In this document: one piece after another, positions 1 through 64,000 of the stretch
Layout of the letters: each line of letters begins with the position of its first letter
Numbering within the stretch: the first letter of the stretch is position 1
Translations under genes and position numbers: made by a program
Notes under the pieces: generated by a model
The model's database searches: none
What the model was told of the DNA's origin: nothing
Seen by the model: the letters and a program-made list of their open reading frames with translations, nothing else
DNA from: Paenibacillus sp. FSL H7-0357
GTDB taxonomy: Bacteria; Bacillota; Bacilli; Paenibacillales; Paenibacillaceae
Reading direction: 5' to 3'
Assembly: GCF_000758525.1 (NCBI RefSeq)
Contig: NZ_CP009241.1
Coordinates: forward strand, 4,278,001 to 4,342,000
DNA: 64,000 nucleotides

Positions 1-11
1 CTTGGATTGAA

Positions 12-26
12 ATTACAATCTGTAAT
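12..26. promoter_or_regulatory. operator-like inverted repeat
   Basis: ATTACA-N3-TGTAAT inverted repeat lying just beyond the 3' end of the TetR gene. It closely resembles the palindrome TTACAATTGTAA at 677-688 in the TetR promoter region, so it may be a second site for the same regulator, perhaps serving a gene left of the window. This is inferred from similarity of the two sites only. Confidence 0.35.
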
Positions 27-39
27 AAGATTTACGTTG

Positions 40-615
40 TCAACAATCACCATTTACCGCTTCTATTATTTTATAGCAGAGCATTGCCATTTCTGCAGCG
101 GATTGCTTCGCACCGCTTCTAATCCAACTTGCAGCTACACTGTAGATGGCACCGCTCCAAAAGTAAGCAGCGTAGTTGGTAAGTAAGGATACATCTTTTG
201 ATCTAATCAATTGTGCGTCTTGCATTTCGCTAAGTATAGTATCTGCCATGTTAACTTTCAGGATAATTTGTAAGCAGTCGATATGTTGTTCTAAAGTGTG
301 AAATAAAGCAAGCCAATAATCATAAGAGTTTCTAATTGGATGATGCAGATTCATCGCAGCAACGATTTTATCTACAATTTCCTTCATCGTACTCTGTAGA
401 ATATCTTCTTTGGAGTTGTAATTCCGGTAGTAAGCAGTGCGGGACACCCCGGCCCGTTTAACGATACCTGTAATCGTTATATCCTCAAAAGCCTGATCCT
501 TCATAAGCAGCACCAAAGCAGCTTCAATACTTGATCTAGTGATTCGATTTGATTCCTCATTTGATAACCTGAGGCCTTCCATACGTTGTAACTCTGTATC
601 TTCTTTCTCAGACAT
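40..615 (-). CDS. TetR/AcrR family transcriptional regulator
   Basis: A 191-residue DNA-binding regulator. The N-terminal helix-turn-helix lies at about residues 46-66 (ITGIVKRAGVSRTAYYRNY), with the typical K-E-D-I-L extension after it. The C-terminal two thirds is a helical ligand and dimer domain too divergent to assign a ligand. The start is ATG 615, preceded by GAAGGGGAG at good spacing. It is divergent from the MDR oxidoreductase at 751, and a perfect palindrome in the shared intergenic region suggests it represses both itself and that gene. An electrophile or quinone sensor is plausible given the target, but that is inference. Family assignment is secure. Confidence 0.93.
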   Translation of the reverse strand: MSEKEDTELQRMEGLRLSNEESNRITRSSIEAALVLLMKDQAFEDITITGIVKRAGVSRTAYYRNYNSKEDILQSTMKEIVDKIVAAMNLHHPIRNSYDYWLALFHTLEQHIDCLQIILKVNMADTILSEMQDAQLIRSKDVSLLTNYAAYFWSGAIYSVAASWIRSGAKQSAAEMAMLCYKIIEAVNGDC

Positions 616-655
616 TACAATCTCCCCTTCTTTGTTAAGCCCGTTCTATCATGCA

Positions 656-688
656 TTGACCCTGTTTGATATGATGTTACAATTGTAA
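656..688 (+). promoter_or_regulatory. promoter with TetR operator
   Basis: A -35 box TTGACC (656-661) and a -10 box TACAAT (678-683) are separated by 16 bases and drive the oxidoreductase at 751. A 12-base perfect palindrome, TTACAATTGTAA (677-688), covers the -10 box, as expected for repression by the divergent TetR protein. Confidence 0.65.
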
Positions 689-750
689 TGTCAGTTCGAA
701 TGTATGTTATTTAATGAATTTTGTCAATTGAATTTAAGAGGGGAAATCTT

Positions 751-1737
751 ATGAAAGCACTAATTCTTGAAAAACCAGGGGAACTGGACAGCCTTACTGT
801 TGTTACAAATAGGGAGATGCCAGAACCCAAAGATAATGAGATCAGAGTGAAGGTCTATACAGCAGGATTGAACCCTTCGGATTACCAAGTGGCTGAGTAC
901 GATGGTCTGGAGTCCGAGAAGAAACGCGTTCTGGGATTAGAAATTGCAGGAATTGTAGATGCCGTTGGCAGCAGCGTGAACAATTTTGAAATTGGAGACC
1001 GCGTGTACTATCTTCGCAGCATTAATAATCTCGATGGCGGATTTGCGGAATACTCTGTGACTACAGCTCACACTGCAAGCAAACTGCCGGATGAAGTGCC
1101 TTTCGAACTGGCAGCGGTAGTTCCGGCAGCAGGATATACGGCGTATCAAGCGATAATGCAGAAGCTTAAGCCGCAATCCGGTGGCACCATATTGATTCAT
1201 GGCGGTGCAGGGGGTGTAGGGGGATATGCGATTCAATTAGCAAAAATATGTGGATTGAAAGTGATTACTACTTGCTTAGGAAAAGATATCGACTATGTAC
1301 GCGTTCTTGGGGCAGATGAGGCAATTGATTTTACTAAAGGAAGTGTATATGAAGACATCTTGAATCTGACTAATGGCCGGGGTGTTGATTACGTTTTAAA
1401 TACGATAAGTCCCGATAGTGCAACTAAAGACCTTGAGATTCTTGCCTTCGGCGGCGAAATGGTTGTAACGGCTGGATTCCCTGATTTTAGCAGAATCCGT
1501 TTTTATGATAAAGGGATGTCTTTACACGAGATAGCACTTGGTGCTGCTCATACACAAGGTGATTTTAATGCACAATCCAATCTGGCAAGAATTGGAGATC
1601 ATTTTGGTAAATTGCTTGCAGAAGGAAAGATTGTACCTCCACAAATCACAACGATAACCATGGAAGAAATTCCATCCTATTTGAAAAAATTAAAAGAAGG
1701 CAAGATCACCGGCAAGGTTGCAGCCAGAGTCATTTAG
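751..1737 (+). CDS. NAD(P)-dependent MDR-family oxidoreductase (quinone oxidoreductase/alcohol dehydrogenase-like)
   Basis: A 328-residue medium-chain dehydrogenase/reductase. The N-terminal GroES-like domain carries GLNPSDYQ and GLEIAGIV. The Rossmann domain has the nucleotide motif HGGAGGVGG at about residues 150-158. The catalytic zinc cysteine and structural zinc cysteines are absent, which puts it in the zinc-independent quinone oxidoreductase branch, so NADPH-linked reduction of quinones or enals is likely. The start was set at ATG 751 because AAGAGGGG lies just upstream; an in-frame TTG at 721 has no ribosome site. Transcription is probably controlled by the divergent TetR gene through the palindrome at 677-688. 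The substrate is not known. Confidence 0.92.
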   Translation: MKALILEKPGELDSLTVVTNREMPEPKDNEIRVKVYTAGLNPSDYQVAEYDGLESEKKRVLGLEIAGIVDAVGSSVNNFEIGDRVYYLRSINNLDGGFAEYSVTTAHTASKLPDEVPFELAAVVPAAGYTAYQAIMQKLKPQSGGTILIHGGAGGVGGYAIQLAKICGLKVITTCLGKDIDYVRVLGADEAIDFTKGSVYEDILNLTNGRGVDYVLNTISPDSATKDLEILAFGGEMVVTAGFPDFSRIRFYDKGMSLHEIALGAAHTQGDFNAQSNLARIGDHFGKLLAEGKIVPPQITTITMEEIPSYLKKLKEGKITGKVAARVI

Positions 1738-1979
1738 GAGCGACTATTTGCAAAAGAGGGATCAATGATCGTTCTGATAGGTAGACGGAAGGAAAAATTG
1801 GAGGGGATTTCGGCGTTAATATCTCTATCAAACGGCCAATCCTGTATAATATCAGCAAATGTTACATGCCTAGAAGATGTGAATAAACTGCGCGAGCAAG
1901 TGTTAAGCCGTTTCGGGAGAACACTTTAGCTGTTGAGGAAAAAGAACATGGTATAAGGTTTACGTGGATTCATTTGTAA
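1738..1979 (+). pseudogene. short-chain dehydrogenase relic
   Basis: Directly after the oxidoreductase stop, frame 1 reads RLFAKEGSMIVLIGRRKEKL and continues to a VTCLEDVNKL...FGR segment, the start of a classical SDR Rossmann fold (cofactor specificity loop, then the D-V-T strand). It lacks the N-terminal GxxxGxG part and hits TAG at 1927. From 1926 another frame reads LAVEEKEHGIRFTWIH, the SDR segment normally about 100 residues further on. So the gene has lost its start, its middle (including the Tyr-Lys active site) and its end. It probably once formed an operon with the MDR gene. Confidence 0.7.
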
Positions 1980-2035
1980 AAAACATGACTAAACGCCAAT
2001 CAAATTGCAGTAAAAAACATAATTAAACGACTGTA

Positions 2036-2063
2036 AACAACCGTAAATAATCGGTTGTTTTTT
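2036..2063 (+). terminator. Rho-independent terminator
   Basis: Stem AACAACCG (2036-2043) pairs with CGGTTGTT (2052-2059) across an 8-base loop, followed by a T run. It would terminate transcripts from the oxidoreductase and SDR-relic unit. Confidence 0.7.
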
Positions 2064-2498
<435 letters not shown>

Positions 2499-2801
2499 AT
2501 GATTGATTTATTACAGTTACAAAAAAGAGTTTATCAGAATAAAATTGCGAAAGGATTTAATGTTACTGATATTTTTCAAGAATTTTGTTTTATATATGGC
2601 GAATTATCAGAAGCTTGCGAAGCTTATCTGAAAAAGAAAGACGATTTGGGTGAAGAATTGGCTGATGTTGCACTCTACTTAATAGGGCTTTCGGAACTTC
2701 TAGGAATTAACTTGGAAGAAGAGATAGTGTGTAAAATGGAAAAAAATGAAAAAAGAATATACGAAAATAAAGATGGTGTACTTACAAAAGTAAAAGAATA
2801 A
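2499..2801 (+). CDS. MazG-like nucleotide pyrophosphohydrolase family protein
   Basis: A 100-residue all-alpha NTP pyrophosphatase-like protein. The metal-binding signature is visible as E-L-S-E in GELSEACEA (about residue 31 onward) and E-L-A-D in GEELADVALYLIGL about 20 residues later, the EXXE(12-28)EXXD pattern of the MazG/dUTPase-like superfamily. Such enzymes hydrolyse (d)NTPs to monophosphates for house-cleaning; related small forms occur in phages and near defence genes. The start is ATG 2499 because AGGATAGG precedes it by about 8 bases; the in-frame GTG at 2490 lies inside that site. It is low-GC and stands alone between relics, suggesting acquisition. Substrate unknown. Confidence 0.82.
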   Translation: MIDLLQLQKRVYQNKIAKGFNVTDIFQEFCFIYGELSEACEAYLKKKDDLGEELADVALYLIGLSELLGINLEEEIVCKMEKNEKRIYENKDGVLTKVKE

Positions 2802-2826
2802 AACTTTCCCCCACTCGGCACACGAT

Positions 2827-2937
2827 ATGACACCTCATGTAAAGATAGGGGCAGATCCAATTGAAGCAGGTGACTACATCATTCCAACCAAAGAAGTTTT
2901 ACGCTTAATGGACAAAATGATGAGCGTAGTTTATTGA
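2827..2937 (+). CDS. short orphan ORF, possibly a C-terminal gene fragment
   Basis: A 36-codon frame beginning MTPHVKIGADPIEAGDYIIP and ending VVY, with the stop codon touching the terminator stem at 2937. The frame stays open upstream of the ATG (FPHSAHD), and there is no ribosome site, so this reads better as the tail of a lost larger gene than as a true small gene. Not recognised as any family. Confidence 0.3.
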   Translation: MTPHVKIGADPIEAGDYIIPTKEVLRLMDKMMSVVY

Positions 2938-2962
2938 ACACAACTCACTGGAGTTGTGTTTT
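2937..2962 (+). terminator. Rho-independent terminator
   Basis: Perfect 10-bp stem AACACAACTC (2937-2946) / GAGTTGTGTT (2951-2960) with a 4-base loop and a short T run. It overlaps the last base of the preceding reading frame. Confidence 0.7.
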
Positions 2963-2990
2963 GTAAGAGGACAAGAATATATACCTTTTG

Positions 2991-3016
2991 AAATCCGCGC
3001 AGGGCGCGGATTTTTT
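2991..3016 (+). terminator. Rho-independent terminator
   Basis: Stem AAATCCGCGC (2991-3000) / GCGCGGATTT (3004-3013) with a 3-base loop and six Ts, only 30 bases after the previous terminator. The two in series suggest that two ancestral transcription units were joined by deletion. Confidence 0.75.
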
Positions 3017-3054
3017 ATTATGGCTTTAGCCAGTTGAGTGCGTGAAACGCGCGA

Positions 3055-3232
3055 AACAAAAAACCACCCGCTATGCGGGTGGAGGGATCGAGGGTTTGAC
3101 CAACAAGACCATTCCGATAAAATTGAGATGTTCAGGCGAGGCGAAGGGAATGGTCTTAGATGGCAAACAGAGCTATAGTTTAGCTCACACAAAGTGGATG
3201 TGCAAATACCACATTGTATTCACCGAGCACTG
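3055..3232 (+). mobile_element. IS200-type insertion sequence remnant (left end)
   Basis: The left part of an IS200/IS605-family element. A subterminal hairpin CCACCCGC (3064-3071) / GCGGGTGG (3075-3082) matches the TnpA recognition hairpin of this family. A second long stem, AGACCATTCC (3106-3115) / GGAATGGTCT (3147-3156), lies in the tnpA leader, where IS200 elements carry an attenuating structure that hides the start. The element is cut off inside tnpA at about 3223 and no right end is visible. Confidence 0.72.
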
Positions 3233-3245
3233 TGGGTCTAAATGA
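3150..3245 (+). pseudogene. truncated IS200-family TnpA transposase
   Basis: From ATG 3150 the frame reads MVLDGKQSYS, then LAHTKWMCKYHIVF, the highly conserved N-terminus of IS200/IS605 Y1 transposases (normally followed by PKYRRK). Here it changes to TEHCGSK and stops after 31 residues, so the HUH motif and catalytic tyrosine are missing. The start codon lies in the 3' arm of the leader stem, as in intact relatives. Inactive. Confidence 0.75.
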
Positions 3246-3345
3246 AGCCAACGTAGTACCGTAAACATTTTTTGAAAAAGTCGTAAATAGGCGACGATGG
3301 TAGTGTATGCAGGGTAAATACAGGCCATTGAATGTTGCGAATGTT

Positions 3346-4026
3346 TTATGAATAAAAAACTAATTTCCGCTCAGTTAAATCTGGCTCTGATCTTAGATGT
3401 ATCGAGCGGTCACTTATTGCTTCGACGTCCTGCCGGTCATGGGTAACAAACAGGCAGGTCATCTCCGCTTTCTTTAAGATCGTCCGCAGCTCGGAACGGA
3501 TCGATTCCTTTAGCCCCGCATCGAGGTTGCTGAAAGGTTCGTCCATCAGCAGAATCGTCGGCTTCTGCGCCAGCGCCCGAGCGAGCGCCACCCGTTGCTG
3601 CTGCCCGCCGCTGAGCTCATGGGGATAACGTTCCTTGAATTCGCCAAGCTGGACAAGGTCAAGCATTTCCTCCAGACGCTTGGCCCGCTCTTTTCTCGGA
3701 AGCCGGTGAAGGGCGAACTCGATATTTTTCCGGACATTCATATGAGGAAAAAGCGCGTAATCCTGGAATACCATCCCGACACCCCGTTGCTCCGGCTGTA
3801 CAAAGGTACTTTCATTGACCACAGGAGCGCCGTTAATCCGGATTTCCCCTCCAGCCGGAATCTCCAGGCCCGCGATCAGCCGCAGCAGCGTGCTTTTTCC
3901 GTTGCCGCTTGCGCCGACAATGCCGACAATATCCCCTTTTTCAATGGAGCAGGAGAACCGTTCGATAACCGGGGGAATCCCCCGTCCGTAAGAGAACGAA
4001 AGATTATGGATTTCTACAATACTCAT
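3346..4026 (-). CDS. iron(III) ABC transporter ATP-binding protein
   Basis: A 226-residue ABC ATPase energising ferric iron uptake. Walker A is GASGNGKST (38-46), the Q-loop is at Q88, the signature is LSGGQQQ (138-144), Walker B is LLMDEP (159-164) and the switch histidine is in VTHDRQD (H196). It resembles FbpC/FutC but is about 120 residues shorter and ends just after the catalytic core, lacking the C-terminal regulatory OB domain. The start ATG 4026 overlaps the permease stop as ATGA, so translation is coupled; in-frame codons further upstream lie inside the permease gene. Third gene of the operon, under the Fur box at 6789-6807. Confidence 0.9.
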   Translation of the reverse strand: MSIVEIHNLSFSYGRGIPPVIERFSCSIEKGDIVGIVGASGNGKSTLLRLIAGLEIPAGGEIRINGAPVVNESTFVQPEQRGVGMVFQDYALFPHMNVRKNIEFALHRLPRKERAKRLEEMLDLVQLGEFKERYPHELSGGQQQRVALARALAQKPTILLMDEPFSNLDAGLKESIRSELRTILKKAEMTCLFVTHDRQDVEAISDRSIHLRSEPDLTERKLVFYS

Positions 4027-5672
4027 TTTTCCCACTTCCTGTCTAAGCGATGCATTACATAAACCGAGATGAAGCTGATGAAGATAATAAGCAGAGACGG
4101 GATGGATGCTTCGAAAATTTGTTCGTCGTTCGCGTACCGGTAAGCTTTTGTAGCCAGGGTCTCGAAATTGAAAGGTCTGAGTATCAAAGCAAGCGGAAGT
4201 TCCTTGCAGATTTCCACAAAGGTTAAGATACAACCGCTCATTACCGCCCCCTTGATCAAAGGCAGATCCACTTTAATAAATGTTTTCGTCATCCCAAGCC
4301 CCAGCATCCTGGATGCTTCCGTAAATTTCTGTCCCGTTTTCTCAAATCCGACTTCCACAGCATTGAATCCTGTAGCCATAAACCGGATCACATAGCCCAT
4401 AACCAGCATGGCCAGGGTTAAACTGAGCACAAGAGGTGTTCCGTTTAATGCAAACTGATGATGAACAGCGGCCCAACCTTTATCCAACTGCAGGAACACG
4501 ACCAGCACACCGATGGCAATAATCGCTCCAGGAATGGAGTAGCCGGCGGTTACCGCTTTGGAGAGAAAAAATGAAGCTGTAGAACGCGAACGATTCGCAG
4601 CGGCTACAATCAGCGCAAACACCATAATAATCAGGGTGGAAACAGCAGCCACGGACAAGGTCTGATAGACAAGATGGACAAAGTCCCCATTCCACATGGT
4701 GTCAAAGGTCCAACTGGCCCATTCGATCAATTGAAGAAGCGGAAACAGGAAAGAGGCACACCAGACAATCATACAAAACACGGCTGCCGATATTCCCGGC
4801 AATCCGGTAAGTCGTCTTGGCACAAGCGGTCTCGATTTGCTGGTTGTAGAGCTGTAAGCCCGCCGTTTGCGAAGCAGCATTTCGACAAAGAACAGGCCTA
4901 GCACAATAATCATCAGCCAGGCGGCAAGGCGCATGGCCGAATCGGCATCGTACATCCCGAACCAGGTCTGAAAAATTGCCGTAGACACGGTCTGTATTCC
5001 GAAATAGCTGGTGACCCCGTAATCGCTCAGCACCTCGAACATGACCAGACTGACGCTACCTGCGATCGCCGGCCGGGATAATGGAAGGGCGATACGGATA
5101 TAAATGGACCAGCCATTTCTTCCAAGCAGCCGGGCGTTCTCAATATAAGAAGCGCTCTGTTTTTCCAGGAACGATTTGGTGATCAGGTATACGTAAGGGA
5201 ACAGAAACAAGGTGAATGCAATAACCGCGCCCCGCATTGAAGAAAACGTAATAAGTTCCTGATCGGGGACGATCCCGAACCGGTTCCGAAGCGTGGTCTG
5301 GACAACACCGGTGTAGCTGAACATCGTGCTGTACGTAAATGCGGCAATATAAGGAGGAATCGCCAAAGGCAGGACCAGCGCCCACCTGAAGAACCGTTTC
5401 CCCGGAAAATCAAATACCGCTACTAGCCAGGCTAGCGTGACACCGAGCAGTCCTGTAAGTACGGCAACCGTCATTGTCAGCTGAACCGTCTGGGCAATAT
5501 AATCCTTGACCAGGTACTGCCTGATTTGCACCCAGTTTTCGTTCGGCGGATCAAAGATCGAGAGGAATACGAAAAAAATGGGCAGCAAAATGACTGCTGC
5601 CCCCGCTAAGCTTACGATCCGCCAAACGCTAAGGCGCCTTTTTAACTTTACCTTAACTGCGCTTAGATGCAT
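4023..5672 (-). CDS. iron(III) ABC transporter permease (two fused permease domains)
   Basis: A 549-residue inner membrane protein with about 12 hydrophobic segments in two homologous halves, the FbpB/FutB/SfuB arrangement in which one polypeptide supplies both membrane domains. Each half carries a cytoplasmic EAA-type loop: ENARLLGRNGWSIYIRIALP in the first and EASRMLGLGMTKTFIKVDLP in the second, which dock onto the ATPase. It starts 3 bases after the binding-protein stop and overlaps the ATPase start by 4 bases, so all three genes are one operon. Iron as substrate rests on family similarity and the Fur box. Confidence 0.92.
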   Translation of the reverse strand: MHLSAVKVKLKRRLSVWRIVSLAGAAVILLPIFFVFLSIFDPPNENWVQIRQYLVKDYIAQTVQLTMTVAVLTGLLGVTLAWLVAVFDFPGKRFFRWALVLPLAIPPYIAAFTYSTMFSYTGVVQTTLRNRFGIVPDQELITFSSMRGAVIAFTLFLFPYVYLITKSFLEKQSASYIENARLLGRNGWSIYIRIALPLSRPAIAGSVSLVMFEVLSDYGVTSYFGIQTVSTAIFQTWFGMYDADSAMRLAAWLMIIVLGLFFVEMLLRKRRAYSSTTSKSRPLVPRRLTGLPGISAAVFCMIVWCASFLFPLLQLIEWASWTFDTMWNGDFVHLVYQTLSVAAVSTLIIMVFALIVAAANRSRSTASFFLSKAVTAGYSIPGAIIAIGVLVVFLQLDKGWAAVHHQFALNGTPLVLSLTLAMLVMGYVIRFMATGFNAVEVGFEKTGQKFTEASRMLGLGMTKTFIKVDLPLIKGAVMSGCILTFVEICKELPLALILRPFNFETLATKAYRYANDEQIFEASIPSLLIIFISFISVYVMHRLDRKWEK

Positions 5673-5675
5673 ATG

Positions 5676-6767
5676 TTATTTCCAGCCTGTTTTGTTCATG
5701 ATCTCAATCGCCTTGGCATTGTGAACGCCCAGTTTGTTGAAATCGATTTGCTGCGCTTTGAAAGTTCCCCAGGATTTGAGCAGTTCAGGCAGCTCTGTTT
5801 TTGCATTTACCGGGAACTCATAGTTTTCATTGGTAACCATGGTCTGCGCTTCTGCGCCGGTCAGGAATTCAATGAGCTTCACGGCATTTTCCGTATTCTT
5901 GCTGTGTTTGATTACGCCTACGCCGCTGATATTCACATGAGCGCCTGTTGTTTCCTGGTTCGGGAAGAATACACCGATGTTTTGCCCGACCTTCACTTCT
6001 TCAGGATCATCCGAGTTCAGCATCAGACCTACATAGTAAGTATTCATAATCGCAACATCGCCCACACCGGCAACGATAGCTTTCGCCTGGTCACGGTCGT
6101 TTCCTTCAGGAGTACGGGCCAAGTTGGCAACAAGTCCTTTGGACCACTCTTCAGCGTTCACCTCTCCGTTCAGTTCAATGAATGACGACAGAAGGGACTG
6201 GTTATACAAGCTTGAGGAAGGACGGACAAGTACTTTACCTTTCCAAGCAGGGCTTGTCAGATCCTCGTAGGTGGACAGTTGTTCGGGTTTAACCCGATCC
6301 TTAGCGTATACAATCACACGGGCGCGTGTGGAAAGTCCGATCCACTCATTGTCGGGATCACGAAGTTCTTGAGGTACGTTTTGATCGATGGTTTCCGAAG
6401 TTACCGGCTGAAGCAACCCGGACTGCTTGGCATTGTTCAATACGCCTCCGTCAACGGTAAGGAACAAATCAGCCTGTGTGCTTTCTCCTTCACGCTTAAG
6501 ACGCTCAATCAATTCCTCTGCCTTGCCATCGATAAGATTTACTTTGATTCCGGTTTCCGCAGTGAATTTTTCATACAGCAGGGCGTCTACGTCATAACTG
6601 CGAGCGGAATAAACATTTACTACTTGCTCAGCAGCCTGTGCAGTTGGCTGGTTCTCCCCCGAGTTAACGGCGCTTGTTTCATTGGTCTTGTTGGCACCGC
6701 AGCCTGCCAACAGTCCGACAGTCAAGATTCCTGTAAGCAATGGAACTAAAAACTTTCTATTCATCAT
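5676..6767 (-). CDS. iron(III) ABC transporter substrate-binding lipoprotein
   Basis: A 363-residue type II periplasmic-binding fold lipoprotein. The N-terminus MMNRKFLVPL plus a hydrophobic stretch ends in the lipobox LLAGC, giving lipidation at Cys23, followed by a polar linker. The mature part (VNVYSARSYDVDALLYEKF..., LFLTVDGG, MNTYYVGLM) is typical of FbpA/FutA ferric-binding proteins that use tyrosines as iron ligands. The start is ATG 6767, which follows GGGGGA by about 9 bases; the frame extends 14 codons further upstream into the promoter and Fur box, which cannot be coding. First gene of the iron operon. Confidence 0.92.
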   Translation of the reverse strand: MMNRKFLVPLLTGILTVGLLAGCGANKTNETSAVNSGENQPTAQAAEQVVNVYSARSYDVDALLYEKFTAETGIKVNLIDGKAEELIERLKREGESTQADLFLTVDGGVLNNAKQSGLLQPVTSETIDQNVPQELRDPDNEWIGLSTRARVIVYAKDRVKPEQLSTYEDLTSPAWKGKVLVRPSSSLYNQSLLSSFIELNGEVNAEEWSKGLVANLARTPEGNDRDQAKAIVAGVGDVAIMNTYYVGLMLNSDDPEEVKVGQNIGVFFPNQETTGAHVNISGVGVIKHSKNTENAVKLIEFLTGAEAQTMVTNENYEFPVNAKTELPELLKSWGTFKAQQIDFNKLGVHNAKAIEIMNKTGWK

Positions 6768-6786
6768 ACCAAAACATCCCCCTGAA

Positions 6787-6807
6787 ATTATAATGATTCT
6801 CATTCTC
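6787..6807 (-). promoter_or_regulatory. Fur box over the iron operon promoter
   Basis: 6789-6807 (TATAATGATTCTCATTCTC) matches 15 of the 19 positions of the classical Fur consensus GATAATGATAATCATTATC. On the minus strand a perfect -10 TATAAT (6787-6792) overlaps it. Iron-bound Fur would block RNA polymerase, so the operon should be induced by iron starvation. Confidence 0.82.
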
Positions 6808-7081
6808 ATTAAGGGATATGATAACTTTTATGATCTCTTTATGTCAATAAAAATAAACTCAACTGATTCATCGGGAGTCATTTTTTTATGCATATTGTCA
6901 TCGTTTGGAGTTGTTGCAGGCGATGTAGTCCTCAACATGTTTCCTTAGCTCTAGATAGATCTTACAGCTTCGATACTCCAGGTCATACTAGAGCTATCCT
7001 GTTCTAATAATGGGTAACACTGTAGTGTATTCCCCTTATCATGGTTCTAAGCGTTCTAGCTCCTGGAATGGAACTGAGATT

Positions 7082-7375
7082 ATGGATTACGGAAAGAAAC
7101 CGTTCGTCATCAACATTGAGCAAGTAACGAAACTGAATAATACCTTTCGAACTGCTTTATGGTCGGGAGAATATTTTCAAGTTACAGTTATGAGCATTCC
7201 GGTTGGAGATGACATTGGTTTAGAAGTACACCCTCATACAGACCAATTTATCCGAATTGAAGAGGGCCAGGGTCTCGTTCAAATGGGTGACTTAGTTTAT
7301 GTTATTTACGCACCACCAGAACATCCGACCGGAACCATACATGTTACAAAGGTGGAGGCAATGGTATCACATTGA
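7082..7375 (+). pseudogene. cupin protein with internal in-frame deletion
   Basis: From MDYGKKPFVI the product follows a common small cupin family: it has the first cupin motif region (GLEVHPHTDQF, then EEGQGLVQMGD) and the expected C-terminus (IYAPPEHPTGTIHVTK). Between GLVQMGD and YVIYAPPEHP about 30-40 residues that normally form the second half of the beta barrel and the second metal motif (GxWHNxxN) are missing without a frameshift. The barrel could not close, so the gene is probably dead. The frame can be extended to 7010 but that part does not resemble the family. A terminator follows at 7524. Confidence 0.65.
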
Positions 7376-7523
7376 TAGACGACGCTTTAAATTTAGTATT
7401 TATAACTTCAGTTTCATTCAGCAGACAATTATCGAAATTATCGAATAGAACAACTGATTTGAAGAAACATAATGTCAAACATGTACGCAATGCGCCAACA
7501 TTAGTCCCCTCCTTAGTTAAATG

Positions 7524-7562
7524 AGCCTTTCACCGGATAAAGTTGAGTGAAAGGCTTCTTTC
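7524..7562 (+). terminator. Rho-independent terminator
   Basis: 10-bp stem AGCCTTTCAC (7524-7533) / GTGAAAGGCT (7547-7556) followed by a T-rich tail. It separates the cupin relic from the two-component cluster. Confidence 0.7.
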
Positions 7563-7585
7563 TCGTGTTCATATCCTTTTGCTAT

Positions 7586-7640
7586 CTTCATAACTTCTTC
7601 ATAAGCTGCAAATTTGTTCTTCATAACTCTCTTATATAGT
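7586..7640 (+). promoter_or_regulatory. direct-repeat activator site and promoter
   Basis: Three exact copies of CTTCATAA lie at 7586-7593, 7597-7604 and 7619-7626, that is 11 and 22 bases apart, so all face the same side of the helix. A -10 like TATAGT sits at 7635-7640 with no good -35. This is the layout of a promoter activated by an OmpR/PhoB-type regulator binding tandem repeats. The regulator encoded at 8003 is the obvious candidate; each repeat also fits the loose PhoP half-site TT(A/C/T)A(C/T)A. Confidence 0.6.
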
Positions 7641-7663
7641 GTAACTATAAGGAGGAGATACAA

Positions 7664-7927
7664 ATGAAGAAACTTTGGATTGGATTATCAGCATTGGTAC
7701 TTGTTATGGGGATTGGAACCGCTGGCGCTTACGCTGCAACAGCAAACAATGATACTAACGGCAGCAGTTTTTTAGGAAAAATGCTACCCTTTGCCAAACA
7801 AATGCACCCAAACCTGTCAGAGGACCAAATCAAGCAAATGCATGACAATTGCAGCACTTCAAACGGTACGGGAATGTCAGGAATGATGCAAAATTCTCAA
7901 TATAGCAGGGGTATGATGAACTTCTAA
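7664..7927 (+). CDS. small secreted Met/His-rich protein
   Basis: An 87-residue protein with a clear signal peptide (MKKLWIGLSA, hydrophobic core, cleavage after AYA near residue 24). The mature 63 residues contain FAKQMHPNLSEDQIKQMHDNC and an end rich in methionine (GMSGMM, GMMNF). The spacing of Met, His and one Cys suggests a metal ligand, copper or silver being typical of Met-rich exported peptides, but this is inference. GGAGGAG lies 8-9 bases before the ATG. It has its own promoter with triple CTTCATAA repeats and a terminator at 7946, and precedes a two-component system, so it may be that system's main target or accessory sensor. Confidence 0.8.
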   Translation: MKKLWIGLSALVLVMGIGTAGAYAATANNDTNGSSFLGKMLPFAKQMHPNLSEDQIKQMHDNCSTSNGTGMSGMMQNSQYSRGMMNF

Positions 7928-7945
7928 TCCGATCATGATAAGATA

Positions 7946-7972
7946 AGACCTCATAGAAATGAGGTCTGTCTC
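7946..7972 (+). terminator. Rho-independent terminator or attenuator
   Basis: 8-bp stem AGACCTCA (7946-7953) / TGAGGTCT (7960-7967) with a short T-rich tail, between the small secreted protein and the response regulator. Partial readthrough would give more peptide mRNA than regulator mRNA. Confidence 0.55.
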
Positions 7973-8002
7973 ATTTTAACAACAAAGCAGGTGATGAAGT
8001 TC

Positions 8003-8701
8003 GTGAAAATTTTAGTAGTGGATGATGAAGAAAATATCCTGCAGGTCATTAAGGCTTATTTGGAAAAGAATAATTATATTGTGTACAAAGCCGACACAGG
8101 AAGAGGCGCGATTCATCTTTTTGAAACCTTTCAGCCCGATCTGATCGTGCTGGATTTGATGCTTCCGGATATGACCGGAGAGGAAGTATGCAGAATGGTA
8201 CGTAAATCATCGAACGTTCCGATACTCATGCTGACTGCAAAGAGCAGTGAGGACGATATGGTGAATGGGCTCATGATTGGAGCCGATGATTATATTACCA
8301 AACCATTCAGCCCAAGAGAGCTGCTCGCCCGGGTGATTAGTCTTTTAAGAAGAACCAATCAGCGGGAACAAGGGAATATGTCACTGCTGTCATATGCGCA
8401 AGGCTGTTTAACAATGGATTTGGAACGTTATGAGGTGAGAATTCACGAGGAGCCCGTATCCCTTACCCATATGGAGTTTAAGCTGCTGGAAATTTTAGCG
8501 AAGCATCCGAAGAGAGTGTTCTCACGCCTTGAACTGGTTAACCTTACCCAGGGTGATACCTTTGAAGGATTCGAGCGAACCATCGATGTTCATATCAAGA
8601 ATATTAGACAAAAAATTGGCGATGACCCTAAACACCCTGTTTTTATCGGTACAGTATTTGGAGTGGGATATAAATTCTTGGTGAGTCCGGATGAGAAATA
8701 G
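8003..8701 (+). CDS. OmpR/PhoB-family response regulator
   Basis: About 232 residues. Receiver domain with acidic pocket D7-D8, phosphoacceptor D51 (VLDLMLPDM), switch T78 and K100 (TKPFSPREL); C-terminal winged helix from about residue 130 (LTHMEFKLLEILAKHP...TIDVHIKNIRQKIG...VFGVGYKF). GTG 8003 is preferred because AGGTGA lies 8-9 bases before it; in-frame ATG 7994 and GTG 7991 would start inside the ribosome site. It overlaps the kinase start by 11 bases, so the two are co-translated partners. It probably binds the tandem repeats at 7586-7626. Confidence 0.92.
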   Translation: MKILVVDDEENILQVIKAYLEKNNYIVYKADTGRGAIHLFETFQPDLIVLDLMLPDMTGEEVCRMVRKSSNVPILMLTAKSSEDDMVNGLMIGADDYITKPFSPRELLARVISLLRRTNQREQGNMSLLSYAQGCLTMDLERYEVRIHEEPVSLTHMEFKLLEILAKHPKRVFSRLELVNLTQGDTFEGFERTIDVHIKNIRQKIGDDPKHPVFIGTVFGVGYKFLVSPDEK

Positions 8702-10043
8702 AGGCGGATTGAGCAGAAAGCTTCTTATATCCCATGCCGGTGTGGCTCTTGCTGCGCTTCTGTCTATTGTCCTGCTTGTCAACATAGTAATGAATGTTTC
8801 GTTCAACCAATATCAGAAAAACCAGGAGCGGGCGGAAATACAAACGTTACTGGAAGATCTAAAAGAAGCTTATAATGAGTCAACCAGCCAATGGAATACA
8901 AATGTATGGATGATGATTTCGCACCAGGCGATGGTTAGTGAATATATCGTTCGTGTATATGACAAAGACCACCAATTGATTTGGGACACTAGCCAAATGG
9001 GGATGCAAAGAAAAGTGAATTCCCAGCCTAAGCAAGACACCATTACAAAAGCAATCGTAAAAGACAATCAGCAGGTCGGGACAATGGAATTTCAACCATT
9101 GAACGAAACATCGCAAAGCCAAAATCAGCAGTTTCTGCGAATGTTTAATACATTGTTATGGGCCGCAATGATTCTCGTTATTGCCGGGACGTATCTGTTT
9201 AGCAGCTATATGGCCAAAAGCATTAGCCAGCCTCTTTTAGAGATTAAAGATATCGCTTCGCGAATGAGGGAGGGAGATCTCACTTCCAGGGTTGAAGTTG
9301 TAAATCAAAATACAGAGATTGATGACGTGGGGCGTGCGCTCAATCATTTGGCTGAAGGGTTGGAAAAGCAAGATCAGTTAAGGAAATCACTGACTGCTGA
9401 TGTGGCGCATGAGCTGCGAACGCCCTTAACTACTATACAAAGCCATTTGGAAGCTTTTCAGGATGGCATATGGGAACCGACGCCGAATAAGCTTCAAGTG
9501 TGTCATGATCAAGTCCTGCGACTGGTTCGACTCATCAGTGATTTGGAAAATCTGGCTGCAGTAGAGAATCCAATGGTTCAGCTGAAGACGGAGATCGTAT
9601 CTCTTAACGATATTGTTGAGATGTCGTTAAATACAGTAGCCAGCCAGTTTAGGCATAAAGGACTTTCAGCTGACCTGATAAGTACAAATGACGTTTGGAT
9701 CACAGGGGACCGTTCGCGGCTCGTTCAGGTATTAGTAAATCTGATAAGCAATGCATTCAAATATACGAGTTCTGGAAGTATTCATATTGAAGTGTTAAAA
9801 GAGAAAGCAGAGGGCGTAGTCATCGTATCCGATACCGGAATGGGAATACCTGAAGATGAACTTTCCTATATCTTTGAACGTTTTTACCGCGGGGAGAAAT
9901 CAAGGAATCGGAAGACTGGCGGAGCCGGAATAGGACTAGCGGTTGTTAAAGCCATAGTGGATGCTCATGCCGGATCTATTCATGTTGAAAGTGGGAATAA
10001 AAAGGGAACTACTGTTTGTGTTCGTCTTCCATTAATTCGATGA
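8691..10043 (+). CDS. sensor histidine kinase
   Basis: A 450-residue membrane kinase. Transmembrane helix 1 is at about 11-33 and helix 2 at about 154-175, enclosing an extracellular sensor of about 120 residues. HAMP spans about 176-228, the phosphoacceptor His240 lies in ADVAHELRTPL, and the HATPase domain has an N box (LVNLISNAFKYT), G1 (DTGMGIPEDEL), F box (FERFYRG) and G2 (GGAGIGLAVVK). The start overlaps the regulator gene by 11 bases. The sensor domain is not one I can name; if the neighbouring Met-rich peptide is informative, an envelope metal or cell wall signal is possible. Confidence 0.93.
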   Translation: MRNRGGLSRKLLISHAGVALAALLSIVLLVNIVMNVSFNQYQKNQERAEIQTLLEDLKEAYNESTSQWNTNVWMMISHQAMVSEYIVRVYDKDHQLIWDTSQMGMQRKVNSQPKQDTITKAIVKDNQQVGTMEFQPLNETSQSQNQQFLRMFNTLLWAAMILVIAGTYLFSSYMAKSISQPLLEIKDIASRMREGDLTSRVEVVNQNTEIDDVGRALNHLAEGLEKQDQLRKSLTADVAHELRTPLTTIQSHLEAFQDGIWEPTPNKLQVCHDQVLRLVRLISDLENLAAVENPMVQLKTEIVSLNDIVEMSLNTVASQFRHKGLSADLISTNDVWITGDRSRLVQVLVNLISNAFKYTSSGSIHIEVLKEKAEGVVIVSDTGMGIPEDELSYIFERFYRGEKSRNRKTGGAGIGLAVVKAIVDAHAGSIHVESGNKKGTTVCVRLPLIR

Positions 10044-10057
10044 AAGGATGAGAGGAA

Positions 10058-10276
10058 ATGATGATGGGTTATGGCTCTGGGTTCGGAACATTTGGATTAG
10101 TCATCAATTTTTTACTGATCGTAGGTGTAATCTATTTGGTGATAAAATGGGTTAGGGGCAATGGGAATTCACGATTTATTGACAATACTCCAGAGAGAAT
10201 CTTGGATGAACGCTTTGCAAGAGGTGAAATCACGGAGGAAGATTATTACCGGATGAAGAGCATTTTGCGGGATTGA
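10058..10276 (+). CDS. SHOCT-domain small membrane protein
   Basis: 72 residues: a glycine-rich start, one transmembrane helix at about 9-31 (LVINFLLIVGVIYLVIKWV), a short linker, and a C-terminal SHOCT domain (PERILDERFARGEITEEDYYRM). SHOCT modules are short helical hairpins often found at the ends of membrane or oligomerising proteins and do not define a function by themselves. It starts 14 bases after the kinase stop with GAGAGGA upstream, so it belongs to the same operon and may modulate the kinase or act with the Met-rich peptide in the envelope. Confidence 0.82.
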   Translation: MMMGYGSGFGTFGLVINFLLIVGVIYLVIKWVRGNGNSRFIDNTPERILDERFARGEITEEDYYRMKSILRD

Positions 10277-10394
10277 TAACATTAATGGAGATATGGCAAA
10301 AGAACAAGGAGCCCTCATTTGATTTATCCCCCTCCTGGTTTGTTTATAATTCTAAAATTATCATCTTTTGGGGAGACGAGAAATATTCCCTTCA

Positions 10395-10618
10395 AGTAGA
10401 CACTCGTAAAAAACCTAATGTTATTACTAGGAACGAGTACACTTGGAGGGGATCCTTTTATGGCCAGAAAAGGACAAGTATTTCAACAGTATACGGAAGA
10501 TTTCAAGATGGCGGCGGTCAGGGAGTATCTTAAGGGATCAGCCAGCTATAATGTAGTGACAGAAATGTTGGGTATTCGGAACAGCACCCAACTGAAAGTG
10601 TGGGTGAGAAAGCACTGA
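10395..10618 (+). mobile_element. IS3-family element remnant (left end)
   Basis: The left end of an IS3-type element: a probable terminal repeat around 10398 (GTAGACACTCGTAAA) followed after about 60 bases by orfA. Only the first half of orfA is left; no orfB and no right end can be seen, and what follows at about 10697 resembles another IS family. A deletion or secondary insertion removed the rest. Confidence 0.6.
10460..10618 (+). pseudogene. truncated IS3-family OrfA (helix-turn-helix)
   Basis: 52 residues starting MARKGQVFQQYTEDFKMAAV after GGAGGGG. The segment YLKGSASYNVVTEMLGIRN then STQLKVWVRKH is the helix-turn-helix of IS3-family OrfA proteins, which bind the element ends and are normally about 100 residues with a leucine zipper and frameshift into OrfB. 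The frame ends right after the DNA-binding part. It is not functional as a transposase. Confidence 0.68.
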
Positions 10619-10695
10619 AGCGAAGGATACCGACTCTTTATCTGGAGGGGCTGAAACAAAGGCTTGCTTTGGCTATTCTGATGTAACTGATAACA

Positions 10696-10741
10696 ATGTA
10701 GGTAACTTTGTGTCATTTATGTAGGCAACATTGTGTCAATT
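10696..10741 (+). repeat. tandem IS21-like terminal repeats
   Basis: Two near-identical copies, ATGTAGGTAACTTTGTGTCA (from 10696) and ATGTAGGCAACATTGTGTCA (from 10719), 23 bases apart. Multiple short direct repeats of this kind (GTAACATTGTGTCAA-like) mark the ends of IS21-family elements. No istA or istB is present, so this is a scar. Assigned from memory of the family's end sequences. Confidence 0.45.
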
Positions 10742-10974
10742 TGTGTTGTCCTAAAAGGGAGAGTATATATCAACCTACATACATATGTACAAAATACGGG
10801 TTTTGTGAATAAGTATCATGTAAATAAACCGGACCAGCCTAATTTAGCCGTTATTGCTTCTGATCTGGCTTATTATGCTTGTGGTATTATAAATGATATT
10901 TTACTACTCTTTATCATTTTTTTAGAATATTAATTTCTTTGCATGATACTTTTCATTTCATTTATTTAATGTGT
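10742..10974. other. gene-free AT-rich stretch
   Basis: Follows the IS scars. Short open frames exist but none has a ribosome site or family resemblance, and nothing is supported here. Confidence 0.5.
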
Positions 10975-11241
10975 TCATTCAATACGATATTCTGTAATTA
11001 GACTGTACTTGGTGATGTAACTCGAATCGTCTGAATTATCAAATGAATTTCTCCGGATCTTACTTAATTCTGATCCTGCAGTCCCAACTGCAGGATTTGC
11101 CGTTAATTCATTTATTCCTTTACTTATGGATCCAATTAGTCCTGTTAATTAATTTGGCAATAAAATTTCATTTACACTGTTAACTGCCTCATTATGAGGT
11201 TTACATTTTCTCAGATTAGTTGATCCTATTTTTTAACTCAT
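10975..11241 (-). pseudogene. small gene interrupted by two TAA codons
   Basis: On the minus strand GAGGGAGGTGAC precedes ATG 11241, an excellent ribosome site. The frame then runs 88 codons to TGA at 10975 but contains TAA at codon 3 and codon 31. The second part, LTGLIGSISKGINELTANP and onward through a polar SFDNSDDSS stretch, reads like a real small amphipathic protein. Both stops could each arise by one base change (for example CAA, AAA or GAA to TAA). I do not recognise the family. The good ribosome site plus an otherwise clean frame argue for a decayed gene, but chance is not excluded. Confidence 0.4.
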
Positions 11242-11445
11242 GTCACCTCCCTCTTTTATCATCAAACATTTACCATATAATAACATTTTAAAACATGGTC
11301 CATCTGAATATTTTGAATTCATCATGAAGTCCTTCACTTAGTTAGCTCCGAAACCTGTATTTCAATTTTTTCGATGCATCTAAATCTGGACTTCTATAAC
11401 ATTTGTAATGTTGAAGCAATTATAACCCCCATTTGATTTTTCAGA

Positions 11446-11495
11446 CATAAAAGTGCCGCAATCAACTTTCTTTCATTGATTGCGGCACTTTTATG
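11446..11495 (-). terminator. long bidirectional terminator
   Basis: A perfect 20-bp stem (11446-11465 with 11476-11495; core AAAAGTGCCGCAATCAA) and 10-base loop, with T runs on both strands. It lies just after the YdeI-like gene. Its perfection contrasts with the decayed DNA beside it. Confidence 0.85.
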
Positions 11496-11512
11496 TGATT
11501 TTCATACAGGAT

Positions 11513-11962
11513 TTATTTATCTTGAAGTTTATTAATTAAAGCTAATACCCGGTTATTCTTTGTTTCTTCCTTTTTAGCAATTTCAATATAATTTATCTGC
11601 TCTCGCTTAATGTAATCAGGCTGAGTTAGGAATGTATTCAGTATGTGGTGATCTTCAAGGCTTTTTGAAATGTAATCCGGCAAAACAATATTACGGATTT
11701 CCTCGCACTTTTTAAGAGTTACATGGATTTTGTCACCGAGCTCTTTATGTACGGCTCTTCGAATAAATTCATTATAAACAAAATAATGCCCATTTTTTGA
11801 GGGCAACAACGTATGGTCAAACTCGTGCCCGTCCACGGTGATTTGAACAGATACTTTACCATTAGTATCGAATACTTCCCTTACTGAATATGGGAAATAA
11901 ACTACTTTCCATTTCATTTTACCTTCCAGCATCTTTATCTCACTATCAAATTCATAAACCAT
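11513..11962 (-). CDS. YdeI/OmpD-associated family protein with DUF1905
   Basis: 149 residues. The N-terminal part (KWKVVYFPYSVREVF then GKVSVQITVDGHEF) is a DUF1905-like small beta barrel. The C-terminal part (LEDHHILNTFLTQPDYIKREQINYIEIAKKEETK...RVLALINKL) is the YdeI/OmpD-associated helical segment, whose role is poorly defined; relatives are sometimes annotated as bacteriocin-protection proteins. The start ATG 11962 follows GAGGAG at good spacing; an ORF start further upstream at 12004 lacks one. It follows the DinB gene closely on the same strand and probably shares its transcript. Confidence 0.78.
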   Translation of the reverse strand: MVYEFDSEIKMLEGKMKWKVVYFPYSVREVFDTNGKVSVQITVDGHEFDHTLLPSKNGHYFVYNEFIRRAVHKELGDKIHVTLKKCEEIRNIVLPDYISKSLEDHHILNTFLTQPDYIKREQINYIEIAKKEETKNNRVLALINKLQDK

Positions 11963-12012
11963 ATTGAATACACTCCTCATTGTAAAGAAGCTGTTTTCTA
12001 TCACTCACGTTA

Positions 12013-12489
12013 TCATAGCCACTTTACTGCTTCTAGGTGGTTCGAATTCAGTATATTGTTGCAATAACCTATATGATGTTGAACATGTCGGATTTGCATT
12101 AGGATTACATCAGTTTTGGTTATTTCTTCGTATAGTACACATGGTTCCAATAATCTGTCATCAGTAAGTTCATCCAAAAACCTACGGGCCACACTCAATA
12201 TCTCCTCAACATACTCCGTCATTTCTTCTTTAGTAGGGTAGTCAGAGCACTCCTTATCTAGGGCTTCTGTTATATCCTTGCCGAAGTCAGGTATTTTGAA
12301 TTCTTCATCCTTCTGCTGCCTAAACCAAAATTTCATACTGGTTGTAGCATGAAATATCTGCTTCCAGTATTTTTGCTTGGCATCCATCCAAAAATCATCA
12401 GGACATACTTCGATAAGTTGCTTCAACATTTCTAACGTCGGTTCAAACTGTCTTCTTAAGACAGCTACCATCTTGTCACTCATGCTCAT
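12013..12489 (-). CDS. DinB-family protein
   Basis: About 158 residues forming a DinB/YfiT-like four-helix bundle. The usual metal triad is partly visible: a histidine in QIFHATTSMKFW (about 46) and a pair in RHVQHHIGYCN near the C-terminus. Many DinB-fold proteins act as thiol-dependent S-transferases (bacillithiol), but catalytic activity here is not established. The start codon is uncertain: the candidates ATG 12504, 12489 and 12483 all have weak sites, and 12489 lies directly after the stop of an upstream fragment (12494), suggesting coupling. Low-GC, like its neighbours. Confidence 0.8.
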   Translation of the reverse strand: MSMSDKMVAVLRRQFEPTLEMLKQLIEVCPDDFWMDAKQKYWKQIFHATTSMKFWFRQQKDEEFKIPDFGKDITEALDKECSDYPTKEEMTEYVEEILSVARRFLDELTDDRLLEPCVLYEEITKTDVILMQIRHVQHHIGYCNNILNSNHLEAVKWL

Positions 12490-12493
12490 CAAC

Positions 12494-12631
12494 TCAATTC
12501 TCATAATTTAGTATTGTGACTATATTCTTGATTTCAACAAACAAAACCTTCTCATTCTCAGCAGTGCTATTGGCAAATTTGTGAACCCCCAAGCTAGTTC
12601 CACCCGATACGTATTTCAAATAGTTTCCTGA
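12494..12631 (-). pseudogene. orphan C-terminal gene fragment
   Basis: A 45-codon frame between two stops reads YLKYVSGGTSLGVHKFANST and then ENEKVLFVEIKNIVTILNYEN before TGA 12494-12496. The composition is that of a real protein C-terminus, but there is no start and nothing similar upstream, where the sequence shifts to unrelated DNA near 12635. Family not recognised. It probably lost its N-terminal part in the same rearrangements that decayed this island. Its stop is 5 bases from the DinB start. Confidence 0.45.
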
Positions 12632-12722
12632 TCACTTCAGCGTTCGTCGCTCAGGCTGTATCGCCTTTCAACATTCAGTTTACGCGATCTAATAAGCACT
12701 CTTATACATAGAATAAAGTAAA

Positions 12723-12747
12723 ACAGGCTGCCTCTAGGGCAGCCTGT
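12723..12747 (-). terminator. Rho-independent terminator
   Basis: 10-bp stem ACAGGCTGCC (12723-12732) / GGCAGCCTGT (12738-12747) with a T-rich tail on the minus strand. It terminates the FusB-like gene. Confidence 0.75.
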
Positions 12748-12758
12748 CGTAGTTAATG

Positions 12759-13406
12759 TTATTTTCGAACCGAAAAAATGAACTTCTCCAATGATCCTAT
12801 ATCGGTAATGCTCTGATTACAAGCATCGCTCTCCAGACATACGTACTGGCCAACAGAAGAAATATTATCCGGTGAAGCGTTCGCTGGCTTGGTCTTAACC
12901 GTGAGGAATGCAAGCTCTTGATGACGATTACAGAACAAGCAGTACCCTTTCTTGTTAGTGGGCGTGATTCTTCCCTCGATACCAATGAACTGTCCTTCGA
13001 ACGGATAGACAATGAATAATTTGTTCGTAGCTATGTCTACCCAACTCAGATACGTTACATATCGGAAGTCGATAGATCCTAAGTCAGGCACCTTCAGCTT
13101 CTTATTCTTAGGAAATAGTTTCTGAATCTGCTTCAACGTAATTGGTGGAAATGGCTCCAGATAGGGTTCTAATGCGCTCAAAAATCTCTGGAAATCATAT
13201 GCACTTTCGAAGGTCGATATTTGTTCCAGCATTTGCTGCTGATCATTTGTAAGATTAGGAATGGCTTCAATAATATTCGCAGCTGCACGATATCTTACAG
13301 TCTTCAAGACGTTTCGATCCGCGACGGTTCGCAGCGTTTTCTGCAAAAAATCCGTTTGTTTCTTAATGACGTTATATTGATGGTTTCTAATAAATGGTGT
13401 ATTCAT
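12759..13406 (-). CDS. FusB/FusC-family EF-G-binding protein
   Basis: 215 residues. The helical N-terminal domain (NTPFIRNHQYNVIKKQTDFL...) and the C-terminal treble-clef zinc finger with Cys156, Cys159, Cys190 and Cys196 (GYCLFCN...YVCLESDACN) match FusB-type proteins. In staphylococci these bind elongation factor G and free it from the ribosome when fusidic acid has trapped it; chromosomal homologues occur in many Firmicutes. ATG 13406 has AAGGGG 10 bases upstream, but that site lies in a stem. The 5' leader (13417-13581) contains a short peptide frame and mutually exclusive stems, suggesting drug-responsive translational control. Real resistance would need testing. Confidence 0.87.
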   Translation of the reverse strand: MNTPFIRNHQYNVIKKQTDFLQKTLRTVADRNVLKTVRYRAAANIIEAIPNLTNDQQQMLEQISTFESAYDFQRFLSALEPYLEPFPPITLKQIQKLFPKNKKLKVPDLGSIDFRYVTYLSWVDIATNKLFIVYPFEGQFIGIEGRITPTNKKGYCLFCNRHQELAFLTVKTKPANASPDNISSVGQYVCLESDACNQSITDIGSLEKFIFSVRK

Positions 13407-13416
13407 AGCTCTTCAG

Positions 13417-13541
13417 CCCCTTATTTTTTATATAAAAACATAAGGTGCAAAGCCTATTATTAGAAACGATAAAGTCAAGGTTGGGCGATCGTATCCATCC
13501 TACCGCCCCCACGCAAAGTATCGCCCCAGATTAGGCTTTGC
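13417..13541 (-). promoter_or_regulatory. structured 5' leader, putative translational attenuator of the FusB-like gene
   Basis: On the minus strand, the outer stem GCAAAGCCTA (13541-13532) / TAGGCTTTGC (13456-13447) encloses an inner stem ATCGCCC/GGGCGAT pair (13520-13526 with 13483-13489). One base later a hairpin (13445-13419, arms CCTTAT and ATAAGG extended by A-T pairs) buries most of the AAGGGG ribosome site at 13417-13422. The 5' outer arm is also the end of a leader ORF, so a ribosome stalled there would disrupt the outer stem. Confidence 0.5.
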
Positions 13542-13581
13542 ATGAGGACTTCCTAGCTAATGAGCAATTCTGCTTTGCCAT
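13531..13581 (-). CDS. putative leader peptide upstream of the FusB-like gene
   Basis: A 16-codon frame, MAKQNCSLARKSSCKA, starting 175 bases before the FusB-like start, with GGGGG 8 bases upstream of its ATG. Its last three codons and stop (13541-13531) form the 5' arm of the outer stem of the leader structure. Its codons 2-4 contain a second copy of GCAAAGC (13572-13578) that could also pair with the 3' arm. Such arrangements are known for inducible ribosome-targeting resistance genes, including staphylococcal fusB as I recall. No proof of translation. Confidence 0.42.
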   Translation of the reverse strand: MAKQNCSLARKSSCKA

Positions 13582-13930
13582 CAGTAAAACCCCCAATCAA
13601 ATTCACATGGGAAAAGTATATCAAGAAACCCCAGGAGGTGCAATTTTTCTGTTTCCCTCTCACCAATTTTATCGCCAATACATGTAAGCGGTATCAAGAT
13701 AAAAACACTCTCCGCTCTCTTGAAAATGTACCTGTAAGCTTCAATTCCTCTCCGCTCTGCATGCTCATACCTCAGCTCAAATGGAGATAAGCTCTTTACA
13801 ATAAAGGGACCGCATAAATTATGCTGTCTATTTGGCATGTTATCTGTAGTAGTCAATGAGTGCATCACTCAAGCTAAATTTTACCACTCCCTCCCATGCT
13901 CCAGTTCAGTTGACTGACGTTCTAAAAAGG

Positions 13931-13964
13931 TTTACATTTAAATAGTTAAACCATATTAACTATT
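13931..13964 (+). promoter_or_regulatory. promoter with MarR operator
   Basis: A -35 TTTACA (13931-13936) and -10 TATTAA (13954-13959) with an exact 17-base spacer. A perfect inverted repeat AATAGTTAA-N6-TTAACTATT (13941-13964) covers the spacer and -10, a typical MarR-family operator. Autoregulation by the MarR gene that follows is likely. Confidence 0.72.
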
Positions 13965-13999
13965 AAAATATTTAAAGTATATTTTTGAGGTGATGACTA

Positions 14000-14455
14000 C
14001 TGGACAAGCAGGATCAGCTATCTTATTTAATCAGCCGTCATATGTTGACACTGGTAGCGAGCTACACCAAATTACTGGACAACAATTTAACGGCGCCCCA
14101 ATATTTTATTTTGCAGACCCTGGCGAAGCATGACATGCAGACCAGCTCCTATTTTGCCAATGTGCTGGGTGTAACGCTCTCCGCCATCACCAATTTAAGC
14201 AGTAAGCTCGTTCAGAAGGGATATATTGAACGTGTGGTATCTGAAACTGACAGGCGCCAGGTGCACTTGAAGATTACAGACCAAGGGCGTGAAGTCGAAC
14301 AACGGATGCTGGAACGGTACAAACAGCTGACAGACGGATTATGGAGTGAATTTTCCGGCACAGAGCTGGACCTTCTCATCCATTCTTATCAGAAAATGAT
14401 CGATCACTTAGAGCTGAATATGAACAAGAACAATACACAGTCACAGGAGGAATAA
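14000..14455 (+). CDS. MarR-family transcriptional regulator
   Basis: A winged-helix regulator with recognition helix region SSYFANVLGVTLSAITNLSSKLVQKGYIERV and wing SETDRRQVHLKIT. From ATG 14042 it would be 137 residues and would lack the usual first helix and any ribosome site. Fourteen in-frame codons upstream sits CTG 14000 (then DKQDQLSYLISRH), with GAGGTG six bases before it and no in-frame ATG, GTG or TTG, so a rare CTG start giving 151 residues is favoured. Four bases separate it from the SDR gene, so the two form one operon, controlled by the palindrome at 13941-13964. Confidence 0.85.
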   Translation: MDKQDQLSYLISRHMLTLVASYTKLLDNNLTAPQYFILQTLAKHDMQTSSYFANVLGVTLSAITNLSSKLVQKGYIERVVSETDRRQVHLKITDQGREVEQRMLERYKQLTDGLWSEFSGTELDLLIHSYQKMIDHLELNMNKNNTQSQEE

Positions 14456-14458
14456 CAC

Positions 14459-15211
14459 ATGGGAAGATTAGATCATAAAGTAGCGGTTATTACTGGAGCA
14501 GCCGGCGGCATGGGTAAAGCAGACGCCCTATTGTTCGCCAAAGAAGGTGCCAAAGTTGTAATTACTGACTTACAGGAAGAGAAGCTGCAGGAGGTTGTCC
14601 AAGAGATCCGGGAAAACGGCGGCGAAGCCATTGGAATAAAGCAAAACGTTGTCTCCGAAGAAGATTGGGCACGGGTCGTTGATGAGACCTTGAAGGCGTA
14701 CGGCCACATCGACATTCTCGTCAACAACGCCGGTGTTTCTGACCCGACTCCATTTATGGAACAAACCGTGGAACGCTGGGAGAGAACGATGGGCATCAAT
14801 GTAACCAGTATTTTCCTCGGACAAAAAGCAGTCATTCCACACATGATCGCAGCCGGCGGCGGCTCGATTGTCAACATCTCTTCGATCGCCGGGTTGACCG
14901 GCGGAAGCGGCGCAGGTCCATACACTGCCAGTAAAGGTGCCGTACGTATGCTGACGAAGGCCACTGCTGTAGATTATGCCAAGCATAATATCCGCTCCAA
15001 CTCCATACATCCCGGCTATATCGAAACTCCAATGACCGAGGATCTGCTCAAGGATGAAAAAATGAAGCAATGGTTCTTCGCCCAGACCCCGCTTATGCGC
15101 CTGGGCACAGCTGAGGACATCGCCAAAGGCGTCCTGTTCCTGGCTTCGGATGATTCCTCCTACATTACAGGCATTGAGCTGCCAATTGACGGCGGATACT
15201 ACGCTAAATAA
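14459..15211 (+). CDS. short-chain dehydrogenase/reductase
   Basis: A 250-residue classical SDR. The cofactor motif GAAGGMGKA is at residues 13-21, D37 after beta2 suggests NAD preference, NNAG is at 89-92, with catalytic Ser about 142, Tyr155 and Lys159 (YTASK). The C-terminal LASDDSSYITGIELPIDGGY is typical of the glucose/3-oxoacyl-reductase-like class. The start ATG follows AGGAGGAAT. It is probably induced when the MarR protein releases its operator in response to the enzyme's substrate, which is unknown. It is intact, unlike the SDR relic at 1738. Confidence 0.93.
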   Translation: MGRLDHKVAVITGAAGGMGKADALLFAKEGAKVVITDLQEEKLQEVVQEIRENGGEAIGIKQNVVSEEDWARVVDETLKAYGHIDILVNNAGVSDPTPFMEQTVERWERTMGINVTSIFLGQKAVIPHMIAAGGGSIVNISSIAGLTGGSGAGPYTASKGAVRMLTKATAVDYAKHNIRSNSIHPGYIETPMTEDLLKDEKMKQWFFAQTPLMRLGTAEDIAKGVLFLASDDSSYITGIELPIDGGYYAK

Positions 15212-15262
15212 ATAATTCTAGGCTGCGCTTCTGCATTTACAGCAAGCTGCTTTGCACACCAA

Positions 15263-15304
15263 AGACCCAGGTTGTCGGATTCCCTCCGCTTCCCGGGTCT
15301 TTTC
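15263..15304 (+). terminator. Rho-independent terminator
   Basis: Stem AGACCC (15263-15268) / GGGTCT (15295-15300), extended with imperfect pairs, followed by TTTTCTCG. Ends the MarR/SDR operon. Confidence 0.6.
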
Positions 15305-15360
15305 TCGTTTGAAATCTGTATCGGAAATTTAGAAATTCAAAAATCATGGAGTGAACACCG

Positions 15361-15705
15361 CTAAACCGCCAAATGTACTGTACCGTCTTTGTAAATATCT
15401 ACTCTTTGCGCGCAAAGCAGCATGCCCAGTCCATTAGCTTGACCTTTTTCTCTTAAGTCTCTCTCTCTGCGTTCCCAGATTTCTCTGTCATGGATAATGT
15501 CATATAAATAGTAGCTCTCGGAATTAGCACCTTCCATCTCTTCCACGAAGATAAAGCTGCCTTGAAAAAGTGCCTTGAACCACTCAACCGCTTCCGTATG
15601 TGAGCTGAATACAGGGAGATCCTGTTCAAACCGCTCCGACAAATAACGTTGCTTCAGCCTGCCGATCCTTACATAATATTCATCAAGCGTTTGTGGAGTA
15701 ATCAT
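15361..15705 (-). CDS. hypothetical protein
   Basis: A 114-residue cytoplasmic protein without signal or membrane segments: helical N-terminus (ITPQTLDEYYVRIGRLKQRYL), then a mixed region (FQGSFIFVEEMEGANSESYYLYDIIHDREIW). I do not recognise the family. GGGGGGC lies about 7 bases before the ATG, supporting the start. It stands alone, convergent with the SDR operon and divergent from the L7/L12-like gene. Confidence 0.75.
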   Translation of the reverse strand: MITPQTLDEYYVRIGRLKQRYLSERFEQDLPVFSSHTEAVEWFKALFQGSFIFVEEMEGANSESYYLYDIIHDREIWERRERDLREKGQANGLGMLLCAQRVDIYKDGTVHLAV

Positions 15706-15888
15706 ATCAAAGCCCCCTTATGCTACACTAAAAACTTTTTCCAAAAATATCATGTTCCTCAGCGGAGGGATATGATATTCTTCATTCTCGGGCAACAACA
15801 ATCACTGGCGGATTGTTCACGACTGAGCATGACGGGTATTGAAATGTAGAGAATACACCACACCATTTATAATAGGGAGGCTATATCT

Positions 15889-16230
15889 TTGGAAAATACG
15901 GATTGGATCTCACTCGCGGCACTGATACTCACGTTGCTGCTTATGCTCAGGGTAATCAGTCTCAATAAGCGAGTCAACGAATTGCAGTCACAGCTGGAAC
16001 GGATCGACAGCCGGTCAGCGATGGATGGAGGTTTTATTAAGACGGGGATTGCTGCCCCGACGCCGCAATTTGTGCAGAATATTGATTTAATGCCGGATTT
16101 GGAGAACAGGCTGCGCATGCTGCTGGCCGAAGGCAAGAAAATCCAAGCCATAAAAGTACTGCGTGAAGCGCGGGACTTATCCCTGATGGATGCCAAAAAT
16201 TTTATTGATGATATGGAGCAGGGGAAATAA
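15889..16230 (+). CDS. membrane-anchored protein with ribosomal L7/L12 C-terminal-like domain
   Basis: 113 residues. One transmembrane helix (about 6-23, WISLAALILTLLLMLRVI), a short coiled segment (LNKRVNELQSQLERI), a linker, then LLAEGKKIQAIKVLREARDLSLMDAKNFIDDM, which matches the C-terminal fold of ribosomal protein L7/L12 (KKIxAIKxxRExTGLGLxEAK). This module also occurs in non-ribosomal Firmicutes proteins; its role there is unknown. The start is TTG 15889 with GGGAGG 7 bases before it and a TATAAT at 15868-15873. A strong terminator follows. Confidence 0.83.
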   Translation: MENTDWISLAALILTLLLMLRVISLNKRVNELQSQLERIDSRSAMDGGFIKTGIAAPTPQFVQNIDLMPDLENRLRMLLAEGKKIQAIKVLREARDLSLMDAKNFIDDMEQGK

Positions 16231-16253
16231 GGAAAGCTGTACCCGCTTGAATC

Positions 16254-16297
16254 AGAAACGGCTGCGCCCTCCTTAAAGGAATGGCGCAGCCGTTTCT
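16254..16297 (+). terminator. bidirectional terminator
   Basis: Perfect 15-bp stem (16254-16268 with 16283-16297; core CGGCTGCGCC) followed by T-rich sequence, between converging genes. Confidence 0.8.
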
Positions 16298-16314
16298 TTG
16301 CAAGTTATATAATC

Positions 16315-16953
16315 CTATATATCCTTACTCATGAAGATACGTAACGAAACCAGATAAGATCCAAATAGGATTATAATATAGGCCAAACCACTGATAACCG
16401 GGATCAGAATGCTCTCGGTCTTGCCTGTGCTGACCCAGTTCGCCAGATCAGGTAACCATGTCATGAGCTTGGTCAAAGCGGCGAAATTAAGCATAATTAA
16501 CATGATAAAAATAAAATTGACCACCTGAGTCCCTTTTTGGCCCAGCCAGTAGTGCAGCGGCAGGTACACTGCGGCTAGCAATGGGAAGCTCGCAATGCAC
16601 AGGGCAAGCTCTCTCCAGGCAATGGGCTCTGTGGCCCGCCCGGTAAGGAAGGCAATTCCATACAGCAGCAGGGTACAAACCAAACTGAGCAGGCAAGAAG
16701 GAATCAGCGCCAAATATTTGGCCATTACAATCTGCTGCCTCGGCATAGGGAGACTGATCAGGAATTTCTGATTGTGCTGCTGCACATCCAGTGTACAGGA
16801 ATTGATCAGGAGCAGCATGGCCGGAAACAAGGCGAACATGGTGTAGCCATCGAAGTTGGTGTAGCCCATAATGATGTAGTACGGAACAAGCAGCAGCACG
16901 AACTTTTGCACCAGTACGAAGTCTTTACGGATAAGATACAACGAGTTATACAT
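16315..16953 (-). CDS. ABC-2 type transporter permease
   Basis: About 212 residues with six hydrophobic segments, the membrane partner of the ATPase encoded just upstream. It belongs to the family of short ABC-2 permeases found beside YtrA-type GntR regulators. The start is ambiguous: GTG 16962, ATG 16959 and ATG 16953 are all in frame and overlap the ATPase end by up to 17 bases; ATG 16953 has GGA 10 bases upstream. Last gene of a GntR-ATPase-permease operon. Substrate unknown; such systems often respond to cell wall antibiotics or export peptides. Confidence 0.87.
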   Translation of the reverse strand: MYNSLYLIRKDFVLVQKFVLLLVPYYIIMGYTNFDGYTMFALFPAMLLLINSCTLDVQQHNQKFLISLPMPRQQIVMAKYLALIPSCLLSLVCTLLLYGIAFLTGRATEPIAWRELALCIASFPLLAAVYLPLHYWLGQKGTQVVNFIFIMLIMLNFAALTKLMTWLPDLANWVSTGKTESILIPVISGLAYIIILFGSYLVSLRIFMSKDI

Positions 16954-17815
16954 GCACATCACATCCTTTTACAGTAAAATACATGATTTCCTCCAGCGTT
17001 GGCGTCTCGCAAATTGCATTGTCCTTGAAGAAGCGCTCCCCCTCTGCCCGGTTCCCGACCAGACCCTCGAAGCCAAGCGCACTTTCCCGAATCCCAAGGA
17101 ACAAGCGGCGGACATCGCGGTCAAGCAGCTCCTTGCCGCCTTTGACCAGCAGATATTTCTCCGTCAGCGCTTCCTTCATCTCATTAAAGACCATCTTCCC
17201 GTCATTGATAAAGACAATATAATCGGCAATCCGGTCAAGATCTGTTGTGTTATGCGTGGAGAACAGAATCGACTTCTTCTCATCCTGAATATGTTCAGTG
17301 AGCAGATCCAGCATTTCTCTGCGGAACACAGGATCTAGACCCGATGTAGGTTCATCCATTATGAGTAAATCGGCTCCATGTGACAAGGCAATCGCCAGCG
17401 AGAATTTAATCTTCATTCCCTTGGACAAATCCTTAATCTTCTTGCCTGGCGGAAGCTTGAACAGCTCCTGGTATTTCAAGTATGTATTCTCATCCCAGCG
17501 GCTGTAGAAAGGAGCAATAATCTTCTTCATCTGCTTGACGGTAAGCTGCTCGTAGTAAATATTCTCATCCGACACATAACCGATTCTGCTCTTGATGGCC
17601 GGTTGATGCTCCTGGTTATCAAGTCCGAATAGGCTGATCTCTCCCTGATCCGGATGAACCATGCCCATGATCATTTTAATCAGCGTTGTTTTGCCTGCTC
17701 CATTCGGGCCGATCAGACCGGTAATATACCCTTCCTTCATCGCCAGTGAAATGTCCTGCAGCGCAAAGCGGTCATAACGCTTGTGCACGTGACTCAGCTC
17801 TATACAGTTACTCAT
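16946..17815 (-). CDS. ABC transporter ATP-binding protein
   Basis: 289 residues. Walker A GPNGAGKTT (36-44), signature LSKGMK (130-135, a common variant of LSGGQ in this export family), Walker B LLIMDEP (150-156), D-loop SGLD and H188 in STHNTTD. About 70 residues after the core form a C-terminal domain. The start overlaps the GntR stop by 4 bases and the end overlaps the permease start, so translation is coupled through the operon. It resembles YtrB/BcrA-type export ATPases. Confidence 0.92.
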   Translation of the reverse strand: MSNCIELSHVHKRYDRFALQDISLAMKEGYITGLIGPNGAGKTTLIKMIMGMVHPDQGEISLFGLDNQEHQPAIKSRIGYVSDENIYYEQLTVKQMKKIIAPFYSRWDENTYLKYQELFKLPPGKKIKDLSKGMKIKFSLAIALSHGADLLIMDEPTSGLDPVFRREMLDLLTEHIQDEKKSILFSTHNTTDLDRIADYIVFINDGKMVFNEMKEALTEKYLLVKGGKELLDRDVRRLFLGIRESALGFEGLVGNRAEGERFFKDNAICETPTLEEIMYFTVKGCDVHV

Positions 17816-18192
17816 CCCTTCTCCTCCTCATATAGCAGTTTCAGCATGTCCACAATCTCGGTGTATTGGAGTCCAAGCGCCCTGCTCTCATCAATGACTT
17901 CCTTCAGCTTAAGCTCCATAATCCGCAGCCGCTGCTCCTTGATAAATTCCTGATCAGCCCCGGACACAAAGGAACCCTTGCCGACGATGGAATTGATCAG
18001 CCCTTCTCTCTCCAGTTCCTCGTATGCCCGCTTCGTCGTGATGACACTGATCTGCAGCTCTTTGGCCAGCAGGCGGATAGACGGCAGCGGTGTCCCGGAT
18101 ACCAATTCACCCTGTAGAATCAGTTGGCGGATCTGCCCCACAATCTGGGCGTATATCGGCTCACCCGAGGTACTCGAAATCAAAATGTTCAT
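17812..18192 (-). CDS. GntR-family regulator, YtrA subfamily
   Basis: 126 residues: an N-terminal winged helix (PIYAQIVGQIRQLILQGELVSGTPLPSIRLLAKELQISVITTKRAYEELEREGLI) and a short helical C-terminus of about 50 residues, the reduced effector and dimer domain typical of YtrA. First gene of the operon with the ABC transporter. In Bacillus subtilis YtrA represses its own ABC operon, which is induced by lipid II-binding antibiotics. A palindromic operator at 18231-18251 fits autorepression here. Confidence 0.92.
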   Translation of the reverse strand: MNILISSTSGEPIYAQIVGQIRQLILQGELVSGTPLPSIRLLAKELQISVITTKRAYEELEREGLINSIVGKGSFVSGADQEFIKEQRLRIMELKLKEVIDESRALGLQYTEIVDMLKLLYEEEKG

Positions 18193-18230
18193 GTTGCTGC
18201 ACCATCATCCTTTTGTAACAATGTAGTTAG

Positions 18231-18251
18231 TGTATATATGTAATATATACA
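18231..18251 (-). promoter_or_regulatory. putative GntR/YtrA operator
   Basis: Inverted repeat TGTATATA-N5-TATATACA, 39 bases upstream of the GntR start, within AT-rich promoter DNA. It is consistent with a YtrA-type site beginning AGTGTA. Confidence 0.55.
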
Positions 18252-18296
18252 TTATATATAGGTATGTCAATAATATCCTTTTATAGAACACAAAAA

Positions 18297-18330
18297 AGGC
18301 TGAACCCTCAATTGCTTGCGGGTTCAGCCT
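18297..18330 (-). terminator. Rho-independent terminator
   Basis: 11-bp stem AGGCTGAACCC (18297-18307) / GGGTTCAGCCT (18320-18330), with a run of Ts on the minus strand. Ends the gene at 18358-19038. Confidence 0.78.
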
Positions 18331-18357
18331 GAAGTGAACAGTCTCTTCTCATCATCT

Positions 18358-19038
18358 TCAACCAATAAATCCGGTTGTTCTTAAGAAATGGCGCACGATG
18401 TCCAACTGGTACTGTACCCGTAAAGAGAAGTCCAGACTCCAGCAGGTCTCAACGGTGACCGCCTTCGTACCGAGAATTTCCTGAACCGCCTTCCGCGAGG
18501 TTCCGTTTCGCTCACGCCGCCGGATATTGAAATGATAGGAAGACTGAGTTATGGACCGGTTCATTCGTTTAACGATTTGTTTGGCCACTCTAGCTGTGCG
18601 GCTTCCTGGACTAATAATCAAAGTCTGGCCAACCCGTTTGGGATTTTTTTGTGATAGTCCATTCGCTTCATGCAGATCCAGATACCACGAAGGGCCATGG
18701 TGCTGCGCCAGCTGAAATAAGGCTCCTGCCAGCGAATGGCTGGCCTTCGATTTACCACGGTAAGGAAAGGTCCGGTTTAAATCCGGCTTGCCTCTGATCT
18801 TCTTACGGTAAGCCTTTTTATTCACCAGAGGGACTATAATAAGTCTGCCTTTTAGGAGGATCAGCTCTCTGCGGGTGAACATTCCCGCCAGATTTTGCGC
18901 TGCACGGATGCTGGCTGGTTCATTCCCGTGTATTCCAGACACCACCATAAAGACCGGGCCGGGACGTAGGCCGCTAACGACATAATAGGGAGTTGCATAA
19001 GACGTATCTGGCGCAAGCATACTTTTCTCGACGAACAC
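18358..19038 (-). CDS. succinylglutamate desuccinylase/aspartoacylase-family metallopeptidase
   Basis: 226 residues of the M14 zinc carboxypeptidase superfamily. Zinc ligands His37 and Glu40 lie in GIHGNEP, the third ligand His123 in YLDLHEANG, and the substrate-contact segment is PDLNRTFP (about 85-92). A glutamate in AVTVETCW is placed like the general base. The enzyme probably hydrolyses an N-acyl or amide bond of a small amino acid derivative; the exact substrate cannot be read. Monocistronic, between two terminators. Confidence 0.85.
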   Translation of the reverse strand: MFVEKSMLAPDTSYATPYYVVSGLRPGPVFMVVSGIHGNEPASIRAAQNLAGMFTRRELILLKGRLIIVPLVNKKAYRKKIRGKPDLNRTFPYRGKSKASHSLAGALFQLAQHHGPSWYLDLHEANGLSQKNPKRVGQTLIISPGSRTARVAKQIVKRMNRSITQSSYHFNIRRRERNGTSRKAVQEILGTKAVTVETCWSLDFSLRVQYQLDIVRHFLRTTGFIG

Positions 19039-19172
19039 CGAATCTCACCTCCGGAGCGGTTCCGTAAAGGAATATCTATATATAAGTATTCGTACTGCTG
19101 CTTACGGTTTGGACACTCCGGGAAAAACATCGTCCATTAGCCTCAGCAGGCTCCCTGTTTAGACAGACAAAA

Positions 19173-19190
19173 AGCCCGGTTTCCCGGGCT
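19173..19190 (-). terminator. Rho-independent terminator
   Basis: Stem AGCCCGG (19173-19179) / CCGGGCT (19184-19190), 4-base loop, T run on the minus strand, 20 bases after melA. Confidence 0.75.
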
Positions 19191-19210
19191 CTGTTAGTCA
19201 TACTTATATG

Positions 19211-20509
19211 CTATTGATACTGCGGCAGCCAGTCGCCGTGGGCAGCTATCAATTCATCACACATGTTCACAATATCATCCATCGACAGCTCTGCCGCCGT
19301 ATGCGGATCTAGCAGGGCCGCATGATAGATATGCTCTTTTTTGCCGGTGATTGCCGCCTCTATGGTCAGCAGCTGTGTGCCAATGTTCGTGCGGTTCAGA
19401 GCGGCACATTGCGGAGGCAGATCCCCCACAAAGGTAGGTGTAACCCCGCTGCTGTCCACGAGACACGGAACTTCGACACAGGCCTCCCGTGGCAAGTTGG
19501 TGATCAGACCTGTATTCATCACGTTGCCACCGATCTTGAACGGTACATTCGTCTCGATCGCTTCCAGAATATAAGAGGCATATTCATGCGAGCGTTCATG
19601 CTGAAGCTCGTGGTTACCGACGAGTTCCTCGCGCAGTTGCTGCCAGCGGCCAATCTGCTCCACACAGCGGCGCGGATATTCGTCGAGCGGAATCTGGAAG
19701 CGTTCGATCAGCTCCGGGTAGTTCCTTTTTATAAAATAAGGATGGTACTCCGCGTTATGCTCAGACGATTCTGTAATGTAGTAGCCGAACTTCAGCATCA
19801 TTTCATAACGTACCATATCTGTGTGAGGCTCCAGCTGTTTCTCTGCCGCACGGCGCTTAATCTCCGGATAAAGATCCTTCCCGTCCTTCGTGACCTCCAG
19901 CAGCCAAGCCATGTGGTTGATTCCGGCGATCTTCGCCTGCACTCCCGTCTGGTCGATTCCAAGGTGGTCAAATAATCCGGGGATACACTGCTGCACACTA
20001 TGACACAGTCCTACTGTCTGCACACCGCCATAGGTGTTCATTACATTCGTCAGAACAGCCATTGGATTGGTATAGTTCAGGAACAGTGCATCCGGGCAGA
20101 CCTCGCGTACATCCGCAGCAAAATCCAGCATCACGGGGATGGTGCGCAGATTGCGGAAAATGCCGCCGATGCCCACCGTATCCGCAATCGTCTGCCGCAA
20201 ACCGTATTTCTTCGGAATTTCAAAATCGGTTATGGTGCAGGGATCGTAACCTCCGACTTGAATCGCGTTAATGACATACTTGGCGCCGCGCAGCGCTTCT
20301 TTGCGGTCGGAGTAAGCGTTAATCCTGCATGTGCTGCCGCTGCTATTCTTAATGGAGTTAAGCATGTTCTCTGAGTCCTTTAGCCGCTGATGATCAATGT
20401 CGAACAAGGCAAGCTCGAAACCCTGCAGCGCCGCTGTCGCTATGCAGTCACCCAGAACGTTTTTGGCAAAAACAGTGCTTCCTGCACCGATAAATGTAAT
20501 TTTAGACAT
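19211..20509 (-). CDS. melA: GH4 alpha-galactosidase (MelA-type)
   Basis: 432 residues, the normal MelA length. GH4 enzymes cleave alpha-galactosides such as melibiose and raffinose by an NAD+ and Mn2+-dependent redox-elimination mechanism. The NAD-binding motif GAGS is at residues 8-11; Cys169-His170 (GLCHSV) and His199 (GINHMAW) are the metal ligands of the family; NYTNPM is conserved. The start ATG 20509 follows GGGAGGCG; a longer frame upstream lacks resemblance. No signal peptide, so hydrolysis is intracellular. Divergent AraC gene at 20783 is the likely activator. Alpha-galactosidase is favoured over alpha-glucosidase by overall similarity to MelA. Confidence 0.9.
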   Translation of the reverse strand: MSKITFIGAGSTVFAKNVLGDCIATAALQGFELALFDIDHQRLKDSENMLNSIKNSSGSTCRINAYSDRKEALRGAKYVINAIQVGGYDPCTITDFEIPKKYGLRQTIADTVGIGGIFRNLRTIPVMLDFAADVREVCPDALFLNYTNPMAVLTNVMNTYGGVQTVGLCHSVQQCIPGLFDHLGIDQTGVQAKIAGINHMAWLLEVTKDGKDLYPEIKRRAAEKQLEPHTDMVRYEMMLKFGYYITESSEHNAEYHPYFIKRNYPELIERFQIPLDEYPRRCVEQIGRWQQLREELVGNHELQHERSHEYASYILEAIETNVPFKIGGNVMNTGLITNLPREACVEVPCLVDSSGVTPTFVGDLPPQCAALNRTNIGTQLLTIEAAITGKKEHIYHAALLDPHTAAELSMDDIVNMCDELIAAHGDWLPQYQ

Positions 20510-20782
20510 GAACAATACGCCTCCCGTTGGTCGCGGTAAGAATGCCTGCTTTAAGCAAATAAGGAGTTTATGCAAGGATGAATAGGGCAGATGATTGCAG
20601 TAATTACAGTCATTATCCGCTGTTTTTTTGCTATATTCACTATAAAATAGAACGCCGGAAATGAGTATGGAGAAATACAAGTGAGATATGGATCTTTGTT
20701 GCATTTGGAATCGTGATGTAGTAGCCTGAGATTAAATGCAATATCAATATGACTCAGTCATTCATGTATGGGAGGCCCTTCA

Positions 20783-21643
20783 ATGAATCTCGAACATTCG
20801 TACTTCACTGCCAGCTTTAATCTCGTACCAGAAGAGCAGGACATGGCCGTATTATTCAGTGGTGAAGGCAGACCCGTACCCGGACACAAGATCGGCCCCT
20901 CCGTGCATGATTATTTTTTGATCCATACCGTGCTAGATGGCGAGGGCTTCTTTCAAAGCGGGAATGTCTCGCGGCACTGCCGGACCGGAGACACGTTTGT
21001 TATTTATCCGGGGTCCCTATTCAGTTACCAGGCTGACAAGGACAGCCCCTGGCACTACGTATGGGTAGCCTTACAGGGGGAAGCTGTTACGGCACTGCTC
21101 TCCGATGCCGGGATTACCAAGGAACGTCCGTTGCTGCATTCCGGGAACACCCGCGAGCTGCACAGCCTATACGAACATATTCGCTTGGCCTTCCAGCAAT
21201 CCCCTTATCCCCGGCTGGAAAGCCTGGAGGCCTCCGGCTGGACCCGGCTGCTGCTCCACCAGTTCGGGCTGGCCAACCTCAGTGTCCTGCCAGCCCGACC
21301 CAAAGAAATGCCCGAGGTCATTGACCGCCAGATTGACCAGGCGATCCGTTGGATCTCGCTGCAGTTCCACCAGCAGATCAGCATCGACCACATGGCGGCG
21401 ACGTTGGGTTATCACCGGGTGCATCTGTCCAAGGCATTCAAACAGAAGACCGGTTTGTCTCCCAAGCAGTATCTGCTGAAGATGCGGATGGACAAAGCCA
21501 GGGAACTATTGGGGGGAACACTCACCATCGATCAGGTGGCCTCATCCGTCGGATTCAACGATGCTCTCTACTTCTCCAAGCAGTTCCGCAAATACACTGG
21601 CATGCCGCCGAGCGAGTATCGCGCCGTTCTCCGTGAGAGTTAA
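20783..21643 (+). CDS. AraC-family regulator (probable alpha-galactoside utilisation activator)
   Basis: 286 residues. The N-terminal cupin-like ligand domain carries a PGHKIGPSVHDYFLIHTVLDG core and FVIYPGS motif; the C-terminal domain from about 185 has two helix-turn-helix units (ISIDHMAATLGYHRVHLSKAF and LTIDQVASSVGFNDALYFSKQF, then KYTGMPPSEYR). The start ATG 20783 follows GGGAGG by 7 bases; ATG 20768 sits inside that site. Divergent from melA, so it probably activates melA in response to melibiose or raffinose, like RafR/MsmR regulators. No transporter lies beside it. Confidence 0.9.
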   Translation: MNLEHSYFTASFNLVPEEQDMAVLFSGEGRPVPGHKIGPSVHDYFLIHTVLDGEGFFQSGNVSRHCRTGDTFVIYPGSLFSYQADKDSPWHYVWVALQGEAVTALLSDAGITKERPLLHSGNTRELHSLYEHIRLAFQQSPYPRLESLEASGWTRLLLHQFGLANLSVLPARPKEMPEVIDRQIDQAIRWISLQFHQQISIDHMAATLGYHRVHLSKAFKQKTGLSPKQYLLKMRMDKARELLGGTLTIDQVASSVGFNDALYFSKQFRKYTGMPPSEYRAVLRES

Positions 21644-21655
21644 GGCGAAATGCTG

Positions 21656-21693
21656 AACAACCCTGACGGAGTTCACCGGCAGGGTTGTTTTAA
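21656..21693 (+). terminator. Rho-independent terminator
   Basis: Stem AACAACCCTG (21656-21665) / CAGGGTTGTT (21680-21689) followed by TTTAAAA. Confidence 0.75.
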
Positions 21694-21758
21694 AACCTAT
21701 TAGTCACTATATAAGTTCTTGCGTACCTTTAATCTAAAAGGCCCGTCTAAGCGCAGCT

Positions 21759-22019
21759 TTATTTTCTGTCCGCCTTGTCAACATATTGACCTGTCAATGG
21801 ATCATAGTGCGGACGTTCCCCGGCGATCTTAAGCTCAATCCGTTGCACCGAATACAGCAGCTCCCCGAAACCGATAAAAAACACACCAATCAGGCAGGAC
21901 CAGATGAACAGATAGATACCGGCAGATAATGTGCCCATGTTCATGGCTACAGGAATCGAAGCAATCAGTCCAAGAACAATTACACCGCCACCTAAATATT
22001 TTAAATGTTCGCCTTTCAT
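21759..22019 (-). CDS. small two-helix membrane protein
   Basis: 86 residues: transmembrane segments at about 8-28 and 33-55, then a polar C-terminal tail with YDPLTGQYVD. Not assigned to a named family. AGGAGG precedes ATG 22019. It is the second gene after a 35-residue membrane peptide at 22050-22157 on the same strand and is likely co-transcribed with it. Confidence 0.75.
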   Translation of the reverse strand: MKGEHLKYLGGGVIVLGLIASIPVAMNMGTLSAGIYLFIWSCLIGVFFIGFGELLYSVQRIELKIAGERPHYDPLTGQYVDKADRK

Positions 22020-22049
22020 TGACTTCCTCCTATCTGCAGAACAGACTCA

Positions 22050-22157
22050 TTATAAATTGTTGAAATTCATCCCGATTACACCTGCAACAAGACTAACCAG
22101 CAAGTAGACAATGATCATCCCAAGCAAAACTTTAAACAGGTTAACCGACCTTTTCAT
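22050..22157 (-). CDS. 35-residue membrane peptide
   Basis: An unlisted small gene: ATG 22157 preceded by GGAGGTGAAG at good spacing, product MKRSVNLFKVLLGMIIVYLL continuing VSLVAGVIGMNFNNL. One transmembrane helix with a basic cytoplasmic start. It ends 30 bases before the next gene on the same strand. Similar single-helix peptides are common in Bacillales and may regulate a partner membrane protein; here the neighbour at 21759 is the obvious candidate. Function unknown. Confidence 0.68.
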   Translation of the reverse strand: MKRSVNLFKVLLGMIIVYLLVSLVAGVIGMNFNNL

Positions 22158-22387
22158 TGTTTGCTTCACCTCCTGTTAGCCCGCCTAACGGGTTTCTTAT
22201 TTATCCGATGGAAGAAATGAAATCCTAAATTATTCCAACGGCTACTCGTGCTAATTGTAGTGTTTCAATACCTTCCCGTCAATGTTGCTCCTTGCAGCGT
22301 ATTAGTTAATTGATGCAATTGGGGTGATGCGGTATACTGCTGTGTAGACTTTATACTAGTACAGAAATGATTAAGGAGGTTGTCCAA

Positions 22388-22609
22388 TTGAAGGAGATTC
22401 GAATGCAATCAAAAGACCGCGCCGTAAGCTTCAGACTCATTGAAGAGTCCGGAGAATTTATAGTGTTTGACATGTCATTGTCTGGCCCTGCGCGGGATAG
22501 AACAAGCTACAGCGGAACAAGTTTTGAAGCAGCCTGGAAAGCTGTCGAGGCTATAATAGGGGTAACAGCTATACCGGACGAATTCAAACCATATGCAACA
22601 GCATTGTAG
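22388..22609 (+). CDS. hypothetical protein
   Basis: 73 residues, no signal or membrane segment: LKEIRMQSKDRAVSFRLIEE then FIVFDMSLSG and a helical SFEAAWKAVEAIIG. The start is TTG 22388, because AAGGAGG lies 8 bases upstream, while the in-frame ATG at 22367 precedes that site. Small alpha-beta protein, family not recognised. Its terminator at 22662 separates it from the convergent YolD gene. Confidence 0.72.
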   Translation: MKEIRMQSKDRAVSFRLIEESGEFIVFDMSLSGPARDRTSYSGTSFEAAWKAVEAIIGVTAIPDEFKPYATAL

Positions 22610-22661
22610 TAACAAGCAGAATGCAAAATCTTTTATGACATGAACATATAAATTTTAAAGA

Positions 22662-22687
22662 AAGGGTCCCAGGATTGGGACCCTTAT
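22662..22687 (+). terminator. Rho-independent terminator
   Basis: Perfect 10-bp stem AAGGGTCCCA (22662-22671) / TGGGACCCTT (22676-22685), 4-base loop. Confidence 0.75.
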
Positions 22688-23011
22688 TTATGTAGTCGCA
22701 TGAATAACATCGTCAATCTTAATCCAATCATATTCATACTCAATCTGTAATTTGACCTGTCGCAGTTGCAGGTCCACCGACATAACAACGCCCCTGATCT
22801 TATGGTCTTTCTCTGGATCGAACAGCGTGATCGTGATCTGTTCGTTGTAACGCTTGGAATAAGCAATCACTTGATCAATCAGCTCCCATTCCTGAGCATC
22901 AAGCACGGGTTTGCTTCGCAGGCACTGTTTTTCTTCATCCTGGATGATTCGGCGCTTGTGCTCCGGAGTCATCATCCGGCTGCAGTCGAATATGCTGTCA
23001 AATTTCTTCAT
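22688..23011 (-). CDS. YolD-like family protein
   Basis: 107 residues. The N-terminal part (MMTPEHKRRIIQDEE) and the C-terminal beta-rich part ending WIKIDDVIHA match YolD-like proteins, which in Bacillus are often coded beside Y-family DNA polymerases (UvrX/YqjW) and linked to DNA damage tolerance. Here no polymerase is adjacent. GAGGAGG precedes ATG 23011. Cytoplasmic; biochemical role unknown. Confidence 0.78.
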   Translation of the reverse strand: MKKFDSIFDCSRMMTPEHKRRIIQDEEKQCLRSKPVLDAQEWELIDQVIAYSKRYNEQITITLFDPEKDHKIRGVVMSVDLQLRQVKLQIEYEYDWIKIDDVIHATT

Positions 23012-23094
23012 GTTGTCAGACCTCCTCAGCCCCTATAAATAGGAACACTTGTTTGTATTATAACCATCTTAAAGAAATTAAAGCAACGGAAAAA

Positions 23095-23117
23095 TCCGCC
23101 AGCTGAACACTGGCGGA
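23095..23117 (-). terminator. terminator-like stem-loop
   Basis: Stem TCCGCCAG (23095-23102) / CTGGCGGA (23110-23117), with a run of Ts after it on the minus strand (complement of 23090-23094). Confidence 0.55.
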
Positions 23118-23200
23118 CTGAGAACTAAACGCTATTTGATTGAATATTACACCAAAAAAGCTATGCCCGATTCACCGCGACAACCAGGTTATGGGGACAA

Positions 23201-23605
23201 TTATTTCATGTTCTCCACCGGCAGATTCATTACAAAGTACTGAATAGCCAATTCTTTTTCAATCGTCTTCAATACATCTTCTTTCGTACTCTCGTACACA
23301 AACGTTTCCTGCTTTAAATACGTTAATACAATATTGCAGCTATGATCAAAACTGGCGAGAGCTTTGCTGTCTTTCTCTTCCAACTCCAAGCGCATTTGGG
23401 TAACTAGTATTAAGTATTCTTCAATCAAAGCCATCCGGTACGCATCTTTCAGTACGTCAGCTTGTCCCCAAGCATACATGCCCCCCTCTATTACTTCAGA
23501 AGAGTGCTCCACATACTCAAGACTTGAGTTCAATAGCAGCAATTCGATCCGTTCAAGGATTTCATGATAAATCCCCTTGATAACATTCCTTGTATCCACA
23601 GCCAT
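23201..23605 (-). CDS. hypothetical protein
   Basis: 134 residues, mostly helical and acidic: NVIKGIYHEILERIELLLLN, GGMYAWGQADVLKDAYRMAL, then a C-terminal helix with EKELAIQYFVMNLPVE. No membrane segment or signal. Family not recognised. GAGAGGTGA precedes ATG 23605. Stands alone, with AT-rich DNA upstream that holds no visible feature. Confidence 0.72.
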   Translation of the reverse strand: MAVDTRNVIKGIYHEILERIELLLLNSSLEYVEHSSEVIEGGMYAWGQADVLKDAYRMALIEEYLILVTQMRLELEEKDSKALASFDHSCNIVLTYLKQETFVYESTKEDVLKTIEKELAIQYFVMNLPVENMK

Positions 23606-23834
23606 TCACCTCTCCGACTCCATTTTTCTGAGAAAATCAACCTATCCGTCCTAACCTGGAGGGTGCTTGGGTCTAGATTCACTGTAAACAGTTACTTTAA
23701 GAATAACCCGGTTTCTAGGCAATGTATATAATAATAATACAATATTGTAACCATTAAGTCTGTTAAATTCTTCTAATCCTGTTTAATGATAAGTAGAGAT
23801 CATAATGCCACAGTTTTAAAAGGAAGTGAAATGA

Positions 23835-24026
23835 ATGAGAAAAATAGAAATACAGTCGGCCTTGGAGCAAAGTATGAAGCAGCGTGTTCATCTTGTGAGC
23901 GGTGAAACTTTTACCGGCCTTTGTGAAATTGATCATCCTTCGGATTCCTTAAGCATTTCAACAAATAAAGGTATCCTTAGGGTACCTTTTTGGACCATAA
24001 AACGTTTTGTTCACATCAGAACATAG
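23835..24026 (+). CDS. small hypothetical protein, possible SH3/Sm-like barrel
   Basis: 63 residues: a short helix (IEIQSALEQSMKQ) then strands RVHLVSGETFTGLCEI, SLSISTNKGILRVP and IKRFVHI, a strand-turn pattern like small beta barrels of the Sm or YolD type (compare the end of the YolD protein at 22688). AAAAGGAAGTG precedes the ATG. Function unknown. Confidence 0.65.
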   Translation: MRKIEIQSALEQSMKQRVHLVSGETFTGLCEIDHPSDSLSISTNKGILRVPFWTIKRFVHIRT

Positions 24027-24340
24027 TCAAACCAGCCTGGCTTTTTTCAAAAAAATCAACCCGCCAACATACGGACTGGCGGATTGATCAATGTACACAT
24101 TTCATGCAATTATTAGCTGAATTTGAATCCCAAACTTATATCTATAATTTACCATCCAAATGCCATGAATACAAGAAATTTCAACTTTAGCCAAGCATTT
24201 TGCACATAAAGGCCGGGAAATAACTTCACCTTGGAACCACAGCGTTCGATTCAGCATTGTCACGGCTTTGCCGCCGTAGCGGTAACAGTTTTATAATGGA
24301 GCTACTCTGCGCAGAGAGTAAACGTAGAAGGAGCTTTACA
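24027..24340. other. gene-free stretch with one stem-loop
   Basis: Contains an imperfect stem near 24055-24092 (CCCGCCA with TGGCGG, extended by ATCAA/TTGAT pairs) preceded by T and A runs; it could terminate minus-strand transcription. Otherwise nothing supported. The C45 peptidase frame runs back to 24257 but without a ribosome site there. Confidence 0.45.
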
Positions 24341-25471
24341 ATGGACCTCAAAACATCCATTTACCAGCATATTGTTACGGAAGGAACACATTATGAAGTC
24401 GGGCGCGCACTAGGGGCATTTTATAAACACGACACTGCTTTTATGTCCTTTATGTCCTCGCCGTTTATGGGCAGTCCGCCGCTCCATCCGGCTGCCGCTG
24501 ATAAGGCAATGAATATGTTCGAGAAATATTGTCCCGGGGTCAATCAGGAAATCAAAGGTTTCGCCGATGAAACCGGCATCCGGGAAGAAGCGGTCGTCTT
24601 TTACTTCTCTTATTTCCAGTCAGCCGGCCATTGCAGCCAGGCAGCCTTACGAACCGGTCCTATAGACAAAAGCCGTACATATCATATGCGGACGTATGAT
24701 TTTGGCTGGGAGGATGCTCCCTATAATCAGCTTTTGCTGAGCACCACCCGTGTGACGGGCAAGCCCGCCCACATCGGATTTTCACTTCAGCTCTTCGGCC
24801 GGTATGACGGCATGAATGACGAAGGTCTCAGCGTGACCACGACTTCCGGCAGAATCCGGCCAGAAATGACAGGTGAGGGCTTTGTGTTCCCGGGAGTGGT
24901 TCGGGCCCTGCTCGATGGCTGTACTACAACCAGAGAAGCTGTTACCCTGCTGCGCAGCATGCCGATCTCCGATTACAGGAACTTTCTAGTGACCGACAGG
25001 CACGGTTCAATGGCATTGATCGAAGCAGCTGGGGCACATAAGGAAATTGAGGTTTATGATGCCAGGACAGCGAGCCTTTCCCAGCTTGTCGTTTCCACCA
25101 ATCACTATACGCTGCCAGCCATGAAGCAACATAACCTTCAGCTGATGCATAACTCGCAAGCGAGGCAAGAGGCGATGTACTCGACTCTCTGGAACAGAGG
25201 AACGGACTATAATCCGCTGGAAGCAATGAAACAACTGGCAGGTCAGCACCTGCCAGAAGGCGTCTGCTGCCATCACTACGATGAAGGTTTCGGGACGTTA
25301 TGGTCGATCGTTTGTGACAATGCCTTACGGGAGACGCATATATGCTTCGGTTCACCCATGATTAACCCTTGGAGAAGCTTTGGGTTCAGTGATCCGCCCG
25401 GCATAAACGAATATACCGCCACTTTGCCTAACGAACAGTCCGACGCACAGTTTTGGAGCAATATACTTTAA
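24341..25471 (+). CDS. C45-family peptidase/acyltransferase (Ntn hydrolase)
   Basis: 376 residues of the acyl-CoA:6-aminopenicillanate acyltransferase-like Ntn family. The probable autocatalytic nucleophile is Cys98 in SAGHCSQ, preceded by a propeptide of about 97 residues; downstream HMRTYDFGW, GRYDGMNDEGLSVT and FLVTDRHGSMALIEA are family motifs. Such enzymes hydrolyse amide bonds of small acylated molecules, with bile-salt-hydrolase-like variants. The start ATG 24341 follows GAAGGAG; the upstream extension lacks resemblance. Substrate unknown. No signal peptide, so cytoplasmic. Confidence 0.84.
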   Translation: MDLKTSIYQHIVTEGTHYEVGRALGAFYKHDTAFMSFMSSPFMGSPPLHPAAADKAMNMFEKYCPGVNQEIKGFADETGIREEAVVFYFSYFQSAGHCSQAALRTGPIDKSRTYHMRTYDFGWEDAPYNQLLLSTTRVTGKPAHIGFSLQLFGRYDGMNDEGLSVTTTSGRIRPEMTGEGFVFPGVVRALLDGCTTTREAVTLLRSMPISDYRNFLVTDRHGSMALIEAAGAHKEIEVYDARTASLSQLVVSTNHYTLPAMKQHNLQLMHNSQARQEAMYSTLWNRGTDYNPLEAMKQLAGQHLPEGVCCHHYDEGFGTLWSIVCDNALRETHICFGSPMINPWRSFGFSDPPGINEYTATLPNEQSDAQFWSNIL

Positions 25472-25491
25472 GAACCTTTCATGTTAAAAAA

Positions 25492-25538
25492 AGAGCGGCA
25501 ACCGGCTGACCTGTTATTCAGGGTCCGGTTGCCGCTCT
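25492..25538 (+). terminator. bidirectional terminator
   Basis: Perfect 14-bp stem AGAGCGGCAACCGG (25492-25505) / CCGGTTGCCGCTCT (25525-25538), A-rich before and T-rich after, between converging genes. Confidence 0.8.
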
Positions 25539-25558
25539 ATTCATACTTTTTTCTCCGC

Positions 25559-26086
25559 TCACTGCATGGCTTTGTTTAGAATTGAATGCACAAAAGCTGT
25601 CTTGCCCTCCGTATAGGCTTCTCTGTCATTGCGGTATTGTTCTGCCAGGGCCAGCTTTACTTCCTCATACGCCCGAACCGCAGCGGGATGACTCCGCAGA
25701 TAGTCCCGGAATGCAATATGCTCCAGATAACCTTTACCGTCCTTAGGACATACATAAAGATGATAATGCATCAAACCGTCATCCTTCTCGCACTCGAATA
25801 CCTCTCTGCCCTCGATCCCAAGATTTCCAAGATGCACATAACCAAATTCCCGGAACCTCTCGACAATATCAGGCAGTGCCTCATAGCTCTCCATCACAAG
25901 ATCCAGGTCTATAATCGGTTTGGCCGCCAAACCTTCAATAGAGGTACTGCCCACATGCTCGACAGCAATGACAAGATCTCCGAGGATCTCAAGCATCCGC
26001 TCTTTGATTCTGCTGAATTCGGCCTTCCAAACGGGATTATAAGGAACAACTTCAATAGGAACAGGGCTTACAGCGATGACAGTCAC
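25559..26086 (-). CDS. GrpB-family (UPF0157) nucleotidyltransferase-like protein
   Basis: 175 residues. The motif EHVGSTSIEGLAAKPIIDLDL is the nucleotidyltransferase-fold signature (GS, then D-x-D) of the GrpB family; HYHLYVC and LEHIAFRDYLR are also conserved. The reaction catalysed is not established for this family. Start ATG 26086 is the only one giving the full N-terminus. Convergent with the C45 peptidase gene. Confidence 0.86.
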   Translation of the reverse strand: MTVIAVSPVPIEVVPYNPVWKAEFSRIKERMLEILGDLVIAVEHVGSTSIEGLAAKPIIDLDLVMESYEALPDIVERFREFGYVHLGNLGIEGREVFECEKDDGLMHYHLYVCPKDGKGYLEHIAFRDYLRSHPAAVRAYEEVKLALAEQYRNDREAYTEGKTAFVHSILNKAMQ

Positions 26087-26253
26087 CTTCTTTATTGGGT
26101 TTGTTAGTGTTCTGTCAGCTTACTGTAAACCTTCGCTCTTTGTAAATGATCCGGTGCACACTCTAGAGTGGCTGCGCACTCCCGATTTCAGATGGCTGGG
26201 ATAAAATGCAAACCAGTTTCTCATACTATCTGTTAGCAGATGGAGGTGAAATC

Positions 26254-26424
26254 ATGCCCAAAAATAGTGCCGATCCCAAACACGACCGTGCAAATAATAA
26301 AGCAGATAAGAAAAACAACCAGCAAAACCATGCACATCTTACTGAAGAACCCCAGATGTTAAACGCCAATAAGGCTGAAGATTATGTTCCCAGTTTGAAT
26401 GGTGTCACCAAAAATGAAACTTAA
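26254..26424 (+). CDS. small hydrophilic protein
   Basis: 56 residues, rich in Asn, Lys, Asp and His (NSADPKHDRANNKADKKNNQ), without membrane segments; probably disordered. The start ATG 26254 follows GGAGGTGAA; the frame open back to 26206 lacks a ribosome site. Size and composition resemble small spore or stress proteins, but no known signature is present, so no function is proposed. Confidence 0.65.
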   Translation: MPKNSADPKHDRANNKADKKNNQQNHAHLTEEPQMLNANKAEDYVPSLNGVTKNET

Positions 26425-26449
26425 GCTGTAAAATTGTACAGCAAACAGG

Positions 26450-26480
26450 TTGCTCCCCGTCGCTGAATGACGGGGAGCAG
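26450..26480 (+). terminator. Rho-independent terminator
   Basis: Stem GCTCCCCGTC (26452-26461) / GACGGGGAGC (26469-26478), extended by four outer pairs with one wobble, then a T-rich tail. Confidence 0.78.
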
Positions 26481-26585
26481 CCTCTTCTTGTCTCCAAGTA
26501 AATATTTTTAGTTTTCCATTCAGTTGACTTGTCCCGTGGCTGAATGATAGGCTTTTCTTCTAAGCCTTGTTAAGGAGAATGCCCG

Positions 26586-27521
26586 ATGAAAAAAGCGACA
26601 ATGAAGGATATTGCCCGCCAGGCGAACGTTTCAGTAGCCACGGTCAGCTATGTGCTGAACAATGTGAAGAACCAGACGATCCCTGACCCGACCCGGCAGA
26701 GTATACTGCAAATTGCCCGGGAGCTGAACTATGTCCCGAATCTCGCAGCACGTTCCCTGGTCAAACAACGGACCGGACTGGTCGGCATTCTGATTAACCG
26801 GACATCCGCATTGCCCTATTGGAAACGCCAAAATTACATGTCGCTGGTGGAAAGTCTGGAAGCGATGCTAACAGAAGCCGGTTATCATACACTGCTTGTC
26901 CGTTTGAATCCCCTTAATCCTGCGATGGACGTAATCCGTGAACGTAAGCTGGATGCTGTCTTTGTGCTAGATGTTATGGATGAGATGTTCTACCGGATAT
27001 CCGCCAATTTTGTGGAAGGCGTTCCGCTGATTCTGATCGACAGCATCATTGATGACCGTCTATTTAACCAGGTTAATTATAACTATCCGCAAGCGCTGCA
27101 GGCCGCTGTATCCTCCTCCGCAGCTCCCTCCTGTCTGGTCATGGAGAGCTATTATAACAAGGCGTTATCGGAGTGGGTCATTGCTGAATCCGCCTTGCCG
27201 CAGGAGCATATTCATATCGTGAACAATTCGCAAGAGGCACAAAGTGAACTCGTGAGCTTTTTGGCCCTTAACCGGGATAAGCACGTCATCGTCATCAATG
27301 AATTTTTGGCAAAAGCTGTTGAAAAAACTGCCTTGGCCTCTTCTGTTACAGCGATTTGCACCTGCGGGGTACCGGAAATCCTGCTGGACAGCACGACAAT
27401 CATACAGTTTCAGAACGATAGAGCACTGACCGCCTATGAATTAATGACATCTGTTTTCCGCGAACAGTACGATACCAGCCTGACAGGCAGCAATCAATTT
27501 TTGGTTGAAGTTCTCCAATAA
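26586..27521 (+). CDS. LacI-family transcriptional regulator
   Basis: 311 residues: N-terminal LacI helix-turn-helix (TMKDIARQANVSVATVSYVLNN, residues 4-25) with hinge (ILQIARELNYVPNLAARSL) and a periplasmic-binding-like effector domain. It is about 20 residues shorter than most and its C-terminal half is divergent, so the ligand is unknown. It precedes an MFS efflux-type transporter, with a perfect 20-bp palindrome of LacI type between the two genes, so that transporter is the probable target. Confidence 0.9.
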   Translation: MKKATMKDIARQANVSVATVSYVLNNVKNQTIPDPTRQSILQIARELNYVPNLAARSLVKQRTGLVGILINRTSALPYWKRQNYMSLVESLEAMLTEAGYHTLLVRLNPLNPAMDVIRERKLDAVFVLDVMDEMFYRISANFVEGVPLILIDSIIDDRLFNQVNYNYPQALQAAVSSSAAPSCLVMESYYNKALSEWVIAESALPQEHIHIVNNSQEAQSELVSFLALNRDKHVIVINEFLAKAVEKTALASSVTAICTCGVPEILLDSTTIIQFQNDRALTAYELMTSVFREQYDTSLTGSNQFLVEVLQ

Positions 27522-27532
27522 ATTCTCTATAA

Positions 27533-27552
27533 TAACTTAAACGTTTAAGTTA
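27533..27552 (+). promoter_or_regulatory. LacI-type operator
   Basis: Perfect 20-base palindrome TAACTTAAACGTTTAAGTTA centred on CG, the standard LacI/GalR operator geometry, 24 bases before the MFS gene start and just after the LacI gene. Confidence 0.8.
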
Positions 27553-27576
27553 AGTAATTATGAGGAGGTTTTATTG

Positions 27577-28839
27577 ATGAATATTCCCAGCGCTGAGATG
27601 GTGAATGCCCCACCTGTGCCCCAAGTGAACTATCCGGTTTTACGCAAAAACAAAGTTTTCCTGCTGTTGTTCACAGCCAGTACGCTTACGATACTGGGAA
27701 ATGCCTTTCACAGTCTCGCTCTTAGTCTATGGGTGCTGCAAGAGACTGGCAGTGCTAAAATGATGAGCATCATGACTGTCAGCAACCTTGTCATCTGTTC
27801 ATTGCTAGGCAGCGTGGCCGGTACACTCGCCGATCGCGTCAACCGCAGAACGCTGATTGTATGTGCCTATCTGGTGCAGAGCATCACCGTACTGGGAATC
27901 GCTTACGCCCTTACCAGCCCTAATCTCTCCTTCGTCCTGATTGTTTGTCTTACCGGAATTGTAACCTCTGCCGGACAATTTCAGTCTCCTGCCTTTCAGG
28001 CTTCCCTGCTGACTGTCGTCGGCAAAGAGCATATCCAGCAGGCAGCAGGCTGGATGACCTTGTCAGAGAACATCTCCCGTACTGTTGGTTACGCTCTCGG
28101 CGGAATCTTTGTCGCTGCCTTCGGTGGTGCTTGGGCAATCTTTGTAGATGGGATGACCTTTCTATTGGCCTTCGTGCTGGTGCTAGCCTCAGGCTCATTC
28201 ACTGGTGTTATAGCCGCACGTGGACCAAAAAAAACGTTCAAGCAAGATATTTTCAGCGGTTTCCGTTATATTTGGAGTAATCCATTTGCTAGAGCTGTTA
28301 CCTTACTGCTTCCCGTACTCACACTATTTTTCCTCTCCTGCCTCATGCTGACACAAGTCATGGCCGTGCAGGTATGGAAGGCAAGTCCGTTTCAGTTCGG
28401 TCTGATGGAGAGCTGCATCCCGCTTGGGTACATGCTTGGATCGGGCTTGATATTGACTGCCGGGAACAGGATCAGGCACCGCGGTCTGCTGGTCGCTGCC
28501 AGTCTCCTGCTGCTGGGTCCGCTGTACGCCCTGCTGTCGGTTACTACCTCAATGATGCTGGCCATCCCGCTCATTCTGCTAATCGGCTTCACCTTCTCGT
28601 TCAGCACTTTACTGATTAATATCATCCTGAGACTCGAGGTACCTGAAGACTTGCAAGGGCGGATGTTCGGTGTACTGGGGTCCTTAATGAGTGTGGCTCC
28701 CCCTTTGGGACTTGCTGTCTTTTCTGCGGCAGCCGACCATTTTGGAGCCTCCGAAACCATGCTGGCTGCCGGTCTTATCCTTTTTCTGTTTGGCACCGGA
28801 GCTGCAGTCGGACTTAAAGTAATTCGTGAATATAAATAA
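27577..28839 (+). CDS. MFS transporter (MFS_3/macrolide-efflux-like)
   Basis: 420 residues, about 12 transmembrane helices. The first conserved loop reads GTLADRVNRRTLIV, a form of the MFS motif A (G-x-L-A-D-R). Overall layout and the N-terminal LRKNKVFLLLFTASTLTILGNAFHSLAL segment resemble the MFS_3 group of drug efflux and unknown exporters. ATG 27577 follows GAGGAGG by 8 bases. Probably repressed by the LacI-family protein upstream via the palindrome at 27533. Substrate unknown. A GNAT gene follows 18 bases later. Confidence 0.9.
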   Translation: MNIPSAEMVNAPPVPQVNYPVLRKNKVFLLLFTASTLTILGNAFHSLALSLWVLQETGSAKMMSIMTVSNLVICSLLGSVAGTLADRVNRRTLIVCAYLVQSITVLGIAYALTSPNLSFVLIVCLTGIVTSAGQFQSPAFQASLLTVVGKEHIQQAAGWMTLSENISRTVGYALGGIFVAAFGGAWAIFVDGMTFLLAFVLVLASGSFTGVIAARGPKKTFKQDIFSGFRYIWSNPFARAVTLLLPVLTLFFLSCLMLTQVMAVQVWKASPFQFGLMESCIPLGYMLGSGLILTAGNRIRHRGLLVAASLLLLGPLYALLSVTTSMMLAIPLILLIGFTFSFSTLLINIILRLEVPEDLQGRMFGVLGSLMSVAPPLGLAVFSAAADHFGASETMLAAGLILFLFGTGAAVGLKVIREYK

Positions 28840-28857
28840 GAACTGGAGTGAAGTTCA

Positions 28858-29643
28858 TTGGGCCAGACTGAATTGATTATGAAGTATTTGCGTGAGAATC
28901 CGCTGAAAAATGTAACCCCGTTAAAGATGATGACCGCTTATCATCAAGTTATAGACAGCTATCTGGTCCACCAGCAGGAACACTGGGGCATTCTGTTGCT
29001 TCTGCCTGCGGACGCTTATTCCTTTGATCAGCGGATATACCCGAATGCCGAGAGAATAGTGCTCATGGATTACAGCAGCCCTGAGGTGCTGCCCGAGCTG
29101 CTAAAGCGATTGCCCGGAGAAACGAATCTGGTCTTCAAAATTCAGGAGCAGACACGAATTTCGATTGCCGGTCAATTTCCGCTGCACAAAGTACGATGCT
29201 TTTATTCCTATAGTTCTACAGTAGAGCAACGGTTCGATCCGGACGCCGAAGCTGTACTGAACGAACAGATGGATGAACGGCTGCTTCCATTATGGCGGGC
29301 GAATGATTACAGCAAGGAAGAAATTGAGCATTATTTTGCAGACGGCGCTTTTTCCATATCCATATTCCAGGGAGACACGCCACTCAGCACCTGCCTCGTC
29401 TTCCGCAACGAGGAGCGAATCTGGGAAATCGGGGCCGTGCGTACGGCTGAAGCCGGCAGAAGAAGCGGACTTGCACAGCGGGTCGTCCGCACTGCGGTAT
29501 TTCATACGCTGCAGAGAGGTTATATTCCAAGATACCAGGTGGAGGATACTAATATCGCCTCCATTCGTCTGGCCGAATCCGTCGGCCTTACGCTAGCGGT
29601 GAAGCTGGAGCATTGGCTAAATTATATAGAACAGCTGAAATGA
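28858..29643 (+). CDS. GNAT-family N-acetyltransferase
   Basis: 261 residues. The C-terminal half holds the GNAT core: IWEIGAVRTAEAGRRSGLAQRVVR contains the acetyl-CoA-binding R/Q-x-x-G-x-G/A type loop, followed by YQVEDTNIASIRLAESVGL. The N-terminal half is a poorly conserved domain of the two-domain GNATs. TTG start at 28858 with GGAGTGAAG before it. In operon with the MFS gene, suggesting a modify-and-export pair, which is inference. Confidence 0.83.
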   Translation: MGQTELIMKYLRENPLKNVTPLKMMTAYHQVIDSYLVHQQEHWGILLLLPADAYSFDQRIYPNAERIVLMDYSSPEVLPELLKRLPGETNLVFKIQEQTRISIAGQFPLHKVRCFYSYSSTVEQRFDPDAEAVLNEQMDERLLPLWRANDYSKEEIEHYFADGAFSISIFQGDTPLSTCLVFRNEERIWEIGAVRTAEAGRRSGLAQRVVRTAVFHTLQRGYIPRYQVEDTNIASIRLAESVGLTLAVKLEHWLNYIEQLK

Positions 29644-29730
29644 TCAATAATTCATCACCGTAATATTCTGGAAATTGTTATATAATGCAAGGAGCAGCAA
29701 TAACAATTTGTTAGATGAAGGAGTTCGTTC

Positions 29731-30065
29731 ATGAGCTATCAACCGTTTGGGCATCAGGAGTATTATACGCCGCCACCCCCGTTGGCAAATCCATTGCCTC
29801 ATTGGTGCTTGGGATTCTGTCCATTGTGTCACCATATATCGGGATTCTATTTGGGATTATTGCGATTATACTTTCCGCGATTTCCCTGAAAGAGATTCGT
29901 ACCCGCTATGAAGAGGGAAGAGGTCTTGCCATCGCCGGTCTCATCTGCGGAATTGTCGGTACACTTATTTACACCTTACTTATATTACTGTTTTTATTCG
30001 CCCTGTTTGCTTTTAATGAAATAGATTCCGGTAACATAATCCACTTCAGCACTAACAACATCTGA
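29731..30065 (+). pseudogene. DUF4190 membrane protein gene with frameshift in a C5 run
   Basis: The ribosome site AAGGAG (29717-29722) points to ATG 29731, which opens MSYQPFGHQEYYTPPPP, the Pro/Tyr-rich start expected of DUF4190 proteins. The rest of the protein (VGKSIASLVLGILSIVSPYI..., two transmembrane helices, LKEIRTRYEEGRGLAIAGLI) lies in another frame. The switch falls exactly at CCCCC (29776-29780): one more C would fuse them perfectly into an intact protein of about 112 residues. So this is a recent frameshift, a phase-variable run or a sequencing error. An alternative start at 29715 reads the second frame but lacks a ribosome site. Confidence 0.72.
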
Positions 30066-30103
30066 TAGGCTGTAAGAAATGCAGGATTTTCGAGTAAATG
30101 GAC

Positions 30104-30153
30104 AAAAAAGGAAGCTGAACCGGTTTCGATAATCGGCGTCAGCTTCCTTTTTT
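30104..30153. terminator. bidirectional terminator
   Basis: 15-bp stem (30104-30118 with 30139-30153; core GGAAGCTGA/TCAGCTTCC) with A run before and T run after, between converging genes. It touches the stop of the response regulator gene. Confidence 0.78.
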
Positions 30154-31360
30154 ATTGCGGCGGGCAGCCTTTGGTCAGAAGAATATTGATGTTTTGCTGC
30201 TGGCGGTATTCAGTCGGAGTCAGTTGGAACTTTTTGCGGAACATCTGAGTAAAATGGCGCATGTCCTGATACCCAACACGTTCTGCGATTTCAGCCAGCT
30301 TCAGCTTGGGGTTCAGCAGCAGCAGCTTTGCTTGCTCCAGCCGCAGTGAGGTGACGTATTCTTTGTACCCCTGCCCTGTCTTTTGCTTGAACAACTGGCT
30401 GAAGTACGCCGGGTTCAGGAACACGACAGAGGCCATCTTCTCCAGCGATAGATCCTCGTAGTAATGCTCCCTGATAAAATGCAGCGCAACGTCAATGGCC
30501 TTCTCTCCGCTTCCCTTCAGCGGTTCCGCCTCAAACGCTTGTGAAGCGGATGCTTCCCTCATCCGTTTCACGACCTGCGGCACGGTATTGAAATCGTAAC
30601 TCAAGCCGGAATGCAGGATTTGAAAAGGCATCTTCAGATAATGGTTGAGATGGTCACGGAGCTCCTCCTGGAACGGTTCAATCCGCTCGTTCTCCCTCAA
30701 GGTAACCAGGCCGAGTAAACTCTGCCGGTCGAAATTGACGACAAAACCGTTCCCATGCAGCTCGATCAGCTCGGAAAGTACATTCTCCACGATAAAATGC
30801 TCCAGGCGCGCGCTTTTTTCCCCCGGGTCCAGCTGTACCATCACCAAGTAAAAGTTGTGATAATCTTCGATGAACGGACCAATATCCAAATTGCCGATAT
30901 CAAGGCCAGAGGCCAGCCGCTGGAATACACCTTCCCGCAGAAATCTGAGGCTTGCCTTCAGCCTTTCCCCCTGCCGTGAAATGTCGTTGTCCTTCTGGAT
31001 CTCCAGCGTCAGATTATTGATGATCTCCTCCAGCTTGTTTTTGCCAATCGGCTTGAGCAGATAATCCCTCGCTCCAAGACGGATCGCCTCCTGTGCGTAG
31101 GAGAACTCACTATGAGCGGAGATCACGATCCATTTCACATAGGGATATCTGCGTTTGGAAATTTTCATAAACTCAAGGCCATTCATACCCGGCATTAGGA
31201 TATCAGTCAACACGATGTGGATACGCTGTTCTTCCAGCACCTTGACAGCTTCCTCGGCCCTTGTAGCCACAAAAACCTGATACTCCGGGTACAGATGATT
31301 AATCGTGCGTTTGATGCCTTCGCGGATAACCCGTTCATCATCGGCTATGAGAATATTCAC
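30152..31360 (-). CDS. YesN-type response regulator with AraC output domain
   Basis: 402 residues. The receiver has D7-D8, phosphoacceptor D53 (VLTDILMPGMNG), S81 and K103 (LLKPIGKNK); a middle linker of about 170 residues; and two helix-turn-helix units at the C-terminus (LSLEKMASVVFLNPAYFSQLFKQ and LKLAEIAERVGYQDMRHFTQMF). It overlaps the kinase gene stop by 4 bases, so they are a co-translated pair. It is expected to activate the adjacent sugar ABC importer when the YesM-like kinase senses a carbohydrate outside the cell. Confidence 0.93.
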   Translation of the reverse strand: MNILIADDERVIREGIKRTINHLYPEYQVFVATRAEEAVKVLEEQRIHIVLTDILMPGMNGLEFMKISKRRYPYVKWIVISAHSEFSYAQEAIRLGARDYLLKPIGKNKLEEIINNLTLEIQKDNDISRQGERLKASLRFLREGVFQRLASGLDIGNLDIGPFIEDYHNFYLVMVQLDPGEKSARLEHFIVENVLSELIELHGNGFVVNFDRQSLLGLVTLRENERIEPFQEELRDHLNHYLKMPFQILHSGLSYDFNTVPQVVKRMREASASQAFEAEPLKGSGEKAIDVALHFIREHYYEDLSLEKMASVVFLNPAYFSQLFKQKTGQGYKEYVTSLRLEQAKLLLLNPKLKLAEIAERVGYQDMRHFTQMFRKKFQLTPTEYRQQQNINILLTKGCPPQ

Positions 31361-33123
31361 TTGTATGTGTCTCCCTCCACTCTAATCGGAAGCATGATGG
31401 CAACCTGTGTCCCTTCTCCGGGTAAACTTTGAATCTGCAGACCGTAACCATCCCCGAACATATACTGCAGCCTGCGGTGGAGATTCTGCAAGCCGATGCC
31501 GCCTTTGCCGCCTTCTTTCGGACTGTCTCCGTTCAGCGAATCCTGCAGCCGCTCCAGCTGTTCCGCATTCATGCCATTACCGTTATCTTCAACGAATAAC
31601 TTCAGAACATTCCCTTCTTCACGGGTGTATACCTTCAGGATACCCTGACGGTTAAGCGATTCCAATCCATGCTTGACAGCATTCTCGATCACCGGCTGCA
31701 CCGTCATCTTCGGAACGCGGATGTTCAGCCAGCGCTCATCGACTTCAGCGACAATATGCAGCCTGCCTTCAAGACGGATGGAAATGATCTTTAGATAATG
31801 GCCGATCTGCTCCATCTCTTCTTCAAGGGTAACTTCCGCGCCGTCTTCCCACTGGCTGCTGTAACGGAACATGGAGGACAATGAGAGTACAAGCTCGCCC
31901 AGCTGCTCATTTCCCTCCTCATCAAGCATCCAGTAAATCATATCCAGTGTGTTGTAGAGAAAATGCGGGTTCACCTGGGACTGCAGCGCATGCAGCTCAG
32001 CGTTCTTCTCACTGACGGAAGAGAGCTTGACCCGTTCAATCAATTCCTCAATCCTCCGGACCATCCGGTTGAAAGAAGCGACGAGAATATTGATTTCCTG
32101 ATAGGAAGACACATTAACCACGCCCCGGAAGTTTCCGATTTCCACCTGCTTCATCTCCCGGATCACTTTCTTGAGCGGTGAGGATATGGTCTGCGACACA
32201 ATGGAAGCAATCAGGGTGGATACGAAAATCAGAATGGAAATTACAATCAGCAGGTATCGCTTCATTTCGTTCAATTCCACATTGAGATCTTCGTCCGGAG
32301 TGATGCTCATTACCCACCACCCGGAGAACGATAGCTTGGAGGCTACTATTAAGCGGTCGCTTTCCTGCTGTACAATGACATCCTTATCCCCCTGCAGGGA
32401 CGGCAAATTCTCCACGACCGGTGACGGGTCCGTAGCCGAGGATACAAAACGCCCATCCTGAGACATCAGATAAACCTGGCTGTGCGCTCCCAGCTTCAGA
32501 TTATCCAGCGCATCAAGAACAGGCTGCGGGTTTGTTTCGTACAGAACGATGCCTATCGGCTTGTGTTCATTGAGATCATAAATTTGCCGCCCGAAAGCGA
32601 ATACAGGACTGTCCTCGACCTCATCAATGAGCGAATGTTCGTACACTCCGAGCCAGACCATTTTCCCCGTAGAAGCCTTAAGCTCATGGTACCAGTCCTC
32701 GGTGTGATACTCCGGGTCGACCACGTTCATGTAGTTGCCGTAATTATAAATTTTGCCTTTGTCCATGATGACATGGATGCCTACCAGATCGTCCCGCGAA
32801 TAAAAAATCGAGCCAATGATATTCGTGATGGTCTGTTCATTGATAAAAGCCACTGCCGGTTCATCGGTTGTTTCATTGAGCAGGCGAACCATCTCAAAGT
32901 TATTGCTGAGTGATTTGGACAGGGAATCATACCCCTTGTAGAGCAGGGTAAACAGCCCGGCCGTTTGAGCGACGTTCTTCTGCGACAGATCACTGATCTT
33001 TTCATGCAGCTGAACAGTAGTCCGGTTATAGTACAGCAGGCTGACAATCAGCAGAATACTGGACATGCAAAAAAGAAACAGCAGAAACAACCGATGGTGG
33101 ATGGAATGAAAGCCATTTCGCAT
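31357..33123 (-). CDS. YesM-type sensor histidine kinase
   Basis: 588 residues. Transmembrane helix 1 (about 11-31), an extracellular dCache-like sensor (about 35-285), transmembrane helix 2 (about 290-310), HAMP (about 311-365), then the His_kinase domain with His387 in QSQVNPHFLYNTLD and a HATPase (VQPVIENAVKHGL, DNGNGM, GGIGLQNLHRRL). This is the LytS/YesM class. The start ATG 33123 follows GGAGGAGAG. It probably senses an extracellular sugar or the ligand-loaded binding protein encoded nearby. Confidence 0.94.
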   Translation of the reverse strand: MRNGFHSIHHRLFLLFLFCMSSILLIVSLLYYNRTTVQLHEKISDLSQKNVAQTAGLFTLLYKGYDSLSKSLSNNFEMVRLLNETTDEPAVAFINEQTITNIIGSIFYSRDDLVGIHVIMDKGKIYNYGNYMNVVDPEYHTEDWYHELKASTGKMVWLGVYEHSLIDEVEDSPVFAFGRQIYDLNEHKPIGIVLYETNPQPVLDALDNLKLGAHSQVYLMSQDGRFVSSATDPSPVVENLPSLQGDKDVIVQQESDRLIVASKLSFSGWWVMSITPDEDLNVELNEMKRYLLIVISILIFVSTLIASIVSQTISSPLKKVIREMKQVEIGNFRGVVNVSSYQEINILVASFNRMVRRIEELIERVKLSSVSEKNAELHALQSQVNPHFLYNTLDMIYWMLDEEGNEQLGELVLSLSSMFRYSSQWEDGAEVTLEEEMEQIGHYLKIISIRLEGRLHIVAEVDERWLNIRVPKMTVQPVIENAVKHGLESLNRQGILKVYTREEGNVLKLFVEDNGNGMNAEQLERLQDSLNGDSPKEGGKGGIGLQNLHRRLQYMFGDGYGLQIQSLPGEGTQVAIMLPIRVEGDTYK

Positions 33124-33200
33124 AGGACTCTCCTCCTTTCAACATCCTGTGTCTGCCGTTCCCTATTATAAATCCAATACAAATTTAAATGCAACGCCCA

Positions 33201-34025
33201 TTAACCCTTAACGGCTCCTGCCACCATGCCTTTTGTAATCCGGTTGGACAGGAAGAAGTAGATCAGGATGACCGGCAGCGCGCCCATGACGAGGAATGCG
33301 CCGATATTTCCATAGTTGACTGAATACTGGCTGACAAAAGTGTAGACCCCGAATGGCAAAGTCTTCAGTTTCTCGGAAGAAATGAAGGTTGCCGCCAGAA
33401 TATATTCGTTCCAGATGTTGATGAAGGTCAGGATGCACACCGTCATTACCGGCGGAATCGAAACCGGAAGAATAATGCTGCGGAAGATGCGGTATACACT
33501 GGCTCCATCGATAAATGCAGATTCCTCAATTTCATGCGGAATGTCTCTCATGAACCCGGAGAGGATAAACACGGCAATTGGCGTGGAGAATGCAATGTAA
33601 GGCAGAATCAGTGATAAATGTGTGTTCAGGATATGCACATTTTTGAAAATGATCATCAGCGGCAGCAGAGTTGCCTGCATAGGGATCATCATTCCCATCA
33701 GAAAGACCATCATTACAATGTTTCCATATTTCCAGCGGAACCGTGAAATCGCATAGGCAACCATAGAGGCCAGCACAATGACGAAAATCATCGTAACAGC
33801 CGTAACAAATACACTGTTAGATAAGTATTTCAGATAACTCCCTGACGTATACGCTTCGCTGTAGTTATGCCATTGAAACGATTTAGGGAAGGAAAAGAAG
33901 CTGCCATCCATAATTTCTTCATTGGTCTTCAGGGAATACAGCAACAGCCATAACAAGGGATACAGCTGGGTCACTACAGGAATGGCGAAAAGAAGATACA
34001 CGATTCCTTTTTTGAATTTTCGCAT
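33201..34025 (-). CDS. carbohydrate ABC transporter permease (MalG/AraQ-type)
   Basis: 274 residues with six transmembrane helices; the EAA loop is EEIEESAFIDGASVYRIFRS, and the C-terminus ITKGMVAGAVKG is diagnostic of the MalG-like CUT1 group. Works with the permease encoded upstream and a binding lipoprotein. No ATPase gene is present in the locus; CUT1 systems of Bacillales usually share MsmX. It starts 17 bases after the partner gene. Confidence 0.93.
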   Translation of the reverse strand: MRKFKKGIVYLLFAIPVVTQLYPLLWLLLYSLKTNEEIMDGSFFSFPKSFQWHNYSEAYTSGSYLKYLSNSVFVTAVTMIFVIVLASMVAYAISRFRWKYGNIVMMVFLMGMMIPMQATLLPLMIIFKNVHILNTHLSLILPYIAFSTPIAVFILSGFMRDIPHEIEESAFIDGASVYRIFRSIILPVSIPPVMTVCILTFINIWNEYILAATFISSEKLKTLPFGVYTFVSQYSVNYGNIGAFLVMGALPVILIYFFLSNRITKGMVAGAVKG

Positions 34026-34042
34026 GATCGCGCACTCCTTTT

Positions 34043-34933
34043 CTAATTGAATTTCCGCTCGATTTTATTGAATACGGTATTAATGAATCCGGTAAAGACC
34101 AGACAGACCACAACCAGGAAGGTGGCAATCGCACTGCCGTATCCATACTTGAAGGACATAAAGGAACTGTTATACATATGGGTAGAGATTACATCGGTAG
34201 CATGTGCCGGGCCCCCCGCCGTCATGACCATGACCAGATCGAAGGCCTGCAGTGAACCGATAAACGCCAGTACAATTGATATTTTAAAGATCGGAACGAT
34301 CAGCGGCAGGGTGATGTAGCGGTCCGCCTTAAATCCATCTGCTCCGTCAATTTTAGCCGCTTCATAAAGCTCATCCGGAATATTGGACACCCCGGTATAC
34401 TGAATCAGCAGATGGTAGCCGAAGAACTGCCAAAGCGATACGAAATAGAGTGCAAACATGGCAATCTTGGGTTCAGTGAGCCAGTTATGTGTCCAGCTGT
34501 CCAGTCCTAAAGAGATCAGAACCCCGTTCAGCATACCTCCTGCGGAAGCCGGATTGTAGACTGTTTTCCACAATTGGCCGATAATGACGACGGAGAGAAT
34601 AACCGGTGTGAAATAGATCGAAACCAGTGTATTAGCTCTTTTCAAATAACGGTTAAGTAGAATAGCCATAAACAGGCACAGTGGAATTTCCAGCATGGAA
34701 GCCACCGCATACAGCAGTGTTCTTCTTACTGATGGCCAAAAGACAGGATCATTAAAAAACATATCTTTAAAATTGCCGAAACCGATAAACTCTGCAGAAG
34801 TGAGACCGTCCCACTTCAATAAGCCTGTATACAATGAAACCAGTATGGGAACAAACACAAGGCACACATACAAGAGCAGACCTGGCAATACGAAGACGGC
34901 TATTGTTCGTCCTGGCACCTTTAGTACTTTCAT
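34043..34933 (-). CDS. carbohydrate ABC transporter permease (MalF/AraP-type)
   Basis: 296 residues, six transmembrane helices, EAA loop ELYEAAKIDGADGFKADRYI. First permease of the CUT1 pair. The gene follows the binding protein after a 116-base gap containing a strong hairpin, a common way to lower permease expression relative to the binding protein. Substrate: an oligosaccharide or plant polymer breakdown product by family, not resolvable further. Confidence 0.93.
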   Translation of the reverse strand: MKVLKVPGRTIAVFVLPGLLLYVCLVFVPILVSLYTGLLKWDGLTSAEFIGFGNFKDMFFNDPVFWPSVRRTLLYAVASMLEIPLCLFMAILLNRYLKRANTLVSIYFTPVILSVVIIGQLWKTVYNPASAGGMLNGVLISLGLDSWTHNWLTEPKIAMFALYFVSLWQFFGYHLLIQYTGVSNIPDELYEAAKIDGADGFKADRYITLPLIVPIFKISIVLAFIGSLQAFDLVMVMTAGGPAHATDVISTHMYNSSFMSFKYGYGSAIATFLVVVCLVFTGFINTVFNKIERKFN

Positions 34934-34981
34934 CTTTCCCGCCTCCTAAACAAGCAGATTCTTTTTCTATGTCCATCATAG

Positions 34982-35022
34982 ATCGATGCGAAGAAGCTCT
35001 GGTCAGCTCGCTTCGCATCGAT
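34982..35022 (-). other. intercistronic hairpin
   Basis: Perfect 12-bp stem ATCGATGCGAAG (34982-34993) / CTTCGCATCGAT (35011-35022) between the binding protein and permease genes, without a T run. Likely protects the upstream mRNA or attenuates transcription. Confidence 0.6.
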
Positions 35023-35049
35023 AGATAATGGGAATGTTTCTATTGCTTC

Positions 35050-36420
35050 TTATTTATTAGCTTCGAATGCGGTTTGATGTTCCTTGCCTACTGCAGCGGA
35101 ATCCACTTTTTGTACAAACAGGTTTTGAATGCTGCTCAAGTGAACTTGCGCGGTTGCCGGGTTCATCGTATTGTCAAACGCCAGGTCGCCGCCTTTGACT
35201 TCATTGAACAGGCCTGCAATGTTGATCGCAAGATCGGAGTAACCGGCAGCTTTCAAATCGCCATCTACTTTTTGGCCCAGACCTACGGCATTTTTCAGTT
35301 CAAATTGCTTCTTAGGATAGTTGGATGCGAAGAAGTTGAGGAAATCCTTGGTTTCCTGCAAATGCTCGCTGTTTGCGGAAATGGCAAATGCACTGCCTGG
35401 TGCAAGCATAAATTCATTAGGGTCGCCTTTACCGTTAACTGTAGGGAATTGGAAAGCTCCTACTTTGCCGGCTACAGATGAAGCATCAATAGCTCCGGTT
35501 TCCCATGAACCGATTGACCACATTGCCGCTTTACCGGTTTTGAAGATATTGCCGCCTGCATTGGCATCAATGGATGTTGCACCATCAGGGAATGCGCCGG
35601 CTTGGACCAGCTGCTGGAAGGCGTCTACTGCTTCTACGAATGCTGGATCTTCGAACGTTTTCTTGCCGTCAAGCACCTCTTGCAGGAAACCCGGGCCGCC
35701 GTTGGTACGGAGCAGAATGTTCATGAACAGGAATGAGCCTGTCCAGGAGTCCTTTTCACCGATCGCAAGGGGTGTGATGCCTTTCTCTTTGAGGATCTTT
35801 ACATCCTTAAGCATTTCTTCGAATGTGGTTGGCGGGTTCGCAATTCCGGCTTGCTCAAACAGCTCCTTGTTGTAATACACAACCTCGATATTGTTGCCGT
35901 CAGGCAGTGCGTATACATTATTATTGAAGCTGTAGTAATCGAGCAGTCCGGTTTGATACGTATCCTTCAGTCCGTTCTGCTCCAGCATATCGTTCAGTGG
36001 AGCGAACAGTCCGGCATCTACAAACGGTTTCATTTGTGCAGCAGGGTTAACAATGGTGATGTCTGGCACTTCTTTGGAGGCCGCTTGTGTTTTGAGCTTT
36101 ACTTTTTGCTGGTCTGTGTTCAAAGTATCCAGTTCAATATGAATGTTCGGGTTTTCTTTTTCATATTCCCCCACCAATTCGCGGATCATTTTGTAGGCGG
36201 GTGTTGCAGGGTCAGGATAGATGTTCTGGAAAGTAATCGTTACTTTTTTGCCGCTGTCTTTGGTAGCTTCCGCAGCGCTGTTGGTGCTCTTCGGAGCTGC
36301 GTTGTTCCCCCCGCTGTTATTGTTATTGTTGTTGTTGGAGTTGCCGCATGCCGCCAAGGTTAATGCCATAGCAGCAGTTAGACCAATGGAGAATGTCTTT
36401 TGCATTTTTCTGTTGACCAT
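35050..36420 (-). CDS. carbohydrate ABC transporter substrate-binding lipoprotein
   Basis: 456 residues. Signal peptide and lipobox LAAC with lipidated Cys25, followed by a polyasparagine and low-complexity linker (residues 28-60). The mature part (ITFQNIYPDPATPAYKMIRELVGEYEKENPNI..., DITIVNPAAQMKPFVDAGLFAPL) is a CUT1 family sugar-binding protein. ATG 36420 follows AGGGGG. First gene of the importer operon. It is probably under carbon catabolite control through the cre-like site at 36466 and under the YesN-like regulator downstream. Confidence 0.94.
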   Translation of the reverse strand: MVNRKMQKTFSIGLTAAMALTLAACGNSNNNNNNNSGGNNAAPKSTNSAAEATKDSGKKVTITFQNIYPDPATPAYKMIRELVGEYEKENPNIHIELDTLNTDQQKVKLKTQAASKEVPDITIVNPAAQMKPFVDAGLFAPLNDMLEQNGLKDTYQTGLLDYYSFNNNVYALPDGNNIEVVYYNKELFEQAGIANPPTTFEEMLKDVKILKEKGITPLAIGEKDSWTGSFLFMNILLRTNGGPGFLQEVLDGKKTFEDPAFVEAVDAFQQLVQAGAFPDGATSIDANAGGNIFKTGKAAMWSIGSWETGAIDASSVAGKVGAFQFPTVNGKGDPNEFMLAPGSAFAISANSEHLQETKDFLNFFASNYPKKQFELKNAVGLGQKVDGDLKAAGYSDLAINIAGLFNEVKGGDLAFDNTMNPATAQVHLSSIQNLFVQKVDSAAVGKEHQTAFEANK

Positions 36421-36465
36421 TTGTTTGTTGCCCCCTGTCTTCGTGATATGTTCATTATCTTTCGA

Positions 36466-36479
36466 TTAAGCGCTTCCAA
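36466..36479 (-). promoter_or_regulatory. cre-like site (catabolite control)
   Basis: Minus strand TTGGAAGCGCTTAA, close to the CcpA consensus WTGNAANCGNWWNCA (mismatch near the end), 46 bases upstream of the binding protein start. Expected to repress the importer when preferred sugars are present. Confidence 0.55.
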
Positions 36480-36584
36480 CAAGGTGGGAACTGCAGAATA
36501 AAGGTTTGTTTTTTCTATATATAAAATAAAGCATGCATATTGCGATATCTCTTTCCAATATTAGCTTGCCATTGCAGAAAAATA

Positions 36585-36620
36585 GCAGCAGCCCGGGATA
36601 TGATCATCCGTGGCTGCTGC
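36585..36620 (-). terminator. Rho-independent terminator
   Basis: 9-bp stem GCAGCAGCC (36585-36593) / GGCTGCTGC (36612-36620), with TATTTTTC after it on the minus strand. Ends the helicase operon. Confidence 0.68.
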
Positions 36621-36686
36621 CGCATCATTAAGGCTATGAAGTTTAGATTTCATAGTACTTCCGTGTTACAGATTGTAGTAGACGCT

Positions 36687-38885
36687 CTAGTTCTCCACCC
36701 GCCACTGCTTAATCACATTCAGCAGCCCAGGCACATCCAGCCCATCCAGTGAAAAGGCTTTGCGCAGCAGCTCATGGGGGATGAATTCATCATACTTGCC
36801 GAGATATGGCGCTTCATCCTTGCTGAGCAAGGAAAGCGGGTCCGCCGCAGCGGTTGTTTCAGCCATGATCTCTTCCTCCAGCGTATCTGCATCCACACTG
36901 CCGGCGACTACCATATAATAAGGCTCCATCGGTGTGATGGAACGAAGCCCCAGCCGGCCCTTCAGGTTATTCTTCAGCAGCCGTTCCAAAGTCCGGAACT
37001 GCCTGCTTCCCGCCCACGGCAGGATGAACATGGAATCGCCGCCTGCCGGCAGGACGGAGCGCGTGAGCAGACCGCTCTCCTTGGCCAGGCGTCGGGCCCG
37101 TTCCAACCGGGCTGCCGCGCTTGGCGCCAGATACGGATATAGCGACGTCGCTCCCAATACCTCACGGATTTTGGCCATGATCCGGGTATGCACATCACCG
37201 CCAGCACCAAGCCAGAGAGTATCAACCTTGCCGCGCGAGCCTTTGACATAGACGGCCTTATGGCGGTTGTCTACCTCCTCCACCTTCCACAGCTTGCCCG
37301 CCAGCGTGAAGCAGTAACCCGGTGGGGGCACGGTGGTAATGGAGCCGATTTCCTCGGTGCCATTATAGACGACATGCTCCTCATCGTCTTTGAATACAGC
37401 AAGAAAACGGAAATTGTTGACGATCTTCTCACCGGCCAGCCCGATTAGCAGCCCGCCTTCCTCCAGTGTCTCAATATGGCCCATGCCTACCATGTACTCC
37501 ATGAAGGTATCGTAATCCGCCGGGTCAATTCCCCGGAAGGACGGCAGGCTCAGAACAGCTGCCTTCAAATCCTCCGGCTCGGCTTCCCCCATGCTCTTAA
37601 GAATGCTCATCGTCTGATGGTACAGGAGCCCAACCGGCAGCTGGCGCACATTTAGCGGCTCTACCCATTTCTCCCGCACATACAGCTCAATGACCGCAAT
37701 CGCCCGCAGCAGCGTCCAAGGCATCCGCGCGGGCAGCTGCGCCTCCTCATCCTCCTCCTCCGGGGTGACGAAGATCATCTCCGAAGCGGAGTCACCGCGT
37801 CTGCCGGAGCGTCCCAGCCGCTGGACGAAGCTGGCGCAGCTGTAAGGTGCGCCGAGCTGCAGCACCCGCTCCAGCTCGCCAAGATCTATCCCCAGCTCCA
37901 GGGTAAGCGTAGCTGCGGCTACCGCCGGGCCGGGACCTTGCCGGAGCGCGGCTTCCGTCTCTTCGCGCAGCATCGCGGAGATGCTTCCATGATGCACATG
38001 GAACACATCCCGCTCGCCGCGTTTGGCTGCCATGCGCCGCATCTCCAGAATCGCCTCCTCGGCGTCCGTACGGCTGTTGGTGAAGATCAACGCCTTCTTC
38101 AGATGCGTATGATCGTAAATGAACCCGTAATAGGCCTGGCGGGCCCGCTCCAGGTGTTCAGCCTGCACCTCATCCCGCGCATCCGGGAAGGAGAAATGCT
38201 CCACACTCAGCCGCAGCTTGCGCCCCCCTTGCGGAGCGGATACCTCCACGCTCTCCCGCGTACCGGCGGCCAGCCACTCGGTCACGGATGCATAATCGCT
38301 CAGCGTGGCCGAAAGGCCGATCCGCCGGGGATGGCAGCCGGCCATCCGCGAGATCCGGGCCAATTGGCTGAGCACCTGGATGCCGCGGTCCGCCCCCATA
38401 AAGGCATGCACTTCATCAACAATAATGAAGCGCAGATCATGGAACAAGGCGGGGATCGCATTCGGGCGGTTCATGAGCAGCCCCTCCAGCGATTCAGGGG
38501 TAATCTGCAGCACTCCTGAAGGATTCTGCATCAGCTTCGTCTTATCTGCTTGCGGCACATCGCCATGCCAATGCCAGACCGGGATATTGCCTTCCCGCAG
38601 CAAATCATTTAACCGTGTGAATTGATCATTGATCAGCGCTTTGAGCGGCGCAATATAGAGAATCCCCACTGAATCGGACGGGCGCTCATAGAGCTCAGTT
38701 AATGCGGGAAAGAATGCCGCCTCCGTCTTGCCTGAGGCCGTACCGGAGGCAATCAGCAGGTGATGCGGGGTATCAAACAACACGCGGCAAGCATCTACCT
38801 GAGCCTCGCGAAGCGTCTCCCACCGGTTCTTGTAAATAAACTCCTTGATGAAAGGAGCCAGCCTGTAGAACGGATTGTCGCTCAT
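36687..38885 (-). CDS. Lhr/BrxHI-like DEAD/DEAH helicase
   Basis: 732-residue superfamily 2 helicase. Motif I SGTASGKTE (47-55), Ia IAPLKALIND, motif II DEVH (157-160), motif III LSAT (about 191-194), and motif VI QRLGRSGRRG in the second RecA domain, followed by a long C-terminal region of Lhr type. Closest in type to the BrxHI helicase of type 2 BREX loci. Its ATG overlaps the stop of the ATPase gene (ATGA), so the two products are probably made in fixed ratio and interact. Last gene of a three-gene operon with a BrxD-like ATPase and a TerB-N protein. A nucleic-acid-directed defence or repair role is inferred from this company. Confidence 0.88.
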   Translation of the reverse strand: MSDNPFYRLAPFIKEFIYKNRWETLREAQVDACRVLFDTPHHLLIASGTASGKTEAAFFPALTELYERPSDSVGILYIAPLKALINDQFTRLNDLLREGNIPVWHWHGDVPQADKTKLMQNPSGVLQITPESLEGLLMNRPNAIPALFHDLRFIIVDEVHAFMGADRGIQVLSQLARISRMAGCHPRRIGLSATLSDYASVTEWLAAGTRESVEVSAPQGGRKLRLSVEHFSFPDARDEVQAEHLERARQAYYGFIYDHTHLKKALIFTNSRTDAEEAILEMRRMAAKRGERDVFHVHHGSISAMLREETEAALRQGPGPAVAAATLTLELGIDLGELERVLQLGAPYSCASFVQRLGRSGRRGDSASEMIFVTPEEEDEEAQLPARMPWTLLRAIAVIELYVREKWVEPLNVRQLPVGLLYHQTMSILKSMGEAEPEDLKAAVLSLPSFRGIDPADYDTFMEYMVGMGHIETLEEGGLLIGLAGEKIVNNFRFLAVFKDDEEHVVYNGTEEIGSITTVPPPGYCFTLAGKLWKVEEVDNRHKAVYVKGSRGKVDTLWLGAGGDVHTRIMAKIREVLGATSLYPYLAPSAAARLERARRLAKESGLLTRSVLPAGGDSMFILPWAGSRQFRTLERLLKNNLKGRLGLRSITPMEPYYMVVAGSVDADTLEEEIMAETTAAADPLSLLSKDEAPYLGKYDEFIPHELLRKAFSLDGLDVPGLLNVIKQWRVEN

Positions 38886-40201
38886 AGGTCAAACTCCGCA
38901 AGAAATCCGTCCAGTTCGTTTTGCTCAGTCTCCGCCGGTTTTGCGGTGCGCTCGCCCACCAGCTTCTCGAACGAAATCTCCGGATGCTGGTGAAGGGTGT
39001 GTAGCAGATCCATGAAATCACGCACGACCTCGCGCGGGGTCAGCAGTTCGTCAGCGCCCAGTCTGCCCACGGCTTCTTCCATGAAATGCACCAGCTGCTC
39101 TTGGGTAAGTCTCGCTTCATAGCCGTAATGCAGAGCGTGGATATCCCGCAGCTTCTGAAGCAGCACCAGAATTTCCTCATGGGACAGCATGTCCAGCGCA
39201 ATAATCGGTCCGGTGAAATTATTCAGCTCGGCTGAGCCGTAACGGCCCGCCACCAGCCGTGAACGCAAAGCCTCGTAGCTGAACAATCCGCGCCGCCCGT
39301 CTTCAACGAACTGCGGGGTACCTCCAATAAAGATGCCCAGCCGTTCCGCTTTGCCCTGCATCGTATCGTTGAACATTGTCAGCAGCTTTTCGTAGTTGCT
39401 CTGGCGGGAGATGCTGTTGGTAATCTTGTAGAGGTTAACACCCTCATCTATAAAGAGCAGCAGACCTTTATAGCCGATGGCACCTGTGAATTCCGCCCAT
39501 AGCTTCATATAATCGTACCAGTTGTCATCATCAATTATTACGCCTACGCCAAGTGCTTTGCGCGCCTCGGTGCGGGTGGCGAATTCACCGCGGAGCCAGC
39601 GCAGCGCATCTTGCTTCAGCTCATCATCGGCAAGCTTATGACCGTTCCAGTAAGCCGCCAGCACTTTGGCAAAGTCAAAGCCATGCACAAGACCGCGCAT
39701 CTCAGAGGCTACTGTATAAATTCGCTGCTCCACCTCTTTGCCAAGCTGCAGAGAGTCAGGTCCATACCCCTTCTCCTGCATCACCGCCTGCTGAAGTGTC
39801 ATAATCCACTTCTGCAGCATGATTTCGAGTGCTCCACCGTCTGGACGGGTCCGGGTCGACAGGTGGCTCATCAGCTCCCGGTAGGTTGCCAGGCCTTGTC
39901 CTTTCGTTCCTACCAGCCGCCGTTCCGGCGAAAGATCGGCATCCGCGACCACAAAGTCCCGGTCCATGGCGTAGTTACGGATAATTTGCAGCAGAAAGCT
40001 TTTGCCGCTGCCGAATTTACCGGTAATCAGCTTGAAAGCTGCTCCGCCCTCAGCAATATTGTCCATATCCCTGAGGATGGCTTCCACCTCCGGCCGCCGG
40101 CCGACAGCAATATGTTCCAGTCCGATTCGCGGCACTACACCCGCCGTGAGCGAGTTTACGAGTGCGGTTGTCATCCGTTTCGGTATTTTCAGTTCATTCA
40201 T
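38882..40201 (-). CDS. BrxD-like (DUF2791) P-loop ATP-binding protein
   Basis: 439 residues. Walker A GKFGSGKS (61-68) and Walker B LLLFIDE (247-253, then GVNLYKI) with an intervening helical insertion (about 100-235), the layout of DUF2791, the family containing BrxD of type 2 BREX systems. Such ATPases are ORC/Cdc6-like AAA+ or STAND-like switches. The ribosome site AAGAGGTGA overlaps the stop of the preceding TerB gene, and the end overlaps the helicase start by 4 bases, so the three genes are tightly coupled. The N-terminal IGLEHIAVGRRPEVEAILRDM segment is the typical family start. Confidence 0.87.
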   Translation of the reverse strand: MNELKIPKRMTTALVNSLTAGVVPRIGLEHIAVGRRPEVEAILRDMDNIAEGGAAFKLITGKFGSGKSFLLQIIRNYAMDRDFVVADADLSPERRLVGTKGQGLATYRELMSHLSTRTRPDGGALEIMLQKWIMTLQQAVMQEKGYGPDSLQLGKEVEQRIYTVASEMRGLVHGFDFAKVLAAYWNGHKLADDELKQDALRWLRGEFATRTEARKALGVGVIIDDDNWYDYMKLWAEFTGAIGYKGLLLFIDEGVNLYKITNSISRQSNYEKLLTMFNDTMQGKAERLGIFIGGTPQFVEDGRRGLFSYEALRSRLVAGRYGSAELNNFTGPIIALDMLSHEEILVLLQKLRDIHALHYGYEARLTQEQLVHFMEEAVGRLGADELLTPREVVRDFMDLLHTLHQHPEISFEKLVGERTAKPAETEQNELDGFLAEFDL

Positions 40202-40209
40202 CTAGGGAT

Positions 40210-41799
40210 TCACCTCTTCAAATATTGCAGCACGGGCATAAATTCCTCAGTCAATTCCTCACCGTCGATCAGCAGATCGCCGAGCATGTCCATGGCAAGT
40301 TCGTTAATTTCGTCAAACAGCAGCTCCGGCATCGTTCCCCCGGCAGCGGCCAGCTTCTGCACAGCCTTCATTCCATCCTCCTCCGCGAGCGCGGACACTG
40401 CTTGCCGCTGCAGAGGTGTCAATACGGAAGCAAATGCCTCCCACTCATTGTCTGTGCTGCTCGCGGCAGCGGGCGATGCTGGAACACTTATAGTCTCGGG
40501 AACAGCATAAACCTCTTCTATAGGATCCTCTTCTATAAAGGAAGGGACAGCATAATCAAGCTCCGAATCCCCGGAATTCTCTGAATCCTCCAACTCCGCT
40601 GAATCCTCAGATTCCTCTATGGTGAGCAGCGTACGGACAATCTCGGAATCGCTCTCCAGCCGTTCAAGCTTCCTCTTGTCAATAACGACCGCCGGACCTT
40701 TCCCGGCTTGCTCTGCCTTACGGAATTCCCGTTTCAGAAAACGGGTCACCAGATCGTCCATATCCGCGTCGACCTTAACGTCTTTCAGCCGTCCGCGGAA
40801 GCCCATCAGCTCGCGCAGCTTGTTCTCGGTGAGCCGGAAAAGCCGCGTAATCAGGCTGCGCAGAGGCGGAGATTTACTGATCCTTACGACAGGCACCAGT
40901 ACGGAGTAGCCGTAGAGCGATATATCATAAACTGCGCTGCGGAACAGGTAACGCTCCCGCAGTACCGGCGGGCCGGGCGGGAACATTTCCACCAGCTTGG
41001 AGCCATGTTTGCGGGCTACGTAGGCGTCTATTAATGCAACCACTTGAGGAATATAACGCTCAGCCGCCGCTTTGCCTTCACCGGTGTGGAACTTGGATTT
41101 GCCAATGTCATAATCCGACATGACCGTCAGCACGGCAAAGGTCAGCTGTTCCGGTGCAGCAGACAGGCACCTCATCAGCTCCAGCTCCGCCAGATCTCCG
41201 GCAAGTCCGCGTGAACGGGCAACGATGCCTGACAGCGGTACGTCCAGTTTATGCACGAAGGCAAAATCGGCAATCCAGCCGCCAAGATATTGATCGAGCC
41301 GCTTGTATTGATCCCGGTAAGCTTCCCATAGCAAGGACAGCTGTCTGTACCCTTCCTGCGGCTCTTCCCAGCCTACTCCGTTAATCAGCTCATAGACATG
41401 CAGAAAGATATAGGAGAGATCAGTCTTCGGATATCTGCCATGTCTGACTTCATCCCGCCAGAAGAAATACCATCTGTATTGCGCTCCCGTCATATGCCCG
41501 TATGTAGGCCAATAACTCTTGAATGGAACAAACAGTGTTGCGGCTTCCCTTTGTTCCACCAGCTCACGTGCCCGGTGCACAAATTGGCTTTCCGTAGTAG
41601 TTACCGGTTCCTGTTTCTCTTCCATATCCCAGAGCTGAAGCTGTACCGTCTCCTTCGGCGGCTCTTTCTTCTTCACCTTGGCGGCGGCTGACTGCGGCTG
41701 CACATTTCCGGCAGCTTCCCTTGGTGGAATCGGCACATTACTCTCCGTGCTTTCCCAGACCAGCTCTGTAAAGTGCGGCAGCTTCCCTTCATTATTCAT
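40210..41799 (-). CDS. TerB-N/TerB-C domain protein
   Basis: 529 residues. After a disordered N-terminus, residues about 105-300 match TerB-N (FVPFKSYWPTYGHMTGAQYRWYFFWRDEVR..., LSYIFLHVYELINGVGW). A highly acidic linker (about 415-440, EESEDSAELEDSENSGDSE) leads to a C-terminal helical TerB-C-like part (EWEAFASVLTPLQRQAVSAL ... MLGDLLIDGEELTEEFMPVL). TerB-N/TerB-C proteins were linked by comparative genomics to tellurite-type stress and phage-response modules. First gene of the operon, with a terminator upstream at 41858 isolating it from the MFS gene. Function not established. Confidence 0.82.
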   Translation of the reverse strand: MNNEGKLPHFTELVWESTESNVPIPPREAAGNVQPQSAAAKVKKKEPPKETVQLQLWDMEEKQEPVTTTESQFVHRARELVEQREAATLFVPFKSYWPTYGHMTGAQYRWYFFWRDEVRHGRYPKTDLSYIFLHVYELINGVGWEEPQEGYRQLSLLWEAYRDQYKRLDQYLGGWIADFAFVHKLDVPLSGIVARSRGLAGDLAELELMRCLSAAPEQLTFAVLTVMSDYDIGKSKFHTGEGKAAAERYIPQVVALIDAYVARKHGSKLVEMFPPGPPVLRERYLFRSAVYDISLYGYSVLVPVVRISKSPPLRSLITRLFRLTENKLRELMGFRGRLKDVKVDADMDDLVTRFLKREFRKAEQAGKGPAVVIDKRKLERLESDSEIVRTLLTIEESEDSAELEDSENSGDSELDYAVPSFIEEDPIEEVYAVPETISVPASPAAASSTDNEWEAFASVLTPLQRQAVSALAEEDGMKAVQKLAAAGGTMPELLFDEINELAMDMLGDLLIDGEELTEEFMPVLQYLKR

Positions 41800-41857
41800 T
41801 CTTCCATCGCTCCAATCCTGAAACGTAATCCGAGAAGACCCTGCTCCTGCTCTTATG

Positions 41858-41897
41858 AAAAAACGGTCCTGTTCACATGGTGTGAAGGAACCGTTTT
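41858..41897 (-). terminator. Rho-independent terminator
   Basis: Stem AAAACGG..CC (41858-41869) / GGAACCGTTTT (41886-41897) with one bulge, followed by Ts on the minus strand. Separates the MFS gene from the TerB operon. Confidence 0.65.
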
Positions 41898-41994
41898 GTT
41901 CTTCTCGAATTATCCGAACCCGCTGTACATTTCACATCTAATATTAGCATTGTTGCAGGATTAACATCAAGTAGATCCGGCAAGGAATACTCTC

Positions 41995-43212
41995 TTAGAG
42001 CAGCTCAGTTCCTTTCGTTTCCTTACCCAGAAACAACACTGCCAGCGCACCGACAATAATGGTTACGAAGAACAGCATAAAGATTGAGCTGATGCCGACC
42101 TTATCGCCTACCAGAAAGCCTACCAGCAGCGGTGCGATCACACCGCCAATCCGGCCAAAGGAGGTGGCCAGCCCTGATCCCGTTGAGCGGATTGCAGTCG
42201 GATACAATTCAGGGGTATAAGCGTACATGCCGCCCCATGCGCCAAGATTAAAGAACGAGAGGCAGATTCCGGCAGCCATCAGCATGCCCTCCGTTGTCGC
42301 ATTTCCGAACCAGGCAGCGCTGACTGCTGTGAGCAGCAGGTAGATTACCAGTACAAACTTGCGCCCGAACTTTTCAATGAAATAAGCAGCGGTGAAGTAC
42401 CCGGGCAGTTGGGCCAGCGTCATAATCAGTACATACTCAAAACTCTTAACAAGGCTGAAGCCCTTAATCACCATTACCGTAGGCAGCCACAGGAACATGC
42501 CGTAATAGGAGAACACCACCGTGAACCATAGAATCCACAGCATGATCGTCGATTTGCGGTACTCCGGCGACCAGACGATAGCAATGCGTTTACTCAACGA
42601 AACCGGAGCCTTCTTAATTTCCGCAAACCGCGGGGAATCATCGATGGCACGCCGCAAATACAGCGCATAAAGTGCCGGTACGGCACCTATGCCGAAGGCG
42701 ATACGCCAGCCGTAATCCGGAATGACAAAATAGGCAATCAAAGCGGACAAGATCCAGCCTACCGCCCAAAAGCTCTCCAGCAGCACAACCGCCCGGCCTC
42801 TCTCTTTTGCAGGCATGCTTTCCGACACCAGCGTTGAAGCAACAGGCAGCTCTCCGCCCAGCCCGAACCCGGCTACAAAACGCAGTACACATAATATCCC
42901 GAAGCCTGTAGCAAAAGCCGACAAGCCGCTGGCCGCTGAGAAAATCAACAAGGTCCACAGCAATACTGACTTGCGTCCGAAACGGTCAGCCAAAATCCCC
43001 GCCGCTGCCGCCCCTGCTGCCATGCCCACCGAATTAATACTGGTCAAAAATCCAATCTGCTCCGGTTCGAGCGACCACTCCTTGGCAAGCGCTGCAACCA
43101 CAAAAGAAATCATTCCGACATCCATCGCGTCAAACATCCAGCTTAATCCCGCACTGAACAGCAGTTTCCTTTGCTTCGGATTTCGCAGCAGCGTCATTTG
43201 ATTCAAGTTCAA
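41995..43212 (-). CDS. MFS transporter (aromatic acid/niacin-type)
   Basis: 405 residues with 12 transmembrane helices. MFS motif A is GILADRFGRKSVLL, and RFVAGFGLGGELPVASTLVSE plus PAKERGRAVVLLESFW are typical of the sugar-porter-like group including the niacin transporter NiaP/YceI and aromatic acid:H+ symporters. Likely an uptake system for a small acid; niacin is a reasonable guess but unproven. Single gene between the DUF1836 gene and a terminator. Confidence 0.88.
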   Translation of the reverse strand: MNLNQMTLLRNPKQRKLLFSAGLSWMFDAMDVGMISFVVAALAKEWSLEPEQIGFLTSINSVGMAAGAAAAGILADRFGRKSVLLWTLLIFSAASGLSAFATGFGILCVLRFVAGFGLGGELPVASTLVSESMPAKERGRAVVLLESFWAVGWILSALIAYFVIPDYGWRIAFGIGAVPALYALYLRRAIDDSPRFAEIKKAPVSLSKRIAIVWSPEYRKSTIMLWILWFTVVFSYYGMFLWLPTVMVIKGFSLVKSFEYVLIMTLAQLPGYFTAAYFIEKFGRKFVLVIYLLLTAVSAAWFGNATTEGMLMAAGICLSFFNLGAWGGMYAYTPELYPTAIRSTGSGLATSFGRIGGVIAPLLVGFLVGDKVGISSIFMLFFVTIIVGALAVLFLGKETKGTELL

Positions 43213-43287
43213 GCACCCTCTTCCCTTACTCCGACTATTCTACCCTGATATTGCTAGTTTCTCTTACACATTCTAAGAGTGCCGCTT

Positions 43288-44055
43288 CTAAAAATCAAGG
43301 AATAAAGCAGCATTAAAGTATTGCCGGGCCAGTGCTTGAAAATAACAGGTTTGTACAGAAATTGCCGAGATCATCAGCATATTTTGCACAGCATCCCTTT
43401 GCGGTCTTGTCAGATGATTCAGCCGGTTCATCAATTTATCCATTGCACTTCTTAGCGAGCTGTCCGTTTTCCAGGAATAATCTTTGTTTGCGCTGCGTTC
43501 AGCTATCCCTTGAGCCTGCAGCGCAGGGCTGCGCTTAATCTCTTCGAACAGTTCCGCATACCCGTGATACAGCTGCGCCGGTTCAACCAAATCATCATCA
43601 TCCCGTTCCGGTTTCAGGAAAAGCAGGCGGAAGAGCTGACGTATACTTTCGAAATCAAGCGCTGCTTTAAGGTCATCAATGATAAATAGCAGCGCTGCCT
43701 GATTAACCGAATACTTTTTTCCTTCCCTAGGTGAGCCGAGATATTCCTTGAAGTCGCGCTTCACCCAATTTTGCATAGCGGTGGCACTCAGTGTGGAATA
43801 CTCTATGAGATGTCCAAGAGCAGCAATGTCCGAGAGTGAGAACCCTTTGACGTTCCCTCTTTTGATGATCTTTTGCAGGATCGGCGGGATTTCCGTAGAG
43901 AGGAACGCAGGCAGGGACATCCCCTGTCTCACCTCTTCGTGATGAAATTTCGTCCAGACCTCCTGAAGAATATGCAGCGGTTTTTGCTCTGAACTTCCGG
44001 TCAGCGAGAGCAGCAATCCAGACATTTCTTTTCGGCTTAAAGTAAAAGCTTCCAT
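43288..44055 (-). CDS. DUF1836 domain protein
   Basis: 255 residues. The central region (SLSDIAALGHLIEYSTLSATAMQNWVKRDFKEYLGSPREGKKYSVNQAALLFIIDDLKAAL) is the DUF1836 signature, a MerR-like helix-turn-helix predicted to bind DNA. The C-terminal helical part is divergent. The start ATG 44055 follows GGGGTG at good spacing; the frame is open to 44112 without one. Divergent from the CNNM-type gene at 44171 and possibly its regulator, which is inference only. Confidence 0.8.
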   Translation of the reverse strand: MEAFTLSRKEMSGLLLSLTGSSEQKPLHILQEVWTKFHHEEVRQGMSLPAFLSTEIPPILQKIIKRGNVKGFSLSDIAALGHLIEYSTLSATAMQNWVKRDFKEYLGSPREGKKYSVNQAALLFIIDDLKAALDFESIRQLFRLLFLKPERDDDDLVEPAQLYHGYAELFEEIKRSPALQAQGIAERSANKDYSWKTDSSLRSAMDKLMNRLNHLTRPQRDAVQNMLMISAISVQTCYFQALARQYFNAALFLDF

Positions 44056-44170
44056 AGATGGCACCCCTTCGCCATTTGATATTTTAATGAAAAGTTCGTA
44101 CAATAGGTTCAAGTGAACTCATAATATGAGTATAACCTATTTTAATAACGAGAGGGATGGTAAAGATTTT

Positions 44171-45493
44171 ATGGGTATAGGACTTAGTTTGACGTTGGTG
44201 GCCATTTTGATTATTTTAACCGCTTTTTTTGTAGCCACGGAATTTGCAGTAGTGAGATTGAGAGGCAGCCAAGTAAGTCAAATGGTTCTCGAGGGAAAGA
44301 AAAACGCTTTAGCTGTACAAAGAGTTGCAGCGAACCTTGACGGTTACTTGTCTGCTTGTCAACTTGGGATCACAATCACTGCCCTCGGTATCGGGGCGTT
44401 GGCAGAACCTGCATTTGAGCAGCTGCTGATTCCTTTATTCGATTTGGCTGATATCAGTCACAGTGTGAGCGAACCTATTGCTTTTGCATTGGCATTTATT
44501 ATTGCCACATTCCTGCATGTCGTAGTCGGAGAACTTGCACCGAAGACGGCCGCTATCAACATTCCGGAGAAAATCGGTCAAATTACAGCCCCGCTGATTA
44601 TTTGGTTCTACAAAATATTGTACCCTCTGATCTGGCTCATGAATGGTTCCGCCAATCTGCTTGTCAGCTTGTTCGGAATGAAGCCAGCCAGCGAGCACGG
44701 CGATGCGCACAGTGAAGATGAGATTCGTCTGATTCTGTCCGAAAGCTATGAAAGCGGCAAAATCAACAAAGCCGAATATGGCTACGTGAACCGGATCTTT
44801 AATTTTGACGAGATGCTGGCCAAAGAAATCATGGTGCCGCGGACAGATATGGTGTGCTTATTCACCGACCACTCGCTGGCGGAGAATTTCAACATCATCC
44901 GTAAAGAGCAGTACACCCGATTCCCTGTCGCTGACGGCAGCAAAGATAATATTATCGGGATGATCAATACGAAACAGCTGTACCTGCAGTATGACAACAA
45001 CCCGGATTTCGATTTTAAAAGCCTGATATTGCCGCTTCTGACTGTGTCTGAGGTAACCCCGGTGAAGAACTTGTTAACCCGTATGCAGGTAGAACGTGTG
45101 CATATCGCCCTTCTGCTTGATGAATACGGCGGAACTTCCGGTCTGATCACGATTGAAGATATTCTCGAGGAGATTGTCGGGGAGATCCGTGACGAATTTG
45201 ACGGGGATGAACGAAAAAACATCGAGAAGCTCAGCGACGTCAATTACTTGTTCGACGGCAAGGTTTCTCTCCTGGAGATCAAGCAGCTGACAGGTCTTGA
45301 CTTCCACGATGATGAAGTAACAACCATTGGCGGCTGGTTATACAGTCACCTGAACGAGCCCACTATCGGCAAAAGCATGAATTACGAACATGTTACGCTT
45401 ACAGTCCGTGAGATGAACAAAAACCGCATCCGCAAGGTTGAGGTGCTTATCGGGGAAAAGGACTCCCTGGAATCTGGGCAACAAACGGAATAA
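44171..45493 (+). CDS. CNNM/hemolysin C-type transporter protein (DUF21-CBS-CorC_HlyC)
   Basis: 440 residues: the DUF21 membrane domain (about 1-195, four hydrophobic segments, LTAFFVATEFAVVRLR), two CBS domains (about 215-335: EIMVPRTDMVCLF, TRFPVADG, HIALLLDEYGGTSGLITIEDIL), and a CorC/HlyC C-terminal domain (about 355-430). The family is implicated in Mg2+ export or homeostasis (YhdP, CorC, CNNM) despite the hemolysin name. ATG 44171 matches the N-terminus of relatives; the frame continues to 44126 without a better ribosome site, so the start is uncertain. Confidence 0.9.
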   Translation: MGIGLSLTLVAILIILTAFFVATEFAVVRLRGSQVSQMVLEGKKNALAVQRVAANLDGYLSACQLGITITALGIGALAEPAFEQLLIPLFDLADISHSVSEPIAFALAFIIATFLHVVVGELAPKTAAINIPEKIGQITAPLIIWFYKILYPLIWLMNGSANLLVSLFGMKPASEHGDAHSEDEIRLILSESYESGKINKAEYGYVNRIFNFDEMLAKEIMVPRTDMVCLFTDHSLAENFNIIRKEQYTRFPVADGSKDNIIGMINTKQLYLQYDNNPDFDFKSLILPLLTVSEVTPVKNLLTRMQVERVHIALLLDEYGGTSGLITIEDILEEIVGEIRDEFDGDERKNIEKLSDVNYLFDGKVSLLEIKQLTGLDFHDDEVTTIGGWLYSHLNEPTIGKSMNYEHVTLTVREMNKNRIRKVEVLIGEKDSLESGQQTE

Positions 45494-45518
45494 TAGCTGA
45501 ATATATATCAATAAAGGC

Positions 45519-45548
45519 AAAGGCGCTCCGTCAAGGAGCGCCTTTTGT
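45519..45548. terminator. bidirectional terminator
   Basis: 11-bp stem AAAGGCGCTCC (45519-45529) / GGAGCGCCTTT (45535-45545) then TTGTTG; serves the converging CNNM and GNAT genes. Confidence 0.78.
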
Positions 45549-45559
45549 TGTAGCGGAAC

Positions 45560-46069
45560 TTAGTTAGATAAAATCTTGCTCATATAATATTCGTCCACCC
45601 AATTCCCGCTGACCTTCAGTGATTTCTTCTTGATGCCTTCAATTTCAAAGCCGCGCTTGGTGTATAATGACACTGCTCGATCATTATGCGTCATAACGGT
45701 CAGCTCCAGGCGCACAATGCCGACGCCGGTTGCCCAGCTCTCCATCTCCCGGAATAAGCCGCTGCCGATACCCATTCCCTGATAATCCGCCAAGATGCCT
45801 ATCACAATATACGCACTATGCTTAATACGTCTTAGGCTTCCTCCACTGACGGATAAGTAACCCGCCAGTCTGCCATCTGCCACGGCACCGATCAGAATCG
45901 AAGTTTCGGCCTTGGCGAAGCTCTCAATCATCTCTGTTACTTGCTGCAGTCCGGTCTGCCTCTCATCCGGCTCCAGCAGCATAAATGAAGACTCCTCATC
46001 CAGACGATGCTGCAGACTCAGGAGTTCAGCAGCATCCCCGGTTACCAGCTCTTTCAACGTTATATTCAT
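45560..46069 (-). CDS. GNAT-family N-acetyltransferase
   Basis: 169 residues; core motif IGILADYQGMGIGSGLFREM gives the acetyl-CoA phosphate loop (Q-G-M-G-I-G), followed by LELTVMTHNDRAVSLYTKRGFEIEG. ATG 46069 follows AGGAGG by 5 bases; the frame is open further upstream into the preceding gene. Third gene of a VOC-GNAT-GNAT run on the minus strand. Substrate unknown. Confidence 0.9.
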   Translation of the reverse strand: MNITLKELVTGDAAELLSLQHRLDEESSFMLLEPDERQTGLQQVTEMIESFAKAETSILIGAVADGRLAGYLSVSGGSLRRIKHSAYIVIGILADYQGMGIGSGLFREMESWATGVGIVRLELTVMTHNDRAVSLYTKRGFEIEGIKKKSLKVSGNWVDEYYMSKILSN

Positions 46070-46103
46070 CATTTCCTCCTGCCCGATCTTGCTCGGCATA
46101 ACA

Positions 46104-46538
46104 CTAATTGCCGATGTACTTCTTGAACAGCATACTCCCGCTCCCGTCATACCCGAGCGCCTCATAGAATCGGTGGGCGGCTTCTCTGCTTGAATTGCTG
46201 GAGAGTATCACTTTAAGCGCACCTCTGGCAGCCGCAGCTTCTTCGGCAAATCTCATAAGCGCGGCGCCGTAACCCTTACCTCTCAACTGTGGGGCGATGA
46301 TCACCCGCTCGATGACTGCGAATGGAAGGTCCCCACTCAGCGCATCCATGCAAAAATGCAGATGGACTGTACCAACAACCTGCCCATTATCTTCATACAC
46401 ATACAGAAAACTGTCCGGATTGCCGCCAATCTGTTCTATCCTCCGTGGGGATACATTAACACCCGGATGCTCCGGCAAAAGAATGCGGTATAGCGTTTCT
46501 ATCGCGGCAGCATCCTGGGGCAATGCTTCTCTAATCAT
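46104..46538 (-). CDS. GNAT-family N-acetyltransferase
   Basis: 144 residues; VIERVIIAPQLRGKGYGAALMRFAEEAA carries the R-G-x-G-x-G/A acetyl-CoA motif and AHRFYEALGYDGSGSMLFKK the usual C-terminus. The start ATG 46538 (MIREALPQD) follows AAGGAG by 9 bases; the longer frame from 46562 would begin upstream of that site. Middle gene of the VOC-GNAT-GNAT run. Confidence 0.9.
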   Translation of the reverse strand: MIREALPQDAAAIETLYRILLPEHPGVNVSPRRIEQIGGNPDSFLYVYEDNGQVVGTVHLHFCMDALSGDLPFAVIERVIIAPQLRGKGYGAALMRFAEEAAAARGALKVILSSNSSREAAHRFYEALGYDGSGSMLFKKYIGN

Positions 46539-46584
46539 GTCGGAGTTCTCCTTATCATCCATCTTATATAGATGTTAATCTCCT

Positions 46585-46938
46585 TTAACAACGGCAAATC
46601 ATCAATACATTTCCGTCAGGATCCTTGAAGTTAAACCAGTGATCATTCTCAATGTCAGTCAGGATCTCCGCACCGCTGGCTTTGACAAAATCATAAGAAG
46701 CATCGATGTCCTCCGTATTTAAATGAAAGGACGGCACATTCAAAACCGACTCGGCTGTGAATATTCTGCTGTCCAGTACAATACCCGGCCCTTGCATCGG
46801 CACCACATACAGATGACCGAACAATACCTCACCATCAAGCGGAAGCCCCAGTAAGCTGCAATACCAGTTCTTTGATCTTTCAATATCACTGACCGGAATG
46901 AATACGGCGCCAATCTGATTCAGAATCGGACTTGTCAC
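46585..46938 (-). CDS. VOC-family (glyoxalase/bleomycin resistance-like) protein
   Basis: 117 residues in two beta-alpha-beta-beta-beta units: AVFIPVSDIERSKNWYCSLLG and SFHLNTEDIDASYDFVKASG, ending FKDPDGNVLMIC, the normal C-terminal motif. The family includes glyoxalases, dioxygenases and antibiotic-sequestering proteins, so no reaction is assigned. First gene of the run with the two GNATs. Confidence 0.88.
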   Translation of the reverse strand: MTSPILNQIGAVFIPVSDIERSKNWYCSLLGLPLDGEVLFGHLYVVPMQGPGIVLDSRIFTAESVLNVPSFHLNTEDIDASYDFVKASGAEILTDIENDHWFNFKDPDGNVLMICRC

Positions 46939-47089
46939 AGCAAGTACAGCCTCCTCTATGCTTTCTCAGAATAGGTATTACTTTTTAGTAATTCGATAAA
47001 ATATGCCAATTTCCTTCCCCCGCAAGTTGATCGATTGGAACTTATGATATAATCTGGACAGATGATATCAAGACGTCAGGAGAATGAAT

Positions 47090-48436
47090 TTGGCTAATCT
47101 ATCCCTCGGGCACCTAAGGCTGACGCCACCCAAAATACTATCGCTCGGATTCATGCTGCTGATTACGGCAGGAACAGTACTCTTATGCCTCCCGGCAGCT
47201 TCGACCGGAGACCGGATCTCCTTTATCGACGCCCTCTTTATGGCGACTTCAGCGACCTGTGTCACCGGGCTCGCTGTCATCGACACCGGAACACAGCTGA
47301 CGGTGTTTGGACAAATTGTCCTCCTGGTGCTGTTCCAGTTTGGCGGTCTCGGATTTGTGACTATGGCCACGCTGATTACACTTGTACTTAACAAACGGAT
47401 CTCACTCAAAGAAAGGCTGCTGCTGCAGGAATCCATGAACCAGAACTCCATGCAGGGCATCGTCAAGCTGATCCGCCGGGTACTGATCTATTCCCTGGTC
47501 ATACAGCTTACCGGAGCAGCCCTGCTTGCCGTAAGGTTCATGCTGGATATGCCTTTTGGAAAAGCGATATATTACGGTTTGTTTCATAGCATTTCTATCT
47601 TTAACAATGCCGGATTTGATCTCTTCGGAGATGTGCACGGGCCATTCAGCGGTCTTACCCGCTACGTGGAGGATCCAATTATAAACATCACTTCCATGCT
47701 GCTCATTTTCCTTGGCGGAATTGGGTTTATCGTGTTATCCGACGTAATCGACTTCCCCAAACGCAAACGTCTGACCTTGCATTCCAAGGTGGTTCTCTCC
47801 ACTTCAGCTATCTTGATTCTGGTCGGGGCGGCAATTTTTTTCTGGCTTGAACTGAACACCACGCTAAAACCGCTGCATGCCGGCGGCAAAATAATGGCCT
47901 CTTTCCTGCAGGCGATTACCCCCCGCTCAGGCGGGGTGACAACCATTGAGATTCCGCTCTTGCGAGAATCCACTCAATTTCTGATGATTCTGCTGATGTT
48001 CATTGGTGCGGCGCCTGGATCTACCGGCGGTGGGATTAAGATTACTACCTTTGCCATACTGGTAAGTACAGCATATGCCAAACTGCGCGGGAAGGAAGAC
48101 ATCGTCATGTTCCGCCACCGGATCTCCAAAGAAAACGTGTACCGGGCCATCACGATGACACTGCTCTCACTGATGCTGGTAGTCATTGCGACCATGCTGT
48201 TGTCCGTGACGGAGAGTGCAGATTTCCTGACCGTATTGTTTGAGGCGGTGTCCGCTTTTGGGACCTCGGGCATTACAATGGGGCTGACTACGGAGCTGAC
48301 GACCATCGGGAAGGTTATGGTGATCATACTGATGTTTGTCGGACGTACCGGACCGCTGACACTTGCATATGCGCTTAAACCGAAGAACAGTAAAGAGCTC
48401 TACCGTTATCCTGAAGGCAATATTACGATCGGGTAG
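47090..48436 (+). CDS. potassium uptake protein, KtrB/TrkH family
   Basis: 448-residue K+ translocating subunit. Four pore-loop selectivity elements are visible: SATCVTGLAV, NNAGFDLFGD, TPRSGGVTT and SAFGTSGITMG, plus the family C-terminus VGRTGPLTLAYAL. The start is taken as TTG 47090, six bases after AGGAG; ATG 47084 sits directly on the site. It normally needs a KtrA/TrkA-type cytoplasmic RCK subunit, which is not in this window, as is common for KtrB/KtrD of Bacilli. Monocistronic with a terminator at 48460. Confidence 0.93.
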   Translation: MANLSLGHLRLTPPKILSLGFMLLITAGTVLLCLPAASTGDRISFIDALFMATSATCVTGLAVIDTGTQLTVFGQIVLLVLFQFGGLGFVTMATLITLVLNKRISLKERLLLQESMNQNSMQGIVKLIRRVLIYSLVIQLTGAALLAVRFMLDMPFGKAIYYGLFHSISIFNNAGFDLFGDVHGPFSGLTRYVEDPIINITSMLLIFLGGIGFIVLSDVIDFPKRKRLTLHSKVVLSTSAILILVGAAIFFWLELNTTLKPLHAGGKIMASFLQAITPRSGGVTTIEIPLLRESTQFLMILLMFIGAAPGSTGGGIKITTFAILVSTAYAKLRGKEDIVMFRHRISKENVYRAITMTLLSLMLVVIATMLLSVTESADFLTVLFEAVSAFGTSGITMGLTTELTTIGKVMVIILMFVGRTGPLTLAYALKPKNSKELYRYPEGNITIG

Positions 48437-48459
48437 AGCTTTCGAACCTATACCTATAT

Positions 48460-48508
48460 AAAATGCGACCGTTCGCCGGCAGTGAATGCCTTCATCGGTC
48501 GCATTTTT
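48460..48508. terminator. bidirectional terminator
   Basis: 12-bp stem AAAATGCGACCG (48460-48471) / CGGTCGCATTTT (48496-48507), between the converging ktrB-like and hypothetical genes. Confidence 0.75.
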
Positions 48509-48514
48509 GCGATG

Positions 48515-48793
48515 CTATTCTTCTTCCTGAATGTCCTGGGTATCCAGTGCGGCATCCAGCAGCTGATTAAACAGATCGTCATCATTCTCCAGCAGCGTGT
48601 CAATCTCCAGGAACTGCTCTTCGCTCCCCGGTTCGCCGGCAAAGCTGAAACTGTAATCCCATTCGCTTCCCCGTTTGCTGAAGAACGTAATTTCATACGG
48701 AGACTTATGATTGTCGAGCGTGAACACCGTCCTCCCGACATAGCTCTTATCTTCTTCGCGTTTCAATTCCGCCTTTATAATTTGTACGTTCAT
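48515..48793 (-). CDS. conserved-looking hypothetical protein
   Basis: 92 residues, acidic, no membrane segment: MNVQIIKAELKREEDKSYVG, strands YEITFFSKRGSEWDYSFSFAG, then an acidic C-terminal helix. Good ribosome site GAAAGGAAGG upstream. The strand-rich body with an acidic tail does not match a named family I recognise. Confidence 0.72.
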   Translation of the reverse strand: MNVQIIKAELKREEDKSYVGRTVFTLDNHKSPYEITFFSKRGSEWDYSFSFAGEPGSEEQFLEIDTLLENDDDLFNQLLDAALDTQDIQEEE

Positions 48794-48956
48794 GCGCTTT
48801 CCTTCCTTTCATCTGATCGTCCACACTCTCCCAGTATAGCATTGAAATGAAAGCAAATCCCTCTCTTTCCGCTGCAATTGACTTTTTTCATCCGGCGGTT
48901 AATAATTTAATACAATGCTCATACAGCACTAAAATATAGTAAATGGAGGAAACCCA

Positions 48957-50189
48957 ATGCTCAATTTAGAAGCGAAGCTTAGCAAATATGCAGATCTGGC
49001 AGTCGAAATCGGCGTCAACGTTCAACCGGGTCAAATACTGGTCGTGAACGCCCCCGTTTCAGCAGTAGAATTCGTACGGCTTATTACAGCCAAAGCTTAT
49101 GCCATAGGGGCAAGTCTGGTCAAAGTAAACTGGAGTGACGAGAGCATTACCCGCCAGCAGTTTGAACATGCCGCACCGGAAGTCTTCACGAAGGCTCCAA
49201 CGTGGTACGCGGGAGAAATGACCGAATTCGCCGAGAATGGAGCCGCTATTCTGACTGTAATCGCCGAAGATCCCGACGCACTGAAAGGCATTGATCCGGA
49301 ACGTATCGCCAGTTATCAAAAGACACGCGGTGCTGCGCTTGCGAAATACCGTGATTACCAAATGTCCGATAAAATCAGCTGGAGTATTGTCGCCATCCCT
49401 ACACAAGCTTGGGCTGATAAAGTGTTCCCTGATGTTCCGGCCGAAGAACGTGTGGATAAACTATGGGAAGCTATCTTCCACACTGTCCGTCTTGACCGTG
49501 AAGATCCGGTTGCCGCCTGGCAGGAGCATCTTGATACACTAGAACAGAAGGCTGATGTGCTTAATGCCAAGAAGTATAAAAGCCTGCATTACATAGCACC
49601 CGGCACAGACCTGACTATCGAACTGCCAGAAGGTCACATTTGGGCGCAAGGAGACAGCATCAATTCCAAAGGCCACACTTTTGTTGCCAATATGCCAACA
49701 GAAGAAGTGTTCACAGCACCGCTTAAAACAGGTGTTAACGGCACGGTCAGAAGCACCAAGCCGCTCAGCTACGGCGGCAACATTATTGATGATTTCTCCA
49801 TCACCTTCGAGAACGGACGTATCATCAGTGTAAGCGCCGGTAAAGGCCAGGATTCACTGGAGTATCTGATCAGTCTGGATGAAGGCGCCAAATATCTCGG
49901 CGAGGTTGCTCTTGTGCCTCACCAGTCCCCGATCTCCGAATCGAATATTTTGTATTTCAATACCTTGTTTGACGAGAATGCTTCCAACCACCTGGCCATC
50001 GGCACAGCTTATGCCTTCTGCCTTGAGGGCGGTAAAGAGATGACCCAGGATGAGCTGATCGCCCATGGCCTGAATACCAGTGTCACCCATGTCGATTTCA
50101 TGATCGGCTCACCTGACATGGATATTTACGGAATTACAGCTGATGGTACACGGGAACCGGTATTCAAAAGCGGAAACTGGGCGTTTTAA
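48957..50189 (+). CDS. M29-family aminopeptidase (thermophilic metalloprotease)
   Basis: 410 residues. M29 enzymes are cytoplasmic two-metal aminopeptidases (AmpS/PepS/aminopeptidase T). Characteristic segments are present: NVQPGQILVVNAP near the start, GTDLTIELPEGHIWAQG, PTEEVFTAP, EGAKYLGEVALVPHQSPIS (metal-binding Glu and His), LYFNTLFDENASNHLAIG and NTSVTHVDFMIGS (His and Asp). GGAGG lies 7 bases before the ATG. A close paralogue follows after 31 bases, so the pair is an operon formed by tandem duplication. Confidence 0.94.
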   Translation: MLNLEAKLSKYADLAVEIGVNVQPGQILVVNAPVSAVEFVRLITAKAYAIGASLVKVNWSDESITRQQFEHAAPEVFTKAPTWYAGEMTEFAENGAAILTVIAEDPDALKGIDPERIASYQKTRGAALAKYRDYQMSDKISWSIVAIPTQAWADKVFPDVPAEERVDKLWEAIFHTVRLDREDPVAAWQEHLDTLEQKADVLNAKKYKSLHYIAPGTDLTIELPEGHIWAQGDSINSKGHTFVANMPTEEVFTAPLKTGVNGTVRSTKPLSYGGNIIDDFSITFENGRIISVSAGKGQDSLEYLISLDEGAKYLGEVALVPHQSPISESNILYFNTLFDENASNHLAIGTAYAFCLEGGKEMTQDELIAHGLNTSVTHVDFMIGSPDMDIYGITADGTREPVFKSGNWAF

Positions 50190-50220
50190 ACACAGACTAC
50201 AGATAGCGGAGGAGCAAATC

Positions 50221-51450
50221 ATGTTGAGTTTCAAGCAAAAGCTGGAGAATTACGCACTGCTGGCTGTAAAGATCGGAGTCAATATACAGCCCGGGCAAAC
50301 GCTCGTACTCAATGCAGACATCGTTGCCGCAGAGCTTGTCCGCCTGATTGTGCGGAAAGCTTATGAGGCCGGTGCTAAGCTGGTCAAGGTCAATTATACC
50401 GACGAGTTCGTCACACGGACCCGCTACGATCTGGCCCCGGCGTCAAGCTTCCTTGAACCGCCGAAATGGCAGGCGGATGAGCTGGAGGATCTGGCACGCA
50501 ACGGTGCGGCCATCCTGACAGTAATCTCTGCCAATCCGGATCTCCTGAATGGTGTAGAAGCCAGCCGGATATCCGATCATCAGCGTACCGCAGGCCAGGC
50601 TATGGCCCCGTACCGTGAAATGATGATGAACAATTACATCAGCTGGAGCGGTATCGCTTTTCCGTCGCCATCGTGGGCCGCCAAGGTATTTCCCGATGCA
50701 CCGCCGGAAGAACAGGTTGGCCTGCTGTGGGATGCTATCTTCAAGGCGGTACGTGCAGACCAAGAGAACCCCGTTGAAGCTTGGAGCCTGCATCTGGGCG
50801 GCTTAAAGCAGCGCTGTGACCTTTTGAACGCCAGAAAATACCGCAAGCTGCATTATACCGCTCCCGGAACGGATTTGACCATCGAATTGCCCGAAGGGCA
50901 TATCTGGTGTCAGGCCGGAGCCGTGAATGGACGCGGAGTCTCTTTCCTCGCCAATATTCCGACAGAAGAAGTATTCACTGCCCCGCTGAAGACTGGCGCT
51001 AACGGCAAAGTCAGCAGCACGAAGCCGCTCAGCTATGGCGGCAACATCATCGACCGGTTTACGCTTACCCTGGAGAATGGCAAGGTCACAGACTTTACGG
51101 CAGAAGTCGGCCAGGAAGCATTGGCTTCCCTGCTGGCTATGGATGAAGGAGCCGCATACTTCGGTGAAGTAGCGCTGGTCCCTTACCACTCTCCAATCTC
51201 GGAAAGCGGCATTCTCTATTACACTACACTGTATGATGAGAATGCTTCATGCCATCTGGCACTTGGAGCCGCTTATGCATTTACCTTGCAGGAGGGCATC
51301 TCTATGACCAAGGAGCAGCTTGCTGACAAAGGGATGAATCAAAGTCTGACCCATGTGGACTTCATGATGGGTTCCCCGGAAATGAATATAGACGGAATTA
51401 CAGACGATGGAACTGCTGAACCCATCTTCCGCGCAGGGAACTGGGCTTAA
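50221..51450 (+). CDS. M29-family aminopeptidase (second copy)
   Basis: 409 residues, collinear with the protein encoded just upstream and very similar throughout (GTDLTIELPEGHIWCQ, PTEEVFTAPLKTG, KPLSYGGNIIDRF, GEVALVPYHSPIS, LYDENASCHLALG, QSLTHVDFMMGS). One visible metal-region difference is PYHS in place of PHQS. ATG 50221 follows GCGGAGGAG; a frame open to 50143 overlaps the first gene and lacks a site. Tandem duplicates retained in one operon suggest diverged substrate preference. Confidence 0.94.
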   Translation: MLSFKQKLENYALLAVKIGVNIQPGQTLVLNADIVAAELVRLIVRKAYEAGAKLVKVNYTDEFVTRTRYDLAPASSFLEPPKWQADELEDLARNGAAILTVISANPDLLNGVEASRISDHQRTAGQAMAPYREMMMNNYISWSGIAFPSPSWAAKVFPDAPPEEQVGLLWDAIFKAVRADQENPVEAWSLHLGGLKQRCDLLNARKYRKLHYTAPGTDLTIELPEGHIWCQAGAVNGRGVSFLANIPTEEVFTAPLKTGANGKVSSTKPLSYGGNIIDRFTLTLENGKVTDFTAEVGQEALASLLAMDEGAAYFGEVALVPYHSPISESGILYYTTLYDENASCHLALGAAYAFTLQEGISMTKEQLADKGMNQSLTHVDFMMGSPEMNIDGITDDGTAEPIFRAGNWA

Positions 51451-51497
51451 GCAAAGTTTCTGAGCTATTGTGTCCGTTCGATTAATCCCTTATAGCC

Positions 51498-51539
51498 ACA
51501 CCCCGTTGCTCTCTGAATAGAGGGTAACGGGGTGTTTTT
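51498..51539 (+). terminator. Rho-independent terminator
   Basis: 10-bp stem ACACCCCGTT (51498-51507) / AACGGGGTGT (51526-51535) followed by TTTTT. Confidence 0.8.
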
Positions 51540-51736
51540 GGTTTGCCAGAAGATAGTTAAAGGCATAATTAACCCAAATTTAAAATTATGTTCAAATAAT
51601 ATTCACAATATTGTTGAAATTAATTCACAAATATGTCACAATACAATTAAGGATTGTATTTCCAATCCGGTTTAAGTGTTGGATGAAGCCAATCAGTGCT
51701 GAACGATACTCACAAAACTTTTAGGAGGTCATCCTG

Positions 51737-51910
51737 ATGAAAGAGTCGATATCCCAAGAGCTGGAACGGCCGGAGCATGAACGTCCAAGTGTTCAAGCCC
51801 CTACAGACTCAAGCATTATCGCATCCAATGCAATCAAATACACAGCTTACATCATGCTACTATTCGGTTTCTTATACTTTCTGATTGCATACCTGGCTCC
51901 TATGCTATGA
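51737..51910 (+). CDS. 57-residue single-helix membrane protein
   Basis: A small gene with TTAGGAGGTC 8 bases before ATG 51737. The product begins MKESISQELERPEHERPSVQ (hydrophilic, Pro/Glu-rich) and ends with one transmembrane helix (YTAYIMLLFGFLYFLIAYLAPML), leaving almost no residues outside. This tail-anchored-like topology with a cytoplasmic head suggests a small regulatory or sporulation/stress membrane protein. Family not recognised. It is followed by two stem-loops. Confidence 0.7.
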   Translation: MKESISQELERPEHERPSVQAPTDSSIIASNAIKYTAYIMLLFGFLYFLIAYLAPML

Positions 51911-51946
51911 GGTTGCTTCATTATATAGCTTTAATAGAAAGCGCTT

Positions 51947-51989
51947 ACGGCTTTTGAGCTCCTGATGGAGTCCAATAGCCGTTTTTATT
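51947..51989 (+). terminator. Rho-independent terminator
   Basis: Stem ACGGCT (51947-51952) / AGCCGT (51977-51982) with additional inner pairing (GAGCTCC region), then TTTTTATTTT. Ends the small membrane protein gene. Confidence 0.65.
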
Positions 51990-52035
51990 TTCTTGCATTG
52001 TTCCTTCTTAGGGTTATCCACAAATGGGAGCACGC

Positions 52036-52080
52036 AAAAAAAGGTTTTGCCTTCCTCAACGGACGGCAGAACCTTTTTTT
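52036..52080 (-). terminator. bidirectional terminator
   Basis: 15-bp stem with one wobble, AAAAAAGGTTTTGCC side 52036-52051 and GGCAGAACCTTTTTT side 52065-52080. Serves the minus-strand operon ending at 52136. Confidence 0.75.
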
Positions 52081-52135
52081 CTGCAAATAACAGCTTCACC
52101 GTACTTGCCAGAACTTTGAAACCGTTATTTAGTGA

Positions 52136-52825
52136 TTACCAGGACAATGCCTTGCTGATCCAGGCTATGGCAGCAGGCGACCAGGTAGCATCCATTCTGG
52201 AGCGCAGCCAAGCTATAGCTTCCTCCCGGGAACCTTCATAAGGTGTAAGGCCATGAATTCCCATCCAATGCCCTACGGTCTCAAACGAAGTGCTGCTCCA
52301 ACCATTTACTTCTCCCAAGTCATTTTGGCGTGCCTGAACTCCGGAGATTACAATATCAAGAGTGCCTTGCAGCTCTGTGACGGCATTGTCAAAGGCAGTC
52401 TTCTTTTCCTTTGCTTTCATATCACCCAAAGAACGCAGCTGGCGGGTATCAATGCCTTCGTTGGCACGGATAACCTGCAGCAATGTCAATGCTTCTCTGC
52501 TGGCAAGGCCGTTATTGTACCGTTCTTCCAGTTCTTTAGAGCTGCCCACTGCTTTTACAAATGCCGGAAACCAGTCCCGTGAGACGAGAATTGCCTTTTT
52601 CTTAATAAACTTGCCGTACCCGGCCAGTCCCTCACCGGGAAACTGTGCACGCCATCCCCATGGATCCAGCTCTGAACCGGTATGCCAGTTCTCGGCTTTG
52701 GTCAGCCCATTTAATGACGGATGCTCCGGAATCAGTGAAGCAAGGGGGACAATCCCCAGCTTGGCAATGACCTCAGCCATCTCTTTATAAGTTGTTACAC
52801 CGCCCTGCACTTCCACGTTTCCCAT
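52136..52825 (-). CDS. AlkZ-related protein
   Basis: 229 residues. Segments WHTGSELDPWGWRAQFPGEG, YGKFIKKKAILVSRDWFPAF and the helical C-terminus with WSSTSFETVGHWMG resemble proteins labelled AlkZ-related, which share part of the winged-helix fold of the AlkZ/YcaQ interstrand-crosslink glycosylases. The catalytic glutamine motif of true AlkZ (QxQ) is not evident, so a repair activity is not claimed. Third gene after an MBL hydrolase and a TetR regulator. Confidence 0.6.
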   Translation of the reverse strand: MGNVEVQGGVTTYKEMAEVIAKLGIVPLASLIPEHPSLNGLTKAENWHTGSELDPWGWRAQFPGEGLAGYGKFIKKKAILVSRDWFPAFVKAVGSSKELEERYNNGLASREALTLLQVIRANEGIDTRQLRSLGDMKAKEKKTAFDNAVTELQGTLDIVISGVQARQNDLGEVNGWSSTSFETVGHWMGIHGLTPYEGSREEAIAWLRSRMDATWSPAAIAWISKALSW

Positions 52826-52883
52826 CTCACTTTCCCCCTTAACGGAATGGTTAAATCACTTAATCATGGTTGTTCTGGACTGC

Positions 52884-53456
52884 TTACACTGTCTTCATGC
52901 AGCTGATTCCTGCAATAAATGTATCAATCAGCCGGGATAAGGAGATTCCCAAATCGAGCGGCAGGCCAAAGCCTCCCTTGTTCTCCAGTGCAGCAAATCC
53001 GTGCAGTATACTCCGCAGTCCCCGAACAGCATGCAGTTCTCCCTCTTCTCCAAGCCCGTAACCAGACAGCACATGCAGGATAAAGGATAAAATCTGCTCA
53101 CCTGCCTCTTCCAGCGCTGTGTTCCCTTGATCAGGTGCTTGCAGTGTTGTTTCGTATAGACCCGGATGCTGCCTTGCAAAGTTCATGTAAGCCTGCCCCA
53201 TAGCGTGAACAGCTGCATCTCCGGCTAAACCCTCAGAAGCCTTTGTCATCGCTGTGTGGAGCTGTTCCAGGCCGTGTACAGCCAGCAGAGTCCGCAGCCC
53301 GGCTAGTCCGTTAACATGATTATACAACGACGGAGAGCGTACGCCCAGCTTGGCCGCGAGTGAAGCCAGCGTGACTTCTCCCATCCCCTGCTCATCCGCT
53401 AATTCTGCCGCAGCCAATACCAGCGTACGTGTATCCAGTCCAACCCTAGGTGACAT
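52884..53456 (-). CDS. TetR/AcrR-family regulator (WHG-type C-terminus)
   Basis: 190 residues: HTH VTLASLAAKLGVRSPSLYNHVNGLAGLRTLL at about 24-54, and a C-terminal domain ending with ALENKGGFGLPLDLGISLSRLIDTFIAG, typical of the TetR subgroup with the WHG domain. It begins one base after the MBL gene stop, so translation is coupled. The likely operators are the two copies of ACTAATGG(T/C)ATTAGT at 54195-54234 upstream of the MBL gene, giving negative autoregulation of the whole operon. Ligand unknown. Confidence 0.92.
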   Translation of the reverse strand: MSPRVGLDTRTLVLAAAELADEQGMGEVTLASLAAKLGVRSPSLYNHVNGLAGLRTLLAVHGLEQLHTAMTKASEGLAGDAAVHAMGQAYMNFARQHPGLYETTLQAPDQGNTALEEAGEQILSFILHVLSGYGLGEEGELHAVRGLRSILHGFAALENKGGFGLPLDLGISLSRLIDTFIAGISCMKTV

Positions 53457-53457
53457 C

Positions 53458-54177
53458 TTATCTTCCTTCCTTTCCTAGCTGCAATTGAGCTTTGCTCACA
53501 GCCAGTTTCATGGCTTCTCCAGGCGCCTTCAGCAGGTTGCCGTGTCCAACAGCAAGCACCGCTGCAGACGTTCCTGCAAGCTTAATTGCACTGGCCACAG
53601 CCTGCTCCTTATTCCAGGTAGCCAATGCCGGAAATGGAAACCATGGCACAACCGTCCCGGCCACCGCAGTTCTCTTAAATGTCTGAAAAGCATCCCCTGC
53701 TATCAGAGCTCCGCTCCGTTGATCCAGAAAAGACATCGAGCCTGGGGTATGGCCGGGAGTACTAATTGCGCTTAAAGAGCCGACAGTATCTCCGTCACGG
53801 AGCAGAATGTCCGGTTTGGTGGAAATTTTGGTAGGTACGCTCCCTTTAATCGGAGTCTGCGGTTCACCTTGTCTAAGCGAACGGTCTCCGCGCAGCAAAG
53901 CTGCATCACGCTCAGAGATATATACAACAGCTTCAGGAAGCCGTTTCTTCAGTTCATCCAGTGCTCCAACATGATCTCCATGAGCATGGGTCAGCACGAT
54001 TCGGGTAATAGGCAGGTTCAATTTAGCCGCTGTACGGAGGATCCCTTGGACACTAAAAGACATTGCCGCATCAATCAATGTTAATTCCTGATCTTCTACA
54101 ACAAGATAGCAATTGACCGGAAACCATCCGGGCATCCACGTAAGCTGCAGCAATTTTCCTTCTTGAGTAATTCTCAT
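53458..54177 (-). CDS. MBL-fold metallo-hydrolase
   Basis: 239 residues of the metallo-beta-lactamase fold. Metal ligands are in LTHAHGDHVGALD (His64, His66, Asp68, His69), STPGHTPGSMSF and LIAGDAFQ, followed by VGHGN at the end. The family includes glyoxalase II-like hydrolases, lactonases and quorum-quenching enzymes; length and motif spacing do not single one out. First gene of the MBL-TetR-AlkZ-related operon, under two tandem operators. Confidence 0.92.
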   Translation of the reverse strand: MRITQEGKLLQLTWMPGWFPVNCYLVVEDQELTLIDAAMSFSVQGILRTAAKLNLPITRIVLTHAHGDHVGALDELKKRLPEAVVYISERDAALLRGDRSLRQGEPQTPIKGSVPTKISTKPDILLRDGDTVGSLSAISTPGHTPGSMSFLDQRSGALIAGDAFQTFKRTAVAGTVVPWFPFPALATWNKEQAVASAIKLAGTSAAVLAVGHGNLLKAPGEAMKLAVSKAQLQLGKEGR

Positions 54178-54194
54178 AAATACACCCCTTAAAA

Positions 54195-54234
54195 ACTAAT
54201 GGTATTAGTTATAATATAAACTAATGGCATTAGT
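54195..54234 (-). promoter_or_regulatory. tandem TetR operators
   Basis: Two copies of a 15-bp inverted repeat, ACTAATGGTATTAGT (54195-54209) and ACTAATGGCATTAGT (54220-54234), centres 25 bases apart, immediately upstream of the MBL gene. The spacing allows two dimers to bind and cover the promoter. Confidence 0.78.
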
Positions 54235-54269
54235 TTTGCAAGAGGCCCATTCCAAAGCAGTACATCCGT

Positions 54270-54734
54270 CTATTCCAGGTGCTTATCCGCATTTTGATTG
54301 GAGCGTTTAATCATGAACCATTGCATCCAGGTAATCCCGAAGAAAAAGATCACGGAGCCAACCAATGTGCTCATTACACTCGCAACTACATCAACTTCCT
54401 CCTTACCCAGCAGGTCATAGCTGATCATCAATATTGCCCATATCAGAGCACCTGCAGCTCCACTGATCAGATTGGTTTTCTTGAGCCGCTTTACTTCCCC
54501 GGCCTTGCTCGGCAGGAGGAATAGCCCACCACGCATGCTCCGGAGCGTAACATAGAAACAAGCTGCCATCAGGATGAGGAAGCTGTCCAGCCAATACTTC
54601 AGATCCAAGTGCAGAACAAATACTTTAACAAAAACACTGGCCGTAATGCCCACAAACACAATCGTAAAGCCGTGCGACATCAACTTATGTACTTCACCTT
54701 GAATCCGCTCATCCTTGATCCCCTTACCTTTCAT
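54270..54734 (-). CDS. DUF6773-like membrane protein
   Basis: 154 residues: hydrophilic N-terminus (MKGKGIKDERIQGEVHKLMS), four transmembrane helices in two pairs (about 22-65 and 92-140), basic C-terminus. The N-terminal DERxxxxxxKxxxxG pattern is that of membrane proteins paired with small XRE regulators (DUF6773 type). ATG 54734 follows GGGAGGAG; the XRE gene stops 2 bases before, so they are a coupled pair. Function unknown, perhaps a signalling partner of the regulator. Confidence 0.78.
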   Translation of the reverse strand: MKGKGIKDERIQGEVHKLMSHGFTIVFVGITASVFVKVFVLHLDLKYWLDSFLILMAACFYVTLRSMRGGLFLLPSKAGEVKRLKKTNLISGAAGALIWAILMISYDLLGKEEVDVVASVMSTLVGSVIFFFGITWMQWFMIKRSNQNADKHLE

Positions 54735-54736
54735 AA

Positions 54737-54937
54737 CTACTCCTCCCAAAATATATCGTTCAAAGTTGTTTCCAGTTCCTTGCAGATGGCAATACATAAC
54801 CGGATCGTCGGGTTGTAATTCCCCGCTTCAATCAGTCCTATCGTCTGTCTCGTCACGCCCACCGCTTCCGCCAGCTGTTCCTGGGACAGGTCCTTCTGAA
54901 TCCGCGCCAGTTTCAGCTTGATGTTCTTCTCACTCAC
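54737..54937 (-). CDS. XRE-family small helix-turn-helix regulator
   Basis: 66 residues comprising a single HTH_3 domain: KLKLARIQKDLSQEQLAEAVGVTRQTIGLIEAGNYNPTIRLCIAICKELETTLNDIF. The start is GTG 54937 with GGGAGG 7 bases upstream; the longer frame from 54964 would begin before this site. It forms an operon with the adjacent membrane protein. Such pairs usually repress themselves. Confidence 0.9.
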   Translation of the reverse strand: MSEKNIKLKLARIQKDLSQEQLAEAVGVTRQTIGLIEAGNYNPTIRLCIAICKELETTLNDIFWEE

Positions 54938-55039
54938 CAGAGCCCTCCCGGAGAATAAATTCACTTACCGCTCCATTGTAATCTATAACCGTCATTATGT
55001 ACATTATATATTGCATTTTTATTTAATCCCATAGAAAAA

Positions 55040-55059
55040 AAGCATCCCGCAGGATGCTT
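55040..55059 (-). terminator. Rho-independent terminator
   Basis: 8-bp stem AAGCATCC (55040-55047) / GGATGCTT (55052-55059), 4-base loop, T run on the minus strand; ends the nitroreductase gene. Confidence 0.72.
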
Positions 55060-55105
55060 CAATAAGAGTTAGCCCAGTTTTTGTTCCTAACAGCGGCTTA
55101 GGTGG

Positions 55106-55708
55106 TTATTCCACAACTCCACTCTCCGGATAGCTGTCTACAACTGTAAGCAGCTGAGCGGCTTCCTTGCGTGGACGGCTGGCGGGAATGATCTCCGGAT
55201 AACCGGCATGGATCATCGCAATCACCTTCTCTCCCGGCTTCACGCCAATCTTGCTGCGGAATTCTGGAGTGTAAATATAAGGATCCGTCTTCCAAATCGT
55301 ACCTACTCCCCGTTCCCATGCCGCCAGCTGGAAGTTCTGCACAAGTGCGGATGCAGCGGCAAAATCCTCATCCCACTCTCTTTGACGCGGGTCCTCAGGG
55401 ATTACGACGATTACGGTTAAAGGAACCGATGAAAGATATTCTTTGCGTTTGATGGCAAATTCCGGATCAGCTGCCCCGCGCTTTAAGAATGTATAAGCAG
55501 CATCCCCGAGGAATTCCGCCCCTTCCCCCTGAAAAGCAATAAATCTCCACGGCTGCCGCAGTCCGTGATTTGGCGCCCATACCGCGATATCCAGCAGTTC
55601 CTTTAGCAGGCCTTCAGGCAGGGGTTCAGGCTTAAACTGTTTAATGGAGCGGCGCTCCTTGATCACTTCGGCAATGCTGCCGTAAGCTGCAGACTGGTTC
55701 TGATTCAT
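55106..55708 (-). CDS. nitroreductase-family protein
   Basis: 200 residues of the FMN-dependent nitroreductase fold: IAEVIKERRSIKQFKPEPLP at the start (R-R-S contacts with FMN phosphate), VWAPNHGLRQPWRFIAFQG, and AWERGVGTIWKTDPYIYTPEFRSKIGV. The start ATG 55708 follows GGAGGGA; the longer frame from 55810 adds unrelated residues. Reduces nitro or quinone compounds with NAD(P)H by family; physiological substrate unknown. Monocistronic. Confidence 0.92.
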   Translation of the reverse strand: MNQNQSAAYGSIAEVIKERRSIKQFKPEPLPEGLLKELLDIAVWAPNHGLRQPWRFIAFQGEGAEFLGDAAYTFLKRGAADPEFAIKRKEYLSSVPLTVIVVIPEDPRQREWDEDFAAASALVQNFQLAAWERGVGTIWKTDPYIYTPEFRSKIGVKPGEKVIAMIHAGYPEIIPASRPRKEAAQLLTVVDSYPESGVVE

Positions 55709-55857
55709 AAGGATTCCCTCCAGCAGTAAGTTATGATAACCATTCTCAGTGATTGTACATGATTCCAATCGCTTTTTCAAACTGGGGAATGTCCTGATCA
55801 TACTCGCCAAGCCTATCCTGTATCTTGGAGGTGAATGCGCTTGTTAGAGCCAAAAAA

Positions 55858-55879
55858 GCACCGCCCGAACGGGCAGTGC
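55858..55879 (-). terminator. Rho-independent terminator
   Basis: Stem GCACCGCCC (55858-55866) / GGGCAGTGC (55871-55879) with one mismatch, T run on the minus strand; ends the pst operon. Confidence 0.72.
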
Positions 55880-55895
55880 CTGTAGAACTCTTCGA

Positions 55896-56672
55896 TCAGC
55901 CGAAACGGCCCATGATATATTCCTGGGTCATTTGATTCTCCGGATTGCTGAAGACTTTCTCTGTCTTGTCGTATTCCACAAGTGAACCGAGGTAAAAGTA
56001 TGCGGTAAAATCCGAAATCCGCGCCGCTTGCTGCATATTATGCGTAACAATAACGATGCGAAGCTCTTCCTTGAGTTCCTTGATCAGCTCTTCCACTTTA
56101 CCGGTCGATACAGGGTCGAGTGCCGATGCCGGTTCATCCAGCAGCAGGATCTGCGGATTAACCGACAATGCACGGGCGATACATAACCGCTGCTGCTGTC
56201 CGCCGGACAACGCCAACGCTGAATCCTTCAGGCGGTCCTTAACCTCGTCCCATAATGCAGCACGCCGCAGACTGCTTTCCACAATTTCGTCCAGTGCCTG
56301 CTTACCTTTAATGCCGTGGTATTTTGGACCAAAAGCAATATTGTCATAAATCGACTTATAGAACGGATTCGGTTTCTGCCAGACCATGCCGATCTTTTGC
56401 CGCAGCTTGATCACATCCGTACCGTGAGCGTTGATGTCCACGCCGTCAATCCAGATGCTCCCTTTCGTTGTCGAACCGGAGATGTCATCATTCATACGGT
56501 TAAGTGAACGAAGGAAAGTTGATTTACCACAGCCCGACGGGCCAATAAGTGCAGTAACAGTATTCTGGCCAAATGGAAGACTGATTCCCTTTACTGCTTC
56601 ATATGTGCCGTAAAATATGCTCAGGTCCTCTGTTTGAAATGATTCACGCACCACTGGTTCCGCTATTCCCAT
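55896..56672 (-). CDS. pstB: phosphate ABC transporter ATP-binding protein PstB
   Basis: 258 residues, close to the normal PstB length. Walker [10 protein letters not shown], signature LSGGQQQR, Walker [13 protein letters not shown], and PstB-specific segments [36 protein letters not shown] and [21 protein letters not shown]. Energises high-affinity phosphate import with PstS, PstC and PstA encoded upstream. Last gene of the operon, followed directly by a terminator; phoU, its usual partner, is not next to it. Confidence 0.96.
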
Positions 56673-56709
56673 CTCTTACTCCTCCTAAAATGTTTCTATA
56701 ATCAAAGTT

Positions 56710-57606
56710 TTAGTTCATTCTTTTGGAAGCAGTCAGCTTGCGGTAAATATATCTGCCGAAATATCTTGCGGCCAGATTGAAGATCAATACTGTAATAACG
56801 AGCACGGCCGAAGCTCCGGCTGCGATTTGTACGGCATCAGGCGCCAGCCCTTCGCTGTTGACTTTCCAGATGTGAACGGCCAGGGTTTCAGCCGGACGGA
56901 AAGGATTAAGCGGTGAAGTTTGACTAAGCGGATTCCAGTTGGTGAAATCCAGACGCGGGCTGCTCATGCCCGCCGTGAACATCAGAGCAGCCGCTTCACC
57001 GAAGACACGGCCAGCGGAGAGGATCGTACCGGTGATAATCGTCGGCAGCGCCACGGGTAACAGTACAGAGGTAACAATCTTCCACTTGGATAATCCAAGG
57101 GCAAATCCTGCCTCTTTCTGCTGCTTGGGCACTGTACGGAACGCCTGCTCCGTAATACGCACCATCAGCGGCAGATTAAATACGGTAAGTGCGAGAGCAC
57201 CGGATATTAAGGAGAACCCCAGATTGAAGGTGTTTACGATCAATAACAGACCGAACAAACCTACGACAATGGAAGGGAAGGAAGACAGGACTTCTACGAT
57301 CAGGCGGATAAAGTTCGTAAGTTTACCTGGACGTGCATACTCTGCCATAAAGATCCCCGCTCCAAGACCCAGCGGTACAGTTATGATCAGCGTCAGCACC
57401 AGCAGGAACAGTGAGTTGAACAACTGTGGACCCACACCTCCGCCTGCGCGGATTTTTTGCGGTGCGGAAGTCAGGAAATCCCAACTGATATGGTTTAAGC
57501 CACGGATCAGAATATATCCAAGCAATCCAACCAGAATGGCTACAATAAGTAATGCGAAAAAGACGATAACGGTAGTGGCAACCTTGTCTGCTGTTCTCGG
57601 CTTCAA
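56710..57606 (-). CDS. pstA: phosphate ABC transporter permease PstA
   Basis: 298 residues, six transmembrane helices; EAA-loop segment TVPKQQKEAGFALGLSKWKI and the PstA pattern GRVFGEAAALMFTAG. The start is TTG 57606 with AAAGGAG upstream, and TTGA overlaps the pstC stop, so the permeases are translationally coupled. With PstC it forms the membrane channel for phosphate. Confidence 0.95.
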   Translation of the reverse strand: MKPRTADKVATTVIVFFALLIVAILVGLLGYILIRGLNHISWDFLTSAPQKIRAGGGVGPQLFNSLFLLVLTLIITVPLGLGAGIFMAEYARPGKLTNFIRLIVEVLSSFPSIVVGLFGLLLIVNTFNLGFSLISGALALTVFNLPLMVRITEQAFRTVPKQQKEAGFALGLSKWKIVTSVLLPVALPTIITGTILSAGRVFGEAAALMFTAGMSSPRLDFTNWNPLSQTSPLNPFRPAETLAVHIWKVNSEGLAPDAVQIAAGASAVLVITVLIFNLAARYFGRYIYRKLTASKRMN

Positions 57607-58505
57607 ATTTTATTTCTCCTTTCAAGCATTCTTACGATGAGGACAAAAGCAAAAGTCATCAGCATAAGAACCAGCGCCATACTCCACAGCGCATTATTGT
57701 GCGTTGAACCCATCGTTGTGTTCCCCATGCCAAGCGTAATTACGCTGGTCAAGGTTGAAGCCGATTCGAAAAGCGACCGCGGCACGAAAGGTGCATTACC
57801 GATTACCATCTGTACAGCAAGGGCTTCACCGAAAGCACGGGCCATCCCCAGCACTACCCCCGTCATAATTGCAGGGAATGTAGTCGGAAGAATCACCCGG
57901 GAGATCGTCTGCCACCGTGTAGCACCGAGCGCAAAGGAGGATTCTTTTAAGTTTTGCGGCAAAGAAGCCAGCGCGTCTGCAGCCACGCTTGTAATCGTCG
58001 GCAAAATCATTACCGATAGGACAAGCGCGCCTGCAGCAACCCCGATGCCCTGACCTGGCAAGGTATTACGCAGAAACGGCACAATGACGCTTAAACCCAC
58101 AAAGCCGTAAACGACTGATGGGATACCTGACAGCAGTTCGATAACCGGCTGCAGCAGCCTTTTACCCCAGCCTGGCACAATCTCGGTCATGAACAGAGCA
58201 GCGCAGATACTGAGCGGACTTGCGATAAGCGCTGCAAGCAGCGTAACCAGAAATGAGCCGGTAATAAAAGGCAATGCTCCGTAGGAGGGAGTGTCTCCTT
58301 CCGGGGACCATTTTTTGCCGAACAAGAAATCAGAAAGCTTAATTTCACCGCTGGTAAAGTTAGCAATCCCTTTGGACGCCACAAAATACACCATCGATAC
58401 AATGATTACTATCAATAGGAGTACACAGAAGGACATATAAGAACGCCCGATAAAATCTTCGATATGATGTTTTTCAATTTTGGATTTCTTAGGTTTTACA
58501 CTCAA
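57603..58505 (-). CDS. pstC: phosphate ABC transporter permease PstC
   Basis: 300 residues, six transmembrane helices; PstC-type segments ALIASPLSICAALFMTEI, ELLSGIPSVVYGFVGL and MARAFGEALAVQMVIGN, EAA loop SLPQNLKESSFALGATRWQT. Preceded by pstS after about 100 bases. Confidence 0.95.
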   Translation of the reverse strand: MSVKPKKSKIEKHHIEDFIGRSYMSFCVLLLIVIIVSMVYFVASKGIANFTSGEIKLSDFLFGKKWSPEGDTPSYGALPFITGSFLVTLLAALIASPLSICAALFMTEIVPGWGKRLLQPVIELLSGIPSVVYGFVGLSVIVPFLRNTLPGQGIGVAAGALVLSVMILPTITSVAADALASLPQNLKESSFALGATRWQTISRVILPTTFPAIMTGVVLGMARAFGEALAVQMVIGNAPFVPRSLFESASTLTSVITLGMGNTTMGSTHNNALWSMALVLMLMTFAFVLIVRMLERRNKI

Positions 58506-58606
58506 GCTGCTCCCTCTTTCTAAAGTGAAAAGAGAGGCAGAAGGATTCCGCCTCTAATCACATGAAGTTCTAATGAATGAAGTCTGTAAAGCTTGTCAGC
58601 CAGGAA

Positions 58607-59560
58607 TTACTTGGTTGATACTTTGCCTTCTACATCACGGGAAACCTGCATTTTCGAAGCAGGGATATATCCAAGCTCTACTACATCGCCATTCTGCACT
58701 TCATCTGTCATGATGTAGTCAAGGAATGCTTTGACATGTTCAGCAGGCTCACCATTTGTGTACATGTGCTCGTAAGCCCATACCGGATATTTACCGGAGA
58801 TAACATTGTCTACAGAAGGCTCAACACCTTCATAGTTCAGCGTTTTTACAGTTTCATCAAGGTAAGACAATGCCAGATATCCGATAGCCCCTGGAGTTTC
58901 GCCGATCATTTTCTTAACAGTACCGGAAGAGTCTTCTTGAATCGATCCTTCTTGGTCTTCTGTTTTAGTTCCAAGTGCGAAGCTTTCAAAGGTTGCGCGT
59001 GTACCCGAGCTTGCTGGACGGTTGATGATTTGAATCGCTTGATCCGCTCCGCCAACTTCACTCCAGTTCTTAATTTTACCCGTGAAGATGTCAACCAGCT
59101 GCTGTTTCGTCAGGCTGTCTACACCAGCTTTTGGGTTGCTTACTGCTGCAATCGCTACAACCGCAACTTGATGGTCAACGAGTGATTTTGCTTTTTCTGC
59201 ATCTGCATCCTTCAGCTTCTCTTCTGCGAACACATCGGAGTTACCGATATCTACTTGCTTCTCAGCAACCTGAGTCAAGCCCGTGCCGCTTCCTCCGCCT
59301 TGTACTTGAATATCAACGCCTGCGTTTGCATCCATAAAGCCTTCAGCTGCCATTTCAACAAGTGGCTGAAGCGCTGTGGAGCCCGAAGCCAGAATCGATC
59401 CGCTTAATTTTGCGCCGCTGCTTTCTGTAGGTGTATTTGTCGCAGCTGCATTAGTTCCCCCATTATTAGTTGCCGCATTATTTCCTCCGTTACCGCATGC
59501 CGAAAGTGCTACTACACTGGTTAAAGCCAAAGCCATGATCCACGATTTTCTGAATTGCAT
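58607..59560 (-). CDS. pstS: phosphate ABC transporter substrate-binding lipoprotein PstS
   Basis: 317 residues. Lipobox LSAC with Cys22, then an Asn/Thr-rich linker. The phosphate-binding region begins SGSILASGSTALQPLVEMAA, with QGGGSGTGLTQVAEKQVDIGNSD and NRPASSGTRATFESF, the standard PstS ligand loops. GGAGGAAC precedes the ATG. First gene of pstSCAB. Expected to be induced by PhoPR under phosphate limitation; its upstream region is AT-rich with possible TTTACA-type half-sites, but no clear Pho box row. Confidence 0.95.
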   Translation of the reverse strand: MQFRKSWIMALALTSVVALSACGNGGNNAATNNGGTNAAATNTPTESSGAKLSGSILASGSTALQPLVEMAAEGFMDANAGVDIQVQGGGSGTGLTQVAEKQVDIGNSDVFAEEKLKDADAEKAKSLVDHQVAVVAIAAVSNPKAGVDSLTKQQLVDIFTGKIKNWSEVGGADQAIQIINRPASSGTRATFESFALGTKTEDQEGSIQEDSSGTVKKMIGETPGAIGYLALSYLDETVKTLNYEGVEPSVDNVISGKYPVWAYEHMYTNGEPAEHVKAFLDYIMTDEVQNGDVVELGYIPASKMQVSRDVEGKVSTK

Positions 59561-59816
59561 TGTTGTTTGTTCCTCCTAAAGGTTTTGTGTGTGTCTGACC
59601 CATTGAATCTGCTTCTTACAAAACTCACTTTGGAAGCATTCCTCTGTGTGTATCTCTTATGACTCTTCCTATTCTAGAGCTCGTTCGTTAGAGAAAAAGC
59701 TTATGTTTGTAAAACGAAAGATAAAAATTCTAATAGAAAATGTATAACAGTATAGATATAATCTATATTAAGAAGATATTTTATTAACTTATTGCCATCC
59801 AGACCGGAGGAAATCC

Positions 59817-60713
59817 ATGAATATTGTGAAGCTGCAAATTGTAGTCCTGATTGAAAAATATAAAAAAGTAACGGATGTCGCTGCCGAAATGGGCCTAAAA
59901 CAGCCTACCGTTTCCTTTCATATGAAAAGCCTTGAGAATGAGCTCGGAGCTTCCCTCTTTCAATACCGCAGCGGGCGTGTGCTGTTAACCGATGCCGGAC
60001 GGGCGCTTTTTCAATATGCAGTTCGTATTGTTTCCCTCGCTGCAGAAGCGGAGCGGAGCGTCAAACAGTTCTCCTCCCTCACATCGGGTAGCCTTACGCT
60101 TGAGGCCGGGTACATGCCTGGTACTTACTTTGTTCCTAATATAATGTCGCAATTTATCAATCTTCATCCGGGGATAGATGTGTCGCTTACGATACAATCG
60201 GATCACCTTGTGCGCGAACGGCTGAGGGGGCGGGAGATCCAACTGGGGATACTGCAAGATAGTGATGGCGGAGATGACTCCTTTCATACCCAGGTAGTTG
60301 CCCGGGATGAGGTTGTTCTTATATTTGCGCCCGGTCATTCGTTTGCTCAAATTAAAGTGCTGTCCCCGGAGCTGGTGGCGCAGGAGCCATGGATTCAGCA
60401 TGATCCCGCTTCCAGCCTGAGAGGAACAGCCGACCAATGGGCACAGCTGAACAATGTCCGTGTATGGAATAATACTGTTGTTAATTCGCCGGAGGCCTTT
60501 AAAAGGATGATTAGTGAAGGCGGAAATGTGGGACTATTCTCCAAAGCAGGGGTTGCAGACGAGGCGGCCTTGGGCCGTTTAAGTTATGCTCCGCTCCCGG
60601 GGATTTCGCCTGGGCTTGCTACTTATGTACTGGCTTGGCGAAAGGATTATACCTTAACTCCCTTGCAGCAGGCGTTTGTGGAAATGGCTGCTGCTGAGAG
60701 CGTGTTGGTATGA
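59817..60713 (+). CDS. LysR-family transcriptional regulator
   Basis: 298 residues: N-terminal winged helix (KKVTDVAAEMGLKQPTVSFHMKSLENELGASLFQYRSGRVLLTDAGRAL) and a periplasmic-binding-type effector domain (SLTLEAGYMPGTYFVPNIMSQFINLHPGIDVSL). GGAGGAAATCC precedes the ATG. It is divergent from pstS with a 256-base shared intergenic region, so it may act on pst or only on itself. The effector is not deducible. Confidence 0.92.
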   Translation: MNIVKLQIVVLIEKYKKVTDVAAEMGLKQPTVSFHMKSLENELGASLFQYRSGRVLLTDAGRALFQYAVRIVSLAAEAERSVKQFSSLTSGSLTLEAGYMPGTYFVPNIMSQFINLHPGIDVSLTIQSDHLVRERLRGREIQLGILQDSDGGDDSFHTQVVARDEVVLIFAPGHSFAQIKVLSPELVAQEPWIQHDPASSLRGTADQWAQLNNVRVWNNTVVNSPEAFKRMISEGGNVGLFSKAGVADEAALGRLSYAPLPGISPGLATYVLAWRKDYTLTPLQQAFVEMAAAESVLV

Positions 60714-60938
60714 TAACAGTTAATTGTATTTATTTAATGTCATTAACTATATGTATTAATTAATGATGTGAATTAAATAAACCGCTGCTCCACTCAGGCT
60801 GATTGATACAGCTCAAAGCAGACCACCGGTTCTATGTTGAAATACATTTTTTATTTATTCATGCCGTTAACTATCTTTCGATTCTCCGCAGAAACGGCCA
60901 CCGTCCTAAAAAGGACACCAAAGCTATTCATCGTAAAG
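60714..60938. other. gene-free stretch
   Basis: Strongly AT-rich just after the LysR gene, with TTAATTAAT-type repeats around 60740-60775. No gene, terminator or repeat that I can support. Confidence 0.4.
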
Positions 60939-61772
60939 TCAACGTTTCTCTGCTACCAGTGTAAACGTCTTGGGAATTCCTTTGTCGTAAACCTCAGACG
61001 ACAGGTTGGGCTCCTCCACCAGTTCTCGGATGACTAGACCACTAGCGGCGGCTGCCGTAACGATCTCCCCCAAAGTCCAGCGCCGCCAATAAACAACACT
61101 ATGTTTCTCACCCGTCTGACTGCCTGAAGCAGGCAAATACTTCGAGTAAGACACCTTTTTCTCTTCCAGCGCTGTATCGAAATAATCGCCGCTTACCTTG
61201 TGCTTCCGTACTTTAGCAGTAGATCCTTTGGAAGAAATCAGCTTGGTCGTTACCGGATGAAAGTCGCGCAGCACGAAGGTTCCCCCCTGAGCCAGCAGAC
61301 GGCAGACAGTATCCATAAACGGGGTCAGGTCAGTGAAATAATGGACAATCCCCATTTCAGCGAAAACGATATCATACGTGCTGTCCAGCACCTCGTCCGG
61401 CAGCTTCAGCACATCCGAGACGATATAGGACAGCCCGACTCCGGCTTCCTGCGCCAATTCCGCTGCGTACCGGGCGTTGGCTTCCGAGAAATCGGCAACA
61501 GTCATTTCAGCTCCCAGCAGCCCAAGGGCTACCGCCTTCATGCCGTTCGAGCCCATCAGATTCATCATCTTCTTCCCGCGGACCTCTCCGAAATAAGCGT
61601 TTAACGGGAACAGCCGGGATGCTGGATCTTTGGACAACTTTGCTGCTGCCTCTGACGGAGTGCCGAATCTGCTCGTCCATGCGGCATAGGTATCCTCATT
61701 CCAGAGTTCTTCACTGGAAGGCGCAGCTCCCGGATTGTCTTGCGGTTCTTGTTCTAAGTCTTGATCATTCAT
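60939..61772 (-). CDS. class I SAM-dependent methyltransferase
   Basis: 277 residues. Motif I region KMMNLMGSNGMKAVALGLLGAEMTVADFSEANARYAAEL contains the SAM-binding glycine loop (LMGSNG in place of the usual GxGxG) and the acidic residue after beta2. The middle DIVFAEMGIVHYFTDLTPFMDTVCRLLAQGGTFVLRDFHP is the motif IV-VI region. C-terminal WRRWTLGEIVTAAAASGLVIRELVEEP is typical of small-molecule methyltransferases. Substrate unknown. Precedes no other gene in its own operon. Confidence 0.9.
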   Translation of the reverse strand: MNDQDLEQEPQDNPGAAPSSEELWNEDTYAAWTSRFGTPSEAAAKLSKDPASRLFPLNAYFGEVRGKKMMNLMGSNGMKAVALGLLGAEMTVADFSEANARYAAELAQEAGVGLSYIVSDVLKLPDEVLDSTYDIVFAEMGIVHYFTDLTPFMDTVCRLLAQGGTFVLRDFHPVTTKLISSKGSTAKVRKHKVSGDYFDTALEEKKVSYSKYLPASGSQTGEKHSVVYWRRWTLGEIVTAAAASGLVIRELVEEPNLSSEVYDKGIPKTFTLVAEKR

Positions 61773-61822
61773 ACTGTGAAATACCCCTTTATGTTGATAA
61801 GTTGTCTGTTAGAATGTGTGCT

Positions 61823-62746
61823 TTAGGAGATGCTGGGCAGAGCCTCACTTCTCTTTGCAGCTTTCCTGCGTCCTGCATACAAATAGACTGCAAGCCCTCC
61901 CATTACCAATACACCGCCGGCCCATTGGAGGATTGTCAACTGTTCGCCAAGCAGCAGGAAGGCCAGAATACTTGCACCAACCGGCTCTCCCAGAATATTC
62001 ATCGAAACGGTAGTCGCCGAAGCGTACTGCAGCAGCCAGTTAAACAAAATGTGACCAAATACGGTCGGGACAATTGCCAGCAATACGAAGATTCCCCACT
62101 CCCTTGGCGGATAATCAAAGAACGGAATGCCCGCCAGCAGATTATATACCGCAAAAACAATAGCCGCTGCGATAAATACAATCAGGCTATACAAATACGA
62201 TGGCATGCGGGCAACCAGCTTCTGTCCGATCAGCAAATGAGCGGCAACTGCTGCTGTTCCGCCAATGGACAGCAAATCACCTTTTAAATTGTCGGAGGAC
62301 AGGCCGATATCTCCCCAGCCAATAAATACAACACCAAAGATCGCAATGGCAAGCCCCGCTATGGCGGACATGCTGCTTTTTTCTTTATACAGCAAATAGG
62401 CTCCCAGCATAATAAACACCGGCTCCAGTGCCATAATCATCGTCGAGCTGGCTACAGAGGTGAATTTCAGTGAACCCATCCACAGTAAAAAATGCAGGGC
62501 CAGCATCGCCCCGGACACAAGCAGCAGCAGCCAGTCTTTGCGGCGCAGGGCAAAAGCGGCTCCGCTGTAAGGCCGGGCAAAGGGCAGCATCAATAGCGAG
62601 GTGAACAGCAGCCGGTACATCCCCTGAACCGATACCGGAGCGGATGACCATTTTATAAAAATAGAAGAAAAAGAAATAGCCACAATTCCAATCAGCATCA
62701 ATAGCGGAATGGGAACAGGCGGTTTTTTTGAAGTCACAGCAGGCAT
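61823..62746 (-). CDS. EamA/DMT-superfamily transporter
   Basis: 307 residues with ten hydrophobic helices in two EamA repeats (first about 10-140, second about 160-290; FIKWSSAPVSVQGMYRLLFTSLLMLP and FVLLAIVPTVFGHILFNWLLQYASATTVSMNILGEPVGASILAFLLLGE). Probably exports a metabolite or amino acid. Start ATG 62746 has only a weak site (GAAAGG directly adjacent), so the true start could differ slightly. It is followed after about 50 bases by the methyltransferase gene on the same strand. Confidence 0.88.
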   Translation of the reverse strand: MPAVTSKKPPVPIPLLMLIGIVAISFSSIFIKWSSAPVSVQGMYRLLFTSLLMLPFARPYSGAAFALRRKDWLLLLVSGAMLALHFLLWMGSLKFTSVASSTMIMALEPVFIMLGAYLLYKEKSSMSAIAGLAIAIFGVVFIGWGDIGLSSDNLKGDLLSIGGTAAVAAHLLIGQKLVARMPSYLYSLIVFIAAAIVFAVYNLLAGIPFFDYPPREWGIFVLLAIVPTVFGHILFNWLLQYASATTVSMNILGEPVGASILAFLLLGEQLTILQWAGGVLVMGGLAVYLYAGRRKAAKRSEALPSIS

Positions 62747-62857
62747 CCTTTCGGCTCAGATAAAAGTCACTTATGTAAATTTACCGCAGAATCCGGAAAA
62801 ATGCAGCTTTTTTCATGAAAATTCGCAACAAAGGCTGCAGCTTCCTGAAAAACATCA

Positions 62858-62897
62858 AAGGCATGGCCTCCCGGCCTGCGGCGGAAACCCATGCCTT
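62858..62897 (-). terminator. Rho-independent terminator
   Basis: 9-bp stem AAGGCATGG (62858-62866) / CCATGCCTT (62889-62897). Positioned just after the alcohol dehydrogenase relic, whose terminator it once was. Confidence 0.6.
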
Positions 62898-62934
62898 CGT
62901 ATGTTGATCCGGTAACCGATGAACTCCCGTAACA

Positions 62935-63021
62935 TTAAGGCTTAAGCACAACCTTGATACAATCCTCTTCCTTGTCTCCGAACACCTGGTAGCCATGCTC
63001 CGCTCTGCTGATCGGCTAGCA
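62935..63021 (-). pseudogene. zinc-dependent alcohol dehydrogenase C-terminal relic
   Basis: The minus strand reads ISRAEHGYQVFGDKEEDC then IKVVLKP and TAA (62935-62937). This is the characteristic C-terminus of glutathione-independent formaldehyde and other zinc-dependent alcohol dehydrogenases (HGYxxFxxKxxxCIKVVLKP). Upstream the homology stops within about 30 codons. So the last 25-30 codons of an approximately 380-codon gene are all that is left, together with its terminator. Confidence 0.65.
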
Positions 63022-63082
63022 ACATACTATGTTATAACCCCATAGTCCCGGTGTTTATCCGTTATTCCCCGAAGTCTCTCTC

Positions 63083-63268
63083 CTAGATGCCTAAGTATTC
63101 TAAGAAATCGAATATTCCTTGTAGTACCAGCCAGCCTGCAAGCACAGCAGCTGCTAATACAACAGTAAGTAACACAGTCCATACCCTAATATTGCGTTTC
63201 AGTCTGCTTGAGCGTCCCATTCCCACTTCATCATCTGACTTCCAGTACCAATCACCGTCAAGATTCAT
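63083..63268 (-). CDS. small membrane protein
   Basis: 61 residues: polar N-terminus (NLDGDWYWKSDDEVGMGRSS), basic patch RLKRN, then one transmembrane helix (VWTVLLTVVLAAAVLAGWLVLQGI). Cytoplasmic head with a C-terminal membrane anchor. It starts 7 bases after the VanW gene stop, with the ribosome site GAAGGGTGA made from that stop, so it is co-translated with VanW. Family not recognised. Confidence 0.72.
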   Translation of the reverse strand: MNLDGDWYWKSDDEVGMGRSSRLKRNIRVWTVLLTVVLAAAVLAGWLVLQGIFDFLEYLGI

Positions 63269-63275
63269 CAGTTCA

Positions 63276-64000
63276 TCACCCTTCCGCTAATTCAGTGGGC
63301 GGATGCAGCAGCGGAGAGTACATCATCAGGGCATGATTTTCGGCTACCGCTTCATCCCCTGCAAGCTCGCCGCTCCGCGTAAATACTCTGCGGCGGATGC
63401 TGTTGCTGCGGACATAACCGCCCCATGGTTCCAGACGGATAACATGATCAGCCTCGTATACCTCATAACGATAAAGCTGCTTGTCATCGCATCGCCATTC
63501 GCCGTACAGATGAGTATCATCCAGGTGCAGCTTCAACTGATATGTCCGGTCTGTATTGTTCTGAAGCTGCAGATCCAAATAATTATATGCACAAGTAGCC
63601 CCGCTGCCGAAAGGTTGTGTCCGCTGTTCGTCGGGAAATACATCATAGCTGTGGCGGTGCCGCTCGGTCACGCTCAGCGGGGTGTGCAGCGTCATCCAGT
63701 AGATCAGATTGGACAACTGGCATAATCCGCCTCCTGTGCCGGAACGAAAACCACCGTAATATAGAACCATTCCGTCCAAGTAACCTTTGCGCCGGGTTGG
63801 CTTGCCGATCGTTTGCCAATACGAGAAGGTCTCTCCCGGCGAGATCACCAGACCATCCAGCCTGGCGACGGCCAGACGCAGATTTGCAATCTTATTGTAC
63901 TGTAGCTGCATGTCCACATTTCGCAGTCTGCGCAGGAGCGGGGTTGAATGCCCGGCTGCCTTATAGGGCAGTGCCTCAGACCGATGTTTTGTTGCCTTGT
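63276..64000 (-). CDS. VanW-family protein (5' end outside the window)
   Basis: At least 241 residues; the frame is open to the window edge (KATKHRSEALPYKAAGHSTP... precede the annotated-looking GTG), so the start lies beyond 64000. The VanW signature is clear: MQLQYNKIANLRLAVARLDG, PGETFSYWQTIGKPTRRKGY, GGGLCQLSNLIYWMTLHTPLSVTERHRHSYDVFPD. VanW accompanies VanB-type vancomycin resistance genes but its role is unknown and chromosomal copies are common in Firmicutes without resistance. No van genes are seen here. Confidence 0.9.
   Translation of the reverse strand, partial: KATKHRSEALPYKAAGHSTPLLRRLRNVDMQLQYNKIANLRLAVARLDGLVISPGETFSYWQTIGKPTRRKGYLDGMVLYYGGFRSGTGGGLCQLSNLIYWMTLHTPLSVTERHRHSYDVFPDEQRTQPFGSGATCAYNYLDLQLQNNTDRTYQLKLHLDDTHLYGEWRCDDKQLYRYEVYEADHVIRLEPWGGYVRSNSIRRRVFTRSGELAGDEAVAENHALMMYSPLLHPPTELAEG

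Follow-up and report, generated by a model that had tools for sequence, protein, structure and literature searches.

In a 64,000-nucleotide stretch of the Paenibacillus sp. FSL H7-0357 chromosome, referred to here as the window, three adjacent genes encode what is, judged by protein family, a version of Shango (SngABC), a known bacterial anti-phage system. With Shango already known, the trio itself is not new and the surprise is its distribution: in the Paenibacillus lineage it behaves as a lasting part of the core genome, passed on mostly by vertical descent, and not like a movable defence cassette. A core Shango raises the question whether it is still anti-phage or has taken a household DNA job, and a fixed, single and strongly constrained copy throughout a genus offers a natural setting for studying the work of the machine in the absence of phage.

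The three genes are co-directional on the minus strand, in the order TerB_N/TerB_C protein, ATPase, helicase. From ORF calls, Pfam and PADLOC searches, the sngA-like gene (40210..41799, start at 41799) encodes a TerB_N/TerB_C protein of 529 aa, the sngB-like gene (38882..40201) a DUF2791-type AAA+ ATPase of the BrxC/BrxD family of 439 aa, and the sngC-like gene (36687..38885) an SF2 DEAD/H helicase of 732 aa. A Shine-Dalgarno-like GAGGTG of sngB (40211..40216, minus strand) overlaps the TGA stop of sngA, and sngB and sngC share an ATGA start/stop overlap (38882..38885, minus strand). Judged from the ORFs and from the Pfam families assigned to the rest of the window, an MFS gene lies upstream of the trio and a sugar ABC-transporter operon downstream. 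Domains, overlaps and flanks all agree with the coupled three-gene operon that the first-pass annotation had proposed. The A-B-C order on one strand was found in 40/40 related loci, sampled through a match to SngB, and the 4-nt sngB/sngC overlap in 37 of 38 Paenibacillaceae loci (34 ATGA, 3 GTGA), so that the arrangement is beyond chance.

All three proteins match their PADLOC Shango models nearly full-length. SngB matches the SngB model over residues 1-439 of 439 (6.3e-207, 685.9 bits) and Pfam BrxC_BrxD at 1.4e-164, carries a Walker A GSGKS at residue 64 and a Walker B DE at 252, and has a predicted model with pLDDT 88.5 and pTM 0.85. SngC matches the SngC model over residues 2-726 (4.6e-239, 793.9 bits) and Pfam DEAD (7.9e-25) and Helicase_C (1.6e-14), with motif I SGTASGKT at 47, DEVH at 157, SAT at 192 and QRLGRSGRRG at 355. 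Among PDB sequences, SngC matches 5v9x and 7lhl best, both Lhr proteins. In its helicase core, these PDB matches and a match to TIGR04121, SngC resembles Lhr and ligase-associated DEXH repair helicases; it differs from them as a member of a trio and in scoring far under the TIGR04121 cut-off (214.5 bits over residues 13-650, cut-off 850). It also falls under the cut-offs of TIGR03817 (126.2 bits, cut-off 874.1) and of the Lhr winged-helix family WH_Lhr, PF19306 (17.8 bits, cut-off 27).

SngA matches its Shango model over residues 55-527 (1.8e-106, 355.8 bits) and contains TerB_N (3.5e-33) and TerB_C (2.1e-9). Its AlphaFold model has a pLDDT of 83.7, with a low-confidence tail (1-60) and linker (397-446). 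Profiles of SngA and SngB found no match among solved structures. SngA is also the fastest-changing member of the trio, with a mean distance of 0.568 against 0.222 and 0.228 for the other two proteins (28 genomes), which might fit a sensor or a scaffold. Neither the window's SngA nor any of its 53 aligned homologues shows the TerB core domain PF05099, whereas the E. coli plasmid SngA carries it (31.8 bits, cut-off 24.4); because of this difference the trio is filed, on domain content, as a TerB-less Shango-type subtype and not as canonical Shango. The passage on Shango in PMC10952713 lists the PF05099 TerB domain with no statement on its being required. The lack of PF05099 also bears on the proposal that SngA is an adaptor for tellurite or metal stress signals, linked with the ATPase-helicase pair, the trio then serving a stress response and not DNA defence. 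The TerB_N and TerB_C domains would suit such a role, but the core domain is missing throughout and ter genes are absent among the first 25 of the 43 Pfam families matched by the remaining ORFs of the window, making this proposal very improbable.

The Paenibacillus trio resembles the Shango of E. coli and Klebsiella plasmids in its TerB_N/TerB_C protein, BrxD-like ATPase and SF2 helicase, its A-B-C order and its 4-nt B/C overlap. It differs from the plasmid type in being core and chromosomal, in the missing PF05099 and in the distance between the proteins: SngB is 38% and SngC 31% identical, and SngA shows almost no similarity in pairwise BLAST (26% over 43 aa, E 0.003). The first-pass annotation knew of no experiment on this exact trio, which does not hold for the family, as homologous Shango operons from E. 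coli and Pseudomonas have been tested and reported to restrict phages (PMC10250203). In that report, a TerB-like/ATPase/helicase operon of PA14 placed in PAO1 lowered the plating of many, but not all, phages 10-100-fold, and E. coli Shango gave about 10-fold protection against two phages (PMC10250203). A 'potentially distinct' clade of helicases, with anti-phage functions as its defining trait, has been reported to unite SngC with BrxHI, DruE and DpdJ (PMC12278908), and one review lists the mechanism of Shango as unknown (PMC12926258). A literature search found no phage test of any Paenibacillus Shango copy.

That the ATPase is akin to BrxD and the helicase to BrxHI, both of type 2 BREX, was also proposed at first pass and has been borne out: the second-best PADLOC families are BrxD for SngB (5.1e-49, 165.6 bits) and BrxHI for SngC (1.2e-122, 408.6 bits). 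In both pairs an ORC/Cdc6-like ATPase is coupled with an SF2 helicase whose tail is Lhr-like. BrxD has been assigned to the ORC-Cdc6 ATPases and proposed to load or activate BrxHI, and the two are described as a linked dyad within type 2 BREX (PMC12839542). This dyad and the second-best matches would suit a trio left over or split off from type 2 BREX after loss of the core genes. However, the Sng models score far above the BREX ones for both proteins, and SngB reaches just 170.5 bits against the BrxD equivalog cut-off of 350. The set of PglX, PglZ, BrxC/PglY and PglW that marks a type 2 BREX locus was not found at the trio, where SngA stands in place of PglX, PglZ and PglW; in a PADLOC scan of the 58 other non-overlapping window ORFs of at least 100 aa (cut-off 1e-10), PglX, PglZ, PglW and PglY were absent. 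The claim that BREX core genes are missing nearby is therefore correct for the window, but the genome does hold BREX genes elsewhere. PglZ, BrxL, BrxC and PglX cluster at ~6.81-6.83 Mb, about 2.5 Mb from the trio, in a separate, type 1-like locus. The family scores and this separate locus in the main rule out a BREX remnant, which is the most improbable of the readings considered.

Among 100 same-genus genomes, SngA and SngB were found in 100 and SngC in 99, and the window's own genome holds a single copy of the trio. SngB is also present in records of P. typhae and P. silagei. Apparent gene breakage is about as frequent as for gyrB (SngB split in 5/100 genomes, gyrB in 4/100). Distances across 28 genomes correlate with those of ParE at r 0.893 (SngB), 0.904 (SngC) and 0.888 (SngA), almost as those of GyrB do (0.911), and with those of GyrB at 0.839, 0.857 and 0.866, respectively. 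Descent is thus mostly vertical, with some transfer, as 3 of 18 well-supported Sng splits disagree with gyrB+parE. SngB and SngC are under purifying selection, with mean dN/dS (0.032 and 0.034) near that of GyrB (0.025), and the catalytic motifs searched are intact in 37/37 core loci, except for SngC motif I (36/37). The trio is missing from one clade of 6 sampled genomes, from one pair and from 16/70 genomes of a sister genus. In an empty-site comparison, the flanking gene used had a relative in just 5 of 16 genomes without the trio, at 39-44% identity. Elsewhere, the plasmid-type trio occurs in 437/5426 E. coli genomes and a SngB relative in 683/72,556 plasmids (at 1e-20). Carriage by phages was considered and rejected, with 0 matches in 50,697 phage records and, in 226 pattern-matching stretches of IMG/VR contigs, a single relative at 43% identity.

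The patchy occurrence in defence islands or mobile elements that is usual for Shango, although no formal criterion, is not seen here. In the window, PADLOC matches among the 58 other ORFs (1e-10) comprise mad3 in 3 ORFs, AriA in 2, PDC-M43B in 1 and mad8 in 1. The best mad3 match has the same E value (2.8e-31) as the best Pfam response-regulator match there, from which mad3 is taken to be a generic match. Flanks of 36 core loci contain PADLOC matches in at most 3/144 ORFs at 1e-20 (mad3 2, PDC-S07 1). For non-core loci, 155 flank ORFs were reduced to 4 per locus, giving 124 ORFs of 31 loci and leaving out 5 of 36; these matched 53 PADLOC families, and the ORFs with a match probably number at least 7, counted from 25 of the 53 families in a table that does not assign ORFs to families. 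The outcome that the first-pass annotation had named as telling against it, core housekeeping in all strains with no link to defence islands, largely describes the locus at species level. Its suggestion of an anti-phage module is supported through the Shango family; such a function of the Paenibacillus trio is plausible on that ground, and genomic context does not show it.

The reading given somewhat better than an even chance is that a TerB-less Shango-type machine, in which SngB loads the SngC helicase on DNA under the control of SngA, has been fixed as lineage-wide immunity. The subtype has become a fixed part of the chromosome in this Paenibacillus genus and in some close genera, and its inheritance is almost that of a housekeeping locus. 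SngB, as an ORC/Cdc6-like AAA+ ATPase, would assemble on DNA and load or switch on SngC, a BrxHI/Lhr-like SF2 helicase that would travel along the DNA and unwind it, while SngA may act as a scaffold and as a sensor deciding the timing. The main task would be standing immunity against invading DNA. No nuclease domain at or above cut-off was found in the trio, and any destruction would therefore be left to host nucleases. Against immunity stand the core status, the single copy and the scarcity of defence genes nearby, unlike a usual defence cassette; the conflicting splits; the low identity of SngB to the enterobacterial plasmid type; and the near lack of BLAST similarity and the missing PF05099 of SngA, so that function may have drifted. 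If the trio is immune, a defence system has been retained throughout the history of a genus.

Possible, though rather less probable, is a core genome-maintenance machine, in which the loader-helicase trio would act on the cell's own DNA where forks have stalled, R-loops have formed or damage is present, mobile Shango being a relative turned to defence or the Paenibacillus copy being domesticated from defence. The gyrB-like presence, breakage and dN/dS, the scarcity of defence neighbours and the best PDB matches of SngC are consistent with it, as is one Chloroflexi MAG in which sngC lies directly before a gene with AddB and PD-(D/E)XK domains. Bacterial Lhr proteins have been described as DNA repair helicases (PMC10953399), and Cran1 (PMC12796447) and LypABC (PMC13236601) are precedents for defence-like proteins in non-defence use. 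Such a role is opposed by the closest tested relatives being anti-phage and by the absences from the clade, the pair and the sister genus, which imply that the trio is not essential in general. It is also opposed by a LexA-type box, GAACN4GTTC, in just 1/37 loci within 220 bases upstream of sngA (some starts are uncertain, and the search had no lexA positive control) and nowhere in the window; SOS control of the trio thus found no support. The fuller version, held a shade more tentatively, makes SngABC a core complex whose ORC-like loader would put the helicase onto problem DNA of the cell itself. Shango and, within BREX, the BrxD-BrxHI arm would then be versions of this cellular machine that serve defence, or the trio would be a lineage-wide domesticated immune system. 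Caution follows for surveys, as defence finders may call all genomes of the genus Shango-positive though the locus could be a household gene there.

A structured leader RNA was also considered and rejected, the 191-nt stretch upstream being not unusually stable (z -1.47, 15/200 shuffles as good), and an Rfam search of the window found nothing. A simple promoter scan returned two sigma-70-type sites, both on the plus strand and none on the minus strand, against 4.1 expected. A simple terminator scan returned 7 terminator-like sites against 5.1 expected and missed two hairpins that border the trio. One, intrinsic-terminator-like and with a U-run, lies after sngC in a stretch (36572..36632, minus strand) that folds at -25.5 kcal/mol (z -3.35), with 0/200 shuffles equally stable. 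The other, a hairpin followed by T6 between the MFS gene and sngA (41858..41895, minus strand), is present in 8/11 aligned close relatives and is probably the terminator of the MFS gene.

The trio lies on the minus strand of the window and encodes a TerB_N/TerB_C protein (sngA, 41799-40210), a BrxC/BrxD-family ATPase (sngB, 40201-38882) and an SF2 helicase (sngC, 38885-36687), as called from open reading frames and Pfam. The location and domains proposed by the first-pass annotation were confirmed, as were, in the sequence, the sngB ribosome site overlapping the sngA stop and the ATGA common to sngB and sngC. PADLOC matched the products to SngA (1.8e-106), SngB (6.3e-207) and SngC (4.6e-239), with BrxD (5.1e-49) for the ATPase and BrxHI (1.2e-122) for the helicase as runners-up, both behind SngB and SngC. 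Because of these scores the trio is identified, at the level of sequence, as Shango. Millman et al. 2022 is reportedly the founding paper on this system. The system is already known, and its state here is unusual: TerB-less, single-copy, core and mostly vertical.

A hairpin with a T6 run (41858-41895, minus strand), present in 8 of 11 aligned close relatives, separates sngA from the MFS gene upstream, and sngC is followed by a strong hairpin that carries a U-run, which together suggest that the trio forms its own transcription unit. The upstream hairpin would either simply terminate the MFS gene or act as an attenuator for the trio. No promoter site came up on the trio's strand in a simple scan. 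By eye, a weak promoter-like stretch (TTGATG, TAATAT) was seen, with the upstream hairpin between it and sngA.

The trio was also considered as BREX and rejected, since the window holds no BREX core gene and SngB scores 170.5 where the equivalog cut-off for BrxD is 350. The absence of core genes, already noted in the first pass, held for all 58 other ORFs of the window. In BLAST, the best match of SngB to its own genome's BrxC was a 16-residue stretch at the P-loop, with E 0.021. About 2.5 Mb from the trio, outside the window, PglZ, BrxL, BrxC and PglX cluster at ~6.811-6.828 Mb of the same genome (records L252 and L253) alongside a GmrSD/Orf5-like gene. This locus appears type 1-like, as judged from these four genes, and because of it BREX and a Shango-type trio coexist in one genome.

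The earlier statement that no experiment was known on such a trio fails for the family, because Johnson et al. (2023; PMC10250203) report phage assays. When cloned into PAO1, the PA14 genes for the TerB-like protein, the ATPase and the helicase lowered plating 10-100-fold for many phages, not all, and in E. coli two phages were inhibited ~10-fold by Shango. For Paenibacillus copies the statement stands as far as a literature search for "Shango" with "Paenibacillus" shows, its one match concerning glycan NMR.

Within the genus, SngA and SngB are present in 100/100 genomes (SngB in 96/96 of good quality) and SngC in 99/100. The genome without a SngC match (G022) has a shortened SngB match, residues 1-402, as does a P. 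forsythiae record (L091), where the match stops at a contig end (4.8 kb); the two appear to be one genome. SngB appears split in 5 of the 100 genomes and gyrB in 4, so SngB breaks about as often as an essential gene, and sequence errors may account for it. E. coli contrasts with this near-universal presence: by megablast, which counts the plasmid type, 80% or more of such a trio is carried by 437 of 5426 genomes. A SngB relative was found on 683 of 72,556 plasmids, 541 of the 683 being conjugative.

SngB matches were found in 54/70 sister-genus genomes, 135/296 order-level genomes and 55/398 class-level genomes, two of the last (27-32% identity) being possibly BrxD. The trio is not family-wide, because the 20 genomes listed of the 161 matchless ones in the order include seven genera of the same family. 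When the 326 named relatives are ranked, Paenibacillus is nearest within the best 80, with Saccharibacillus and Fontibacillus more distant. One order genome has two copies, a core one at 78% and a distant one at 48%. Gene order A-B-C and a shared strand are kept in 40/40 loci sampled by SngB match, and the 4-nt B/C overlap in 37 of 38 Paenibacillaceae loci (34 ATGA, 3 GTGA).

Distances of SngB, SngC and SngA correlate with those of GyrB across 36 genomes (Mantel r 0.80, 0.83 and 0.82; 0/2000 permutations as high). In 28 genomes ParE served as a further control; r was 0.911 for GyrB-ParE, SngB-ParE 0.893, SngC-ParE 0.904 and SngA-ParE 0.888, the Sng proteins being lower against GyrB (0.839-0.866). 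Of the well-supported splits, 18 in the SngB+SngC tree and 15 in the GyrB+ParE tree, 12 are common to both; three Sng splits conflict with GyrB+ParE, and two conflicts occur between GyrB and ParE themselves. These correlations and splits point to mainly vertical descent with some old exchange. Mapped on a 50-genome GyrB tree that includes 12 hand-picked trio-less genomes, presence requires 5 changes; among the 44 crown genomes, the trio-less ones are one clade of six, probably the P. polymyxa group, and one pair. A plasmid of P. peoriae has a trio of its own (SngB identity 65%). In a 67-row SngB tree, in which the rows of E. coli and BrxD are flagged for long branches, 33 Paenibacillaceae core copies and this plasmid form one group (support 100/99), and the core copies minus the plasmid have support 74/92.

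The MFS-DUF1836-CorC neighbours of the window, in which the DUF1836 gene (43288-44112; PF08876, 2.7e-11) adjoins the MFS gene, are kept in 11/20 sampled same-genus loci. A different set is kept in 7/8 sister-genus loci, so the location differs between clades, the trio being intact in each sampled locus. PADLOC defence matches occur in at most 3 of 144 ORFs flanking core loci, whereas non-core flanks matched 53 PADLOC families in 124 ORFs, with probably at least 7 defence ORFs as counted from the 25 families listed; the contrast is modest.

Mean dN/dS among nine close species, rough values because dS is near saturation, was 0.032 for SngB (28/36 pairs computable), 0.034 for SngC (35/36), 0.025 for GyrB (36/36) and 0.124 for SngA (28/36). 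All 37 core loci keep the Walker motifs of SngB and motifs II, III and VI of SngC intact, and 36 of the 37 keep SngC motif I; in non-core loci, patterns built on the core matched Walker A in 29/36, Walker B in 23/36 and motif VI in 20/31. A maintenance role is a tenable reading, if the less probable one; we lean towards the trio still serving immunity.

SngA is the fast-changing part, folded domains included (mean distance there ~0.5). Its model is confident outside tail and linker (pLDDT 83.7, pTM 0.62), and that of SngB outside the last 20 residues (88.5, 0.85). The window SngA has TerB_N and TerB_C without PF05099, unlike the E. coli plasmid SngA, which has all three; among 53 aligned SngA sequences, TerB_C was found in 53, TerB_N in 52 and PF05099 in none. 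Low pairwise similarity fits two putative SngA subtypes, TerB-less and E. coli plasmid type.

In PMC12839542, BrxD is presented as a standalone AAA+ ATPase of the ORC-Cdc6 type and as a possible loader or activator of BrxHI; the C-terminus of BrxHI is like that of Lhr, and the main text of the paper is without the words Shango or TerB. According to PMC12278908, SngC, BrxHI, DruE and DpdJ group in a clade that is potentially distinct and has anti-phage functions as its defining feature. By analogy with BrxD-BrxHI, SngB might load or activate the SngC helicase, and SngA, because it changes fast, would be a sensor or scaffold.

No nuclease domain in the trio exceeded its Pfam cut-off (UvrC_RNaseH in SngC, 15.8 bits against 24.3). 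A Chloroflexi MAG (L135 951-14760) has a DUF499 gene, a 1282-aa SngA, SngB, SngC and then an AddB-like PD-(D/E)XK gene overlapping sngC, a possible five-gene extended form, so that a partner nuclease is possible elsewhere. The SngA proteins of the P. peoriae plasmid (L204 5520-12488) and Desulfosporosinus (L147 4307-11593) trios have 1052 and 1225 aa, with no Pfam match at 0.01 in their long N-terminal half. In another Bacilli family, with SngB matches in seven genomes at 40-42% identity, two genomes of one genus (L247, L249) have ~3.5 kb between sngB and sngC, which in L247 holds amidohydrolase and MerR-methyltransferase genes.
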